A stretch of DNA of 64,000 nucleotides from Sphingorhabdus pulchriflava. Its GTDB lineage: Bacteria > Pseudomonadota > Alphaproteobacteria > Sphingomonadales > Sphingomonadaceae. The notes under the pieces are model-generated. The model had not been told where the DNA came from. It worked only from the letters and a program-made list of their open reading frames with translations, and searched no databases. The stretch's first letter is position 1. Every line of letters begins with the position of its first letter. Shown one piece after another: positions 1-64,000 of this stretch. Position numbers and translations under genes: made by a program. The stretch is from NCBI RefSeq assembly GCF_003367235.1, contig NZ_QRGP01000001.1, positions 1,178,001-1,242,000 of the forward strand, in the 5' to 3' direction.

Positions 1-440
1 AGCTCATTGGCGTTGCACGACCTGACTTCATGCCCGTTTATGCAGGTGCGCTTGAACTGCTTGTCTATGACGATGCAATGCTGGTGGCTGGCGACGAACC
101 ATTAGACGAATTGTCAATTTCGGGCCCAAGTAGTTTCATCCGCCTTGGTCAGCCGCCGGAACGCATTGCACCTGAGGATGCCGGCCTTCCCCGCCACCCC
201 CCCGAAGCGCTAAAAGGCGGAGATGCGCACTATAATGCCGATGCGCTTCGTCGTCTGCTCTCCGGTACATTGTATACGGAACAGGACCGCGCCTATCGTG
301 ACGCCACACTTTTCAATGCCGCTGCAGCGTTGATTGTAGCGGGGCATTCTAAAAATTGGCGCGATGGCGTTGAAGAGGCTGGCGAAGCCATTGATAAGGG
401 ATTGGCGAAGGCGCTGCTCGAATGTTGGGTTCGTTTTTGA
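1..440 (+). CDS. trpD: Anthranilate phosphoribosyltransferase, 3' part (TrpD)
   Basis: C-terminal part of TrpD, which joins anthranilate to PRPP in tryptophan synthesis; the 5' part lies outside the window. The open frame runs in from base 3 (LIGVARPDFM). Family landmarks are an LDELSISGP segment, GGDAHYNADALRRLL, and the final AYRDATLFNAAAALIVAG helix with an EAIDKG tail, as in TrpD C-termini. The stop at 438-440 overlaps the next start at 422. In related genomes trpC usually follows directly (family knowledge); here trpC is about 10 kb away. Confidence 0.85.
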   Translation, partial: LIGVARPDFMPVYAGALELLVYDDAMLVAGDEPLDELSISGPSSFIRLGQPPERIAPEDAGLPRHPPEALKGGDAHYNADALRRLLSGTLYTEQDRAYRDATLFNAAAALIVAGHSKNWRDGVEEAGEAIDKGLAKALLECWVRF

Positions 441-979
441 AGTCCGTTTTTACAAAACATATTTGCCTTCACGGTCCGGAAAGTACGGGCAAGTCGACCC
501 TAGCAACTCGGTTGGCTGCGCATTTCGGGTGCGAGGTCGTCCCCGAATATGGCCGCGCTTATTGCGAGGCACATGGCACCAACATCGGAATGGCGGAACT
601 GGTTCATATCGCCGAAGCACAGGATAGCATGAATAGGGCGGCGGCAGAGCGAGGAGCGGAATTGAGCGCGCCGTTGGTGCTGTTCGATACCGATCCATTG
701 ATTACTGAAGTCTGGGCGCAAATGATGTTTGAGCATAGCGATCCGTGGTTTGCCGGTTTCAATGGCTATGCCGATCTATACCTCCTGCTCGATATCGATC
801 TGCCCTTTGTCAACGATGGTTTGCGCGTTTATGCGAAAATGGAGGAAAGGCAGCACTTCTTTGCATTGTGTAAATCTGAACTGGATGCGCGTGGTGTCCG
901 CTATGCTTTGGTTCGCGGAATTGGCGATGCGCGCTTTGCTGCCGCGCTCGATGCAATTCAGAAAGTTCTGGCGAATTGA
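422..979 (+). CDS. NadR-like AAA ATPase / nicotinamide riboside kinase-type protein
   Basis: A 185-aa P-loop protein of the NadR kinase-domain (AAA_28) type, which in NadR phosphorylates nicotinamide riboside. A Walker A motif, HGPESTGKST, lies near residues 17-26. It is followed by EYGRAYCE and a FDTDPLITEVWA segment typical of this group. There is no adenylyltransferase domain, so only the kinase-like half is present. The ATG at 422 overlaps trpD by 19 bases; a TTG at 437 is another possible start. No pnuC transporter is in view, so the link to NAD salvage is family-based. It reads straight into the DUF1289 gene (stop TGA, then ATG with no gap). Confidence 0.8.
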   Translation: MLGSFLKSVFTKHICLHGPESTGKSTLATRLAAHFGCEVVPEYGRAYCEAHGTNIGMAELVHIAEAQDSMNRAAAERGAELSAPLVLFDTDPLITEVWAQMMFEHSDPWFAGFNGYADLYLLLDIDLPFVNDGLRVYAKMEERQHFFALCKSELDARGVRYALVRGIGDARFAAALDAIQKVLAN

Positions 980-1168
980 ATGGATGACATTGCATCGCCT
1001 TGCATCAAGATTTGCACTATTGATCCGACTGGACAGTGGTGTCTCGGCTGCGGTCGGACATTGGTTGAAATTTCTGGCTGGCTACGCGCAGATCGCGCGC
1101 AGAGGCTGGAAATACTGGCGAAACTGCCGATCCGACTTATACGTCTGAACCAGAAACTGGCGGACTAG
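980..1168 (+). CDS. DUF1289 family small Cys-rich protein
   Basis: A 62-aa protein of the DUF1289 (YdhL-like) family. It carries the family Cys pattern: SPCIKICTID at residues 6-15, then WCLGCGRT near 21-28, followed by a short W/L-rich helix. Four Cys suggest a small metal site; the function is unknown. The ATG directly abuts the TGA of the preceding kinase-like gene, so the two are probably co-translated. Its 3' end overlaps the convergent ABC-F gene by 4 bases. Confidence 0.8.
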   Translation: MDDIASPCIKICTIDPTGQWCLGCGRTLVEISGWLRADRAQRLEILAKLPIRLIRLNQKLAD

Positions 1169-3033
1169 CCCAACGCTTCCAGAGCCTCGCTTGCGGATAT
1201 CCAGCGTGCTTCTGCGGCCTCCTGTGCGGCTACAATCTTTCCGCGCCGCTGCGACAATTCGCCCATTGTCAGGTCTTTATATTCGCTCGAAGCGGATTGC
1301 GGATCGAACATCGCTTTATCAATCGCGGACAGCACGACTTCCAGCTTTGCCAGATCAGCCTCGGCATCGTTTACTTCGCGTTTCAGCTTTGCCTGCGCTT
1401 CACGCGCCGCTGCCGCGGTCTTCTTGTCTTCCTTCCGGTCAGCTTTTGAAAGCTTTTCCTTGGCGGGGCCTCTGCCTAGAATGAAGTCGGTATAATCCTC
1501 GATCGACCCGGAAAATTCCTTCGCCGTCCCACCGTCGACCAACACCAACCTGTCTGCCGTCAGCTCGAGCATGTGCCGGTCGTGACTGACCAGCACGACG
1601 GTACCAGCATATTCGTTCAAAGCTTGCACCAAAGCTTCACGCGCATCGACGTCCAAGTGGTTGGTCGGTTCGTCGAGGATAAGCATATGCGGCGCCTCAC
1701 GGGTAATCAGAGCCAGCGCCAAACGGGCGCGTTCGCCTCCTGATAGCTTGCCGACCTGCGTGGTCGCCTTCGCGCCAGAAAAGCCGAAGCGCCCTAGTTG
1801 TGCGCGCACCGCACCGGGCGTCGCGCCTTTCATTTGGCGGGTCATATGCTCCAGTGGGGTATCGTCGCCATCCAATTCTTCGACTTGATATTGCGTGAAG
1901 TAACCGACGCGCATCTTGCCCGATGCGTTCATCGAACCCTCCATCGGCGTCAGTTGCGCCGCGAGCAAACGCGCCAATGTCGTCTTGCCGTTGCCATTGC
2001 GACCCAAAAGCGCAATCCGGTCGTCGGGGTCGATACGCAGGTTCAACCGCTGTAGCACCGGGTTGCCCGGGCTATAGCCGACACTGGCCAGATCGAGCGT
2101 GATCAGGGGCGGTTTCAATTCGTCAGGGCTGGGGAAATCGAAACTTAGCGTGGGATCGTCGACCATCGCTTGCACTGGCTGCATTTTTGCAAGCGCCTTG
2201 GCTCGGCTCTGTGCTTGCTTGGCGGTGGAGGCGCGGGCCGAGTTGCGAGCGATATAGTCCTGCAACTTGGCGCGTTGAGCATCCTGTGCCGCCTTGGCCG
2301 CCGCCAATTGTGCAGCCCGTTCGGCGCGCTGGCGCTCAAAACTGTCATAGCCGCCGCTATAAAGCGTCACCTGTCCGCCTTCGAGGTGCAGGATATGGTC
2401 GACGACATTGTTGAGTAGATCGCGCTCGTGGCTGATCACAACCATCATGGCAGGATAGTTTTTGAGGAAGTTTTCGAGCCACAAAGTCGCTTCCAGATCG
2501 AGGTGGTTTGACGGTTCGTCGAGCAGCAACAAATCAGGTTGCGAAAAGAGCAGCGAGGCCAGCGCAACACGCATCTTCCACCCACCCGAGAAACTATCCA
2601 GCGGTTGCCCTTGCATCTCTTCGTCAAAGCCGAGGCCAACCAATATGCGCGAGGCCCGTGCCGGTGCAGTATAAGCGTCGATGGCGATCAGCCGTTCGTG
2701 TACCTCAGCCATCCGGTCTGGATCGAGATCTTCCTGCTCACTTTCGAGCATAAGTGCAGCGCGCTCTGTGTCAGCGGCCAATACGGTTTCAAACGGCGTC
2801 GCGTTGCCCGCTGGCGCCTCCTGCGCGATGTATCCGATTCGCGTCCCTTTGGGCATTTCGAGGCTGCCATCGTCCGCCTCCAGCGAACCGATCATCACCT
2901 TCATCAAAGTCGACTTGCCGGCACCGTTGCGCCCGATCAAACCGATACGGCCATATGGCGGCAGCGCCGCGGTGGCGCGGTCGAGGATAGTGCGTCCGCC
3001 AAGGCGCACGGTGATGCCGTTCAGGTTGAGCAT
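1165..3033 (-). CDS. ABC-F family ATPase (Uup/YheS type)
   Basis: A 622-aa soluble protein with two ATP-binding cassettes and no membrane segments, as in ABC-F factors that act at the ribosome. The first cassette has Walker A GRNGAGKST near residue 35, signature FSGGWKMR and Walker B LLLLDEPSNHLD. The second has GRNGNGKTT, LSGGERARL and MLILDEPTNHLD. Between them is the basic, charged linker of the family. A C-terminal coiled coil (about 540-620, rich in K/E/A) resembles the Uup/YheS tail. The subfamily is not certain, so no symbol is given. It is divergent from lepA with about 90 bases between starts. Confidence 0.92.
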   Translation of the reverse strand: MLNLNGITVRLGGRTILDRATAALPPYGRIGLIGRNGAGKSTLMKVMIGSLEADDGSLEMPKGTRIGYIAQEAPAGNATPFETVLAADTERAALMLESEQEDLDPDRMAEVHERLIAIDAYTAPARASRILVGLGFDEEMQGQPLDSFSGGWKMRVALASLLFSQPDLLLLDEPSNHLDLEATLWLENFLKNYPAMMVVISHERDLLNNVVDHILHLEGGQVTLYSGGYDSFERQRAERAAQLAAAKAAQDAQRAKLQDYIARNSARASTAKQAQSRAKALAKMQPVQAMVDDPTLSFDFPSPDELKPPLITLDLASVGYSPGNPVLQRLNLRIDPDDRIALLGRNGNGKTTLARLLAAQLTPMEGSMNASGKMRVGYFTQYQVEELDGDDTPLEHMTRQMKGATPGAVRAQLGRFGFSGAKATTQVGKLSGGERARLALALITREAPHMLILDEPTNHLDVDAREALVQALNEYAGTVVLVSHDRHMLELTADRLVLVDGGTAKEFSGSIEDYTDFILGRGPAKEKLSKADRKEDKKTAAAAREAQAKLKREVNDAEADLAKLEVVLSAIDKAMFDPQSASSEYKDLTMGELSQRRGKIVAAQEAAEARWISASEALEALG

Positions 3034-3124
3034 GATGGCGCGCGCCTAGCAGAGCCAATAGCAACTGTCATGCAGCGATTGCGCTGCCTTGTGGGGAATG
3101 TCCCGCGCTGCTAGAGGCGCGCGC

Positions 3125-4942
3125 ATGACTGAATTGTCCCACATCCGCAACTTTAGCATTATCGCCCATATTGATCATGGCAAGTCGACCTTGGCGGACC
3201 GGCTAATCCAACATACCGGTGGCCTGTCCGAGCGCGAGATGTCGGCGCAAGTCCTTGATAATATGGACATTGAGAAGGAACGCGGGATCACCATCAAGGC
3301 GCAGACGGTGCGCCTCAACTACACCGCGAATGACGGCCAGCTGTATGAGCTGAACCTGATGGACACCCCCGGCCATGTCGACTTCGCCTATGAAGTCTCG
3401 CGCTCCCTCGCCGCCTGCGAAGGCGCGCTGCTCGTGGTTGATGCAGCCCAAGGGGTCGAGGCCCAAACCCTCGCCAATGTGTACCAGTCGATCGAGCATG
3501 ACCATGAAATCGTCCCCGTCATCAACAAGATCGACCTGCCCGCCGCAGAGGTGGACAAGGTGAAGGCCGAAATCGAGGAAATCATCGGCCTCCCCGCCGA
3601 TGACGCGGTCCTCACCAGCGCCAAATCCGGCATCGGCATCGCCGAGGTGCTTGAGGCGATCGTCACCCGCATCCCCCCGCCCAAGGGCGATCGCACTGCA
3701 CCGTTGAAGGCCATGCTGGTCGATAGCTGGTATGACCCCTATCTGGGCGTCGTCATCCTGATCCGCGTGATCGACGGCGTGATCAAAAAAGGCCAGGAAA
3801 TCCAGTTCATGGCCGCCGGCACCAAACATCTGGTCGACCGCGTCGGCTGCATGCGGCCCAAGCTGGAAATCCTCACCGAAATCGCCGCGGGCGAAGTCGG
3901 CATCATCACCGCACAGATCAAGGAAGTCGCGCAAACCCGCGTGGGTGATACGATCACAGACGCCAAGCGCCCCGCGGCAGAGCCCCTGCCCGGCTTCAAG
4001 GAAGTGCAGCCGGTGGTGTTCTGCGGCCTCTTCCCCACCGACGCCGCGGATTTCGAGAAGCTGCGCGAATCTATCTCCAAGCTGCGCCTCAACGACGCGT
4101 CGTTCAGTTTCGAAACCGAAAGCAGCGCCGCATTGGGCTTTGGCTTTCGTTGCGGCTTTCTGGGGCTGCTCCATCTGGAAATCATCCAGGAACGCCTATC
4201 CAGAGAGTTTGACCTAGATCTGATCACCACCGCGCCGTCGGTGGTTTACAAGCTGAAACTCAGCCGCAGCAAGACCGACGATGCGCGCGAGATGGAGCTG
4301 CACAACCCGGCGGACATGCCCGATGTGAACCGCATTGACGAGATTCAGGAACCCTGGATCGAGGCGACGATTTACTGCCCCGACGAATATCTGGGATCGA
4401 TCCTGAAGCTATGCCAGGACAGGCGCGGCGTGCAGAAGCAGCTGACCTATGTCGGCGGCCGCGCCCAGCTCGTCTACGAACTGCCCTTGAACGAAGTGGT
4501 GTTCGATTTTTACGACCGGCTGAAGAGCATCTCCAGAGGCTATGCGAGCTTTGATTACCACCAGATCGGCCACCGCGAGGGCGACCTTGTCAAGATGAGC
4601 ATCCTCGTCAATGGAGACCCGGTCGACGCGCTGAGCATGATCGTCCACCGCGGCACCGCGGAGGCGCGCGGGCGCGGCATGTGCGAGCGCCTGAAAGACC
4701 TGATCCCCCGCCACCTGTTCAAAATCCCCATTCAGGCGGCGATCGGCGGCAAGGTGATCGCACGCGAAACCATCGCCGCGATGCGCAAGGATGTGACCGC
4801 CAAATGCTATGGCGGCGATATTTCGCGCAAGAAGAAGCTGTTGGAAAAGCAGAAGAAGGGGAAGGCGCGGATGAGAGAGTATGGCAGCGTGTCGATCCCG
4901 CAGGAGGCGTTTATTGCTGCGCTTCGCATGGGCGAAGAGTAA
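3125..4942 (+). CDS. lepA: Elongation factor 4 (LepA), translational GTPase
   Basis: A 605-aa GTPase that binds ribosomes and back-translocates or helps initiation. G motifs are [13 protein letters not shown] near residue 15, DTPGHVDF and NKIDLP. The family CTD ends with [18 protein letters not shown] and a [11 protein letters not shown] tail. The ATG at 3125 gives [13 protein letters not shown], matching usual LepA N-termini; an upstream in-frame ATG at 3089 is unlikely. Length is normal. Its last 160 bases recur at 5502-5706 as a broken copy that differs almost only at synonymous sites. Confidence 0.97.
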
Positions 4943-5019
4943 CCGCTTTTTCCGCTTGCGCTGCGTGATGCGCCTGTCAAAATATTGCGGGGTGGTTTGG
5001 CGAGACAGGGAGAATAGCC

Positions 5020-5484
5020 ATGCACAAAATGGGATCATCGGTCCTGATCGGCGCAGTTGCAATTGTCATGGCCAGCGCGGCCCACGCACAATTTGATCTG
5101 GCCCGTGCGCAAAAATGCAGCGCCGTGGGGATGGATTGGGAAAAGGCGAACAAGGCGGGCTATCCCGGACGGCGAAAGGCGTTAAAGGCCGTAGTCGATG
5201 CGGCAAAGGCCGACCCTGTCATCGGTGCATGTTTCAGCGAGAAAATCCAGAAAGACCTTGGTATTGCGGCAATGAACAGCTCCGCCATTCAGGGCTGGGC
5301 CGCCGTGATCAAGACCAGCACAAACAATCTGACTGCCGCCCAAGAGCAAGCCGCCGCCGACCAATGCCCGGCCAGCACATTGGTGATCGCAGGATGGAAC
5401 GCCTTTTACGCTGGGCGCAGGGACATCAGCACCGCCATCGACAAAAGCGCGCAGGATAAGCATAAAGCGTTGTGCGGGGCGTAG
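5020..5484 (+). CDS. Small exported protein of unknown function
   Basis: A 154-aa protein not recognised by family. Residues 1-23 form a clear Sec signal peptide (hydrophobic core SVLIGAVAIVMASA, cleavage after AHA), so it should be periplasmic. The mature part is helical and Ala-rich, with four Cys near residues 33, 70, 116 and 152 that could form disulfides. It lies between the intact lepA and the decayed lepA tail, so it probably arrived with the event that made this duplication. An in-frame second ATG four codons on is an alternative start. Confidence 0.75.
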   Translation: MHKMGSSVLIGAVAIVMASAAHAQFDLARAQKCSAVGMDWEKANKAGYPGRRKALKAVVDAAKADPVIGACFSEKIQKDLGIAAMNSSAIQGWAAVIKTSTNNLTAAQEQAAADQCPASTLVIAGWNAFYAGRRDISTAIDKSAQDKHKALCGA

Positions 5485-5501
5485 GCGGCGGAAGTCGATC
5501 G

Positions 5502-5706
5502 CTGCGCAAGGATGTGACCGCCAAATGCGGAGCCTGCCCCGGCGGAAGCGAAGCTGGCCGAAGGCCTACGCGGGGGCGGCGACATTTCGCGCAAGAAGAA
5601 GCTGTTGGAGAAGCAGAAGAAGGGGAAGGCGCGGATGAGGGAGTATGGCTCGGTCTCGATCCCTCAGGAAGCGTTTATTGCGGCGCTGAGGATGGGAGAG
5701 GAATAA
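5502..5706 (+). pseudogene. Remnant of lepA 3' end, second diverged copy
   Basis: This stretch repeats the final 160 bases of lepA (4782-4942). It starts with the codons for RKDVTAKC and ends with those for [16 protein letters not shown] and TAA. After the insert it differs from the intact copy at about a dozen and a half positions, all synonymous by my reading, so both copies were once under selection as real lepA genes. A 46-base insert (5529-5574) replaces 3 bases and shifts the frame. The TAA overlaps the ATG of the next gene (TAATG), which suggests this copy is the original neighbour of that gene. Confidence 0.88.
5529..5574. repeat. Short G+C-rich insert in lepA remnant
   Basis: A 46-base block replaces three bases of the lepA-like sequence. 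It begins with GGAGCCTGCCCCGGCGGAAG and contains GGCCGAAGGCC, a local palindrome. It is unlike the LepA coding sequence on either side and looks like a small dispersed element of the kind scattered through some sphingomonad genomes (inference). I saw no second copy in this window. Confidence 0.45.
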
Positions 5707-5888
5707 TGGGCAAGACGATCTTTGAGCGGCACAAGCAACCGTGGACCGCATCGGAGATCGACAAGCTCCACACTCTGGCGAAAAAAGGCATCGGTCTCAA
5801 AGCCGTCGCAAAGGCGCTAACCCGCAGTGAAGAGTCGGTCAGGGACCGCTCTAAGGCCGACGGCATTGTTTTGGCGAAGCTGCGGTAG
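5706..5888 (+). CDS. 60-aa SANT/Myb-like or GcrA-like helical protein
   Basis: A short protein whose body (WTASEIDKLHTLAKKGIGLK, then AVAKALTRSEESVRDRSK) looks like a SANT/Myb-type or other tri-helical DNA-binding fold, with Trp13 and spaced helices. No family name is certain. The ATG at 5706 overlaps the TAA of the lepA remnant. A longer open frame starting at 5472 is rejected because its N-terminal part is shifted lepA sequence. Translational coupling to an ancestral lepA is likely. Confidence 0.65.
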   Translation: MGKTIFERHKQPWTASEIDKLHTLAKKGIGLKAVAKALTRSEESVRDRSKADGIVLAKLR

Positions 5889-5936
5889 GTCGAAGAGTGA
5901 ATTGGCACTTTCACCTGTCCAGTTTCTCGCTAGCGG

Positions 5937-6881
5937 CTACCAAATATTAGGTAAAGCCGAAGCTACAGCTCTAAAGAGCGGAGGTGGAACAGCATTCCCG
6001 ACCACCTGATATTTAAATTTTAATCCTGCCGTGTCTGGAAATTGAAGGTCTCGCTTAAATCCTTGTAGTCGTGCAGTTTCACGATAAGACAGCCGCCGCG
6101 CTGGACCGTCGTACTTGAATCTCCATTCATCGGTATGAACCCTTTCCAACGGGGGGCTTACTGGATGAAGTCCTACGTGTCGGCTATTTGCAACAACTGT
6201 TCGGGCTTGTTCGTTCCAGCCCCGCCAACGGTTCCGGGAAAGATAATACCAGTGAAAGGGCTGAGTATCATACTCTCCTTCGGGCCATAACGGCAAATCA
6301 CCGATAGCATCACGTATCGTAGGGCAAGAGATCGTCCCGTCGACCAAGTTAATTGAGTGGGTAGGCTCGGGAAATTGGTATCGCTGTCCGAGATCGCTCC
6401 GAATGCCAACGAAAAACAAGCGTGTTCGCTCTTGCGGAACGCCATAGTCGATCGCGCTCAAAAGCTTGTGTTCGACCCGATAGCCTGCCGAACGAAACCG
6501 TATCAATTGATTTCGTAGTAAGTGTAGGTGCCCGCTTCGAGTCATTCCGGCTACGTTTTCGACGATAAAAGCCTTAGGGCGGACTTGACGAAGTGCTCTA
6601 TCGAATTCTCTGTAAAGATAGTTGATTTTGCGGTTCGGGTCCCGGACGCCGCCCATACTGAAGCCTTGGCAGGGATAACAACCCACTAACAAGTCAGCTT
6701 TTGGAAATGCTTTCACTCCGGCGACATCACCAAGTACGTAATCAGTCTCTGGTAAATTAGCGTTGTAGAGGTCTTTAGCGTAGGACGTGATGTCGTTAGC
6801 CATCAACACATCGAAACCAGCGTCAATCAAACCTGAATCGCTTCCGCCACAACCGGTAAACAATGAAACCGCAGTGGGCAT
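5937..6881 (-). CDS. DNA (cytosine-5-)-methyltransferase
   Basis: A 314-aa m5C methyltransferase. Motif I is SLFTGCGGSDSGL at the N-terminus. Motif IV holds the catalytic Cys in GCYPCQGFS, motif VI is FIVENVAGM, motif VIII includes QERTRLFFVGIR, and motif X is VVGNAVPP. The target recognition region lies between about 190 and 260, and its target site cannot be read from sequence. The start at 6881 is preferred over an ATG at 6932 because GGGGAG lies just ahead of it and motif I follows at once. It is the last gene of a three-gene minus-strand set with the PD-(D/E)XK-like and ParB-like genes. Base composition is lower in GC than the flanks. Confidence 0.93.
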   Translation of the reverse strand: MPTAVSLFTGCGGSDSGLIDAGFDVLMANDITSYAKDLYNANLPETDYVLGDVAGVKAFPKADLLVGCYPCQGFSMGGVRDPNRKINYLYREFDRALRQVRPKAFIVENVAGMTRSGHLHLLRNQLIRFRSAGYRVEHKLLSAIDYGVPQERTRLFFVGIRSDLGQRYQFPEPTHSINLVDGTISCPTIRDAIGDLPLWPEGEYDTQPFHWYYLSRNRWRGWNEQARTVVANSRHVGLHPVSPPLERVHTDEWRFKYDGPARRLSYRETARLQGFKRDLQFPDTAGLKFKYQVVGNAVPPPLFRAVASALPNIW

Positions 6882-6961
6882 AGTTTTCTCCCCGAAGATT
6901 TCGTTTGGCCTGTAGCGTAAATAACGTTTCAATCCACAAATTTCGAAATCTGAAATTCGGG

Positions 6962-7918
6962 TTATCCGGCATCCTCCAGCTGCGGTAACACTAATTTTGA
7001 TAGCTCATCCATCTGAGGGATCCGTTCGTTAAACTCTACTCTCCCGCAAGCTGCATCGGCAAGGATCGAAAGTCGCGCTCGGTCAAAAACTAATCCCGCT
7101 CTCCGGGATGCTTCACCGAGAAAGCCATCGGCGACATGATAGGGAGTGGCGAAGGCAAAAAGAGGTTCAATATAAGAGAGCGGGTTAAACCATTTCCTAT
7201 ACCGTTTTAGATCGGCATCGTTGAATTTTTCGGTCCAATCATCGCCGCAAGCACATTGACCGAGCACAAATGCGCTTCCTATGCGTTGATCCGGTGGTTT
7301 GGCCCAGACTATGAAGTCGACGCCTTCATCTCCTGTGTGGGTCACATCAGTCGGTAAGTCCGGGTCAGGGCTCCAAATAAACTCGCCTGTCATCAAATGA
7401 GCATCTCTCATTGCAGCGCCAAACTGAGAATGCCCATCAGGTTGTCGTGGAGAACCAACATGAAACGACTTTGCATAGGGACCAAAAAACTCTTGCACTA
7501 ACAATGCGCACAGGCGCTCAAACAGCCTTGGAAAGCCTACGTTCGCGCCAGAAGTAATTTGTTCGGCGAGAGATGCCGCAAGACAAAACTCATAAAATCC
7601 GCTGTTACTTTTTGTATAAACCAGAGAACCGCCGTCTAGTTGGAACGGATAAGATGCGCCCATTATAGCAACACGGCGCTCAATTTCTTCTCGAGCCTGT
7701 CCGACCGCACTATCAAATGCGAGGTCATCTCGTTCCCATCTTTCGACATCTGCGTCAGCACCCACGTCGTAGTCATCCATCGCATCTGCGACACGGTCGT
7801 CATAAACGCCTTGGTCAACAATAGCGCTTGTACTGGCAATGGCAGCAAATTCGGCTTGATCGGCATTCTTAACTAGTTTTTGGAAGGCATGGCGCTGTGA
7901 ATACACATCACCTCTCAT
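6962..7918 (-). CDS. PD-(D/E)XK-like putative restriction endonuclease
   Basis: A 318-aa protein without a sure family. Residues 196-231 hold GDEGVDFIVW, then after a spacer VLGQCACGDDWTEK. This resembles a PD-(D/E)XK nuclease core with D201 and Q221; the usual Lys of the QxK position is Ala, and K231 may take over (inference). The N-terminal 90 residues are acidic and helical. Its ATG overlaps the TAA of the ParB-like gene (TAATG), and the methyltransferase gene follows 80 bases on. Context points to the cutting or effector part of a modification-linked defence system. It could instead be a DNA-binding specificity factor. Confidence 0.6.
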   Translation of the reverse strand: MRGDVYSQRHAFQKLVKNADQAEFAAIASTSAIVDQGVYDDRVADAMDDYDVGADADVERWERDDLAFDSAVGQAREEIERRVAIMGASYPFQLDGGSLVYTKSNSGFYEFCLAASLAEQITSGANVGFPRLFERLCALLVQEFFGPYAKSFHVGSPRQPDGHSQFGAAMRDAHLMTGEFIWSPDPDLPTDVTHTGDEGVDFIVWAKPPDQRIGSAFVLGQCACGDDWTEKFNDADLKRYRKWFNPLSYIEPLFAFATPYHVADGFLGEASRRAGLVFDRARLSILADAACGRVEFNERIPQMDELSKLVLPQLEDAG

Positions 7919-9060
7919 TAGCTTTCCCCTCTCGCCGCTGCTTCGACACGCTTTGCAATATCTTCGGCGGTGCGTCTGTTAATGTTGGAAAGTCCGACGA
8001 GAGACTCCGCTAATTCCATTTCGAGCTGTTGTTCAGAAATTCCTGAAACAATTTCGCTTTGGAGTGAACGGACTTCAGACAATCCCTCTCGCAGCCGATC
8101 TTCGATTGGTTTTGTAAGGCGGGCGATTTCCGCAACAGATTTTCCATTTTCGAGAAGCGATATTTTATCTGGATCGGAAAAAACCGAGGCTAGATCACCC
8201 AATTCTCGCGAATCTTGGATCGCCGCACTGCGCCCCTTGGATGCATCTCCGAACATAGCTCTTGCAACGACACCCGCACGTCGAAGATTTGCTTCAGGAA
8301 CTAAAAGTTTCTTAGGCTCACCATCATCTAAGCCAAGATATGATCGAGCAGCAGTGTAACCCAAAAATGTGTAAACCCAAGAAAACGGATATTCAGCGAT
8401 GCTTCCTCGACCTCGCCTCAAACTGTCACTAGGTCTAAATTCGCCCGCTGCCTCGGCCTGTTTTACGAAATAAAAACCTTCCAACATTCGTTTAATAGTG
8501 TTGTGCTTGTCTCCGATCATCAAGGCTACATCCGCCAGTGGCAGTGAGTTTTCCTCGACAACTTGAGCTACCCATGCGGCTTTCGCATAGGAATCCCACC
8601 CCTGCGACGACGCGATATGACGAACGCCTAAATAAGATAACAACGACTTTTTCTGATCTTTACCTTCAAAAACGATAGCTGGTATCGGATCAATTGACTT
8701 TGACCCATGCGCAACCCATCGCTCATTGTACTCCAAGTGCCTAGCTCTGTGGCGAGATGCTCTCTCGTCTCCAGCAATTATCAGGCAGGCTGCAAGTCTG
8801 CGGTTGCCTTCCATAACAATCGCGTGGCGACTACCCGGCTCTCTTCGACAGACTATTGGCTCTGCTGGCATGTATCCATTAATCGATAGCGAACTCAACA
8901 CATCGTCCACACCAAAGGTTTTTACAATATGATCGAGGACGTCCGCTTGTTCTAATTTCGGACTTGAGGCTCCTGCAAATCTTGGATTTTCCGCATCGAG
9001 TAATAGTTCTGAGAGTGCTATTGGTTCGCTCTTTTTCGAATCCAGAGTGTCTTCTGTCAT
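7918..9060 (-). CDS. ParB/Srx-fold protein of putative defence operon
   Basis: A 380-aa protein with an N-terminal ParB/sulfiredoxin-like domain: ALSELLLDAENPRF near residue 15, NGYMPAEPI near 61, and EGNRRLAA at 84-91. These correspond to ParB nucleotide-binding boxes. A central helical part contains an HTH-like LADVALMIGDKHNTIKRML stretch around 190. The C-terminus (300-380) is a predicted coiled coil. The start at 9060 is set by GGAGG five bases upstream; a TTG four codons earlier lacks this. First gene of the island, it may bind DNA and CTP/ATP and direct or control the next two proteins. It is not a chromosome-partition ParB, since there is no parA and no KorB-type layout. Confidence 0.8.
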   Translation of the reverse strand: MTEDTLDSKKSEPIALSELLLDAENPRFAGASSPKLEQADVLDHIVKTFGVDDVLSSLSINGYMPAEPIVCRREPGSRHAIVMEGNRRLAACLIIAGDERASRHRARHLEYNERWVAHGSKSIDPIPAIVFEGKDQKKSLLSYLGVRHIASSQGWDSYAKAAWVAQVVEENSLPLADVALMIGDKHNTIKRMLEGFYFVKQAEAAGEFRPSDSLRRGRGSIAEYPFSWVYTFLGYTAARSYLGLDDGEPKKLLVPEANLRRAGVVARAMFGDASKGRSAAIQDSRELGDLASVFSDPDKISLLENGKSVAEIARLTKPIEDRLREGLSEVRSLQSEIVSGISEQQLEMELAESLVGLSNINRRTAEDIAKRVEAAARGES

Positions 9061-9163
9061 CCGTTCCTCCAAGGTGTTGATGTTAGAGCGATGTTATAGC
9101 GCCAGCAATATTCAACCTTATGCTCAAGACTGCTGTTGTTTACAAGCAACCCTGACACTGACC

Positions 9164-10294
9164 TCACCCCTCCGGCAAATAGGTCTCCCCTTCCCCCGGG
9201 TCCTCGCTCTCCGTCCGTCGCCCCTCGCGCCACTCCTGTTCCTGTGCCAGCCTTTGCCGCCAATTCTGGTTGGCGGGCTTGGTCGCGGCGGTGCGGGCGG
9301 CTTGGTCGGCCTCTAAATCCGCCTCGGTGAGATAAAAGGGCAATGCGGGGCGGGTGTAGGGTTTGGGGGTGTCGTTTTCCTCCTCCGCTGAGGCTAGGGC
9401 GGACGAGCCCGCTTCTCCAAGGGCAAGGGCGTCGGCGCTTTCCTTTTCCCACGCCTCGTGCCGCACCGCCTCCATCGCGCGGCTGATATAGGTGCTCCAC
9501 GGGCCGCCATGGCGGGCCTGATGGAAATGGTCTCGGATGATCTCCAGGCTCGCGCCGCCGACATCGAGCACAACCTCCAGCTGCGCCAATTGCCGCAGCG
9601 CGAAATCGGCGGCGATGGCGTTACCGGCCATGCGGAAATGATGTTCTTCGCGCACCTTGGCCGCATATTTTTTCAGGATGCGCTCGATCGTGGCGGCTGT
9701 GCTGTTCTGCTCGGCCGCCTCCTGCGCCTCGCGATCGGCGGCATTTTGGGCGGCTTCCTCCTCCCACTCCTTGCGCCATTCTTCCTTCAGCTTTTGCAGG
9801 CCGTGCGGCAGGCTGCTCGCCGGGCGGGCGGAGAGATTGAGGTTGCCGCCATAGAGTTCCGGAAAGCGTTGCTGGACGATCCACATCATGCTGCGCGTGT
9901 TGAACTTGCGCCGTTCGAGGATGACCTTGCCATCCTTCAGCAGCTTTTCCGGCGTGCCGTGGATGGCATGATCCATCAGCGTATCGAGCACGCGGCGCGC
10001 GCCCATCTCTATCGCTGTATCCCATGCGGCGGCAAAGCTTTCCGCGCCCTCCGCCCGTTTGAGGCTGTAGAGCGCGGTGTCGCTCGCGCCGATGGCGGTG
10101 GCCGACATCTCCACACTGCCATTGACCGACAGATAGGCGATGAAGGCGCGTTGCCGCATCGGGGTGAGCCCGTTGGAGCGCAGCTTCTTGCGCGGCACGG
10201 GGGTGAAGGCGAGCGTGGGGGGCAGGTCTTCGGGATCGATTTCGAAGCGTTCAGGTTCGGGTTCGTCTTCGGGGGGGAGTATCTCTTGAGCCAT
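9164..10294 (-). CDS. Terminase small subunit-like HTH protein
   Basis: A 376-aa protein with a helix-turn-helix region near residues 40-110 (LTPMRQRAFIAYL, GSVEMSATAIGASDTALY, FAAAWDTAIEMG). This pattern is common in a sphingomonad protein group annotated as terminase-small-subunit-like. Later parts are charged helices (KEEWRKEWEEEAAQ) and a Pro/Glu-rich tail. The start at 10294 follows AAGGAAAAGG; the ATG at 10330 has no such site. No large terminase, portal or capsid gene is nearby, so a phage role is not supported. It may be a DNA-binding regulator. Confidence 0.6.
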   Translation of the reverse strand: MAQEILPPEDEPEPERFEIDPEDLPPTLAFTPVPRKKLRSNGLTPMRQRAFIAYLSVNGSVEMSATAIGASDTALYSLKRAEGAESFAAAWDTAIEMGARRVLDTLMDHAIHGTPEKLLKDGKVILERRKFNTRSMMWIVQQRFPELYGGNLNLSARPASSLPHGLQKLKEEWRKEWEEEAAQNAADREAQEAAEQNSTAATIERILKKYAAKVREEHHFRMAGNAIAADFALRQLAQLEVVLDVGGASLEIIRDHFHQARHGGPWSTYISRAMEAVRHEAWEKESADALALGEAGSSALASAEEENDTPKPYTRPALPFYLTEADLEADQAARTAATKPANQNWRQRLAQEQEWREGRRTESEDPGEGETYLPEG

Positions 10295-10454
10295 GGGCCT
10301 TTTCCTTGCTTCATGAAAAAGGCGGGGCATTTATCGCATGCCGGGGCGTGTAGGACAGCGGTTTTTATGGGGGAGCGGGTGGAGCGGGGAAAATTCTTTG
10401 CGCCGCCTGCCTAAAACTATTTGAACATCGCGTCGTGCGCGCTACCCGCTGCGC

Positions 10455-11242
10455 ATGGCCAATAAATTGGATGAAATATGCGCCACCAAGCGCGACGAGG
10501 TTGCGGCGCGCAAGCTGAGCTATCCTTCGGGGCGGCGGCCAGACTGGGCTGACCCCTCCCCCGTCCGCGGCTTTGAGGCGGCGTTGCGCACAAAGGCGGA
10601 GGGCGGCTTTGCCCTGATTGCGGAGATCAAGAAGGCGAGTCCCTCCAAGGGCTTGATCCGCGCCGACTTTGATCCGGCGGCGCATGCGGCGGCCTATCAG
10701 GCAGGCGGGGCGGCGTGCCTTTCGGTGCTGACCGATGCGCCTTATTTTCAGGGGCATGAGGATTATCTGATCGCCGCGCGCGCGGCGTGCGCGTTGCCGG
10801 TGATCCGCAAGGACTTCATGGTCGACCCTTGGCAATGCGCCGAAGCGCGGGCGATGGGGGCTGACGCGATATTGATCATCGTTGCCGCACTTGAGGATGT
10901 AGCGATGGTTGAGATTGAGGCGGCGGCACGCGAGCACGACCTCGACGTGCTGGTCGAGGTGCATGATGAGGCCGAGATGGAGCGCGCGCTCACCCGGCTG
11001 CAGTCCAAGCTGATCGGGGTGAACAACCGCAATCTCAAGACCTTCGAGGTCGATCTCGCCACCACCGAGCGGTTGGCGGGCATGGTGCCTGAAGATGTGC
11101 TGTTGGTCTGCGAAAGCGGGATTTCCTCACACGCCGATTGCGTGCGGATGGCGCAAAGCGGGGTGCGGACTTTCCTGGTCGGGGAGAGCCTGATGCGGCA
11201 GGCGGATGTTGCTGCGGCGACGCATCTGCTATTGAACGGCGC

Positions 11243-11246
<4 letters not shown>
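10455..11246 (+). CDS. trpC: Indole-3-glycerol phosphate synthase (TrpC)
   Basis: A 263-aa TIM-barrel enzyme that closes the indole ring in tryptophan synthesis. It shows [12 protein letters not shown] near residue 54 (catalytic Lys), [31 protein letters not shown] and VCESGI, all IGPS signatures. Length is normal. It overlaps moaC by ATGA, starting a trpC-moaC-moeA run. trpD, its usual upstream neighbour, ends at position 440, about 10 kb away. The 160 bases upstream must supply a promoter; I could not pick clear -35/-10 boxes there. Confidence 0.96.
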
Positions 11247-11709
<463 letters not shown>

Positions 11710-11713
<4 letters not shown>

Positions 11714-12891
11714 TTTCGGTTGAAGAAGCGCAGGCGCGGATATTGGCGCTGAAGGAGCCGGTTGAGACTGAACGCGTAGCTCTGGCCGAGGCTGCCGGGC
11801 GCTGGGCGGCGGAGGATGTCGTGGCGCTGCGCACCCAGCCTGCGCGCGATCTGTCGGCCATGGATGGCTATGCGATCCGCTTTGCCGATGCTGCGGGTCC
11901 GTGGACGGTCATTGGCGAAAGCGCAGCGGGCAAACAGTTTACAGACAATGTCAGTGCTGGTGAAGCGGTGCGCATCTTCACCGGTGCCGTCGTTCCCGAA
12001 GGCGCTGACACTATCATCATTCAAGAAAATGTCTCGCGTGAGGGCGACCTTGTCACGCTAACGGACGAAGCGCCCAAAAAGGCAGGGCAAAATGTGCGCT
12101 ATGCCGGTGGCGATTTTGCAGAGGGCACGGTCGTCGTGCCAAAAGGCGCTGAGTTGCACGCCCGCCACGTCGCGCTGGCCGCCATGGCGGGGCATGGCGA
12201 ACTGACCGTACACCGCAAATTGAAGGTCGCGCTGGTCTCGACGGGCAATGAGCTGGTAGCACCGGGTGCGCGCTGTGCCGAAGATCAGATACCGGCGTCG
12301 AACGGCGTGATGCTGGCCGCCATGCTGCGCGGACTGCCCGTCGAGCTAAGCGAGTTTCCCGCGGTCGAGGATAATCTGGAAGTACTTACACAGCAGTTCC
12401 GCGCGCTTGCCGACCATGACATCATCGTCACCACCGGCGGAGCATCTGTGGGCGATCACGACCTGATCGTACCCGCGCTGAAAGCGGCGGGTGGCGAGAT
12501 TGTCTTCTGGAAAATCGCCATGCGCCCCGGCAAGCCGGTGATTGCAGGCCGATTGGGTGCAGCGGTCACACTCGGGTTGCCGGGCAATCCCGTGTCAGCC
12601 TTCGTCACTGCCATGCTCTATCTGCGCCCTCTGATCGCACATCTTTGTGGAGCAGCAGACCCGTTGCCACAGCGACTCACCGCGCCGACAGGCGTCGATC
12701 TGGCCGCCAATGGTCCGCGTACCGACCATCTGCGGGCAAAGCTGGTCGATGGCATGTTGGTCCCGGTTGGCGTCAATGACAGCGCCATGTTGGCCGCCCT
12801 GTCAGAGGCTAACGCATTGATAATACGCCCTGCCAATACCGGATTCACTGCGGCGGGCGAACGGGTTGACTATTACCCGCTGCAAATCTGA
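11710..12891 (+). CDS. moeA: Molybdopterin molybdenumtransferase (MoeA)
   Basis: A 393-aa protein that inserts molybdate into adenylylated molybdopterin. Family marks are [14 protein letters not shown] near residue 45, a [12 protein letters not shown] stretch, [24 protein letters not shown] near 240, and KPVIAGRLG with [13 protein letters not shown]. The C-terminal domain IV is present. It overlaps moaC by ATGA. Transcription probably ends before the lexA promoter region that begins about 20 bases downstream. Confidence 0.95.
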
Positions 12892-12913
12892 AAGCGGCGC
12901 TTTGTAACTCCGC

Positions 12914-12942
12914 TTGACAACACCCCTCTTTGTTTCCTAATC
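12914..12942 (+). promoter_or_regulatory. Probable lexA promoter
   Basis: TTGACA at 12914-12919 is a consensus -35. About 16-17 bases on lies CCTAAT/CTAATC (12936-12942), a fair -10. The SOS box starts at 12943, so LexA bound there would cover the start of transcription. Confidence 0.55.
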
Positions 12943-12957
12943 GTTCCACATCTGTTC
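12943..12957 (+). promoter_or_regulatory. LexA (SOS) box
   Basis: GTTC-CACATCT-GTTC exactly fits the alphaproteobacterial SOS box GTTC-N7-GTTC. It lies 20 bases before the lexA start and right behind the -10 element, so lexA should repress itself. Confidence 0.88.
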
Positions 12958-12976
12958 AACCAGGCAGGAACAAACC

Positions 12977-13681
12977 ATGTTGACCTCCAAACAGCACGCG
13001 CTTTTGATGTTCATCCACGAACGCCTTGAAACGTCCGGCGTTTCTCCATCTTTTGAGGAAATGAAAGAGGCGCTCGATCTCAAGAGCAAATCGGGCGTGC
13101 ATCGGCTGATAGGCGCTTTGGAAGAGCGCGGTTTCCTCCGTCGCCTTCCCAATCGCGCCCGCGCATTGGAAGTGGTCAAAATGCCCGATGGTGGCAGCGC
13201 CCGTTCGCTTTCGCAAAATGAGGCGGTCAATGCCAAGGTCGCGAATATCGCCGATCATCGCCCTGCCCTAGCCAAGACATTGCCGGTGGCTGCGAACGAC
13301 GTCATCGAAATCCCGCTGCATGGAAAGATCGCTGCCGGTGTTCCGATCGAAGCACTTGAAGGACAAAATTCGCTTTCGGTGCCAATGGCTTTGCTGGGTT
13401 CGGGTGAACATTATGCGCTCGAAGTATCCGGCGACTCGATGGTCGAGGCAGGCATTCTCGATGGCGACTATGCGCTGATCCGCAAAACCCAGACCGCGCG
13501 CGATGGCGAAATCGTGGTGGCATTGGTTCGTGGGGAAGAAGCGACGCTCAAATATCTTCGCCGTGAAAATGGCCGCATCCGGCTTGATCCGGCGAACAGC
13601 AGCTATGACCCGCAATATTATGATGCCAATGAGGTTGAGGTGCAGGGGCGGCTCGCTGGCCTGCTTCGCCGCTACCACTGA
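12977..13681 (+). CDS. lexA: LexA repressor, self-cleaving
   Basis: A 234-aa SOS repressor. Residues 1-66 form the winged HTH DNA-binding domain ([20 protein letters not shown], then [19 protein letters not shown]). The linker is long, as in alphaproteobacteria. The cleavage site is A120-G121 within [10 protein letters not shown]. Catalytic Ser154 is in SGDSM and Lys192 in ATLKYL. An SOS box precedes it. Its 3' end overlaps the convergent comEC stop by 10 bases, and its terminator lies inside comEC. Confidence 0.97.
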
Positions 13682-15891
13682 GGTTTCGGCACGACATTTT
13701 TCGAAAGCGGCGGGGCCTCCCTCGCCGCTTTTTCTTTTGCGCGCCGTTCAGCCCGAGCTTGCAGGCGGTGCGGCGCATAGGCCGACCAGGGATGGTGGGC
13801 GTTTTCCTCGGCCACACTGCTAATTCGCGCTTCAGCCAAATAGAATGCCAATCCGCCCGATCGTTCAAGTAATGCAGCATCGGCCTTTAACCAATGCGGC
13901 TTGCAGCTCCAGGGCAGCCGCCTGCTGCTGATGACAATATCGCTCCGCCGACACGCCGCCGCCAATTCCATCGACGGGATCATATAGCCTGAACGCAAGG
14001 CCAATATATGCCAGTGGCGTCCGCCTTTTTGCAGTGCAAATGCACATCCATCCGGATTGCAAACTGCACCGGGCATATCGTCCAGTGCCATAGCCTCTTC
14101 CCCGATTGCCGCTGTTTCTCCCAGGATGGAGCGGGTATATTCCCCTGCCCTTGGTCGAAGCAAAGCCAGTTGTCCGTCGCCATATATGACCGCCAGATGC
14201 TGGCCATCACCGGTCAACAACATATCGGGACGCGGGGCGCTGAGCATGGCTATGGATGCGAATAGCATCGGTCCCAGCGCCAACCATCGCCAGCGCGACC
14301 CGAATATCGCGATGGCCAAGCCGGACAGCATTGCCGTTCCAAATGCCCAAACCGGCATTTCGGGCAAAAGAGCAACTGCGCCTGGGGCCGCGCTCACCAA
14401 ATGAGCAATCCATAAAATTGCTGTGATGCCCTGCTTTGCCACCCACCAAAAAGGTGTCCCCAACCCTGACCAAAGGAAATCGGCCAAAAGTCCCAGCAAC
14501 TGCGCGGGCATGACCAGAAATGTTGTCAAGGGAATGGCCGCAATGTTCGCAAACGCACCATAAAGGCCGCTTTTGTGAAAATGAAACAAGGCAATCGGGG
14601 CCAGCACCAATTCAATGGCCAGGCCCGTTAGCAGCAATCCAAATAATTGCCGCGCCATGCGAGAGAATAATCCCTCTTCGCGCCGCTGCATCCAGTACCG
14701 CATCCAGGCGCTATCATGCAAAATGATGATGGTTCCAACCGCCGCAAAGCTCAGCTGAAAGCTTGGCCCTGCCAGCGCCTCTGACCAGAAAAGCAAGACA
14801 AAAGTGGCACCGGCGGCAAGCAGACGCAGGGACAACGCGTCTCGTCCCATTGCCAAAGCGACAAGAATGAGCAGAGCTGCGATACAGGCGCGAACGGTTG
14901 GCACCTCCGCCCCGGTCAACAAGGTATAAAGTATTGCGATGGTGGCTGCACAGGCGGCCGACGCCAGCGGCACCGATACCCGCAAAGCCAGCCAGGGCCA
15001 TAGCGCCAGCAGACTTGCGACCAATATAAAGGTTCCGCCTACGACAGCGGTCACATGCAGCCCACTGACCGACAAAAGATGCGCCATTCCCGAATTGCGG
15101 AGTGCCTCCGCATCGGCTTCATCAATACTGCCGCGTGTGCCGACCAGCAAAGCGCTACCGACCGGGCCGGTTTCAGCGCCCATCGCAACCTGAATCCGCG
15201 TCGACAGTGCGTTGCGGGCGCTGTTCCAGAAATCCTGCCGGTCGAGCGGCGGAGACAGGATGCGAACAGGCCCCAATATCCTGCCGGTTGCACCTATTCC
15301 GCCAAACCATGCTGTCCGTGCGAAATCATAACTTCCCGGCAAGGCGGGCCCGGGTGGCGGCATCAATCGTACCTTGAACTTGATGACGCTTCCCGGATTG
15401 ATTTCAGGTGAGGCAAGCTGCTTGTCAATATTCACCCGGATGATCGGAGGTAGTTCCGGATGCTGACCGACATATATTCGGTAACGGACAATATCGCGGG
15501 CCGACACATCCTCGATGCTTTCGACACGCCCGTGCAGCGTGCCAATCCATGGCCTTTCCAGCGCTGAAGCGCCGTACAGCCATGATTTCAATGTTATGGC
15601 GCCATAGCCCATTCCAACCAAAAAGGCACCGATGAGCATCAGCCCCTTCAACCGCGACGAAGGGCCAATCGACAGTCCGAGCAATGCTGCTCCAGCGCAG
15701 GCGCTGGCGACCAACCACCCCTGTTCCGCGCCAAAAACCTGCCAGATCGAAATTCCAAGACCCAACGCGACTGGAATCAATAGCGGAAGGCGTTCCTGTT
15801 CGGATTCCAGCCAGATATCGACGGTGGAAAGCCATTTGCTGCCCGAATGGTCGGCTGTGATCGATATGGGTTCATCGATAGCAAATTGCAT
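13672..15891 (-). CDS. comEC: ComEC/Rec2-type DNA uptake channel protein
   Basis: A 739-aa integral membrane protein of the ComEC/Rec2 family, which carries transforming DNA across the inner membrane. N-terminal membrane segments and a DUF4131-like domain (about 35-190) precede the competence domain with [11 protein letters not shown]-type and [15 protein letters not shown] motifs near residue 240. Many further membrane helices follow up to about 540. The soluble C-terminus starts at [17 protein letters not shown], but no metallo-beta-lactamase HxHxDH motif is present. ATG at 15891 is chosen over a TTG at 15927. The tail is Lys/Arg/Ala-rich and contains the lexA terminator. Confidence 0.9.
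13704..13738 (+). terminator. Rho-independent terminator of lexA, inside comEC
   Basis: AAGCGGCG (13705-13712) pairs with CGCCGCTT (13723-13730), an 8-bp stem with a 10-base loop, followed by TTTCTTTT. It stands 24 bases after the lexA stop and falls within the coding end of comEC on the other strand. Confidence 0.85.
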
Positions 15892-16125
15892 GTTGCGGCC
15901 AGCCCTGAAACCAGTGCCCCACCACAAAGTCTGTTATGCTTGTGTTTCAACGAGAAACAAGCCGTTTTCGATACCCTTGACGCGCCGCACAAAACTGCGC
16001 AAGGAAGCCGCGACAAGGGGCATATTCCGACCTCGGTCTTGCTATGCCTGTATTTTCGTCTCCCGCCTCTTGTGAGGCTGCCAAAACTATAAAAACAACC
16101 GGATTTGGCGGTTTGACAGGAGTAA

Positions 16126-16203
16126 ATGAAATCGGCTTTCCCCGGCCAAATGAGTGAATGGAACGCGCATGACAAACAAGGTTGCGACTCTCAACTTGGG
16201 TGA
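16126..16203 (+). CDS. Possible 25-aa leader ORF overlapping gltA start
   Basis: ATG at 16126 follows AGGAG (16118-16122) with a rather short three-base spacer. The frame codes 25 residues ([17 protein letters not shown] and a short tail) and stops at 16201-16203. It spans the gltA start at 16169 in another frame, so its translation could affect gltA initiation. No homologue is known to me. Confidence 0.3.
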
Positions 16204-17455
16204 CCAGCAGGTCGACCTGCCAGTGGTATCCGGGACAGTGGGTCCGGATGTTATCGACATTCGCAAGCTCTATGCCCAGACCGATTGCTTCACCTTTGAC
16301 CCGGGCTTTACCTCAACCGCCAGCTGTGAATCGCAGTTGACCTATATCGATGGCGATGAAGGCGTGTTGTTGCACCGCGGCTATTCGATCGAGGAACTGT
16401 CAGAAGAGTCGAGCTTCATGGAAGTGTCCTACTTGTTGCTGAACGGCGAACTGCCGTCGAAGCAGGAACTGGACGATTTCAGTTACACCATTTCGCGGCA
16501 CACGATGCTGCACGAGCAGTTGGCGACTTTCTACCGTGGGTTCCGTCGCGACGCGCACCCGATGGCGATCATGTGCGGCGTGGTTGGTGCGCTGTCGGCA
16601 TTCTACCATGACTCGACCGACATTGCCGATCCGGTGCAGCGCAAGATTGCCAGCCACCGCCTGATTGCCAAAATGCCTACCATTGCGGCGATGGCCTATA
16701 AATATTCGGTCGGACAGCCCTTCATCTATCCCGACAACAAGCTGTCTTACACCGGCAACTTCCTGCGCATGACCTTTGGCGTTCCGGCTGAAGAATATGA
16801 AGTCATTCCGGCAGTCGAGCAGGCGCTGGATCGCATTTTCATCCTGCATGCAGACCATGAACAGAATGCGTCGACCTCCACCGTGCGCCTTGCCGGTTCG
16901 TCGGGTGCCAATCCCTTTGCCTGTATCGCAGCGGGCATTGCCTGCCTGTGGGGCCCGGCACATGGGGGTGCCAATGAAGCGGCGCTCAACATGCTGCGCG
17001 AAATTGGTACGCCCGACAAGATTCCGCACTATATCGAACGTGCGAAGGACAAGAATGATCCGTTCCGCCTGATGGGCTTTGGTCACCGCGTTTACAAAAA
17101 TTATGACCCGCGTGCGACCGTCATGCAGAAAACGGTGCGCGAAGTGCTGACCGCGCTCAAGGTCAATGACCCCATTTTCGAAGTTGCGATGCAGCTTGAA
17201 GAAATGGCGCTCAACGACCCTTATTTCATCGAGAAAAAGCTGTTCCCGAATGTCGATTTCTATTCGGGTATCATATTGTCGGCGATCGGTTTCCCGACCA
17301 CGATGTTTACCGTTCTCTTCGCCCTCGCCCGCACCGTGGGCTGGGTCGCGCAGTGGAATGAAATGATTTCCGATCCCGGCCAGAAAATCGGCCGTCCGCG
17401 TCAGTTGTACACTGGCCCGACTGCGCGTCCTTACGTGCCGGTCAGCAAGCGCTAA
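16169..17455 (+). CDS. gltA: Type II citrate synthase (GltA)
   Basis: A 428-aa TCA-cycle enzyme joining acetyl-CoA and oxaloacetate. Landmarks are [12 protein letters not shown]-like [15 protein letters not shown] near residue 65, [17 protein letters not shown] with the catalytic His, [25 protein letters not shown] and [19 protein letters not shown] with the catalytic Asp region nearby. The ATG at 16169 has GGAA upstream; a GTG at 16154 is also in frame. Its stop codon overlaps the stop of the convergent kinase-like gene, so there is no room for a separate terminator between the genes. Confidence 0.96.
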
Positions 17456-18813
17456 ATCAGATTGGCTTTAGGAAGGCTGAGCGTAAACATCGCTCCGCCT
17501 TCCGGGCTTTCGCCGACTACCAATTCGCCGTGCATTGCGCGCGCCAACCGGCGTGAGATGTAGAGGCCCAAGCCACTGCCACCATCGCCGCTGCGGCCGA
17601 GGCGTTCGAACTTTTCGAAAACGCGCTGCCGGTCTTCGGCCTTGATGCCCTGCCCCTGGTCAGAGACGGAAAGCGACGACGATACGGGATCGATCGAGAC
17701 GGTAACCAAACTGCCGTCGGGCGCATAGCGTATTGCGTTGCCGACCAGATTGAGGACGATCTGCAATATCCGGCGAAACTCGCCAATCACCGGCACTTTC
17801 AGGTCAGCGGACGGCAGCACAAGTTCGATGTGATGGTCGGCAGCTTTGAGCGCCAGCAATCCGCCAACCCTGCGCGCAATATCGCCCAGTTCGACCTCTT
17901 CGCTCGCGACGTTGAAGTCGGCCCGGTCGATGGCATCCAGATCCTCCAAGTCGCCGACCAGTTCGGCCAGGTGGCGCGCAGCCGTTGCAATATCCTGCGC
18001 ATAGCCGGCATAGCTTTCATCAATATGTCCGTTCAGCCGCGAGCCAATCGTCTGCGCATTGGCCATGATCCGGCTGAGCGGTTGCCGCACCGCCGAGGCA
18101 AATTGGCGCCCAAAGCCAAGGCCGGATCCGCCCGATATCGCAGAAGGCTCCTGCTCGGCTTGTGACAGCATCGCGGCCTCGACAAAGCGGGCGTGAAATC
18201 CGACCAGTTTGCCATTCTCGTTGACCGCGGGGTCAGCCGAGAAAAGCAAGGCGGTTCCGTTGGGGGTGATGACGGGGAGCGGACCAATGGTCTCGCATTG
18301 GGCGAGCAAATCGCTCCACGACAATTCGGTCGACTTGAGCTGGAGCAAATCCTCAATCCGCCGGCCTTGCACGACACCGCCAAATAGTGAACGGATGCTC
18401 GCCGTCGCGCGAATTACCAGGCCATTGGGCGCAATCGACAAGGCCGTGCGCGTGGCCAGGCGATAGGGGCTCGCCGCTATGGTCGCCGCTTCGGCGGACG
18501 CATCTGGCCCCCAAAGATGTTCGTGCCAGCCCAAAATTGATAGGCGAATGCCCTCAACCGACGGCTGCGCCTCAACCCATAGGTCAAGATCATGCGTCCG
18601 GTCGGCAACGCGTACCAGGCGTTCGACACGCACGCCGGTCTTGGCACTCAATTGCACCAGCTCGAGCAGTTTAGGCACGGCCAATATGCCACTTTCAACC
18701 CCGCCGCTTTCGTCGTGCAGACGGCGCAATTGCGGATCAGCAGACAGCAGACGCCCGTCGGGATCGCACATCGCCTTGATCGGAATGACGAGAAAAGGGG
18801 GCCGAACCGGCAT
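17452..18813 (-). CDS. Histidine-kinase-like sensor lacking the phospho-acceptor His
   Basis: A 453-aa protein with a PAS-like part (about 110-215), a HisKA-like dimerisation helix and a complete HATPase domain. The N box is [11 protein letters not shown] at 355-365, the G1 box SDQGQGI at 384-390 and the G2 box [10 protein letters not shown] at 411-420. In the H box, FASAVRQPL at 238-246, Ser240 stands where His is expected. No membrane segment is visible, so it should be soluble. Its ATG overlaps the TGA of the DUF2336-like gene (TGATG). It may bind ATP and signal without autophosphorylation, or serve as a scaffold. Confidence 0.88.
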
Positions 18814-19772
18814 CAGCTATCGGCTCCGCCAAAACGCCACAGGCTGATTTGCCGACGCGCTTCTTGCGGCGAAAGCTGCGTAAAGCTGCGCACATATGCC
18901 GGAAGCTGGAAGTCGTCTTTCCGTTGCCCACGCAACAAAGTCAGCTGTTGGGAAGCAGCGTCAAAGTCGAGGTCCCGGGCGCGCAATATAGTCAAAATCG
19001 GTGCAGCGGAATTTTCATCGATCAGGCGGATGACGCGATCAAAATGCAGATCGAATTCCTGCACAATCGCGGCAACGAAAAGGGGTATCCCGGCGGTGGC
19101 CGGATCGAGCAGTTCGGCGCGCGCGGCATCAGACAGTGAAAAGGCCAGTTTGGCAGCCGCCGCCTGCAGCGTTTGCGCTTCATCATGCCCAGCCAATATC
19201 CGGTGCCCTGCGGCTACCAGCGCCGCCGCATCATCCTCATTGCATTCCGCATCGGTCCGAAACACGGCGATGACGCGCCAGACAAGCAAATGCAGAAGGT
19301 CTGCCGGCAACTGCCTAGCTATGCCTATAGGCCGGTTTCCGCGGCTAGCGCCTTCGGCCGCCAGAAATGTGACCGCCAGGCTTTGCAGATTGGCATCGCC
19401 CGATAGCGCCAGCTTCGCCGGCAGTTGTTCGAGCGACTCAAACCGCGCGGCATCCATGCGTTCCTGCAGATTTTCTTCGGCGATGCGGGCCAAGCAATAT
19501 TCAATCAAACGGGGTTCACGCAGAAGACCGGCCTTGCTCAAAATCTTCCAGCTTTGCGGGTCGGCATCGCTATCGGTCGTCAGCCCGAGCAATTGCTCGA
19601 CGCCGCTGACAATCTGACGAAGCGTGAAGAGCAGAGACGCCTGAAGTTCTTCGCTGGGAGTTTCCAATACGCGCGGGAACAGCAGATACGACAAGTCCTC
19701 GCACAGCAACTGTGCGTCTGCCGCACAGGCTGTCGCGGCCCGTAATAGGTCGTTCCCTGCATCGTTCGCCAA
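18813..19772 (-). CDS. DUF2336-like alpha-helical protein
   Basis: A 319-aa, almost entirely helical protein that resembles DUF2336 proteins, found in alphaproteobacteria next to signalling genes. Repeating helices of leucine and alanine run from residue 10 to the end; RARDLDFDAASQQLTLLRG near 280 matches the DUF2336 tail pattern. No catalytic motif is seen. It is translationally coupled to the downstream kinase-like gene and has a TTAA-N7-TTAA box 53 bases ahead of its start, a possible CtrA site. Family assignment is moderate. Confidence 0.6.
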   Translation of the reverse strand: MANDAGNDLLRAATACAADAQLLCEDLSYLLFPRVLETPSEELQASLLFTLRQIVSGVEQLLGLTTDSDADPQSWKILSKAGLLREPRLIEYCLARIAEENLQERMDAARFESLEQLPAKLALSGDANLQSLAVTFLAAEGASRGNRPIGIARQLPADLLHLLVWRVIAVFRTDAECNEDDAAALVAAGHRILAGHDEAQTLQAAAAKLAFSLSDAARAELLDPATAGIPLFVAAIVQEFDLHFDRVIRLIDENSAAPILTILRARDLDFDAASQQLTLLRGQRKDDFQLPAYVRSFTQLSPQEARRQISLWRFGGADS

Positions 19773-19824
19773 TTGTTGCGTTCCGATTTACCGTTTTTGA
19801 CGCGCCAATATAGGCGTTTCGGGG

Positions 19825-19839
19825 TTAATTAGCCTTTAA
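19825..19839 (-). promoter_or_regulatory. Candidate CtrA-binding site
   Basis: TTAA (19825-19828), seven bases, TTAA (19836-19839) matches the CtrA consensus TTAA-N7-TTAA. It lies 53 bases upstream of the DUF2336-like gene and overlaps the stop codon of the gene above. Confidence 0.5.
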
Positions 19840-21029
19840 CTCTGATTGGCAGACGCCGATTTTCTCGCATCTATAGCGAGCAGCGCGAGTTTGATCAGCA
19901 GAACCACCTTCAATGCCGGTACAACCAGCCCTGCGGCGCTTGCGCCGGTCAGCAGCAGGGCAATCGGAATGAGCGAGAATTGCCGCGAAAGCCCGCGCTT
20001 CGCCAAAGGTTTCTGCATCCAGAACGCCAATACCAACAATACAGTCAGAAACAGGCTCTCCAGGGGCGCTTCACCGACAGCCCATAATGTTAGAGCGAGA
20101 GCAAGTGCTAGCAAGCCGAGCGAAGCATCGCCGACATAATCCCTCCGGTTCCGATAATCCGCCGAAAGACACAGTTTGCGAAAAGGCGAAAGGACCAGCG
20201 CCAGCGAACCTGCCGCAGTCGCACCGACGACGATTTCGAAATACCCCAACAGCGCCGAAACCGCAGAAAAAGCCGGAACCGAAAGCGAAGTGGCAATGAC
20301 GGCCCATGGCCTAGCCAATATTGCTGGCAGCCATTTCCGGCCAATCCTGTTCAAACCTTTGCCGAAGACATCTTCGCTATCCAGACTGGCAGGGAGAAGG
20401 TGCTCCTCAGCGATTTCGATCGTTCCTGCGCCGCCAACCTTGTTCAAGCGATTGGCGAGTACCAGCCCGGCCTCCATATCCTGCAAGGGCACGCCAGACT
20501 GCAAAGCCTGACGCAGCAAACAGGAATCGAGGCTCCAACCTTCCGGAATGACACTTGCCTGCCGGGCAATCATGCCGTCGATCATGGCAAGCCCGGCCCA
20601 GCGACTGGCGAGGTCTATGCGTTCAAAGGCGACGTGTTCGGGCTGTTCGGGAAGGCGTGCGATAAAGCGCCCTGTATGCTGCAGCAGCCCGGCTAAATTG
20701 TCGTCGCTGATCTGGATATCGGCGGATTTGACGAAAACAGGCTGGCTGTCGGTCACCAGCGCGGTGAGATCGGCAGGTGTACGCAAAATGCGAATATTGA
20801 ACCCGGGCCGGTCGAGCTGTTCGACGATTGTCGGCAGTGCGGGCGGAACCGATTCCACCGAAACGGCGACCTTGGATACACCAAGCCGCTCGAGTTGCTT
20901 CAACTGGTGAAACAGGAAGGGTTTACCTAGCATGGGCTGGAAAGCGGGATGTGGCACACCGTCGAGACCACCTCCGACACATAACAGCACGAGCGGCGAA
21001 GATGCTTCCTGTTCGACAATTGAGGCCAT
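19836..21029 (-). CDS. Nucleotidyltransferase-like N-domain fused to membrane domain
   Basis: A 397-aa protein. The N-terminal 230 residues resemble a GT-A/nucleotidyltransferase fold: LVLLCVGGGLDGVPH, FQPMLGKPFLFHQLKQLERLG and a SADIQISDD acidic segment near 101. The canonical glycine-rich GxGxRL loop is changed, so activity is uncertain. The C-terminal part (about 235-390) has five or six predicted membrane helices. A fusion of sugar-nucleotide-type domain and membrane part suggests lipid or glycan work (inference). It lies between the Hpt-like and DUF2336-like genes, all on the same strand. Confidence 0.6.
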   Translation of the reverse strand: MASIVEQEASSPLVLLCVGGGLDGVPHPAFQPMLGKPFLFHQLKQLERLGVSKVAVSVESVPPALPTIVEQLDRPGFNIRILRTPADLTALVTDSQPVFVKSADIQISDDNLAGLLQHTGRFIARLPEQPEHVAFERIDLASRWAGLAMIDGMIARQASVIPEGWSLDSCLLRQALQSGVPLQDMEAGLVLANRLNKVGGAGTIEIAEEHLLPASLDSEDVFGKGLNRIGRKWLPAILARPWAVIATSLSVPAFSAVSALLGYFEIVVGATAAGSLALVLSPFRKLCLSADYRNRRDYVGDASLGLLALALALTLWAVGEAPLESLFLTVLLVLAFWMQKPLAKRGLSRQFSLIPIALLLTGASAAGLVVPALKVVLLIKLALLAIDARKSASANQS

Positions 21030-21082
21030 CGCTCCGCTATGGCGCGGAGGGAGATTTTGCCAAGCAAAAACGGCTCAGCCGG

Positions 21083-21388
21083 TCAATCGCGCAGCTGAAT
21101 TTCTTTAAGGGCGGTCGAGAGCTTTCTGACGATCACGGGATCGCCCGGAGCTCCAGCCATGGCTTCGTCAGCCAGTTCGATCAATTCCGATACGCCGAAA
21201 CTGGCCGCCAATCCTTTGATGCGATAGCAGCTATATTGCCAGTTGGCGTCACACCGAGAGCGTGAAAGCAGGTCCACCTGGCGCGTTGCACTTTCGATGA
21301 AAGCGGCGCGCAACTCGGCAATCAGCGCCGGATCATCGCCTGCAGCGGCGGTCAAAGCTGTGTTAAATGCGCCATATTCCATCGACAT
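21083..21388 (-). CDS. Hpt-domain-like protein lacking the phospho-acceptor His
   Basis: A 101-aa single-domain protein with the four-helix Hpt layout. The motif that is HxLKG in active Hpt proteins reads YRIKG (Tyr55 to Gly59), followed by AASFGVSELIELADEA as in normal Hpt domains. The acceptor His is thus replaced by Tyr. It may be a regulatory dead Hpt or a binding partner for a response regulator. It starts the minus-strand group that ends with the His-less kinase-like gene. A TTAACC half-site lies in the 69 bases shared with the divergent gene. Confidence 0.7.
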   Translation of the reverse strand: MSMEYGAFNTALTAAAGDDPALIAELRAAFIESATRQVDLLSRSRCDANWQYSCYRIKGLAASFGVSELIELADEAMAGAPGDPVIVRKLSTALKEIQLRD

Positions 21389-21457
21389 TCGGCATCAGAT
21401 ATAGTCTTTTGGTTAAGTTTGCGTTTCACGAACTCTAAAATATGGTAAACATGTCCC

Positions 21458-23752
21458 ATGACGGCACATTCCAAAATCGTCGAGATCAATCGTTCGCAGG
21501 GCGATGCGAACGTTATTGAAGCTGCGGAAAGCAGCCCGGTCGCCTTTCAGGATGATCAGGAAAACGTCGCTGATTCAGCCCATTATGGTGAAGAGGAATG
21601 GCAGGATGAGCCTGTCCAGAGCCGGCCGTGGGGAAGGATCGCGCTATTCAGCCTGCTCTCCATAGCGGCATTGGGTTGGACCGGATTTTTCATCTGGGGC
21701 CATTTGGCCGAAATCATGGCGCTTCCGACACCAGTCAGGGCCAGCGAGTTGATCATAGGCTGGTCGGTGCCAACTGCCCTGATTGCGGTTCTGTGGCTGC
21801 TGGCAATGCGGCTGAGTTCAACTGAGGCTCGTCGGTTTGGTGATGTGGCGGCTTTGTTGCGTAGTGAGAGTGAGACGCTTGAAACACGCATGCGGAATGT
21901 GAATGGCGAAATTGCCCTCGCCCGCTCATTTCTTGCCGAAAATGCGCGGGAGCTTGAATCCGTTGGCCGCTTGTCCGCCCAACGCCTGACAGAGGCCGCA
22001 GAGCAGCTGTCCACGGCATTGAGCGATTCAGATGAACGCGCCAAAATGCTGCAAGTCGCCAGCAACGCGGCGGTCACCAATGTCGAACAATTGCGCAATC
22101 ACCTTCCCGTAGTGACCAGCGCAGCCAAGGATGCGACCAACCAGATCGGTATCGCCGGAAACACGGCGCATAGCCAGATCCAGTCCATCATCAGTGCATT
22201 GGCCATCATGGACGAAAAGGCCGCTTTGGCTGGAGACCATCTGGGTGCCCTGGATACCAGCATCAACAACAGCGCAAACGCGCTGGAAACACGGATTACC
22301 GACAGCAGCGCAAAATTGTCGTCTTCAGTGCAGGATTCCGAAAGCCGCGCATCCAATTTGCTCGCACAACTGGCCGACAGCGTTGGAAATGTCGAGCAAC
22401 GCATCACCGACATTGCCGCGAAAATCGACGCTCGGGTATCCGACAGCCATCAAAGACTGGCCGGAAATCTCGATGAGCTGGGAACTTCAATCGCCCATCT
22501 TGAAGCGGTCACCGACGCGCAAGATGCAAGCAGTTCTGCGCTTGTCGAACGTATTAAATCGTCAATTACCGATTGCCAATCGCATCTGGCCAATTTCAAT
22601 GCGGACGCCACCGACCAGATTGCCAAACTGGCATTTGCTGTATCGGCCCTTTCGGGCAAGAGCGGCGAGTTGGGTGAAAATCTGACCGCAACACAGGCGC
22701 AAACCGACGGCTTGATTGCAAAAGTCGCGGATATGCAAAATGGTTTGGCGTCTATCACCAACGAAACTTCGGAAGCCCTGATCGGTCATCTTGGCCAGAT
22801 CGAGGCCCGCTTTGCTGACACCCGTACAGCATTTGAAGCGGTGCGTAGCGAACTTGAGCAGGCAGATGCGGGCAGCAATGCCCTGCTTTCCTCGATTTCC
22901 TCGCTCGAAAATCTGGTCGCGACCCAACGTTCCGCTATCGAAGAATTGCTGGGCAGTTCTTCCGAGCACTTTGCCAACCAGCAGGAACAGGTCGACGCAC
23001 TGTCAACCGCGATCACCCACACGCGGGCCGTCCTGGAAGAGTTATCAGGTGTTGCCAATGACCAGCTTGTTTCATCGCTGCTGCGTGTGCGCGAAACGAC
23101 CAAGCAGGCCGCTGACAACAGCCGGAAGATTGTCGAAGGTGAACTGGCGCATATTGCCGACAAGCTGACCGAACAAAATCGCTTGGCTATCGAAAGCGCA
23201 GTCGACAGTCAGGTCAAGGTGCTTGATGTCGCGATGCGGGACGCGCTGGATCGCAACCTGACGCTTGCGGCCGATGTTGAAGAGAAAATCGCTGCACAGA
23301 TGAAGCTGGTGGATGATATGGCCAGCAATCTGGAACAACGGGTTTCAACAGCCCATGCAAGCTTTGGCGGTTTGGATGACGAAGGGTTCGCTCGTCGTAT
23401 GGCGTTGCTCACTGAATCGCTGAATTCTGCCGCTATCGACGTCGCCAAAATCCTTTCCAACGAAGTCACCGATACGGCTTGGGCCGCATATTTAAAGGGC
23501 GACCGGGGCGTATTCACCCGCCGTGCGGTCCGGCTACTCGACAGTGGCGAGGCAAAGATCATTGCGGCGCACTATGACGACGACGCCGAATTCCGCGATC
23601 ATGTTAATCGCTACATCCACGATTTCGAGGCGATGATGCGTGTGCTGCTCAGCACCCGCGATGGCAATGCAATCGGGGTAACCTTGTTGTCATCGGATGT
23701 TGGCAAACTCTATGTCGCACTGGCGCAGGCCATTGAACGCCTCAGGAACTGA
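21458..23752 (+). CDS. Large coiled-coil membrane protein
   Basis: A 764-aa protein of unknown function. The first 57 residues are acidic and soluble. Two membrane helices follow (about 60-82 and 95-117), then a very long Ala/Glu/Ser-rich coiled coil (about 120-650) reminiscent of methyl-accepting or apolipoprotein-like rods, without a known MCP signalling tip. The C-terminal 90 residues form a compact conserved-looking part (VFTRRAVRLLDSGEAKIIA, then YIHDFEAMMRVLLS). It may act as a scaffold at the envelope. It is divergent from the Hpt-like gene. Its stop directly abuts that of the DUF1467 gene. Confidence 0.75.
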   Translation: MTAHSKIVEINRSQGDANVIEAAESSPVAFQDDQENVADSAHYGEEEWQDEPVQSRPWGRIALFSLLSIAALGWTGFFIWGHLAEIMALPTPVRASELIIGWSVPTALIAVLWLLAMRLSSTEARRFGDVAALLRSESETLETRMRNVNGEIALARSFLAENARELESVGRLSAQRLTEAAEQLSTALSDSDERAKMLQVASNAAVTNVEQLRNHLPVVTSAAKDATNQIGIAGNTAHSQIQSIISALAIMDEKAALAGDHLGALDTSINNSANALETRITDSSAKLSSSVQDSESRASNLLAQLADSVGNVEQRITDIAAKIDARVSDSHQRLAGNLDELGTSIAHLEAVTDAQDASSSALVERIKSSITDCQSHLANFNADATDQIAKLAFAVSALSGKSGELGENLTATQAQTDGLIAKVADMQNGLASITNETSEALIGHLGQIEARFADTRTAFEAVRSELEQADAGSNALLSSISSLENLVATQRSAIEELLGSSSEHFANQQEQVDALSTAITHTRAVLEELSGVANDQLVSSLLRVRETTKQAADNSRKIVEGELAHIADKLTEQNRLAIESAVDSQVKVLDVAMRDALDRNLTLAADVEEKIAAQMKLVDDMASNLEQRVSTAHASFGGLDDEGFARRMALLTESLNSAAIDVAKILSNEVTDTAWAAYLKGDRGVFTRRAVRLLDSGEAKIIAAHYDDDAEFRDHVNRYIHDFEAMMRVLLSTRDGNAIGVTLLSSDVGKLYVALAQAIERLRN

Positions 23753-24025
23753 TTATTCGGGTCCTTTGACCAGAAAATCAAAGCTCGTCCTGTCGATCCA
23801 GCCATAGGTATAATTGGCGTAGAACAGGCCGAACAATATCGCCGACAATAATGTCGTATATGCAATAACCCGTAGCGGCCTGAAATTTCCGGGCGCGCTA
23901 TCAGCCTGCCCGACCGTTTTCTCCATGCCCAATTCTTCATGCGTCCGCACGCCGATGGGAAGAATGACGAAGGCGCTGAGGACCCAGAACAGCGCGTAAA
24001 TTGCAAATATCGAGAACCAGTTCAT
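23753..24025 (-). CDS. DUF1467 family membrane protein
   Basis: A 90-aa protein with two membrane helices (IFAIYALFWVLSAFVILP and LRVIAYTTLLSAILFGLFYAN). It has the DUF1467 hallmark GVRTHEELG between them. Function unknown. It overlaps the rnj gene by 4 bases and is the last gene of the long run that starts with nuoA, in line with its usual place behind rnj in alphaproteobacteria. Confidence 0.85.
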   Translation of the reverse strand: MNWFSIFAIYALFWVLSAFVILPIGVRTHEELGMEKTVGQADSAPGNFRPLRVIAYTTLLSAILFGLFYANYTYGWIDRTSFDFLVKGPE

Positions 24026-25665
24026 GCTGTCTCCACAATCAACACGTCAACAATCGGCTTTTTACCAGTCCAGCTGGTCGCCACACGACGCACCGCCAGC
24101 CGGACGGATTCGCGCAGACTATCCATATCACCGCGCCATTCCTTGACCGTTTTTTCGATAGCCTGTCCCGCTTCGTCCAGAAAATCTTCCAGATCCTCTT
24201 CAATCGGAACGCCATGAACGCGGATGACCGGATCGCCGAGCAGATTATCATCGCCGTCCAACGCAATCGCCACGCTGACCAGGCCATACCAGGACAGGCG
24301 GCGACGCTGGTTGATGGTATCGCCATTGGCGGCAATGATTGTGTCGCCATCTACCGCCAGACGACCGGTATGTTCTTCACCAATCTTTTCAGGCCCCTTG
24401 GGCGCGAGGCGGACGACGTCGCCATTGGACTGGACGATTGCCTGCGCAATCCCCTGATGCAATCCGAAACGGGCTTGCTCCGCCATATGGCGGCGCTCGC
24501 CATGGACGGGCACCAATATTTGCGGGCGGATCCATTCATAAAGTTTGGCTAGTTCCGGACGGCCCGGATGGCCGGACACATGGACATGTGCCTGCTTTTC
24601 GGTGACGGTCAGGATGTTGCGCCGCGCCAGATGGTTCATCACATGGCCGATGGCAATTTCGTTGCCGGGAATCTGCTTTGACGAAAAGATGACGGTGTCG
24701 CCCTCCTCCAGCTTCACCGGATGGTTGCCTTCGGCGATGCGCGCCAAAGCGGCTCGTGCCTCGCCCTGCCCACCGGTGGCGACGACCATCACTTCATGCC
24801 GGGGCAAACCGTCGACCGCCTCCATATCGACCAGTTCGGGCAGGTCCTTGAGATAGCCGGTGGCTTGTGATGCCTGGATGATTTTCTGGAGCGAGCGTCC
24901 GGCAAAGCACAGTTTACGGCCCGTTTCTCGCGCAACTTCACCCAGCGTCTGCAACCGTGCTGCATTTGACGCAAAGGTCGTGACAACGACGCGACCGCGC
25001 GCGGCTTTCACCGACTTGATCAGATCAGCCTTCACACTCCCTTCGCTGCCGCTGTCGCCCAAATTGAAAACATTGGTGGAATCGCACACTAGCGCCAATA
25101 TGCCTTCATCACCCACGGCCCGCAGTTGCTCTTCCGTGCTCGGCTGTCCGATGACGGGTTCGGCATCAAGCTTCCAGTCGCCTGTATGGAAAACCTTGCC
25201 ATAAGGCGTGTCGATGAGCAGCGCGCTCATTTCCAGGATCGAGTGCGCCAAGGGCATCAGTCTGATACCGAAGGGGCCAAGCTGGAACGCATGACCCATA
25301 GGTATGACATTCAACTCGACGTCGTCGGCTATCCCCTGTTCTTCGAGCTTCCCGCGGATTAGAGCCGCAGTGAAGGGGGTGGCATAAAGCGGGACGCCGA
25401 GTTCGGCGGCAAAATAGGGCACGGCCCCGATATGGTCTTCATGGCCATGGGTCAGGATGATGCCCAGCAGGTCCGATTTGCGGTCTTCGATGAAATCGAG
25501 ATCGGGCAGGATCAGGTCGATGCCCGGATATTCCGCATTGCCGAAGGTCACGCCCAGATCGGCCATAATCCACTTGCCCTGGCAGCCATAGAGATTGGCG
25601 TTCATGCCGATCTCATCCGACCCGCCTAGGGCGAGGAACAAAAGTTCATTTTTTGGAGTTGTCAT
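24022..25665 (-). CDS. rnj: Ribonuclease J
   Basis: A 547-aa metallo-beta-lactamase/beta-CASP RNase with 5'-3' exo and endo activity. The metal motif is [15 protein letters not shown] near residue 70. Further ligands are in HTGDWKLD and VCDSTNVF, and the beta-CASP part follows ([34 protein letters not shown]). Length is normal for alphaproteobacterial RNase J. It overlaps coaX by 4 bases and DUF1467 on the other side. Confidence 0.95.
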
Positions 25666-26450
25666 GCCCCGCCTTCGCGGTTTGCATAGAGCTTGGCAAG
25701 CCCGCGCAGTGTCAAATCGGGTTCAACCCTGTCAAATAGGTGGCTGTGCTGCTGGAAAAGTGCGGCCAGCCCACCGGTTGCGATGACTTTCACCGGCCTG
25801 CCGATCTCCGCCTTCATCCGCCCGAGCAGGCCTTCGATCAGCCCGACATAGCCGAAATAGATGCCGATCTGCATTTGTCCGACGGTATCGCGGCCGATCA
25901 CGCTCTGCGACGGTGGCGGTTCGATCGCGATGCGCGGCAGCATGGCGGCGGCATTGTAGAGTGCGTCGAGCGACAGGTTGATGCCCGGAGCAATGCTGCC
26001 GCCAAGATAGGACCCATCGGTACCGATGTGATCGAAGGTTGTGGCGGTACCAAAGCTGATGACTATCTTGTCGATACCGGGTTCAAGCGATTGAGCCGCG
26101 ATTGCGTTGACCGCGCGGTCGGCACCCAGCGCGCGCGGCTCATCAACCTTCAGCGCAATACCCCAGCTGACCGGTTCGCGCCCGGCAATAAGCGCATCAA
26201 TGCCGAAATATTTCTGGCTCAGCACCTGCAGATTGTGCAGCGCACGCGGGACAACGGTCGCGATGATGACCGCGGTGATGTCACTGCGCTTATGCCCTTC
26301 CATCTGCAACAACTGGTCAAGCCAGACGGCATATTCATCCGCCGTGCGCCGCGCGTCGGTGGCAATGCGCCAACGCTGGATGATTTCGCCGCTGTCGTCG
26401 ACCAGTGCGAATTTGACGTTGGTGTTGCCGTTATCGACCGCGAGAAGCAT
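25662..26450 (-). CDS. coaX: Type III pantothenate kinase
   Basis: A 262-aa kinase for the first step of coenzyme A synthesis. It has the ASKHA phosphate loop [15 protein letters not shown] at the N-terminus, [11 protein letters not shown] in the middle (catalytic Asp) and [11 protein letters not shown] plus [15 protein letters not shown]. This is the CoaX type, which uses K+ and is not feedback-inhibited by CoA (family knowledge). It lies 13 bases after birA in the same direction and overlaps rnj. Confidence 0.95.
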
Positions 26451-26463
26451 GACGCTGTCCTTA

Positions 26464-27171
26464 TCAAATCAGAAATATATCAGCGGCGTGAATGGCACGA
26501 ATTGCGCCGTCCGCCAAGCGCAGGCTGAGCGCGCCATCGTCGCTTAAGCCTGCAAAAAGTCCGTCAATCTGCTCACCATCAGGCAGACTGACGCGCAGGG
26601 CCGTGCCCTTGGGATGCGCGGCGGCCTCCCATGCGCGCAGCAGGTTGGCTAAAGGCTGCTGGCGCCATTTTTGCAGCCACGAAGCGAATTGGTCTGCCAG
26701 TATTTCGCAAACCGCTTGCGGTTCGGGAGGATTGGCGCCCAAGGCCCGAAGGTCGCTGACGGGGCGTCCGATGTCCGCCGGGTGCGAAACCAGATTGATC
26801 CCGAAACCGGCAATAATCGCATCACCCGACCTTTCGAGCAGGATGCCGCACAGTTTGTCGCCATTTTCTGACAGCACATCATTGGGCCATTTCAGCTGGA
26901 TGGCGACGTCGGGCGCGACCAGCTTGATCGTATCAAAGGCAGCAAGCCCCGCGACGAAGGCGAGGGTCGATGGGGATGGGTCACTTGGCGATAGCTTTGC
27001 TATAGTGCTGGCGTAGAGATTGCCTAAAGGGCTGACCCAGTCCCGCCCCATGCGCCCACGCCCACCGCCCTGTTGATCGGCGCGAAGCCAAAGCCCTTCT
27101 GGCGCGCCCGCGGCAACGCGCGCCAGCAGATCGGCATTGGTGGAACCGGTAAGTGCTACCTGCTCGAACAA
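26464..27171 (-). CDS. birA: Biotin--protein ligase, catalytic domain only
   Basis: A 235-aa enzyme that attaches biotin to carboxylases. It shows [11 protein letters not shown] near residue 8, [22 protein letters not shown] near 35-55 (biotinyl-AMP loop) and [19 protein letters not shown]. The DNA-binding HTH of group II BirA is absent, so it should not act as a repressor. It follows nuoN with only five bases between, so it is read with the complex I operon. Confidence 0.94.
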
Positions 27172-27176
27172 AATGC

Positions 27177-28619
27177 TCAGAACAAGGCTCCGGCAGCTTG
27201 TGCTGTGACCGCTCCGAGGACCGGGATGGCCAAATAACCCAAGGGAGAAACGACCAAGCCGAGTGCCCCGCCAGTCCAGCCCAAAATCTTGTCATCTGCG
27301 ACATCAATGCTGTCGACGGATTCGTCGAAATACATCGTCTTGACGACCTTCAAATAATAGAAGGCTCCAATCACAGAGGCAGCAATACCGATAACCGCAA
27401 GCGGGAACAGCCCTGCAGCAATCGCGGCATTGAACACGACCAGTTTGCCATAAAAGCCGAACAAGGGCGGAATGCCGGCCAGGCTGAACATGAAAATTGC
27501 GAAGATGGCAGCAAGCGCTGGGCGGGTCTTCGAGAGCCCGGCAATATCCGCCATGCTCTCCTTCATCTCACCATCACGACCCTTCAACTGCATCAGACAG
27601 ATGAAACCACCGAGCGTCATCGCGACGTAAATGGCGAGGTAAACGAGCATCGCCGCCACGCCCTGTTCTGTACCAGCAGCCAAACCTATCAGCAGGAAGC
27701 CGACATTGTTAATCGAGCTATATGCCAAAAGGCGCTTCAGGTTCTGCTGTCCGATGGCTCCGACCGCACCGATGATGATCGACATCAGGGCCACGACCAT
27801 GACGATCTGCTGCCATGCCTGAACCTGGTTTCCGAAGGCTTCAACCACGATACGGATCAGAAGGGCACTTGCCGCGACCTTTGGAGCACTGGCGAAGAAA
27901 GCCGTTACCGGCGTCGGCGCGCCTTCATAAACGTCGGGAGTCCACATGTGGAATGGTGCGGCGCTGATCTTGAAGGCAAGCCCGGAAAGCACGAAAACCA
28001 GACCAAAAAGCAGGCCCATGCTCAGTTCGCCCGTCATCGCTGTGCCGATGGTTTCAAAGCTGGTCGAACCGGTGAAGCCATACAGCAGCGACATGCCGAA
28101 CAGCAAGATGCCACTGGCGAGGGCGCCAAGGACGAAATATTTAAGCCCTGCCTCTGCCGAGCGGCCATCGTTACGGGCAAAGCTGGCGAGGACATAGGCC
28201 GCGAGGCTGTTGAGTTCGAGGCCGATGTACAGAGTGAGCAAGTCGGTCGCAGATACCATGACGCCCATGCCGACAGCGGCAAGGATAACGAGCACCGGAT
28301 ATTCGGCACGCATCGCACCCATTTTTTCAAGTGCCTTGGGTGCGATCATCAGCGAAATGGCCGCGGCGAAGTAGATCAGGATTTTGGCGAAGCTGCTGAA
28401 GGCGTCGGCGCGATACAGGCCTTCAAAGGCCGACGCATCGGTTCCAGCGCACAGATAGTGCACCGCATAGGCGCCTGCGCCAACGAGGGCGGCCACAGAC
28501 AAGATGCTGACCAAACGGCCGGCTTCTTGCCGCCATGCAGCAATCAGCAGAAGGGCTAGGCTCGAGAAACTGAGGATCAGCTCCGGGCGGACCAAATAGA
28601 GAGAGGTTGAAAGGTCCAT
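27177..28619 (-). CDS. nuoN: NADH-quinone oxidoreductase subunit N
   Basis: A 480-aa membrane antiporter-like subunit of respiratory complex I, with about 14 helices. It has the proton-pumping core: YIGLELNSLAAYVL, LKYFVLGALASGILLFG, HMWTPDVYEGAPTPVTAF and KRLLAYSSINNVGFLL. It is the last nuo gene; its start overlaps the nuoM stop by one base. Confidence 0.97.
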   Translation of the reverse strand: MDLSTSLYLVRPELILSFSSLALLLIAAWRQEAGRLVSILSVAALVGAGAYAVHYLCAGTDASAFEGLYRADAFSSFAKILIYFAAAISLMIAPKALEKMGAMRAEYPVLVILAAVGMGVMVSATDLLTLYIGLELNSLAAYVLASFARNDGRSAEAGLKYFVLGALASGILLFGMSLLYGFTGSTSFETIGTAMTGELSMGLLFGLVFVLSGLAFKISAAPFHMWTPDVYEGAPTPVTAFFASAPKVAASALLIRIVVEAFGNQVQAWQQIVMVVALMSIIIGAVGAIGQQNLKRLLAYSSINNVGFLLIGLAAGTEQGVAAMLVYLAIYVAMTLGGFICLMQLKGRDGEMKESMADIAGLSKTRPALAAIFAIFMFSLAGIPPLFGFYGKLVVFNAAIAAGLFPLAVIGIAASVIGAFYYLKVVKTMYFDESVDSIDVADDKILGWTGGALGLVVSPLGYLAIPVLGAVTAQAAGALF

Positions 28620-30199
28620 TAGTGTGCGGCCCCCTCTGGCCCAGAAACTTTAGCGTTCTCATGTTCGCTGCCATGCGTCTGTACGCGATATTTGGCGGTC
28701 GTCTTGTCATGTTCCTTGAGCTTGCTGTCGCCTGCGGGCGCTGCGCGCTCGATGCGGTCTACGATCGTCGCAACGTCGCGACGGATCGGGGCCAGGAAGC
28801 TCTCAGGGTAAACGCCCATCCACAGCACAGCCGCCGCAATCGGTGCCAATAGCCACAATTCGCGATTGTCGAGATCGGGCATCGCAGCTGCATCGGCATT
28901 CACCTGCTCACCAAAAGCCACGCGGCGATAGAGATAGAGCATATAGCCGGCACCCAGGATGATACCCGTGGTCGCAATCAGCGTCGCCCAGGTCGAAACC
29001 TTGTAAGCACCAGCCAGCGACAGGAATTCACCGACAAAGCCGCTCGTTCCCGGCAGGCCTACGCTCGCCATGGTGAACAGCATGAAGAACAGCGCATATT
29101 TGGGCATGTTGATGCTGAGCCCGCCATAACGGCTGATCTCTCGAGTGTGCAGCCGGTCGTAAATGACACCAACGCACAGGAAGAGCGCGCCCGAGACAAG
29201 CCCGTGGCTGAGCATCACGATGATGGCGCCTTCGATACCCTGCTGGTTGAAGGTGAACAGTCCCACCGTCACGATCGCCATATGCGCGACCGATGAATAA
29301 GCGATCAGCTTCTTCATATCGTCCTGCACCATTGCGACGAGGCTGGTGTAGACTACAGCAACCATCGAGAGGCCGAAGATCAACCAGATGAACTGCGCAG
29401 AGGCTTCGGGGAACATCGGCAGCGAGAAGCGCAGGAAGCCATAGCCTCCCATCTTCAGCAAGACGCCTGCCAGGATGACCGAGCCCGCCGTCGGTGCCTG
29501 CACGTGCGCATCGGGCAACCAGGTGTGCACTGGCCACATCGGCATTTTGACCGCGAAGGATGCAAAGAAGGCGAGCCAGAGGATCGTCTGCGCCTCGGGC
29601 GGGAAATCATGGTTGAGCAGTGTCGGGATATCCGCCGTACCTGCTTGCTGGATCATCCACAGCATTGCCAGCAGCATGAACACCGAGCCGAGCAGCGTGT
29701 AGAGGAAGAATTTGTACGAGGCGTAGATGCGATCCTTGCCGCCCCAGATGCCGATGATCAGGTACATCGGGATCAGCCCGGCTTCGAACATGATGTAGAA
29801 CAGCATCAGATCCTGCGCCGCGAACACGCCGATCATCAGCGTTTCCATCAGCAGGAAACTTGCCATGTAGAGGCCAACCCGCTCGGTTACCGCGCGCCAG
29901 CTTGCGCCAATACAGATCGGCATCAGGAAGACCGAGAGCATGATGAGCAGAAGCGAGATTCCGTCAATGCCCAGTTTCCAGCCTATCGGCCCGAACAATG
30001 CGGCGCTTTCGACAAACTGCCACTGTGCGCCCGCCGGATCGTAGCTGGCCCAGAGCCAGACGCCGAGCAGCAGGTTGAACAGAGTCGCGGTCAACGCAAT
30101 GATGCGCGCCATTTCGTCGCGGGCAAACAGACATGCCAGCGCGCCAATCATCGGCACGGCGAGCATGATCGAAAGGATGGGGAGTTCGGCGGCGTTCAT
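28619..30199 (-). CDS. nuoM: NADH-quinone oxidoreductase subunit M
   Basis: A 526-aa membrane subunit of complex I with about 14 helices. Motifs are [55 protein letters not shown] and [13 protein letters not shown] soluble tail of about 30 residues rich in Lys and His closes the protein. It overlaps nuoL by 4 bases and nuoN by one. Confidence 0.97.
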
Positions 30200-32238
30200 C
30201 GCGCTTGCACCATAAACCAGCTGATCGCGGCGACGAGGCCAAGCAGCATCACCAACGCATATGTGTAGAGATAGCCCGACTGCATGCGGACGGCGATACG
30301 GCTACCCAGACCAACGGCTGCGGCGGACCCGTTCGGGCCGAAGCGGTCGATAATTCCGATGTCGCCCCCCTTCCAGAACAGACGACCAAACCAGAAGGCA
30401 GGCTTGACGAAGATGAGGTTGTAGAGCTCGTCAAAATACCATTTGTTGAGGAAGAATTTGTACAGCGGCTCGAAATGCCCTGCCAATGCATGCGCAGAGC
30501 CCGGCTTGCGGATATACATCATCCAGGCAGTGAACAGGCCGGTCAGCATCGCAACCGTTGAAGCCAGCTTCACCCACAGCGGCACATGGTGCATCGCGTG
30601 GATGAGATGCTCGTTGAAATAGAGCGTCGATGCGGCCCAGAAAGCGGTTCCGCCTTCTTCGGCATAGATGAAATCATATTTGAACAAATAGCCTGCAGCT
30701 ATTGCGCCCAGCGTGAGCACACCGAGCGGCACGAGCATTGGCCAGGGGCTTTCATGCGGATGATAGCCAGCAGTGCCATCGTCATGCGCGCTATGATGGT
30801 CGTGCGCATGGTCGTCATGGCCATGATGATCATCGTGCACCGCGTGCTGGATATGCTCCGACTGTGCCCAGCGCGGCTTGCCGAAGAAAGTCAGGAAGAC
30901 GAGGCGCCAGCTGTAGAAACTGGTGAGCAATGCGGCAAACACGCCGATGAAGAAGGCATAGCCGCCCCAAGGCGCGGTCGAGGCATAGGCCGCTTCGATA
31001 ATCGCGTCCTTTGAATGGAAACCGGCAAAGCCGCCAATGCCGACTATGCCGACGCCGGTGATCGCAAGCGTACCGGCAGTCATCGCCCAGAAGGTCAGCG
31101 GGATATGTTTCCTGAGGCCACCATAATAACGCATATCCTGCTCATGGTGCATGGCGTGGATCACGCTGCCCGCGCCAAGGAACAGCAGCGCCTTAAAGAA
31201 GGCGTGCGTGAACAGGTGGAACATCGCCGCGCTATAGGCGCCAACGCCCGCGGCGAAGAACATATAGCCGAGCTGCGAGCAGGTCGAATAAGCGATCACG
31301 CGCTTGATATCGGTCTGGACGAGGCCAACGGTTGCCGCGAACAGCGCCGTCGTCGCGCCAACGATGGTCACGACATTCAATGCAAACTGGCTGGTTTCAA
31401 ACAGCGGCGACAGGCGGCAGACCATGAAAACGCCCGCAGTCACCATCGTCGCGGCGTGGATCAGTGCCGAAACCGGGGTCGGGCCCTCCATCGCGTCGGG
31501 CAACCATGTGTGCAGACCCAATTGTGCGGACTTGCCCATCGCGCCGATGAACAGCAGGATGCAGAGCAGGCTCATCGTATCGACGCGCAGGCCGAGGAAG
31601 CCGATGCTTGATCCGGCCTTTTCGGGTGCAGCGGCAAGGATATCGGGGATCGAAACCGTACCGAACAACCAGAACACGCCGAAGATGCCCAGCATGAAGC
31701 CAAGGTCACCCACGCGGTTTACGACAAAAGCCTTGATCGCGGCGGCGTTGGCGCTGGGTTTCTTGTACCAGAAACCGATCAGCAGATAGGATGCGAGACC
31801 AACGCCTTCCCAGCCAAAGAACATCTGGACAAGGTTGTTGGCGGTCACCAGCATCAGCATCGCGAAGGTGAACAGCGAGAGATAGGCGAAGAAGCGCGGC
31901 TGATCCGGGTCTTCCTCCATATAGCTCCAGCTATAGAGGTGGACGAGCGCGGACACGGTGGTGATCACCACCAGCATCACCGCGGTCAGCGCATCGACGC
32001 GCAATTCCCAGTCGAACTTCAGGGCGCCCGACTGCACCCATTGCATCACGGGCTCGACATAGGCTTTTTCATTGCCAGTCAAAAAGCCGAGGAAAATCGG
32101 CCAGCTGAGCGCACAAGCGAGGAACAGCCCGCCGGTTGTGATGACCTTCGCAGCTGTCTTGCCGATGAAATTCTGCCCCAGTCCTGCGACTATGGCCGCG
32201 AGCAATGGTCCGAATACGATGATTTCGATGGACGACAT
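30196..32238 (-). CDS. nuoL: NADH-quinone oxidoreductase subunit L
   Basis: A 680-aa membrane subunit carrying the long lateral helix. It has [40 protein letters not shown]-type sequence and [18 protein letters not shown]. Around residues 458-491 is a loop very rich in His and Asp ([20 protein letters not shown]), followed by [14 protein letters not shown]. Such a loop is seen in several alphaproteobacterial NuoL proteins and may bind metal. It lies 9 bases after nuoK. Confidence 0.97.
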
Positions 32239-32247
32239 AAGACCGGC

Positions 32248-32553
32248 TTACCCCTTCATCCGGTTGACATCGTCAACGGCGATCGTGCCGCGACCACGGA
32301 AATAAATGACGAGAATGGCAAGGCCGATGGCGGCCTCACCTGCAGCGACGGTCAAAACGAACATCGCGAACACCTGCCCCACCAGATCGCCGAGGAAGGC
32401 GCTGAAAGCGACGAGGTTGATATTCACCGAAAGCAGGATGAGTTCGATCGCCATCAGGATGATGATCACATTCTTCCGGTTGAGGAAGATGCCGAGCACG
32501 CCCATCACGAACAGGATGCTGCTGACGACCAGATAATGTTCGATACCGATCAT
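32248..32553 (-). CDS. nuoK: NADH-quinone oxidoreductase subunit K
   Basis: A 101-aa subunit with three membrane helices, of normal length. It keeps the conserved Glu in [17 protein letters not shown] and the second Glu in [13 protein letters not shown], both in the proton path. It overlaps nuoJ by 4 bases. Confidence 0.97.
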
Positions 32554-33164
32554 AGCTCCACCCCCTGCCCGACGGGCTGGTTCACATTGCGCACCGAATC
32601 CTGCGGGCGACGCTGGTTCTGGCTGGAAATATCCTGCACGAAAATGCCTTTACGCTGACGGTGGGTCAGCACAATCGCGCCGACCATCGCGACCAGCAGG
32701 ATCAGACCTGCAGTTTCAAACAGGAAGACATATTTGGTATAGAGCAACGCGCCCATAGCCTCGATATTGGGCTTGTCTGCGGGCGTGGCGGCGGCAATCG
32801 CCCCGCCCAGTTCCACTGCTCCTGCACGGAAAGCACCGATGCCTAGGATCAGTTCGACCACCAGCACGATCGCCAGCAACAGCCCCAGCGGCAGATTGCT
32901 CATGAAACCGGCACGCAGTTCGGCGAAATCGATGTCGAGCATCATCACGACGAACAGGAACAGCACCGCGACCGCGCCGACATACACAATGACGAGCAGC
33001 ATCGCGATAAATTCTGCGCCCACCAGCACCATCAGCGCGGCGGCGTTGAAGAAAGCGACAATCAGCCAGAGTACGCTATGCACCGGATTGCGGGCAAAAA
33101 TCACCATGGCGGCCGAAGCCAGCAAGATGGCCGCGAAGATATAGAAGGAAATGACCTGGATCAC
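32550..33164 (-). CDS. nuoJ: NADH-quinone oxidoreductase subunit J
   Basis: A 204-aa membrane subunit with five helices. The helix with [19 protein letters not shown] is the conserved TM3 with its flexible region. A polar C-terminal tail of about 35 residues ([16 protein letters not shown]) follows the last helix. It lies 12 bases after nuoI. Confidence 0.96.
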
Positions 33165-33176
33165 GATGCGCGCCCC

Positions 33177-33665
33177 TTATCGATAGGGCGCGTCGGCGGC
33201 AATATTTGCCGCGATCGCGCGTTCCCATTTGTCCCCGTTGGCGAGCAGCTTGTCCTTGTTGTACAGCAGCTCTTCACGGGTTTCGGTGGCATATTCGAAA
33301 TTCGGGCCTTCGACGATGGCATCGACCGGGCAGGCTTCCTGACAGAAGCCGCAATAGATGCACTTGGTCATGTCGATGTCGTAGCGCGTGGTACGGCGGC
33401 TGCCATCTTCGCGCGGTTCAGCCTCAATGGTGATCGCCTGCGCCGGGCACACCGCCTCGCACAGCTTGCACGCGATGCAGCGTTCTTCGCCATTGGGATA
33501 GCGACGCAACGCATGTTCACCGCGGAACCGCGGGGAAAGCGGGTTCTTCTCAAACGGATAATTCACCGTCGCCTTGGGCTTGAAGAAATATTGCAAGGTC
33601 AGCCAGTGCGCCTTGATAAATTCCCACAGCGTGAAGGATTTGATGAGATGGGCGACAGAACTCAT
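33177..33665 (-). CDS. nuoI: NADH-quinone oxidoreductase subunit I (2 x 4Fe-4S)
   Basis: A 162-aa iron-sulfur subunit that holds clusters N6a and N6b. The two ferredoxin motifs are [16 protein letters not shown] near residue 62 and [16 protein letters not shown] near 101. An amphipathic N-terminal helix binds the membrane arm. It overlaps nuoH by 4 bases. Confidence 0.97.
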
Positions 33666-34729
33666 GCGAAATGCCCTGTGTACATTAGGTAACCGCTCAC
33701 GAGGAAAACCCAGAAGAGTGAAATCGGCAGGAAGACCTTCCAGCCCAGACGCATCAGCTGGTCATAACGATAGCGCGGGACGGTCGCCTTTACCCAGGCG
33801 AAAATGAAGAAGAAGATCCATATCTTGGCGAACAGCCAAATGATCCCCGGCACATAATAAAGCGGCGCCCAATCAACGGGCGGCAAATATCCGCCCCAGA
33901 ACAGCACCGCGTTCAGCGTGCACATCAGAAGCACATTGGCATATTCGCCGAGCCAGTAGAGCGCGAAACTCATCGAGCTATATTCTGTCTGGTAACCCGC
34001 AACCAGCTCGCTTTCCGCCTCGGTCAGGTCGAACGGTGCGCGTGCGGTTTCGGCCATTGCGCTGATCAGGAACATGACCGCGATCGGGAAGAGCAGCGGG
34101 TTGAGGCCAAAGGCGTTCACAAAGCCCAGCACATGGCCCTTCTGCGCCTCGATGATGCCGAGCATGTTGAACGTGCCCGCCCACAACACGACGCAGATCA
34201 GGATGAAACCGATCGAGACTTCGTAGGAAATCATCTGCGCGGCGGCGCGCATTGCGGAGAAGAAGGGGTATTTCGAGTTCGACGCCCAGCCCGCAATTAC
34301 CACGCCATAGACGCCAAGGCTGCTGATCGCCAAAACATAAAGCAGGCCGACATTGATATCGGCCAGCACCGCGCCCGAATTGAAGGGGATCACCGCCCAG
34401 GCCATCAAGGCGACGGTAAAGGTGATGATCGGCGCGATCAGGAACAGTCCGCGGTTCGACGCCGAAGGGATGATGGTTTCCTGGAGGAAGACCTTCAGTC
34501 CGTCAGCAAAAGACTGCAGCACACCCCACGGTCCGACCACGTTCGGCCCGCGGCGCAGCGCAAAGGCCGCCCACAGCTTGCGCTCTGCATAGATTATCAT
34601 CGCGACGCTGAGCATCAGCAGCAGCGAGATCATCAATATGCCTGCAAGCGTGGAAGTGAACCACGCCCATTCATAGGACATGCCCCATGTCTGGAACCGT
34701 TCGGTCATGCCGAGATCAAACCAGCTCAT
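33662..34729 (-). CDS. nuoH: NADH-quinone oxidoreductase subunit H
   Basis: A 355-aa membrane subunit at the quinone site, with eight helices. It keeps [21 protein letters not shown] near residue 48 and [28 protein letters not shown]-type sequence (here read in two parts around residues 214-240). The start at 34729 overlaps the nuoG stop by ATGA; a frame start at 34747 is not needed. Confidence 0.97.
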
Positions 34730-36741
34730 TCCGCAGCCTCCAGCCATTGCTGCCCATGCACCAGTTCAGCCGAGCAACGCTGCATCGTAGGCGATGCGCG
34801 GCAGATGGCGTTGGTGAGGTAAAAATCCTTGATCGGATAATCGGCTATTTTGCCCGAAACCTTGGCATCCAGCTTCGGCTCCACCCAACCATAGTCGGCC
34901 AGCCCCTCCTGCCCGAGCGCAGGCACGGCTTTCGTCATCGCAGCGCGAAGCTCGTCGAGGCTATCGAACGGCAGACGCTTGCCGAGCACATCCGAAAGCG
35001 CGCGGAAAATCGCCCAATCTTCACGCGCGTCACCCGGAGGGAAGACCGCGCGTTCGCCGCGTTGGACGCGACCTTCGAGGTTCACCCAGGTGCCGGATTT
35101 CTCGCTATAGGCCGCACCCGGCAACACGACATCGGCATTGGCCGCGCCCCCCTTGTCTCCAAAGCTCTCGCCATGGTGGCCGACATAGACTTTGAAGGTC
35201 TTGGCAAAGAGGCTGTAATCGACCTCATCCGCGCCAAGGAAGAAAGCCAGTTTGGGCTTTTTCGTTGCCAGCGCCTTGATACCGCCTTCAAAGGCATAGC
35301 CGAGCATCAGCCCGCCCATGCGTGCAGCGGCGAAGTGCAGGACGTTGAAGCCATTCCAGCCATCGCGAACGAGCTTGTACTTCTTGGCAAAGGCCAATGC
35401 TGCACCATGCACGCCGTCATAACGCAGCGCGCCGCCACCGACGATGATCGCCGGGCGTTCGGCAGTTTTCAGCGCATCGGCCAGTGCCTTGGGCGCCTTG
35501 GCGAGAGCGCCCAGATCGTCACCCAACCATTCAACCTTATAGGTCAAATCGATTTCGGGCCCGATGGCGAAAACCTTCGCGCCTTTCTTGCGGACGGCTT
35601 TCTGGATACGAGTGTTTACCAGCGGCGCTTCGCGGCGCAGGTCGCTGCCGACCAACAGGATCACATCGGCATTTTCGATGCCTGCGATCGTGGTGTTGAA
35701 ATTGACTGCCGACAGCGACGATGTGTCATAGGCAAGGCCAGTCTGGCGGCCTTCGAGCATCGCGTTTCCAGCGAGCTCACGAGCAGCGAACATCGTTTCG
35801 CAATCGACCATATCGCCTGAGACGACGGCAGCTTCGCCAGACCAATTGGCCTTGATCGCCTCAAAGGCTTCCTGCCAGCTTGCCGCAACCAGCTTGCCGT
35901 CCTTGCGGACATAAGGCTTGTCGAGGCGGCGATGGGTCAGGCCATCGACGGCATGGCGGGTTTTGTCATGCGCCCACTCTTCGTTGACGTCTTCGTTGAT
36001 GCGCGGGACAGCGCGCAGCACCGCCCTGCCCCGACTGTCGAGGCGGATATTGGTGCCGACGGCGTCCATCACGTCTATCGCGGGGGTCTTTTTGAGCTCC
36101 CACGGGCGCGCGTTGAAGGCATAGGGTTTGCTGGTTAGCGCGCCGACCGGGCAAAGATCGACGACATTGCCCGAGAGCTCACTCGTCACCGCGCGTTCGA
36201 GATAGCTGGTGATCTGCATATTCTCGCCGCGATAGATCGCGCCGATTTCCTCTACACCAGCCACTTCCTCGGCAAAACGGACGCAGCGGGTGCACTGGAT
36301 GCAGCGGGTCATCACCGTCTTGACGATGGGGCCCATATATTTCTCGGTCACCGCGCGTTTATTCTCGTCATAGCGCGAGGCACCACGGCCATAAGCGACC
36401 GACTGGTCCTGCAAATCGCATTCACCGCCCTGATCGCAAATCGGGCAGTCGAGCGGGTGGTTGATGAGGAGGAACTCCATCACCCCTTCGCGCGCTTTTT
36501 TGACCATTTCGCTGTCGGTCTTGATGATCTGTCCTTCAGTGGCGGGTAGCGCACAGCTCGCCTGCGGCTTGGGAGGCCCGGGGGCAACTTCAACCAGACA
36601 CATGCGGCAGTTGCCGGCAATGGACAGGCGCTCATGATAGCAGAAGCGCGGAATTTCTTTCCCCGCCAGCTCGCACGCCTGCAGGACAGTCGCGCCCTGC
36701 GGGACTTCGATTTCGAGACCGTCTACGGTGACTTTAGGCAT
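34726..36741 (-). CDS. nuoG: NADH-quinone oxidoreductase subunit G
   Basis: A 671-aa subunit. The 2Fe-2S ligands are in [19 protein letters not shown], the 4Fe-4S ligands in [12 protein letters not shown] (with an upstream His/Cys), and a further cluster in [10 protein letters not shown]. The rest is a molybdopterin-oxidoreductase-like part that has lost its cofactor (about 220-620), as usual for the short alphaproteobacterial NuoG. Its start overlaps the end of a small secreted-protein gene by 8 bases, where nuoF would normally be adjacent. Confidence 0.97.
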
Positions 36742-37126
36742 TGGTCTTCACCAGTTTGTCAATATCGGAGGTGTCGCCAATCGCTTCGAATTTATCGTCA
36801 GGCACATAGAACGAACCGCTCATAGTCTTTTGAATTTTATCAAAGTTCTTTCGATCCAGAGCAGCTGCACGAGTGAAACTTCCGCATGCAGCTACAATAC
36901 GCGGTTCGATTTTATTCCAGCGACTTTGTGCATTTGGTAGCAACTTTTCATTGAGCCATTTCGCACGAGCAAAATTGACCATAAACTTGTGGTCGCCTGT
37001 TTTGGACGCAACTTTGTATCCACATTGCGCCCAAGTCCGGACGGCTGGTGTCACACTCAAACAAGCATAAGCGGGCACTACTAAGCCAAGGGACAACACC
37101 ACAGCAATTGGAACCGCATACTTCAT
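36734..37126 (-). CDS. Small exported protein inserted between nuoF and nuoG
   Basis: A 130-aa protein that I do not recognise. Residues 1-21 form a Sec signal peptide ([21 protein letters not shown]) followed directly by Cys; the site is a weak lipobox and more like signal peptidase I. The mature part is basic and helical with three Cys. Its ATG overlaps the nuoF stop (ATGA), and its end overlaps nuoG, so it is translated as part of the operon. Base composition is clearly lower in GC than the nuo genes. It is not a known complex I subunit. Confidence 0.75.
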
Positions 37127-38415
37127 TCCGCCGCCTCCAGCATGCCGCCATGTTCGGTAATCCGGCGTTCGATCTCCGGACGGAAATGACGGATCAGGCC
37201 CTGGATCGGCCAAGCTGCCGCGTCGCCGAGCGCGCAGATGGTGTGGCCTTCGACTTGCTTGGTGACCTGGAACAATGTGTCGATTTCTGAGACATCGGCA
37301 TTGCCTTCGCGCAGCCGTTCCATCACGCGCCACATCCAGCCTGTGCCCTCGCGGCATGGCGTGCACTGGCCGCAGCTTTCATGTTTGTAGAAATAGGACA
37401 GACGCGAAATCGCGCGGACGATGTCGGTTGATTTGTCCATGACGATGACGGCAGCCGTGCCTAGGCCAGAGCCGAGCGCCTTCAGCCCGTCAAAATCCAT
37501 CGGCGCGTCCATGATCTGCGCGGCGGGAACGAGCGGAACCGACGAACCACCGGGGATCACCGCCAGCAGATTGTCCCACCCGCCACGGATGCCGCCTGCA
37601 TGCTTTTCGATCAGTTCGCGGAACGGGATGCTCATCGCTTCCTCAACCACGCAGGGCGTGTTCACATGGCCCGAAATCTGGAACAGCTTGGTGCCGAGAT
37701 TGTTGGGATTGCCAAAGCTGGCAAACCATTCAGGGCCGCGTCGCAGGATCGTCGGCGTGACCGATATCGATTCCACATTGTTAACTGTCGTCGGGCAGCC
37801 GTAGAGGCCCGCGCCTGCCGGGAAAGGCGGTTTCAGGCGCGGCTGGCCCTTCTTGCCCTCCAGACTTTCGATCATCGCGGTTTCTTCACCGCAAATATAG
37901 GCGCCCGCGCCGCGATGGACGAAGACGTCGAAATCATAGCCCGACTTGCAGGCATTTTTGCCGATCAGGCCAGCAGCATAGGCCTCGGCAACCGCCGCCT
38001 CAAGCACCTTGGCTTCATAGATGAATTCGCCGCGAATATAGATATAGGCCGCCCGCGCGCGCATCGCAAAACCGGCGACCAACGCGCCTTCGATCAGCTT
38101 GTGCGGATCGTGGCGGATGATCTCGCGGTCCTTGCACGAACCGGGCTCGGATTCGTCGGCGTTGATAACCAGGAAATTGGGCCGTTCGGGCGTCGGCGCC
38201 TTGGGCATGAAGCTCCACTTCATTCCCGTCGGGAATCCCGCTCCGCCGCGACCGCGCAAGCCCGAAGCCTTGATGCGCTCGATAATCTCATCCTGCCCGA
38301 TCTTAAGCAGATTGGCGGTCTTGTCCCAATCGCCCCGCTTTTGCGCAGCCTTCAGGGTCCACGGCTGGAAGCCATGGACGTTGGTGAAGATGCGGTCCTT
38401 ATCCTGAAGGCTCAT
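37123..38415 (-). CDS. nuoF: NADH-quinone oxidoreductase subunit F
   Basis: A 430-aa subunit that binds NADH and FMN and carries cluster N3. The NADH loop is [16 protein letters not shown] near residue 55. FMN-contact sequences include [15 protein letters not shown]. The 4Fe-4S ligands are in [12 protein letters not shown] near 345 with a later Cys in [12 protein letters not shown]. It overlaps a 56-aa membrane-protein gene upstream and a secreted-protein gene downstream. Confidence 0.97.
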
Positions 38416-38582
38416 TGCTCGTCTGAACCCTTCTGCTTCCGGCTGAACACACCAAGGCCGCCGAACAGCACGCCGAGGATAATCCAGACAATCCAGTCAT
38501 CGCCATTGATGAATTTGAACACCCCGAGGAGCAGGAAAATGATCCCTACCAGCGGCAGGCCTTTGGTCTTGGCTTGCTCCAT
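38412..38582 (-). CDS. 56-aa membrane protein between nuoE and nuoF
   Basis: Not a known nuo subunit. Translation gives [20 protein letters not shown], then [20 protein letters not shown] and a basic tail ending in KQKGSDEQ. Two membrane helices are separated by a short DD-containing turn. The ATG overlaps the nuoE stop by ATGA, and its own TGA overlaps the nuoF ATG, so it is fully coupled. It is under 60 residues and easily missed. Confidence 0.7.
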
Positions 38583-39247
38583 CACCAATCCCCTCGATAA
38601 TCATGATTGGCCTTGACCATCTCTTTCAGCGTCGTCGGCCCGCCCTCGGGGCAGCTGGTCTGGCGGTCGATCTGCGGGCCGATCTTGACCGGCTTGTCAT
38701 TCGCCAGCGCGTCGAGCAGGGCAGACATGCTGTCATAGGTCAGGTCTTCGAAATTATCGTCGTTAATCTGTACCATCGGCGCATTGGCGCAGGCACCAAG
38801 GCATTCGACTTCGGTCAGCGTGAACAAGCCGTCTGGCGTTGTCCCGCCCTTGACTAACCCGCGATTCTTGCAGGCGGCCATGACGTCATCCGACCCGCGC
38901 AGCATGCACGGCGTGGTGCCGCAAACCTGCACATGAAAACGGCCAACGGGTGCCAAGTTGTACATGGTGTAGAAGGTCGCAACCTCATACGCGCGCATGT
39001 AAGGCATACCTAGATAGGCAGCGACATATTCGATCACCGGCACGGGCAGCCAGCCCTGCGTCTTGGTTTCCTCACCCACCTGCCGTTGTGCCAGATCGAG
39101 CAGCGCCATAACTGCCGATTGCTGACGGCCTGCGGGATAGCGCGCGACATACATGTCGGCGGTCTTTTTGTTTGCCGCCGTAAACTTGAATCCGGCCCAT
39201 TTGGCGCGGACTTCGGCTTCGTCGGGAATGTGGACAGCGTCGGCCAT
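38582..39247 (-). CDS. nuoE: NADH-quinone oxidoreductase subunit E (2Fe-2S)
   Basis: A 221-aa thioredoxin-fold subunit with cluster N1a. Ligands are in VCGTTPCMLRG near residue 107 and in ECLGACANAPMVQI near 148. The N-terminal helical part and a C-terminal extension of about 40 residues (KIGPQIDRQTSCPEGGPTT) match alphaproteobacterial NuoE. It overlaps the SnoaL-like gene upstream by one base. Confidence 0.96.
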   Translation of the reverse strand: MADAVHIPDEAEVRAKWAGFKFTAANKKTADMYVARYPAGRQQSAVMALLDLAQRQVGEETKTQGWLPVPVIEYVAAYLGMPYMRAYEVATFYTMYNLAPVGRFHVQVCGTTPCMLRGSDDVMAACKNRGLVKGGTTPDGLFTLTEVECLGACANAPMVQINDDNFEDLTYDSMSALLDALANDKPVKIGPQIDRQTSCPEGGPTTLKEMVKANHDYRGDW

Positions 39248-39582
39248 TATCGGACAAACTCCACGCGCGACACCTTGTCGCCTTCAAAACTATAGATCGA
39301 CATCACTTCGAACGGCTCGGCAGTTGCAGAGCGGAAAACCCGTTCGTGAAGTGCAACAAATTCGCCCAATTCATAGCCTTTGAGGATTTCTGCGCGGTTC
39401 TCCGGAAATTCGGCGAACATCGCTTTCAATCCGGCCCGCGTGCCTTCCTTGCCTTCGCGCACCACGGCCCCACGATAGCCCGCTTCGCAAGCATCATCGG
39501 TCATCAGCGCTACATAGGCGTCTGCATCCTGCGCATTATAATGCGCAATCATCTGCTCGGCGACGGCGAGGCGGTCAGACAT
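39247..39582 (-). CDS. SnoaL/NTF2-like small protein in nuo operon
   Basis: A 111-aa protein with the NTF2/SnoaL-like cone fold pattern: an N-terminal helix (AEQMIAHYNAQDADAYVALM), TDDAC strand, and late strands VALHERVFRS and VMSIYSFEGDKVSRVEFV. No signal peptide is seen. Function unknown; members of the fold bind small ligands or act as isomerases. It overlaps nuoE by one base and the 64-aa gene upstream by 8, and is thus embedded in the complex I operon. Confidence 0.75.
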   Translation of the reverse strand: MSDRLAVAEQMIAHYNAQDADAYVALMTDDACEAGYRGAVVREGKEGTRAGLKAMFAEFPENRAEILKGYELGEFVALHERVFRSATAEPFEVMSIYSFEGDKVSRVEFVR

Positions 39583-39769
39583 TGCTTGGGACCTTGTTTT
39601 CCGCTTTTGTCAGCAAACTGAGCAGCCGACCAAAAGTGAACGCTGCGCTAATAAAGAAACTCGTATCGACTTTGACATCATCGTGCAAAAACCAAGATGC
39701 AATCACACCGAAGGTGAAGCACCAGCAGAACGTGTTAACACAATCGATCACTATCTCTGAACGCTTCAC
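39575..39769 (-). CDS. 64-aa membrane protein between nuoD and SnoaL-like gene
   Basis: A small protein with two predicted membrane helices ([18 protein letters not shown] and [16 protein letters not shown]) and short polar ends. No family is recognised. Its ATG overlaps the nuoD stop, and its end overlaps the SnoaL-like start by 8 bases. Base composition is lower in GC than the neighbouring nuo genes, which suggests later arrival. Confidence 0.6.
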
Positions 39770-40977
39770 CGGTCACACTCCCCGAACACGATGTCGAGTG
39801 CACCAATGATCGCGGTGGTATCGGCCAGCATATGCCCGCGCGACATCATGTCCATCGCCTGCAAATGGCTGAACGCGGTCGGGCGGATTTTGCAGCGATA
39901 GGGTTTGTTGGTCCCGTCGCTGACCAGATAGACACCGAACTCGCCCTTGGGGCTTTCGGTCGCTACATAGACCGCACCTTCCGGCACGTGGAAGCCTTCG
40001 GTGTAGAGTTTGAAGTGGTGGATCAGCGCTTCCATCGACGCCTTCATCTCGGCACGCTTGGGCGGAACAATCTTGCGATCGTCGCTGCACACCGGGCCTT
40101 CCGGCATCTGTTGCAGGCACTGCTTCATGATGCGGATCGACTGGCGCACTTCCTCTACGCGGACCATGAAGCGATCATAGCAATCGCCCTTGGTGCCGAC
40201 GGGAATGTCGAATTCCAGCTTTGCATAGACATCATAAGGCTGCGACTTGCGGATATCCCAGGGGATGCCCGCGCCGCGGATCATCGGGCCCGAAAAGCCC
40301 CATTTGATCGCATCTTCCTTGCTGACGAAAGCGATGTCGACATTGCGCTGTTTGAAGATGCGGTTGTCGACCACCAGCGCCATGCCGTCTTCGAACAGGC
40401 GCGGCAATCGATCGTCGAGCCAGTCACCAATATCCGCGAGCAGCTTTAGCGGCACATCCTGATGCACGCCGCCGGGGCGGAACCATGCGGTGTGCATGCG
40501 CGCACCCGATGCGCGTTCGAAGAAGGTCATGCAATCTTCACGCGCTTCATAGAGCCACAGACCCGGCGTCATCGCACCCACGTCAAGCGCGTGGTGCGCC
40601 AGATTGAGCAGATGGTTCGAAATCCGGGTCATTTCCGCAAACAGCACGCGCAGATATTGCGCACGCAGCGGCACTTCAAGGTTCAGCAGCTTTTCGATCG
40701 CGAGCACATAGCTGTGCTCCATCGCCAGCGGCGAAGCATAATCGAGCCGGTCGAAATAGGGCAAGGCCTGCAAATAGGTCTTGTGCTCGATCAGTTTCTC
40801 GGTGCCGCGATGCAACAGGCCGATATGCGGATCGAGGCGCTCGATGATTTCGCCGTCGAGCTCCATGACAAGACGCAAAACGCCGTGCGCTGCCGGGTGC
40901 TGCGGGCCGAAATTGATTGTATAATTCTGGATGACTTCATCGCCGGTTGTCGGCGCGAGATCTTTCTGGAGACTCAT
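39766..40977 (-). CDS. nuoD: NADH-quinone oxidoreductase subunit D
   Basis: A 403-aa subunit near the quinone site, related to the large subunit of NiFe hydrogenases. It begins with a [15 protein letters not shown] motif near residue 28 and has [18 protein letters not shown] and a [10 protein letters not shown] end, all family marks. Length is normal. It overlaps nuoC by 4 bases. Confidence 0.97.
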
Positions 40978-41591
40978 TTGCTGGCTCCCTTCTCGTCACC
41001 GGGCAGCACATAATCTGCGCCTTCCCAAGGGCTCATGAAATCAAAGCTGCGGAAATCCTGCGCCAGTTCGACAGCCTCATATTTCACGCGCTTTTCTTCT
41101 TCCGAATAGCGCAGCTCAACATAGCCGGTCAGCGGGAAATCCTTGCGCTGCGGGTGGCCGACAAAGCCATAGTCGGTGAGGATGCGGCGCAAATCATCAT
41201 TGCCCGCAAAGGTGACGCCATACATGTCGAACACTTCGCGTTCGAGCCAGCCAGCGACCGGCCAGATTTCGGTCACCGAAGGAACCGCAACATCTTCGTT
41301 GGTCGTGACATGCACGCGGATGCGGTGGTTCTTGGTCAGACTGAGCAGGCAGTAAACGACTTCGAAGCGCGGATCGCGATCAGGCCAATCGACACCGGCA
41401 ATTTCCATCAGCTGCTGATAGTCGCAGGTATCGCGCAACTGCATCATCACACCGACCAGTTTGTCGGTTTTGACATGGCAGGCGATCTCGCCATGCGCCT
41501 CTTCGATCGCGAGCAGATCCTTGCCCAGTGCCTTTTTAATCGCGGCGACGGTGCCCTTGGGTGTTTCGATATGGGGGGCTGGATGGCTCAT
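40974..41591 (-). CDS. nuoC: NADH-quinone oxidoreductase subunit C
   Basis: A 205-aa peripheral-arm subunit. It has the conserved [24 protein letters not shown]-type region around residues 115-138 and [21 protein letters not shown]-type sequence after it. NuoC is separate from NuoD here, unlike in enterobacteria. It overlaps nuoB by 4 bases. Confidence 0.97.
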
Positions 41592-42124
41592 CGCTCAAAC
41601 GTCCCCTCACGGCGGATTTTGCGTTGCAGCTGCATGATGCCGTAAAGCAGTGCTTCTGCTGTCGGCGGGCAACCGGGCACATAGATGTCGACCGGAACGA
41701 TCCGGTCACAACCACGCACGACGCTGTAACTATAGTGGTAATAGCCGCCGCCATTGGCGCAGCTGCCCATCGAAATCACATATTTCGGTTCCGACATCTG
41801 GTCGTAAACCTTGCGCAGCGCCGGAGCCATTTTGTTGCACAGTGTGCCAGCGACAATCATCACATCCGACTGACGCGGGCTGGCGCGCGGGGCGATGCCG
41901 AAGCGTTCAAAATCGTAACGCGGCATATAGCCGTGGATCATCTCGACGGCGCAGCAGGCCAGACCAAAGGTCATTGGCCAGAGCGAGCCGGTGCGCGCCC
42001 AAGTGAACAGGTCTTCGGTCGAGGTGACGACAAAGCCCTTGTCATTGACCTCTTCAGACAGGTCTTTGACGAAATCCGTATCGGCGGGAACGCCGCCTGC
42101 GGGTGCTGTTTCGATCACTCCCAT
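41588..42124 (-). CDS. nuoB: NADH-quinone oxidoreductase subunit B (4Fe-4S, N2)
   Basis: A 178-aa subunit carrying cluster N2. The paired Cys are in GLACCAVEM, with others in GSCANGGG and [15 protein letters not shown]. The start at 42124 (MGVIETAP) is preferred to the longer frame because it overlaps the nuoA end by only 10 bases and matches the family N-terminus. Confidence 0.97.
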
Positions 42125-42489
42125 TCGAGTGCTCCCACTTTCCAGGCATAGATAAAGCCGATGACCAGTTCGAACAGGAACAACATCATCGTGCCCCAGC
42201 CCACCCAACCGGTATCGCCAAGGCTAACGGCCCAAGGGAAGAGGAAGGCGGCTTCGAGGTCGAAGATGATGAACAGGATCGCGACGAGGTAAAAGCGCAC
42301 GTCAAACTGGCTACGCGAATCCTCAAACGCAGGAAAACCGCATTCATATTCGGCGAGCTTTGCCTCAGTCGGTTGATGCGCACCTGTAAGGCGCGAAACC
42401 GCCATCGGCAGAAACACGAAAAGGCTCGATAATCCCAGTGCAATGACCAGGAAAATGAGGATCGGCAGATATTGCGACAGATCGGTCAA
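42115..42489 (-). CDS. nuoA: NADH-quinone oxidoreductase subunit A
   Basis: A 124-aa membrane subunit with three helices, first gene of the operon. It shows [30 protein letters not shown]-type sequence (read in parts around residues 43-72) with the conserved Cys, and [13 protein letters not shown]. It lies 95 bases behind suhB in the same direction; a promoter is expected in that gap but no clear boxes were found. Confidence 0.97.
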
Positions 42490-42584
42490 AACGGACTCGC
42501 TTCAGGCCTGAATTGGCGCGCTTTTAGGGGTGATTGTGCACCGCCGCAAGGGGCGGACACGGCTTTTTTCCACCGTTATTTGTA

Positions 42585-43403
42585 TTATTTGAGCGCGCCG
42601 ACCAGAAGCTTGTGCAAGCGACTGTGCAACTGGTCGTTTCCGGCGAGCAATTGGGCATCGGCGATGGCAGGCGAACGGCCGCGATAGTCGGTCACAAAAC
42701 CGCCTGCTTCGCGGACAATCAGGCAGCCTGCGGCTGTGTCCCAGGGGGACAACCCGCTTTCCCAGAAACCGTCATAACGACCCGCCGCCAACCAAGCGAG
42801 GTCGAGACTTGCGGCACCGAAACGGCGAATACCGGCGACTTCGGGGGCGATGGCGGCATAGATTTTGCCCCATTCCTCAATATCGCCATGTCCCTTGAAC
42901 GGAACCCCGGTCGCGACCAGCGCCTCGCTCAACTTGCGACGCGCGGATACGCGCAACCGTTTATGGCCCAGGAAAGCGCCCTTCCCACGCTCGGCCCAAA
43001 AGCTTTCGTCGGTGATCGGGTTGTAGACCAGACCCATATAGAGATCGCCCCAACCCGAACCATCGGGCTTGGGATCCTGTACCGCGATCGAAATCGCGAA
43101 ATGCGGTATGCCGTGCAAAAAGTTGCTGGTGCCATCGAGCGGGTCGACGATGAAACGCGGCTTGCCCTCTTTGCCGGCAATCTCGCCGGTTTCTTCCATC
43201 AGGAAGCCCCAGTCGGGCCGCGCATTTTCGAGCTCGCGGAAAATCGTGTCTTCGGCCTTTTGGTCCGCTTTGGTCACGAAATCGGCAGGCCCCTTCATCG
43301 AGACCTGCAATTGTTCGATTTCGCTAAAGTCACGGCGCAATTTGCTACCCGCCTTGCGGGCAGCCTTTTCCATGACCGACATTAGTCCTGATAGGGCTGG
43401 CAT
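42585..43403 (-). CDS. suhB: Inositol monophosphatase family protein (SuhB-like)
   Basis: A 272-aa Mg2+-dependent phosphatase. Metal ligands are in FLMEETGE near residue 67 and IVDPLDGTSNFLHG near 86, and the second motif is WDTAAGCLIVREAGG near 222. It acts on inositol-1-phosphate, and SuhB homologues also help rRNA antitermination (family knowledge). Its start abuts or overlaps the efp stop. It stands between efp and nuoA, all on the minus strand. Confidence 0.9.
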   Translation of the reverse strand: MPALSGLMSVMEKAARKAGSKLRRDFSEIEQLQVSMKGPADFVTKADQKAEDTIFRELENARPDWGFLMEETGEIAGKEGKPRFIVDPLDGTSNFLHGIPHFAISIAVQDPKPDGSGWGDLYMGLVYNPITDESFWAERGKGAFLGHKRLRVSARRKLSEALVATGVPFKGHGDIEEWGKIYAAIAPEVAGIRRFGAASLDLAWLAAGRYDGFWESGLSPWDTAAGCLIVREAGGFVTDYRGRSPAIADAQLLAGNDQLHSRLHKLLVGALK

Positions 43404-43966
43404 TAGTCAGCCTTCCGGACATATTCCCGTTCGTAAACGTCAACGACAATGCGCGTGCCAGAGCTGATGAACGGCGGCACCATCAGACGGACGCCGTTAT
43501 CAAGAATGGCTGGCTTGTAGCTGGAAGAAGCGGTCTGGCCTTTGACGACGGCATCGGCCTCGACAATCGTGGCTTCGATCGTATCGGGCAAGGCGACCGA
43601 AAGTGCCTCATCCTCATACATTTCCATGACGACATCCATGCCGTCCTGAAGGAAGGCAGCTGCGTCACCCAGCAAGTCAGTTGGCAAGGTCACCTGATCA
43701 TAGGTTTCCTTGTCCATGAAAACCAGATTGTCGCCTTCGGCGAACAGATATTGGAAATCCTTCTGGTCGAGGCGAACGCGCTCTACGGTTTCGGCCGAAC
43801 GGAAGCGGACATTGTTCTTGCGGCCGTCACGCAGGTTTTTCAGTTCGACCTGCATATAGGCGCCGCCCTTTCCGGGCTGCGTATGCTGGATCTTGACTGC
43901 ACGCCAGATGCCACCTTCATATTCGATGATGTTGCCCGGACGAATTTCGACGCCACTGATTTTCAT
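43403..43966 (-). CDS. efp: Elongation factor P
   Basis: A 187-aa factor that relieves ribosome stalling at polyproline. Three OB-like domains are present. The tip loop [18 protein letters not shown] near residues 31-48 holds the usual modification-site Lys. The C-terminal motif [17 protein letters not shown] is normal. The gap to thiE upstream is 93 bases and contains a terminator, so efp likely has its own promoter there. Confidence 0.96.
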
Positions 43967-44015
43967 GTGATAACTCGCTTAACAGATGGAAAGAGCTTGG
44001 CGCCGCCAGATTTGC

Positions 44016-44037
44016 AAAAAGCGCGCCGACAGCGGCG
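44016..44037 (-). terminator. Terminator behind thiE
   Basis: Read on the minus strand, CGCCG-CTGT-CGGCG (44037-44024) forms a tight hairpin, and the U-run TTTTT (44020-44016) follows three bases on. It lies between thiE and efp. Confidence 0.65.
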
Positions 44038-44059
44038 GCCTTTAGCGTCAAGGCCGGGA

Positions 44060-44683
44060 TTAGGCAAGCAGCGCGTTAAAGGCTTTCACCGCCGCCGCCG
44101 GTCCTTCGGGATGGCTCCAAACTGCACCGCTGACGGCGATGAAGTCGGCCCCAGCATCGACAACGGCTTTGGCATTGTACGGCGTAATCCCGCCGATCGC
44201 GACGCAGGGCACCTCGGTGAACTGCGACCACATTTCCAGCGTTTCAAGATCGGCCTGATGTTCAACCTTCTTGGTCGTGGTCGGGAAGTACGCACCGAAC
44301 GCAACATAATCCGCGCCAGCCTCAGCTGCTTCCATCGCCAGATGGCGGCTATTGTGACAGGTAACGCCGATTTGTGCATCGCGGCCAAGTTCCGCGCGCG
44401 CGTCACGCGGGTCGCCATCGTCCTGGCCCAGATGCACGCCGTCAGCCTTGATCCGCTTGGCTAGTGCTATGCTGTCATTGACGATGAAGGCCACATCATG
44501 CCGCGCGCAAATTTCCTGCAAAGGCACCGCCAGACGGGCTGCTTCATGCTGGTCAATGTCCTTCACGCGAAACTGGAAGGCCGCCACCGGACCTGCGGAC
44601 AACGCAGCTTCAAGTTGCGACGGAAAGTCACCGTCGACATTCAACGGAGAAATCAGATAGAGTTGGCAAGCGGGTCTGGTCAT
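44060..44683 (-). CDS. thiE: Thiamine phosphate synthase
   Basis: A 207-aa TIM-barrel enzyme joining HMP-PP and thiazole phosphate. It has FQFRVKDID near residue 37, FIVNDSIALAKRIKADGVHLGQDD, IGVTCHN and VAIGGITPYNAKAVVDAGADFIAV-type sequence at the end. No TPP riboswitch can lie ahead of it, since only 35 bases separate it from the divergent lipoprotein gene. Confidence 0.95.
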   Translation of the reverse strand: MTRPACQLYLISPLNVDGDFPSQLEAALSAGPVAAFQFRVKDIDQHEAARLAVPLQEICARHDVAFIVNDSIALAKRIKADGVHLGQDDGDPRDARAELGRDAQIGVTCHNSRHLAMEAAEAGADYVAFGAYFPTTTKKVEHQADLETLEMWSQFTEVPCVAIGGITPYNAKAVVDAGADFIAVSGAVWSHPEGPAAAVKAFNALLA

Positions 44684-44718
44684 TTTCCGTTCATAGCTGC
44701 GAGGGCAATTCGCTGTAA

Positions 44719-45105
44719 ATGCAAATGCGTATTCTATTCACACTCATGCCCCTTCCATTTCTTGCAAATTGTGTCGGCACACCCGGTGCCCATTCGCAAG
44801 AGCGTGACAACGCCCGCATTGGCGAGGCGGTTTATGTGGACGGCCCTGTTATCCGACCTGTTGCCATACTTGAAGACAGCCGGTGCCCCGCCACGGTGCA
44901 ATGCGTCTGGGCCGGGCGCGTCCGCATCAAGGCAATCTGGTTGCGCGGCGATAAGCCCAGGGAAATCATCTTGTCGAGCGACAAGCCGACCCCAATTGCA
45001 GACGGCATGATGGGGCTCACCAACATCCGCCCTGCCCGCCCCAAAAAAGGCAAGATTGGCGAAGGCAAATACCGCTTTACTTTGAACTTTGTCGGCGGAT
45101 TTTAG
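44719..45105 (+). CDS. Putative small lipoprotein
   Basis: A 128-aa protein with a short hydrophobic N-terminus ending in FLANC, which fits a lipobox with Cys18, so it is probably lipid-anchored. The mature part has VLEDSRCPATVQCVWAGRV-like sequence (two Cys about six apart), a pattern seen in small unknown envelope proteins. It ends overlapping the convergent O-methyltransferase by 4 bases. Function unknown. Confidence 0.7.
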   Translation: MQMRILFTLMPLPFLANCVGTPGAHSQERDNARIGEAVYVDGPVIRPVAILEDSRCPATVQCVWAGRVRIKAIWLRGDKPREIILSSDKPTPIADGMMGLTNIRPARPKKGKIGEGKYRFTLNFVGGF

Positions 45106-45761
45106 CGCAAGCGCGCCAGCAGGAAACCATCCCAGCCCTTGTCCCCCACCGTCTGGATTGCGGTCGCATCGAGTTGGGCGTGGTTGGCGATATGTTCAAA
45201 CAGTTTCCGCGTGCCGACAATGCGGTCGTCGTCACTGGACGCATCGAGCACACCCCCGTCACGCACCACATTATCGACGATGATCGTCGCCCCTGGTCGC
45301 GCCAGGCGGATCGCCTGTTCGACATAGTTCACATTATTCTGCTTGTCGGCATCGATGAAGATGAAGTCGAAGGGCGTCGATGGCTGCATATTGCTCAAGC
45401 TGTCGAGGGCCGCACCTGTTAGAATCTCGACCTTCCGACCTAGCCCTGCACGGTTCAGATTTTCGCACGCTACTTTCGCATAGTCCGGATTTATTTCCAG
45501 CGAAACAAGCCGCCCGTCGTCGGGCAATGCGCGCGCCAACCAGATGGTCGAATAACCGCCTAATGTACCGACTTCGAGAATGTGCTTAGCCCCCGCCATC
45601 TGCGCGAGCAGCATCAGCATTTTGCCCTGGGTCGCGGACACGTCGATTGGCGGAAGCCCGTGTGTAGCATTATGCCGCAGCGCGTCCGCAAGCGCACTGT
45701 CAGGCTTCAGCAAATGACCCGAAATATATTCGTCGACGGCTGTCCAACTGGTTTCGCTCAT
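45102..45761 (-). CDS. SAM-dependent O-methyltransferase (CCoAOMT-like)
   Basis: A 219-aa methyltransferase of the cation-dependent group. The SAM motif is LEVGTLGGYSTIWLAR near residue 62, followed by LEINPDYAKVACENL and FIFIDADKQNNVNYVE with the metal-binding Asp residues, then IIVDNVVRDGGVLD. It should methylate a catechol or similar hydroxyl. The substrate is not given by context; the aldolase gene 31 bases upstream reads the same way. Confidence 0.88.
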   Translation of the reverse strand: MSETSWTAVDEYISGHLLKPDSALADALRHNATHGLPPIDVSATQGKMLMLLAQMAGAKHILEVGTLGGYSTIWLARALPDDGRLVSLEINPDYAKVACENLNRAGLGRKVEILTGAALDSLSNMQPSTPFDFIFIDADKQNNVNYVEQAIRLARPGATIIVDNVVRDGGVLDASSDDDRIVGTRKLFEHIANHAQLDATAIQTVGDKGWDGFLLARLR

Positions 45762-45792
45762 GTAAAACCAGTGGAAGCGGCGCTATTGGCTG

Positions 45793-46680
45793 TCAAGCAA
45801 TCGAGGCTTTGTAGATCGCTTCAATGGCTTCATCGAGCGATGCGTCAAATTCATCGTCGCTCATCTGGTGGCGCAAATCTTCAAGAAGTGCGCGGCTGAA
45901 AGACGCAATGATACCGCTGTTTTTGGCGAGTTCGACACAGGCTTCCGGACGCTTATAGCCGCCGGACAGCGCAACCACGCGGAGCACCTTTGGGTGTTGC
46001 ACTAGTGCATCAAATTTGCCCGCTTCGACCGGCAGAGACAGCTTGAGCATCACCTGTTGGTTTGCGCCCAGGGCATCGAGCTGCTTCAGCGTTTCTTCGA
46101 GCAGGATCGCATCGCAATCCGCACGGGTTTCGCTTTTGATGTTAATTTCGGGCTCAATCATCGGCATCATGCCGTGCGACAGCACCTGCTGCCCGACCTC
46201 AAACTGCTGCGCGACGATGGCGGCAATGCCATCGCGATTGGCCGAGTTGATAACCGAACGTTCCTTGGTGCCGAAAACGCCCAGCGCCTTTGAACGCGCG
46301 AGCAGGTCGTCCAGTTCAGGCATCGGCTTCATCATCTGCACGCCATTGGCTTCGTCTTCGAGGCCCTTGTCGATCTTGATGAAAGGCACCACGCCCTTTT
46401 CAATCAGCGCCGCTGGGGTTGGCTTGCCGTTAACGGCGCCATCCATTGTGCGTTCAAACAGGATTGCGCCAATCACGCGGTCACCGGTGAAGGCTTTCGA
46501 CCGGATGATCCGCGAACGCATATCGTGGATCAGGCCAAACATTTCCTCGTCGCTGCTCCACGCACCTTCTTCGATGCCATAACCCTTGAGCGCCTTGGGC
46601 GTCGAACCGCCACTCTGGTCGAGTGCGGCGATAAAGCCTTGTCCGGCGGCAATCTTGGCGGTCATGTCAGCGGTGTTCAT
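45793..46680 (-). CDS. fda: Class I fructose-bisphosphate aldolase
   Basis: A 295-aa glycolytic aldolase of the class I type seen in staphylococci and alphaproteobacteria. It begins like the family (GFIAALDQSGGSTPKAL near residue 15) and has VIGAILFERTMDG, FIKIDKGLEDEANGV and LPVEAGKFDAL segments; a Schiff-base Lys is expected near 195-215. It is separated from pgk by 83 bases, which hold a CATACGTATG palindrome. Confidence 0.88.
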   Translation of the reverse strand: MNTADMTAKIAAGQGFIAALDQSGGSTPKALKGYGIEEGAWSSDEEMFGLIHDMRSRIIRSKAFTGDRVIGAILFERTMDGAVNGKPTPAALIEKGVVPFIKIDKGLEDEANGVQMMKPMPELDDLLARSKALGVFGTKERSVINSANRDGIAAIVAQQFEVGQQVLSHGMMPMIEPEINIKSETRADCDAILLEETLKQLDALGANQQVMLKLSLPVEAGKFDALVQHPKVLRVVALSGGYKRPEACVELAKNSGIIASFSRALLEDLRHQMSDDEFDASLDEAIEAIYKASIA

Positions 46681-46698
46681 GGGTGCTCCCTAGTATTG

Positions 46699-46708
46699 CA
46701 TACGTATG
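46699..46708. promoter_or_regulatory. 10-bp palindrome ahead of aldolase gene
   Basis: CATACGTATG is a perfect palindrome 19 bases upstream of the aldolase start. It might be an operator, but there is no second copy in view. Confidence 0.25.
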
Positions 46709-46763
46709 TCGCGGCGGCCATTAGCGTTGCATCGTGCAAGCCGCAACCGCTCTGTTGGTAAAA

Positions 46764-47963
46764 TCAGGCTGTGGTTTCCAGTGCTTTGACGCCTGGCAAA
46801 ACCTTGCCTTCCATCCATTCGAGGAAGGCACCGCCAGCAGTCGAAATGAAAGTGAAATCCTGCGTCACGCCCGCATGGGCCAGCGCGGCAACGGTATCGC
46901 CACCGCCTGCGACCGACACCAGCGAACCTTCCTTGGTGAGCGCGGCAGCCGTGCGGGCCAGCGAAACCGTGGCTGCATCAAAGGGTTCAATTTCAAACGC
47001 ACCCATCGGGCCATTCCAGACCAAAGTCCGGCAATTCTTCAACACGTCGCCCAATGCTTCCACAGCAGCGGGGCCGACGTCGAGGATCATTTCATCCGCG
47101 GCCACTTCATGCACGTTGACCGTACGCACCGGCGGGTTGGCGCGAAACTCTTTTGCGACAACAACATCGTAAGGGAGATGCACCGTGCATCCCGCAGCGT
47201 CCGCTGCATCCAGAATGGCATTGGCAGTGTCGGCCAGATCATGTTCGCACAGCGACTTGCCAACATTAACCCCGCGCGCGGCGAGGAAGGTGTTGGCCAT
47301 ACCGCCGCCGATTATCAGATGATCGACCTTGGTGACGAGGTTGTTGAGGACATCGAGCTTGGATGAAACTTTCGCACCACCGACCACGGCTGCGACCGGA
47401 TGCTCGGGCGCGCCCAATGCGGCTTCCAGCGCCTTGAGTTCAGCCTCCATTGAGCGGCCTGCATAGGCCGGCAACAAATGCGCCAAACCCTCTGTCGTCA
47501 CATGCGCACGATGCGCCGCTGAAAAGGCATCGTTGACATAAAGGTCGCCATTGGCGGCAATCGCTTTGGCCAGTTCGGGGTCGTTCTTTTCCTCACCCGC
47601 CCAGAAACGGCTGTTCTCGAGCAGTGCGACGTCCCCATTGGATAGGATCGACAGCGATTGCGCGACAACATCGCCATAGATTTCAGGAACGAACATGATT
47701 TCGCGACCCAGGACTTGCTGCAACGCATCCAGCGTCATCGAAACCGACATTTCGCTGTGCTTTTGCCCCTTGGGACGGCCGAAATGCGCGAGCAACAGCA
47801 CCTTCGCACCCTTGGCCGACAGTTCATTCACCGTCGGCGCAAGCGCATGCATACGGGTCAGATCGGTGACGCGGCCTTCCGCCATCGGTACGTTCAGGTC
47901 GACACGCACCAATGCACATTTGCCAGTGAGGTCGCCGAGGTCGTCGAGGGTACGAAAGGCCAT
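46764..47963 (-). CDS. pgk: Phosphoglycerate kinase
   Basis: A 399-aa glycolytic kinase. It shows [10 protein letters not shown] near residue 20, [12 protein letters not shown] near 55, [11 protein letters not shown] and the nucleotide loops [14 protein letters not shown] and GGGMANTFL, with a [13 protein letters not shown] end. It lies 12 bases after gap in a tkt-gap-pgk-aldolase run typical of alphaproteobacteria. Confidence 0.97.
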
Positions 47964-47975
47964 GACGTCGTTTCC

Positions 47976-48983
47976 TTAGATCAGGCCAGCCATTACGCCA
48001 GCGGTATCGACCATGCGGTTCGAGAAGCCCCATTCATTGTCATACCAGCTGACAACGCGGACGAGTTTACCTTCAAGCACTGTGGTTTCGAGGCTGTCGA
48101 TGGTCGAGCTTGCCGGGCAGTGGTTGTAATCGATCGAGACCAGCGGCTCGTCCGAATAGGCCAATACGCCCTTCAAAGCGCCTTCCGAGGCGGCCTTCAG
48201 TGCCGCGTTGATTTCCTCGACGCTGGTATCGCGTGACGGGGTGAAAGTCAGGTCAACAAGGCTGACATTGGGGGTCGGAACGCGGATCGCAGAGCCGTCA
48301 AGCTTGCCCTTCAGTTCGGGCAGCACTTCGGCAACCGCGCGGGCAGCGCCGGTGGTGGTCGGGATCATCGACATACCGGCAGCACGTGCGCGGCGCATGT
48401 CGCTGTGGATCTGGTCAAGGATTTTCTGGTCGTTGGTGTAGGCGTGAACCGTGGTCATAAGGCCACGTTCGATGCCAACGGTTTCGTGTACGACCTTGGC
48501 AAGCGGGGCCAGGCAGTTGGTGGTGCAGCTGGCGTTGGAAACAATCTTGTCATCTGACGTCAAGACGCCGTGATTGACGCCATACACGATTGTTTTATCA
48601 ACATTCTTTGCAGGAGCCGAGATCAAAACGCGCTTGGCACCAGCGGTCAGATGCTTGCCCGCGCTGTCGCGATCGGTGAAGAAACCGGTGCATTCGAGCG
48701 CGATATCGACGCCGTTTGCGCCGTGCGGCAGGTTGGCCGGATCGCGCTCTGCAGTCACATGGATACGCTTGCCGTTGACGATGATGTCGGTGCCATCGGC
48801 CTCTACAGTGCCGGGAAATGCGCCATGCACGCTGTCGCGCTTGAACAGCAGCGCGTTCGACTTGGCGTCCGCCAGATCATTGATCGCGACCAGTTCCAGA
48901 TCATGGTCATTCCGTTCAAGGATTGCGCGCGCAACGAGGCGGCCGATGCGGCCGAAACCATTGATCGCAACTTTGGTAGCCAT
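47976..48983 (-). CDS. gap: Glyceraldehyde-3-phosphate dehydrogenase
   Basis: A 335-aa NAD-dependent enzyme. The Rossmann motif is [15 protein letters not shown] at the N-terminus, the catalytic Cys sits in [16 protein letters not shown] near residue 150, and [14 protein letters not shown] is near the end. It is the second gene of the tkt-gap-pgk set and lies 14 bases after tkt. Confidence 0.97.
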
Positions 48984-48997
48984 ATTGAATACTCCCT

Positions 48998-50965
48998 TTA
49001 AGCCTTTAACTTAGCTTGAATTTTACTCACAATCGCTTCGACCGAGAAGCCGAAATAGTCGTATAGGTCTTCTGCGGGTGCCGAAGCACCAAAACTGTCG
49101 AGACCGATGTTGAGGCCATCATTTCCGGTATAACGCTGCCAGCCCAAAGTGACGCCGGCTTCAATCGAAACCTTGAGTGCGTCGTCGGGCAGCGTTGCCG
49201 CGCGATAGGCCGCATCCTGTGCCTCAAAAAGCTCCCAGCTGGGCATCGAAACCACATCGGCACCCTGCCCTGTCGCTTCCAGTGCGTCAGCTACCTTCAT
49301 CGCCAGTTCGACTTCGGATCCGGTAGCGATCAGGACGACCTTGCGCGACGCAGCCGCTGCCCGCATGCGATAGCCGCCCTTCGCGGACATATTCTGGCTA
49401 ACGTCGGTACGCAGTTGCGGCAGATTTTGACGCGACAGCGCCAACAGCGACGGCCCTTTGCTGTTTTTCAGCGCAAGATCCCAGCATTCTGCGGTTTCAA
49501 TTGTATCGCACGGACGGAAAACTGTGAGATTGGGCATCGCGCGCAAGCTGACAATATGCTCGACCGGCTGGTGGGTTGGGCCGTCCTCACCCAGACCAAT
49601 GCTGTCGTGCGTCATAACATAAACGACGCGTTGCTGCTGGATAGCGGACAGGCGGATGGCGTTGCGGCAATAATCCGAAAATACGAGGAAAGTGCCGCCA
49701 TAGGGGATGATTCCGCCATGCAGCGCCATACCATTCATCGCAGCCGCCATGCCAAACTCCCGGATTCCGTAATAGACATAACGCCCGGCATAATCTTCAC
49801 GGGTTAGCGGGCCTGTCGATTTGGTCTTGGTGTTGTTTGACCCGGTGAGGTCTGCCGAACCGCCAACCAGTTCCGGAATGGCGGCAGTCAAGGCCTCAAG
49901 CGCCATTTCGGATGCTTTGCGCGTTGCCACTTTTGCGGGGTTGGCGATCAACGATGCCAGATAGTCTTGCATCGCATCGCTTTGCGGCAATTCACCATTC
50001 ATACGACGCGTAAACTCTACGCCGTTAGTATTTGTAGATAAACGATTATTCCATTTTCCATGTGCGACTTCGCCGCGTTTACCAGCAGCACGCCATGCAT
50101 CGAGAATTTCCGCCGGAACTTCAAACGGCGGGTAATTCCATCCCAACTCGGCCCGGGCCGCGGCGATTTCGTCGGCGCCAAGCGGCGAGCCATGCGTTGC
50201 CGACGTACCCTGCTTGTTGGGCGCGCCTTTACCGATCAGCGTTTTACAAGCAATCAGCGATGGACGTCGGTCTGCAAGTGCGGCCTCTATCGCTCTTGAA
50301 ATATCAGCAAAATCATGCCCATCGCAACTTTCGACATGCCAACCCGTCGCGACATAGCGCGCCTTGATGTCTTCGCTGGTTGACAGATCGGTGCTGCCGT
50401 CGATGGTGATGCGGTTATCATCCCACAGCACGATCAGGCGACCGAGCCCCAAATGGCCTGCCAGACCAATGGCTTCGTGATTAATACCTTCCATCAAACA
50501 TCCGTCACCGGCGATCACCCAGGTGCGATGATCGACCAGCTCATCGCCAAAAACCGCGTTCAAATGGCGTTCGGCGAGCGCCATGCCCACCGCCATCGCC
50601 AAACCCTGCCCCAACGGACCGGTCGTGCTTTCGACACCTTCAAGTTCAATATTCTCGGGGTGTCCAGCGCAAGAGCTGTGCAACTGACGGAAATTGCGGA
50701 TGTTTTCTATGGTCGGGCTGGCATAGCCGCTGAGGTACAAGGTCGAATAAGCCAGCATTGAGCCGTGACCCGCCGACAGGACGAACCGGTCCCGATCGGG
50801 CCATTTCGGCGCAGAAGCGTCATATTTCAGATATTTGGTGTAAAGAACTGTCGCGACATCGGCCATTCCCATCGGCATGCCTGGATGGCCGCTATTGGCC
50901 GCTTGTACAGCATCCATCGAAAGCGCCCGGATCGCGTTGGCCATCATCTGAAGATTGGCGGACAT
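48998..50965 (-). CDS. tkt: Transketolase
   Basis: A 655-aa thiamine-diphosphate enzyme of the pentose phosphate pathway. It has GHPGMPMG near residue 27, [13 protein letters not shown] (ThDP/metal motif) near 155, and [19 protein letters not shown] near 460, all family signatures. It is the first gene of the central carbon run. Its 194-base upstream gap is shared with the divergent coiled-coil gene and holds no feature I can name. Confidence 0.96.
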
Positions 50966-51159
50966 GGTAACTACCCCTTTGCCGCAATGTACGCGGCCCC
51001 TGCGCTTGAAATTGTCGTGATGACTGCACGAGTCGGCTCGCGCTCCCTTTGCGGAGCGAGGCCGCGTGGGTCAAGCCATAGTCACCAAGATTTGCCGTGT
51101 TTCCCGCGTTGCCAAAAGCGAGGGATTTGCTAATTTGTAACAAGAACGGGGTACAACGC

Positions 51160-51357
51160 ATGGCACAAGACCAATTGATCACAGCGATCGGGCGAATTGA
51201 ACGCGCTATTTCAAAACTCGAACAAGTTCGTTTGCCGATTGCGAATGACGGCAACAATGATTTAAAATTGCGCTATGACGCCCTGAAAAGCGCAACAGAA
51301 CAGGCTGTTGCGGACATAGACCGGCTGATTTCAAAAGAGGCCTCGGCAAATGGCTGA
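51160..51357 (+). CDS. 65-aa coiled-coil protein ahead of zapA
   Basis: A short helical protein with heptad-like spacing (AIGRIERAISKLEQVRL and ALKSATEQAVADIDRLIS). No family name is certain. The ATG at 51160 is preferred to one at 51097. Its stop overlaps the zapA start by 8 bases, so the two are coupled. It could be a partner of ZapA, similar in idea to ZapB (inference). Confidence 0.6.
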   Translation: MAQDQLITAIGRIERAISKLEQVRLPIANDGNNDLKLRYDALKSATEQAVADIDRLISKEASANG

Positions 51358-51691
51358 AGTTCGACTCTCAATCGCTGGGCGCGAATATATCGTGACTTGC
51401 CGTGACGGCGAAGAAGATCGGTTGATCCATCTCGGTCAACTGGTCGATGCCAAAGCGCGTGAGGCCGGCGGTGCCGCTGGCGGCCTGAACGAAAGCCGGC
51501 TGCTGTTGTTTGCCGCACTTTTACTGGCTGACCAGGTTCAGGATGGCAGCGGTACGCCAAAGTCTGCAGACACTACTACTACAGGAATCGACGATGAACA
51601 GGCATTGCAAATGGCGCAAAGTCTGGTGAAACTGGCCGAGCGGATCGAAACTTTTGCATCAGGGCTTGAGGATAGGGCACGGGACGCCTAA
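51350..51691 (+). CDS. zapA: Cell division protein ZapA
   Basis: A 113-aa protein that cross-links FtsZ. The N-terminal globular part has VRLSIAGREYIVTCRDGEED and LIHLGQLVDAKAREAGG, followed by the helical LLLFAALLLADQVQD stretch and a coiled-coil tail. It is directly upstream of 6S RNA and fau, the order zapA-ssrS-fau known in enterobacteria. Confidence 0.88.
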   Translation: MAEVRLSIAGREYIVTCRDGEEDRLIHLGQLVDAKAREAGGAAGGLNESRLLLFAALLLADQVQDGSGTPKSADTTTTGIDDEQALQMAQSLVKLAERIETFASGLEDRARDA

Positions 51692-51699
51692 ATCAGTGA

Positions 51700-51867
51700 T
51701 GGCGGGACTGCCCGGCACGAACTGATGAGAACATCCCTGAGGCGATAATATCATCCAAGGGAGCTATCCCTGCCCGGGCCCTGGCCCGGCGTATATGGCG
51801 CCCACCTGACGTAATGGCGTCAGAGGATATTCCGGAAAACGACCCATGGTGGTTCCGCTACGTTTTT
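51700..51867 (+). ncRNA. ssrS: 6S RNA
   Basis: The 189 bases between zapA and fau carry no ORF but fold as a long rod: TGGCGGGACT (51700-51709) pairs with GGTTCCGCTA (51851-51860). An inner hairpin CCGGGC-CCTG-GCCCGG stands at 51774-51789. A U-run (51863-51867) follows. The position between zapA and fau is that of 6S RNA, which binds RNA polymerase in stationary phase. The exact ends are estimates. Confidence 0.78.
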
Positions 51868-51880
51868 CAAAGGGTTACAA

Positions 51881-52450
51881 GTGCCGCAAAGTGACGTCAA
51901 ACCTGAACTGCGGCGGAAATTCAGGGCAAAGCGCGACAATTTTGTTGCCAATCTGAAGAGCGGCGAAGCAGCGATTGCCTTCAGCTGCCTGCCCTCCCCG
52001 CTTGCGCAGCTCTGTACCCCCGGAAAGATTGTTGCGGGCTATGTCGCGATCGGCTCTGAAGCAGATCCTGCCAAATTGCTGGCGGCCGCTGCCGAACGGG
52101 GATGCACGCTCGCTTTGCCCTATGTCACGAGCAAGACCTCGCCGATGCGTTTTTTGCAATGGAAGGCTAGAGATCCGCTTGAAAATGGCCCCTTTGGGCT
52201 GTCGCAACCCAAAGCCGATGCGCCTGAATTGAAGCCTGATATTGTGCTGGTTCCGCTGGTTGCCTTTGATGCGCTGCTGATGCGGCTCGGTCAGGGTGCC
52301 GGGCATTATGATCGAGCCTTGAGCGTGCTGGGCAATAGCATCGCTGTTGGGATAGCATGGTCGGTTCAACAGGCCGAAAACCTGCCTTTAGACCCTTGGG
52401 ACATGCCCTTGGACGCCATTCTTACCGAAAGCAGCTGGATCAGTCGATGA
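51881..52450 (+). CDS. fau: 5-formyltetrahydrofolate cyclo-ligase
   Basis: A 189-aa ATP-dependent enzyme that returns 5-formyl-THF to the folate pool. It has RRKFRAKRDNF near the N-terminus, VAGYVAIGSEADP near 50, and the family end with VPLVAFDALLMRLGQGAGHYDRAL-type sequence around residues 125-148. GTG is the start. 6S RNA lies just upstream, as in other proteobacteria. Confidence 0.9.
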   Translation: MPQSDVKPELRRKFRAKRDNFVANLKSGEAAIAFSCLPSPLAQLCTPGKIVAGYVAIGSEADPAKLLAAAAERGCTLALPYVTSKTSPMRFLQWKARDPLENGPFGLSQPKADAPELKPDIVLVPLVAFDALLMRLGQGAGHYDRALSVLGNSIAVGIAWSVQQAENLPLDPWDMPLDAILTESSWISR

Positions 52451-52665
52451 ACCACCCCAACCCGCCTCCACCGCCGACATGGCGCAAGCCTGCAGGTATG
52501 TTCATGATATTGGGCATAATTGCGATACTGGCATGGATTATAGGAAGCCAATCCGACGTCATCGGAGGTTGGCCAATCTGGTTGCAAGCGATTGTGTATC
52601 TGATTTTGGGCACGATCTGGATCGTACCATTGCGGCCATTATTGCTGTGGATGGAAACAGGAAAA

Positions 52666-52677
<12 letters not shown>
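52447..52677 (+). CDS. DUF2842 small membrane protein
   Basis: A 76-aa protein with a Pro-rich start (NHPNPPPPPTWRKPAG), and two membrane helices (FMILGIIAILAWIIG and WLQAIVYLILGTIWIVPL), as in DUF2842. The ATG overlaps the fau stop (ATGA). The last three codons and the stop (W R E) lie in the 3' end of the convergent tRNA-Asp. Confidence 0.8.
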
Positions 52678-52742
<65 letters not shown>

Positions 52743-52909
52743 TTGATGCGGTGACGGCGCTCCTAGAAGCGGGCGCTTCGACTGTCAACAGCGAGAATGG
52801 CAGAAACGAAATTTTCTTGCGCAATCCGCTTTTGGACCCAAACCACTGCAAAGCTAAAACTTTTAGCATAATTTACCATTGTCGTTTGATTTTACAAGAA
52901 TCCACAAGT

Positions 52910-52939
52910 TTGACACCATATTTACCCTATAAATACAAT
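52910..52939 (+). promoter_or_regulatory. Probable promoter of DUF11 cluster
   Basis: TTGACA (52910-52915), 18 bases, TACAAT (52934-52939), within an AT-rich stretch that differs from the rest of the window. It lies 71 bases upstream of the first cluster gene. The other gap sequence (52743-52909) shows no gene. Confidence 0.55.
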
Positions 52940-53009
52940 TAGTTGTCTCGTTAACGACCATGTCCGCGGCTTAACTATTTCTTGACCTCGCTCTGCCATA
53001 AGAGCCGAC

Positions 53010-54029
53010 ATGTTGAGAACCAATACATCCCGCTCAAGCCACAGAAACGCATATTTGCGGTTCCGCTGCGCGTCAGCTTTGGCAGTCCTTGCCGCGGCAA
53101 TGGCTATCGGCACGAGCGCCTATGCCGCAGGGACACTTGCGGGCACCAACATTGAGAATATAGCCACCGCGAGCTATGATGCTGGCGCGGGTCCGGTAGA
53201 TATTCAATCGAATGTGGCCGTCATTCTCGTCGACGAACTGCTCGACGTCACTGTCGTCAGCAGCAATCCGGGCGACGTCGGCACCACCAATGGTGCCACC
53301 AACGCGGTGCTGACCTATCAGGTGACGAACAACGGCAACGGTCCGGAAGTCTTCACGCTGACGCCGAATGTCGCCAACAGCGGAGATGATTTCAACCCCA
53401 CTTTGTCGCAAGTCGTGCTCGATACCAACAACAACGGTGTCTATGATGCCGGTGTTGACACAATTTATGTCGCGGGCACCAACGACCCGTTGCTGACGCC
53501 AGACCAAAGCATCACTGTTTTCGTCCTGACCAACATCCCGGCAACGCAAGCCAATGGTGACCGCGCCAATGTCAGTCTGGTAGCTGCTGCCAATACCGGA
53601 ACCGGGACACCGGGAACATCATTTGCAGGTGCGGGTGAAGGCGGCGGCAATGCCGTGGTCGGAACCAGCGGCGCAGATGGCGAGGCTAGCGGATTTCTTC
53701 GCGTTGATGCCGCTTCTGTAGCCTTGGCAAAATCGGCTGTTGTTGCCGATCCTTTTGGCGGCACAACCGCCGTTCCGGGGTCGACCATCACTTATACGAT
53801 TGTGGCAACGATTAGCGGCGCAGGTTCGCTGAACAATCTCGCCATTAACGACCCCATCCCGACAGGCACAACCTATGTTCCTGCCAGCCTGACCCTTGAG
53901 GGAGCGGCGCAGACCGATGCGGTCGATGCCGACGCTGGGAACTTCAACGGAACCAGAGTGGGCGTGTCGCTCGGCAATGTCCCTGCCGGGCAAACCCGCA
54001 CGGTCACTTTCCAGGTAACTATCCAGTGA
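53010..54029 (+). CDS. Exported DUF11-type protein A
   Basis: A 339-aa secreted protein. A signal peptide spans residues 1-39 (core ALAVLAAAMAIGTSAYAA). Next is an N-IATASYDAG start module (residues 45-75) and a beta-rich middle part with an acidic, calcium-like DTNNNGVYDAG loop near 144. A DUF11-like domain closes it (PGSTITYTIVATISGAG, then LAINDPIPTGTTYVPASL, ending FQVTIQ). It resembles the third gene of the cluster in layout and end sequence, so they are probable paralogues. The role is likely surface structure or adhesion (inference). Confidence 0.8.
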   Translation: MLRTNTSRSSHRNAYLRFRCASALAVLAAAMAIGTSAYAAGTLAGTNIENIATASYDAGAGPVDIQSNVAVILVDELLDVTVVSSNPGDVGTTNGATNAVLTYQVTNNGNGPEVFTLTPNVANSGDDFNPTLSQVVLDTNNNGVYDAGVDTIYVAGTNDPLLTPDQSITVFVLTNIPATQANGDRANVSLVAAANTGTGTPGTSFAGAGEGGGNAVVGTSGADGEASGFLRVDAASVALAKSAVVADPFGGTTAVPGSTITYTIVATISGAGSLNNLAINDPIPTGTTYVPASLTLEGAAQTDAVDADAGNFNGTRVGVSLGNVPAGQTRTVTFQVTIQ

Positions 54030-54499
54030 GCAACGCCATGAAACATATGATTGCAACCCTGCTGGCTTTCGCTGTTGCGGCGCCGGCAATTTCCGCACCG
54101 GTCGAGCTGGCCAGCGATGTCTTTGTCGAACGTGAACAGAAACGCCCGGATGGTACCGTTGCGACAGTGCTTGAAGCACCCAAACTCGTAGTACCCGGCG
54201 ATCAATTGGTTTTTGTCGTGCGCTATAAAAATGTCGGAACGCAACCGGCATCAAACTTCATTGTCACCAACCCGATCCCCCGTGCAGTTGCCTTTTCGGG
54301 CACTATGGATGGCACGGAAGTTGTTTCGGTTGATGGAGGCAAAAGCTGGGGCACGATGGCGCAATTGAAAGTCGCGAAGCCCGACGGCAGCTTTCGTCAG
54401 GCGCTACCCGCCGACGTCACCCATCTGAAATGGAACATGAATCAAACGCTCGCCGCAGGCTCTGCCGGCAAGCTCGTCTTTCGCGGGGTCGTTCGATGA
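54026..54499 (+). CDS. Exported DUF11-type protein B, single domain
   Basis: A 157-aa protein with a signal peptide (IATLLAFAVAAPAISA) and one DUF11-like module: LVVPGDQLVFVVRYKNVGTQ, then NFIVTNPIPRAVAFSGTM, ending LVFRGVVR. The GTG at 54026 overlaps the stop of the first gene; ATG at 54038 is another possible start. Being one domain long, it may cap or join the larger partners. Confidence 0.75.
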   Translation: MSNAMKHMIATLLAFAVAAPAISAPVELASDVFVEREQKRPDGTVATVLEAPKLVVPGDQLVFVVRYKNVGTQPASNFIVTNPIPRAVAFSGTMDGTEVVSVDGGKSWGTMAQLKVAKPDGSFRQALPADVTHLKWNMNQTLAAGSAGKLVFRGVVR

Positions 54500-54567
54500 C
54501 CTCCAAACGAAACCGTACCGATTGCTGCGGCACAAGCGATCAAATCCAACGCAACCGGAGTATAAGC

Positions 54568-55647
54568 ATGACCAGTACGCTTAAATCCCTCGTTGCCTCA
54601 ACTGCGCTTGCCGCAACGCTCGGGGTTTCCGCTCCGGCCTTTGCGGTGGGCACAACCCAAGGCACCGACATTACCAACAGTGTGACCGTAAATTACACTG
54701 TTGGAACCACGGCACAGACGCCGGTCACCAGTAACACCGACACATTCAAGGTCGACCGCAAGGTCAACTTTACCGTTGTCGAACGTGCGACCGTCGGCAC
54801 TACCACGGTCAATCCCGGCCAACTTGCTCAGCAGACGGCCTTTACTTTAACCAACCTGTCGAACGACCTGCTCGATTTCGACCTGACAGCGGCCAATCTG
54901 TTGACCGGTGCAGCTGCGCCGCGCGGAACAGACGGATTCGACGTCACCAATTTGCTGATCTGTTTGGACGCGGACAACAATAACGTCTGCGATGCGCCTG
55001 CAACCGCAACGCTGACCGTTAACGACCTGTCGGCAACAACCGGCAGCAACAGCGTCAACATTCTTGTGCTGGGTGATATTCCGGCCGCAGCCACTAATGG
55101 CCAGATTGCGGGCGTCAACTTGCAGGCCACTGCAAAGCTGAGCAACGGCACCGCCTTTGTTCTTAGCGGCGTAGGCAAGAACGTCTCGACCGACACCGAC
55201 GCCAACGTTGCTGGCGCTGTCGACACCGTTCTGGCTGATACCGGTCGCGATGCTGTTGAATCCGCACTCGACGACTACACCGTCCAGTCGGCTACCCTTG
55301 GCGTGTTCAAGTCGAGCCGCGTTGTCAGCGACCTTGTTAGTGGCAGCAACCCGAAAGCTCTGCCCGGCGCGACGGTGGAATACTGCATTGCGGTCCAGAA
55401 CACAGGCAGTATCGCCGCAACCAGCGTCGCGATTGAGGATTTGATTCCTGCGAACACGACGTTTGTTACAGGTTCCATCCTGTTGGGTGCAACTGTAACC
55501 GACTATGGTCTGGCAACGCAAAGCTGCTCGGCCGGTTCGGCCGGTGGCAGCTACACCACAACGCCGTCACCGCGCGTCAATGGAACCCTCGCCAGTGTTG
55601 GCGCGGCTTCGACGAGCGGCCTGATCTTCCGCGTTACCATCAACTAA
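54568..55647 (+). CDS. Exported DUF11-type protein C
   Basis: A 359-aa secreted protein with a signal peptide (STALAATLGVSAPAFA). It has the start module GTDITNSVTVNYTVG, a middle part with an acidic DADNNNVCD loop and a single pair of Cys, and a DUF11-like end (PGATVEYCIAVQNTGSIA, VAIEDLIPANTTFVTGSI, ending FRVTIN). Start 54568 has CGGAG ahead; a longer frame from 54430 is not credible. It is a paralogue in layout of protein A and ends just before a strong hairpin. Confidence 0.8.
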   Translation: MTSTLKSLVASTALAATLGVSAPAFAVGTTQGTDITNSVTVNYTVGTTAQTPVTSNTDTFKVDRKVNFTVVERATVGTTTVNPGQLAQQTAFTLTNLSNDLLDFDLTAANLLTGAAAPRGTDGFDVTNLLICLDADNNNVCDAPATATLTVNDLSATTGSNSVNILVLGDIPAAATNGQIAGVNLQATAKLSNGTAFVLSGVGKNVSTDTDANVAGAVDTVLADTGRDAVESALDDYTVQSATLGVFKSSRVVSDLVSGSNPKALPGATVEYCIAVQNTGSIAATSVAIEDLIPANTTFVTGSILLGATVTDYGLATQSCSAGSAGGSYTTTPSPRVNGTLASVGAASTSGLIFRVTIN

Positions 55648-55653
55648 AGAAGC

Positions 55654-55693
55654 AAGGCGGGGACGAAGACTCTCTTCGGACCCGCCTTTTCCC
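55654..55693 (+). terminator. Terminator-like hairpin between protein C and the giant gene
   Basis: AAGGCGGG (55654-55661) pairs with CCCGCCTT (55681-55688), with inner GAAGA/TCTTC pairing also possible, followed by TTTTCCC. It sits 7 bases after the stop of protein C and only 10 bases before the next ATG, so it may reduce read-through into, or translation of, the giant gene. Confidence 0.7.
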
Positions 55694-55698
55694 TAAAA

Positions 55699-58600
55699 AT
55701 GGCATTAACTAAACATCTTATCAAACGCGCAGGAATGCTGGCGGCAGCTGCCCACTTGGCTGCCGCCTGCCTTCCCGCGCATGCGCAAGTGTTGCCGAAT
55801 ATCATCAGCAACACAGCGCAGGCGGAATGGACATCCGGCGGACAACCGCTATCGCGGCCCTCAAACAGCGTCGATATCGTTGTCGATCGCTCCAATCCGC
55901 AACCGGCGGCACTTGAGGTGTTCCGTTTCACCAGCGCAAGCGGTTCTACCCAGGCCGTTCTGCCCCAGACGATGTGCCGGGGCACCAACGGGCTTCAGCC
56001 GGTCAACCTTCAAGGCGTTTTTGCCGGTCTTTCAACCAATCCGGCGTCAATCTCCCCGGCGTCCTCCATTCGCGCGGGTGAACCATTGGTTCTGAAGGTT
56101 ACGGCGTCGGGTCAAAACAGCAATCCAGGTGCGATTGACAGCTTTGAAGCCGAAATTTCGACTGACACCGGCGACGTTGAGCGGATCACGCTGACCGAAA
56201 CGGGTGCCAACACCTCTGTTTTTCTGGCTCTGGTGAATACCAAGGCAGCACCGCCTGCGGCAATTCAGGGCGATTGCGTCCTGTCGGTCCGTCCCGGCGA
56301 CCAACTTCATTTTGACCTCGACAATGCCCAAAATGGCAATCCCATTGCCGGTGCAGATGTCGATATTCTCGTCGATCCGTTCGGATTGACCTTTGACAGT
56401 GCCGACGGCACTGCTGTCGATGGCACTCGAGTGACTATCGTAGACGCGGCAACCGGCCAGCCTGCACAGGTGTTTGGCGATGACGGCGTCTCTAGTTTCC
56501 CGAGCACCATCATAGCGGGAAGCACGGTTACCGACGGTGGAGGGCAGATTTATACCTTCCCGTCCGGTTTTTACCGCTTCCCCTTCCTGCGCCAGGGCAC
56601 TTACCGGCTGATTATCACGCCGCCAGCGCCTTACACGCATCCCTCGGTGGCTACGCCTGCTGAACTAGCGCTGTTGACGCGCCCTGATGGCGGCCAGTTC
56701 GTGATTGCCGATGGCTCCTATGGCGGAATCATTACACTGAACGATCCTGCACCGGTGCGTATCGACGTTCCGATGGACCGGCCTGGAGGCAGTTTGCAGC
56801 TGCGCAAGTCGACATCAAGCGCCACGGCCATGCCCGGCGATGTCGTCCAATACCGTATCGAGGTGCGCAATCCCGATCGCGTCCGTAACAGCGGCCCGAT
56901 AACAGTCACCGACATTTTGCCCGCCTCGATGCGGCTGCGCCTGAACAGCGTTCGCTACAATGGCACCTCGGTTACGCCAGTCGCAACCGCTGATGGCAGC
57001 GAGTTTTCGGTTGTTTTACCACCGCTTGCAGGTGGCGCATCGGGCTTGTTGACATATCTGGCCGAAGTGCGCGTTGATGCCCGTTCGGGCGATGCCGTCA
57101 ACCGCGCCTCCGCCCGCGACAACCGCGGCGCGACCAGCGACACAGCCGAAGCCGCAATCCGCATTATCCGCGACGGCATAAGCGAACGCTTCACCATAGT
57201 TGGTCGCATCACCGAAGGCGGATGCAGCGTCGATCCGCGTAAAGCAAAGGGCATCAGCGGCGTTCGCGTCATGCTTGAAGATGGCAGCTACGCCATCACC
57301 GACATTGACGGCCGCTATCATTTCGAAGGCGTGGTCCCCGGCCTGCATGTTGTGCAAGTCGACCCGTCAACTTTCCCGCTCGATCAGGCCCCCGTCGATT
57401 GCGCCCAGAATACACGCAGCGCCGGAAGTGCGATCTCTCGCTTTGTCGAAGGTCGGGGCGGCAGCCTGAAACGCGCAGATTTTCGTTCGACACAGGTCAG
57501 CCCGCGCCGCGAAGCTATACAAATCGCTCCCAAACCGGTTGCGCCGAACGCCGAAGAACGCAGCATTGCTGGCGGTGAAAAGGATTGGGTTGCCGGTCAG
57601 GCGCCGGGCCTGGAGTTCCTGTTCCCCGGCACCGATCACAATCCGCCTGTGCCGGCGATCCGCGTTGCCATCAAACATGCTGCCGGCCAGCGCATCGAAC
57701 TCAGCGCCAATGGCAAGGTCGTTGACCCGCTGAATTTCGATGGCGCCAAGCGCAGTGGGGATGGCCGGGTCAATGTCAGCATCTGGCGGGGCGTTCCGAT
57801 TGTTGCAGGCAACAATGCGCTGGTTGCGCGCGTCCTGAACAGTGAAGGTCAGGAAGTTGCGAAACTGGAGCGTCAGGTCCACTTTGCTACTCCCGCAATT
57901 CAGGCACAATTCCTGAAAGAAAAGTCGCTGCTACTCGCCGACGGCGTCAATCGTCCGCGTATTGCCGTGCGCTTCACCGATCGTTCGGGCAAACCCATTC
58001 AGCCCGATGCAGTTGGCGATTTCAGCGTAACCGAACCCTATCGCCCCGCTGTCGAAATCGATGCCCAGCAGGCAAGCCAATTGTCCGGCCTCGAACGTGC
58101 GGCACCGGTGTGGCGCGTAGTCGGTGAAGATGGCGTTGCCTATATCGAACTGGAGCCGACAACCGCTTCCGGTGCCGTGGCAATCAGCTTCAACTTCCAG
58201 GATGGCCAGGTAAAGCGCACCCAGCGCATTGAAACCTGGCTCGATCCGGGCGATCGCCCCTGGACGGTCGTTGGTTTTGCAGCTGGAACCCTCGGTTTCA
58301 ACAAGCTTGAAGAAGGTCTTCAGGATCTGGCTGGCGAAGATGATCAGTTGAATGTCGATGGCCGCATCGCCCTCTACGCCAAGGGTCGTGTTACCGGCAA
58401 ATGGCTGATGACCATGGCCTATGACAGCGACAAAAAGGCTGATGATGCCCGTTTTGCAGGCACCATCGATCCGCGCCGTTATTACACCGTTTATGCTGAT
58501 CGCAGCGAGCAGCGCTACGACGCCGCGTCGATCCGCCGCCTGTATCTGAAGCTCGAGCGTCCGCAATTTTATGCGCTGTTCGGCGACTATCAGACTGGCA

Positions 58601-60786
58601 TCGATGAGCCTGAACTGGCCCGCTATCAGCGTAGCTTCAACGGAATCAAGGCGGAGTATCGCAGCGACGAAGTGCACGCGCAGGCCTTTGCAGCCGACAC
58701 CCCCTATCGCTATCGTCGCGAGGAAATCCAGGGCACCGGCCTGACCGGCCCTTATGCTCTGGCCACACGCGATATCCTCGCCAACAGTGAGCGCATCACT
58801 ATCGAAACGCGTGATCGTCTGCAGTCAAACATCATCATCGACCGCAAAACCCTCGTGCGCCATATCGACTATGACATCGATTACCTCGCCGGAACGCTGC
58901 GTTTCCGTGAGCCCATATTGTCGCGCTCAAGCGGCCTGAACCCGCAATTCATCATCGCCGAATATGAGGTCGATGGCGTTGGCAAGCGTGTTAACAACGC
59001 CGGTGGGCGCATGAAATGGCAGTCGCCGGACCAGAAGCTGCAAATTGCAGCGACCGCGATCCACGACGAAACCGATACCGACAAGACCAACCTCGTCGGC
59101 GCCGACGTCCGCTATCGTCCGACCGCCAACACAGAATTGCGCGCCGAATTTGCAGCAACCGATGGCAAGGCCAATGCCGGAAGCACAACCACCGACGCCG
59201 GTGGCGCGTCGGCTGTGCTGCTCGAGGCCGAACATCATGGTGCGAAGCTTGACGTGCTGGCCTATTATCGCCGCCAGTCGGCCCGCTTCGGCGTCGGCCA
59301 GACCAACCGGAGTGAAGTTGGCACCGAGAAATTCGGCCTCGATGGCCGCTATCGCCTGACCGACAAGCTGTCGATTTCGGCAATTGGCTATCAGGAAGAT
59401 TATATCGAAACCGGTGCCCGTCGCATCGCGGGATCGACCGAACTCGAATATCGTAACGACAAGGCCTCGCTGCGTGCTGGCATCACCCATGCGGATGATA
59501 AGCTAGCCGATGGTACAACCAACAAGTCGACGCTGGCTCGTATCGCTGGTTCGTACAAGCTGACCAGCAAGCTTGAACTCGACGCACAGACCGAGTTTGC
59601 TCTGGGTGGCGAAGATGAGAGCATCGACTTCCCTGCCCGCCACCGTCTTGGCGCACGCTATGCGATCCGCAACGATATCGCATTGGTCGGCAGCTATGAA
59701 ATTGCCAAGGGTGAGAATATCGACGCACGCACCGCACGTATCGGCTTTGACATCGCCCCCTGGGCCGGCGGTCGCATCGTAGCAAGTGCCAACCAGCAGG
59801 ATATTGGCGAGTTCGGTGCGCGCAGCTTCGCCTCTTATGGCCTCGCGCAATCGTTCAAGATCAATGACAAATGGTCGGTGGATTTCACGCTCGATGGCAA
59901 CCAGACCATCGGTGGCTTTGACCGCAGCGATGTTATCAATCCGTTGCAGCCCGTTGCATCAGGCGGTTTCCTGGGCAGCGATGGCACGCTGACCGAAGAT
60001 TTTGTCGCTGTCACTGGCGGTGCCAGCTATCATGGTGAACGCTGGAGCTGGACGGGTCGTGCCGAATGGCGTGATGGCGATACTACGCAGCGTTATGGTC
60101 TGACGACCGCTATCCTGCGCCAGATTGGCGAAGGCAAGGCCGTGGGCGGCGCGCTCAACTGGTTCAAGGCGAAGCAGGATGGCGGCGCATCGACAACGAC
60201 CGCGCAGGCGGAAATCAGCTGGGCCAACCGCCCCTCGGGCAGCCAGTGGTCGTTCCTAAACAAGACCGAATATCGCTATGACTCGGTGAAGAACGCAACT
60301 GCAGGTCTTCCGGGACCGGTTGGCGGTGCGCCGTTGCTTGTCAGCGGTGACGTCAAATCGACCCGCATCATCAACAGCCTGTCGGTCAACTACACCCCGA
60401 TCGACGAGCGCGATGGCAGCTTCATCGAACGCGGCGAATATGCCTTCTTCTGGGGCACCCGCTACAACACCGACCGTTTTGGCGCGGACGATGTCAAGGG
60501 TTGGAGCAATGTTGTCGGCGCCGACTTGCGCTTTGATTTCTCAGATATCGCAGATGTGGGCATCTCGGGTACGGCGCGCATTGGCACCTCGGGCAAGAAT
60601 ATCTTCTGGTCGGGTGGCCCAACACTGACGGTGACGCCGTTCGACAACTCGAACGTCACGCTAGGTTACAATTTTGTCGGCTTTGAAGATCGCGACTTCG
60701 AAGAAGCCCGCTACACCCGCAGCGGCCCCTTCCTGACCTTCAAGCTGAAATTCGACCAGACCAGCTTTCAGGGTCTGGGGCTGTAA
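55699..60786 (+). CDS. Giant DUF11 / SdrD-B-like outer-membrane protein
   Basis: A 1695-aa protein. Residues 1-29 are a signal peptide (AGMLAAAAHLAAACLPAHAQ). A start module with NTAQAEW and SNSVDIVVD follows, as in the smaller partners. Residues 363-491 form a DUF11 domain (TAMPGDVVQYRIEVRNPD), and 504-558 an SdrD-B/carboxypeptidase-like domain (GISGVRVMLEDGSYAITDIDGRYHF). From about 850 on, short amphipathic strands with aromatic girdles run to the end, suggesting an outer-membrane barrel of many strands. No Shine-Dalgarno is clear at 55699. No TonB box or plug domain is seen, so it is not a normal TonB receptor. Confidence 0.8.
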   Translation: MALTKHLIKRAGMLAAAAHLAAACLPAHAQVLPNIISNTAQAEWTSGGQPLSRPSNSVDIVVDRSNPQPAALEVFRFTSASGSTQAVLPQTMCRGTNGLQPVNLQGVFAGLSTNPASISPASSIRAGEPLVLKVTASGQNSNPGAIDSFEAEISTDTGDVERITLTETGANTSVFLALVNTKAAPPAAIQGDCVLSVRPGDQLHFDLDNAQNGNPIAGADVDILVDPFGLTFDSADGTAVDGTRVTIVDAATGQPAQVFGDDGVSSFPSTIIAGSTVTDGGGQIYTFPSGFYRFPFLRQGTYRLIITPPAPYTHPSVATPAELALLTRPDGGQFVIADGSYGGIITLNDPAPVRIDVPMDRPGGSLQLRKSTSSATAMPGDVVQYRIEVRNPDRVRNSGPITVTDILPASMRLRLNSVRYNGTSVTPVATADGSEFSVVLPPLAGGASGLLTYLAEVRVDARSGDAVNRASARDNRGATSDTAEAAIRIIRDGISERFTIVGRITEGGCSVDPRKAKGISGVRVMLEDGSYAITDIDGRYHFEGVVPGLHVVQVDPSTFPLDQAPVDCAQNTRSAGSAISRFVEGRGGSLKRADFRSTQVSPRREAIQIAPKPVAPNAEERSIAGGEKDWVAGQAPGLEFLFPGTDHNPPVPAIRVAIKHAAGQRIELSANGKVVDPLNFDGAKRSGDGRVNVSIWRGVPIVAGNNALVARVLNSEGQEVAKLERQVHFATPAIQAQFLKEKSLLLADGVNRPRIAVRFTDRSGKPIQPDAVGDFSVTEPYRPAVEIDAQQASQLSGLERAAPVWRVVGEDGVAYIELEPTTASGAVAISFNFQDGQVKRTQRIETWLDPGDRPWTVVGFAAGTLGFNKLEEGLQDLAGEDDQLNVDGRIALYAKGRVTGKWLMTMAYDSDKKADDARFAGTIDPRRYYTVYADRSEQRYDAASIRRLYLKLERPQFYALFGDYQTGIDEPELARYQRSFNGIKAEYRSDEVHAQAFAADTPYRYRREEIQGTGLTGPYALATRDILANSERITIETRDRLQSNIIIDRKTLVRHIDYDIDYLAGTLRFREPILSRSSGLNPQFIIAEYEVDGVGKRVNNAGGRMKWQSPDQKLQIAATAIHDETDTDKTNLVGADVRYRPTANTELRAEFAATDGKANAGSTTTDAGGASAVLLEAEHHGAKLDVLAYYRRQSARFGVGQTNRSEVGTEKFGLDGRYRLTDKLSISAIGYQEDYIETGARRIAGSTELEYRNDKASLRAGITHADDKLADGTTNKSTLARIAGSYKLTSKLELDAQTEFALGGEDESIDFPARHRLGARYAIRNDIALVGSYEIAKGENIDARTARIGFDIAPWAGGRIVASANQQDIGEFGARSFASYGLAQSFKINDKWSVDFTLDGNQTIGGFDRSDVINPLQPVASGGFLGSDGTLTEDFVAVTGGASYHGERWSWTGRAEWRDGDTTQRYGLTTAILRQIGEGKAVGGALNWFKAKQDGGASTTTAQAEISWANRPSGSQWSFLNKTEYRYDSVKNATAGLPGPVGGAPLLVSGDVKSTRIINSLSVNYTPIDERDGSFIERGEYAFFWGTRYNTDRFGADDVKGWSNVVGADLRFDFSDIADVGISGTARIGTSGKNIFWSGGPTLTVTPFDNSNVTLGYNFVGFEDRDFEEARYTRSGPFLTFKLKFDQTSFQGLGL

Positions 60787-60789
60787 ACC

Positions 60790-62046
60790 TTAGTCTGCGA
60801 ACAGCAGAACCGGCGTTTCGACCAGCTTCTTCAGCGCCTGCACATAGCTCGCCGCATCCCAGCCATCGACAACACGGTGATCGCAGCTGATCGACAGGTT
60901 CATCAACTTGCGCGCCTCGATAGCATCGCCGACGAACACAGGGCGCTCGACAATCTTGTTGGGGCCAATGATGGCCACTTCCGGACGATTGATGACCGGT
61001 GTGGTCGCAATACCACCCAACGGCCCCAGCGAGGTCAGGGTCAACGTCGACCCCGAGAGTTCATCGCTTTTGGCGCTGCCATTGCGGGCTGCTTCGGCCA
61101 AACGGCCAATTTCGCTCGCTAACTGCCAGACATTCTTGTCTTGCGCGTCACGGATAACCGGGACCATCAGCCCTGCGTCGGTTTGCGTTGCCATCCCGAG
61201 ATGCACCGAACCGTAGCGGGTTACCACACCGGCTTCGTCGTCATAGCGGGCGTTGATCATCGGAAAATCAGGCAAGGTCTTACAGATCGCCACGATCAGG
61301 AAAGGCAGCATCGTCAATTTGGGACGACTGCCACGGTTGGCGTTCAGATCCGCCCGCATCGCTTCCAGCGCGGTGACGTCAAATTCCTCGACATAGCTGA
61401 AATGCGGGATGTTGCGCTTTGACGCCGCCATATTTTCGGCAATGCGACGGCGCATACCGATGACCTTGACCACTTCATCCGCGCGTTTCGCTGAAACGCC
61501 GGGTGCCCGGTATCCCTGCCCCGAACCATAGTTCAAATAGGCATCCAGATCGGCGTGACGGACATGCCCGCCCGACGTTTTGACGTCACTCAGTTCAACG
61601 CCAAGCTCTTTCGCACGCGCCCTAACCGCTGGAGATGCAGTGATTTTCTCCTGTTGCAGTGGAGCAGGAGCTTCAACTGGTTCAGGCTTGGCCGCTTCAG
61701 GTGCTGCTTTAACCGTTTCGGCCGGCGGAGGTGTTGAAACCGGCTCCGCCACCACTTTTGGGGCTTCCATCACGGGCTTAGGCTCGGCTTCCTCATTGCC
61801 TGCACCCTCGGTTTCAATCTCGACCAGCATCGATCCGATCGCGATGACGTCACCAGCCTCGCCCGCCACTGCAGTGACGATACCAGCCACCGGGCTTTCC
61901 ATCTCGACGGTGGCCTTGTCGGTCATCATATCGGCCAAAGGCTGGTCTTCCTCGATCCGGTCGCCAATCTTGACGTGCCAGGCAACGATTTCGGCCTCGG
62001 CAATGCCTTCACCAATGTCCGGCAGCTTGAATGTGAACTTACCCAT
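60790..62046 (-). CDS. bkdB: Branched-chain 2-oxoacid dehydrogenase E2 (acyltransferase)
   Basis: A 418-aa lipoyl enzyme. Residues 1-80 form one lipoyl domain with MTDKATVEMESP (Lys near 44). An Ala/Pro/Glu-rich linker follows, then a peripheral-subunit-binding domain (ASPAVRARAKELGVELSDV) near 137. The catalytic domain ends with DHRVVDGWDAASYV. It lies 4 bases behind the E1-beta gene and converges with the giant gene, leaving 3 bases between stops. Confidence 0.92.
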   Translation of the reverse strand: MGKFTFKLPDIGEGIAEAEIVAWHVKIGDRIEEDQPLADMMTDKATVEMESPVAGIVTAVAGEAGDVIAIGSMLVEIETEGAGNEEAEPKPVMEAPKVVAEPVSTPPPAETVKAAPEAAKPEPVEAPAPLQQEKITASPAVRARAKELGVELSDVKTSGGHVRHADLDAYLNYGSGQGYRAPGVSAKRADEVVKVIGMRRRIAENMAASKRNIPHFSYVEEFDVTALEAMRADLNANRGSRPKLTMLPFLIVAICKTLPDFPMINARYDDEAGVVTRYGSVHLGMATQTDAGLMVPVIRDAQDKNVWQLASEIGRLAEAARNGSAKSDELSGSTLTLTSLGPLGGIATTPVINRPEVAIIGPNKIVERPVFVGDAIEARKLMNLSISCDHRVVDGWDAASYVQALKKLVETPVLLFAD

Positions 62047-62050
62047 GACG

Positions 62051-64000
<1,950 letters not shown>

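What the first reader, a model, noticed from the sequence alone, without database searches (positions are those of the whole stretch)
5937..9060. ParB-fold / PD-(D/E)XK-like / cytosine methyltransferase three-gene island
Seen: three minus-strand genes, with a TAATG overlap between the first two, in sequence of lower GC than the flanks. The methyltransferase has all key motifs. The middle protein has a DEGVD...QCACG...TEK core like a degenerate PD-(D/E)XK nuclease. The first has ParB boxes (NGYMPAEPI, EGNRRLAA) plus a C-terminal coiled coil. Known: methyltransferase and nuclease pairs are R-M systems, but a ParB/Srx nucleotide-binding protein as the leading gene is unusual. Inferred: the ParB-like protein may be a CTP/ATP-driven clamp that licenses or targets cutting. 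I know no named system with exactly this trio.
Basis: partly seen in the sequence, partly recalled or inferred. Interest (0 to 1): 0.75.

Follow-up and report, generated by a model that had tools for sequence, protein, structure and literature searches.

The report
ParB-like restriction–modification trio from phages
Three neighbouring genes (a ParB-like switch protein, a probable DNA-cutting enzyme and a DNA-methylating enzyme) form a recurring, often phage-borne set that most likely marks the cell's own DNA and attacks unmarked DNA; it resembles restriction–modification and one recently named defence system but combines the parts differently.

Summary
The three genes are real. Of 80 viral contigs found with the ParB-like protein A alone, 79 carry B beside it; 76 have a C5 methyltransferase, one a D12 enzyme, three end at the contig edge. 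The C gene is in 225 of 5,426 E. coli genomes; the E. coli loci opened lie in the P2-phage defence hotspot. A models as a ParB/Noc/KorB fold. B is probably an Mrr/MspJI-like PD-(D/E)XK nuclease, by three weak but concordant lines. C is HaeIII-like, predicted GGCC. A and B evolve as one unit while C varies apart: Wphi and 12474III share C at 98% but A at 33% and B at 21%. Nearest named system: PD-lambda-5, sharing the ParB-type domain and, in sister loci, the methyltransferase, but nothing like B. I judge it an unnamed R-M-like variant of the 'ParB switch + effector + methyltransferase' kind. No activity is measured, and one E. coli genome with C annotated as frameshifted but A and B intact argues against a simple toxic R-M.

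The parts
7918..9060 (-). Gene A: ParB-like protein, 380 aa (ParB-type N-domain with EGNRR motif, HTH-like middle, helical C-terminus)
   Evidence: Foldseek to ParB/Noc/KorB, best E 8.7e-6, prob 1.00; model pLDDT 92.5; phrog_3694 E 1.4e-80; EGNRR in 51 of 51 aligned rows
6962..7918 (-). Gene B: probable Mrr/MspJI-like PD-(D/E)XK nuclease, 318 aa
   Evidence: phrog_14650 E 1.5e-57; Foldseek top PDB hit MspJI 4f0p E 2e-3, prob 0.98; profile hit to the same protein E 0.074; BFVD top hits named restriction endonuclease; D201, Q221, C222 in 57 of 57, K231 in 56 of 57
5937..6881 (-). Gene C: cytosine-5 DNA methyltransferase, 314 aa, HaeIII-like, predicted target GGCC
   Evidence: PF00145 E 7.1e-58; M.HaeIII 1dct E 1.5e-46 with aligned target-recognition region; three Arg equivalents kept in 76 of 76 rows scoring 350 bits or more
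7918..7920 (-). Overlap of the A stop and B start (TAATG), suggesting translational coupling
   Evidence: A-B gap of 20 nt or less in 79 of 80 loci counted there
3089..4942 (+). lepA, left flank; its 3' side varies between relatives
5500..5706 (+). Second, partial and diverged copy of the lepA 3' end (88% over 132 nt), between lepA and the trio
9164..10330 (-). Right flank: terminase-small-subunit-like gene, also near lepA in relatives with (L101, L102) and without (L139) an A-B module
   Evidence: phrog_4044 E 2.9e-8; relatives

Best explanation
The island is a three-gene restriction-modification-like anti-phage system, probably of phage origin. C methylates a short site (predicted GGCC) on resident DNA. 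A, a ParB-fold protein with a nucleotide-binding-type motif and an HTH-like region, forms a unit with B and senses or loads on DNA that lacks the mark. B, an Mrr/MspJI-like PD-(D/E)XK enzyme, then cuts that DNA. Shown by computation: the conserved gene set, the A fold, A-B co-evolution, other methyltransferase classes in place of C in sister loci, and the phage-hotspot location. Inferred: nucleotide binding by A, cutting by B, methylation-dependent discrimination, and defence itself.
For: A-only viral search: 80 loci, B adjacent in 79, C5 methyltransferase in 76, D12 in one (L030), three cut at the contig end. A-B gap of 20 nt or less in 79 of 80 loci, window included. Identity correlation A-B 0.98 against A-C 0.46 over 56 non-redundant trios. 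The A-B module sits beside D12 (5), N6/N4 (1) or C5 (1) methyltransferases in the 7 extended bacterial loci that hold A+B: a marking enzyme of changing specificity is what R-M predicts. A fold ParB. B nuclease-like by three routes. GGCC-contact Arg equivalents kept in 76 of 76. P2 portal/replication-endonuclease location in five opened records, both flank genes present in 40 of 80 viral loci; that place is reported to hold defence systems (PMC9519451, passages).
Against: No activity is known. B's fold matches are weak (no PDB or BFVD hit at E 1e-3 or better; Pfam Mrr_cat in 2 of 57 members, best E 0.019). The usual Lys two after Q is Gly/Ala in 56 of 57, so B may be catalytically dead or use K231. 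The window's own A matches neither ParB_N nor GmrSD_N in Pfam. One E. coli genome has C annotated as frameshifted with A and B intact (2-nt insertion), which a toxic restriction module should not tolerate, unless it is an assembly error. No special GGCC avoidance (O/E 0.80 trio, 0.85 flanks). Three A-B pairs (L004 twice, L005) have no methyltransferase of the three classes within 2.5 kb. The seven seed A proteins of the viral scan all had B beside them, so 79 of 80 describes this A subfamily only.
Confidence: 0.62

Rival explanations
1. Abortive-infection version: methylation by C is a self-marker, and A-B is a sensor-effector pair that kills or stalls the infected cell when phage DNA or anti-restriction is sensed, as proposed for PD-lambda-5 (R-M plus Abi).
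For: PD-lambda-5 shares the ParB-type domain (E 4.2e-12) and, in the D12 versions, the methyltransferase family (E 6.7e-86); its authors call it a compacted R-M + Abi system (passage). A-like halves are joined to an AAA_21/AAA_15 ATPase in PDC-M38A proteins, so A seems to serve several effectors.
Against: B resembles a DNA restriction enzyme rather than an RNase; no kill phenotype is known.
Confidence: 0.2
2. Anti-restriction or phage-maintenance set: C protects phage DNA from host GGCC-cutting enzymes, and A-B serves phage DNA (replication, packaging or partition).
For: Mostly seen in phages here; A is ParB-like; C alone could protect phage DNA.
Against: No parA-like gene is annotated in the trio regions read; the set is also chromosomal (window, L101, L102); in P2 phages it sits in the cargo hotspot; the methyltransferase class is exchanged.
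Confidence: 0.1
3. Modification-dependent (type IV-like) enzyme: A-B attacks DNA carrying foreign modification, as GmrSD and MspJI do; C is a passenger.
For: B's closest solved relative is MspJI; GmrSD_N is found in 17 of 51 A relatives at E up to 1. That MspJI is modification-dependent is recalled.
Against: A methyltransferase is present in the 77 viral loci not cut before it; a passenger would be lost. C would be a hazard if A-B cut its product.
Confidence: 0.08

Closest known systems
PD-lambda-5 (Vassallo et al. 2022, PMC9519451)
   Same: ParB-type N-domain in the first protein; partner methyltransferase; prophage-borne per the paper. In a sister locus (L101) the partner methyltransferase matches PD-Lambda-5_B at E 6.7e-86.
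   Different: Window A matches the best PD-Lambda-5_A model only over residues 15-168. The B proteins tried match no PADLOC family. The window methyltransferase is C5, not D12.
ParB + HEPN + DNA methylase operons (MAE_28990 type, HEPN survey 2013, PMC3710099)
   Same: Operon of a ParB-like protein, an effector and a DNA methylase (table entry seen).
   Different: The effector there is a HEPN domain; here it looks like a PD-(D/E)XK DNase.
GmrSD type IV restriction enzymes
   Same: ParB/Srx-fold NTPase partner and a nuclease; its DGQQRL motif (passages) resembles EGNRRL of A; GmrSD_N in 17 of 51 A.
   Different: Its nuclease is HNH-type, not Mrr-like. That it has no dedicated methyltransferase is recalled.
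PDC-M38 (PADLOC candidate)
   Same: M38A has an A-like half matching along about 350 residues.
   Different: Joined to an AAA_21/AAA_15 ATPase in the two proteins scanned; no B match in the 15 loci scanned.
HaeIII/BspRI type II R-M
   Same: Of solved structures C is closest to M.HaeIII; a Peduovirus record names its relative BspRI methylase.
   Different: A ParB-like/Mrr-like pair stands where a HaeIII-type endonuclease would be expected.

Membership tests
PD-lambda-5 | First protein matches PD-Lambda-5_A along its length | tested here: not met
   Only residues 15-168 match the best model, E 4.2e-12; for comparison AS1_27 of Marinobacter phage AS1 matches residues 3-404 at 1.4e-42
PD-lambda-5 | Second protein is the PD-Lambda-5_B (D12) methyltransferase | tested here: not met
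   Window C is PF00145 C5 with no PD-Lambda-5_B among the 25 shown hits; met in sister locus L101
PD-lambda-5 | Anti-phage activity | not testable with these tools
Type II restriction-modification | Linked DNA methyltransferase | tested here: met
Type II restriction-modification | Linked endonuclease cutting the same, unmodified site | tested here: inconclusive
   B is nuclease-like at weak significance; its target is unknown
PD-(D/E)XK (Mrr/MspJI-like) nucleases | D...(E/Q)xK active-site pattern | tested here: inconclusive
   D201 and Q221 in 57 of 57; K at Q+2 in 1 of 57 (L030), Gly/Ala in 56; K231 in 56 of 57
PD-(D/E)XK (Mrr/MspJI-like) nucleases | Fold | tested here: inconclusive
   MspJI top, E 2e-3, TM 0.25; BFVD restriction endonucleases top, E 4.6e-3; Mrr_cat in 2 of 57 at E up to 1
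ParB-CTPase fold proteins | ParB fold | tested here: met
   Foldseek E 8.7e-6, prob 1.00; ParB_N in 26 of 51 relatives at E up to 1, best 0.0029, but not in the window's A
ParB-CTPase fold proteins | GERR-type motif | tested here: inconclusive
   Aligned motif is EGNRR in 51 of 51: both Arg kept, the Glu of GERR is Asn
ParB-CTPase fold proteins | NTP binding or hydrolysis | not testable with these tools
   PMC12704722 says nucleotide specificity cannot yet be predicted reliably (section heading)
GmrSD | HNH/DUF1524 nuclease part | tested here: not met
   No such Pfam hit in window A or B nor in the families listed for their relatives (one search shows 25 of 43)
Druantia (DruM) | Neighbouring large druE helicase (recalled) | tested here: not met
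   C scores best on DruM among PADLOC models, but no ORF above 751 aa lies in window 1-16000

The most novel reading that the evidence does not exclude
A is a general nucleotide-gated DNA switch of mobile-element immunity, a ParB-type clamp with Asn in place of the GERR Glu, that loads only where a partner methyltransferase has not marked the DNA and then licenses whichever effector it is paired with: the Mrr-like nuclease here, HEPN or other domains in PD-lambda-5-like systems, an AAA ATPase in PDC-M38A. The trio would then be, as far as I know, the first restriction system in which a ParB-type clamp, not the nuclease or a helicase, reads the mark.
Probability: 0.28. Interest if true: 0.85.

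Novelty: new variant of a known kind. Interest (0 to 1): 0.6.

Why it matters
It would explain an unnamed cargo of P2-like prophages (the C gene is in 225 of 5,426 complete E. coli genomes) and give a compact, laboratory-accessible case of a ParB-fold protein working in restriction. Phage Wphi, whose recorded host is E. coli W ATCC 9637, carries the set, and that strain is described in print as restriction-minus (PMC3032704, passage). The block exchange of A-B against a near-constant methyltransferase also makes an open question testable: what drives restriction modules to diversify when the protected site seems to stay the same.

Tried and rejected
Window B alone against Pfam, NCBIfam, PADLOC and PDB sequences gave nothing useful; relatives were needed. 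An A-B fusion in PDC-M38A: rejected, the second half is an AAA ATPase and gives no B match. GGCC avoidance as a sign of restriction: no signal beyond other palindromes. HEPN in the PD-lambda-5-type protein AS1_27: not recognised by Pfam, so what I say of HEPN rests on papers. My first target-recognition regex (17 of 86) demanded an extra Arg that is not one of the three positions; the column count replaces it. Phage-partition reading: no parA annotated beside the trio in the regions read. The lepA 3' duplication as the trio's attachment site: not supported, the trio lies outside the duplicated pair. C searched in the family: own genome only, 1 of 199 at E 1e-60.

Full report
Observation. The window holds three minus-strand genes, A (7918-9060), B (6962-7918) and C (5937-6881), in DNA of 48.8% GC against 57.6% for the window. 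A and B overlap as TAATG.

Who carries it: phages. A, B and C match phage families phrog_3694, phrog_14650 and phrog_116. tblastn of A against 50,697 phage records found 12; I opened five of these. Wphi, vB_EcoM-12474III and Pseudomonas phage vB_PaeM-D14A show the trio, with A and B in one operon and C facing them; in D14A it lies beside gpD, not in the P2 portal place. MT835579 has two A-B pairs and no C hit; Marinobacter phage AS1 has a PD-lambda-5-like pair. A scan of viral contigs with an alignment of seven A proteins gave 109 relatives, of which the best 80 were kept. All seven seeds had B beside them, so what follows describes this A subfamily. Of the 80 loci, 79 have B next to A on the same strand (L078 ends at A; in L070 B is split). 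A C5 methyltransferase hit is found in 76, some of them of other C5 types with low scores; L030 has a D12 enzyme; L044, L056 and L078 end before the place where it would be. Over the A-like proteins scored in held loci (redundant, L007-L017 replaced by longer stretches), 98 of 102 have B beside them and 92 of those 98 a methyltransferase of three classes within 2.5 kb; the six without are L004 (two pairs), L005, and the cut loci L023, L044 and L056; the four without B are AS1, the cut L078 and two IS-broken E. coli loci. In the 80 viral loci, 61 carry at least one of four P2-type marker genes and 40 have both portal and replication endonuclease.

Who carries it: bacteria. The B profile matched 7 of 296 genomes of the order and 5 of 398 of the phylum, own genome included in both. 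I extended the loci of all nine other genomes: seven hold A+B, L106 has a weak B only, L107 neither. Their methyltransferases are D12 (L099, L100, L101, L102, L105), N6/N4 (L104) and C5 (L103).

What the proteins are. A: the model (pLDDT 92.5) matches ParB, Noc and KorB (best E 8.7e-6, prob 1.00; 21 hits at 1e-3 or better). Pfam finds ParB_N in 26 and GmrSD_N in 17 of 51 relatives at E up to 1; the window's own A matches neither. The motif aligned with GERR of ParB is EGNRR in all 51; it also resembles the DGQQR motif of GmrS (passages). That the Glu of GERR serves CTP hydrolysis is recalled. PMC12704722 reports loss of binding when the motif's Arg is replaced (passage). B: the model (pLDDT 84.4) has MspJI as best PDB match (E 2e-3, prob 0.98, TM 0.25); the sequence profile of B also has MspJI as best PDB match, at the D...Q motif (E 0.074); BFVD's top two hits are named restriction endonucleases. 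None reaches 1e-3, and single members seldom match Mrr_cat (2 of 57, best 0.019). D20, D201, Q221, C222, D279 and R280 are invariant in 57; K231 in 56; the usual catalytic Lys two after Q is Gly or Ala in 56 and Lys in L030. A migrated Lys is my inference. C: of solved structures closest to M.HaeIII. Arg residues aligned with R225, R227 and R243 of M.HaeIII are kept in 76 of 76 C proteins scoring 350 bits or more and in 1 of 9 scoring less (full-length, redundant set). That these residues read GGCC, and that GGCC is the HaeIII and BspRI site, is recalled. Two Peduovirus records call the relative BspRI methylase.

How the parts evolve. Only trios with full-length proteins and a C above 300 bits entered this count, so loci with other methyltransferases were left out: 72 loci, 56 non-redundant. 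Identities of A and B correlate at 0.98, of A and C at 0.46, of B and C at 0.45; medians are 31%, 23% and 68%. Of 248 pairs with C above 80%, 134 have A below 55%; Wphi and 12474III have C 98%, A 33%, B 21%. A-B thus moves as a block beside a slowly changing C. On a quick tree of 68 A proteins the D12 and N6/N4 versions together form one side of a branch (support 98) and at least 7 changes of methyltransferase class are needed; several branches are long and the root is arbitrary, so this is a guide only.

Site of insertion. In 18 same-genus genomes whose lepA region I took (of 37 others with a lepA match) no A, B or C was found within about 14 kb downstream, and the ORFs after lepA differ in number and size. 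In two other genera of the family (L101, L102) a different A-B with a D12 enzyme lies between lepA and a relative of the right-flank gene; in L139 lepA is followed by that gene without the trio. This looks like repeated capture at one site.

Mechanism. I favour an R-M-like defence: C marks, A-B attacks unmarked DNA, with A as nucleotide-dependent reader or loader and B as cutter. Shown are the conserved set, the A fold, the A-B unit and methyltransferase exchange; inferred are nucleotide use, cutting and defence. GGCC is not avoided in carriers more than other palindromes (O/E 0.80 in trios, 0.85 in flanks; CATG 0.67 and GATC 0.75 in trios), which neither helps nor harms. An abortive outcome, as proposed for PD-lambda-5, is the main rival.

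What is known. PADLOC-DB 2.0.0 has no match for the B proteins tried, and only the ParB part of A matches PD-Lambda-5_A. PD-lambda-5 affected all but one phage of its panel and was cloned in a host lacking the mrr region (PMC9519451, passages and one section). The HEPN survey lists ParB-HEPN fusions and a ParB + HEPN + methylase operon (PMC3710099, passages). The P2/P4 hotspot paper does not use the words ParB or methyltransferase in its main text (PMC9122126, find only). Paper searches showed no described trio in the listings I saw; the library lacks most subscription papers and preprints. Verdict: a real, widespread set without a name that I could find, a new variant of the ParB-switch-plus-methyltransferase kind.

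Noticed in passing
window 4779-4942 and 5500-5706: The lepA 3' end is partly duplicated (88% over 132 nt). Short extra copies (44-55 nt) lie downstream of lepA in G672, G688 and G678 of the genus too, suggesting repeated integration at lepA.
   Followed up: partly
[not shown]
   Followed up: no
[not shown]
   Followed up: no
L152 1489-3666 and L154 1489-3663: PDC-M38A proteins join an A-like half to an AAA_21/AAA_15 ATPase: the A module seems to serve different effectors.
   Followed up: partly
[not shown]
   Followed up: partly
L030 5011-8031: D12-A-B set in which B has QCK, the canonical Lys position filled; a good first choice for biochemistry.
   Followed up: no
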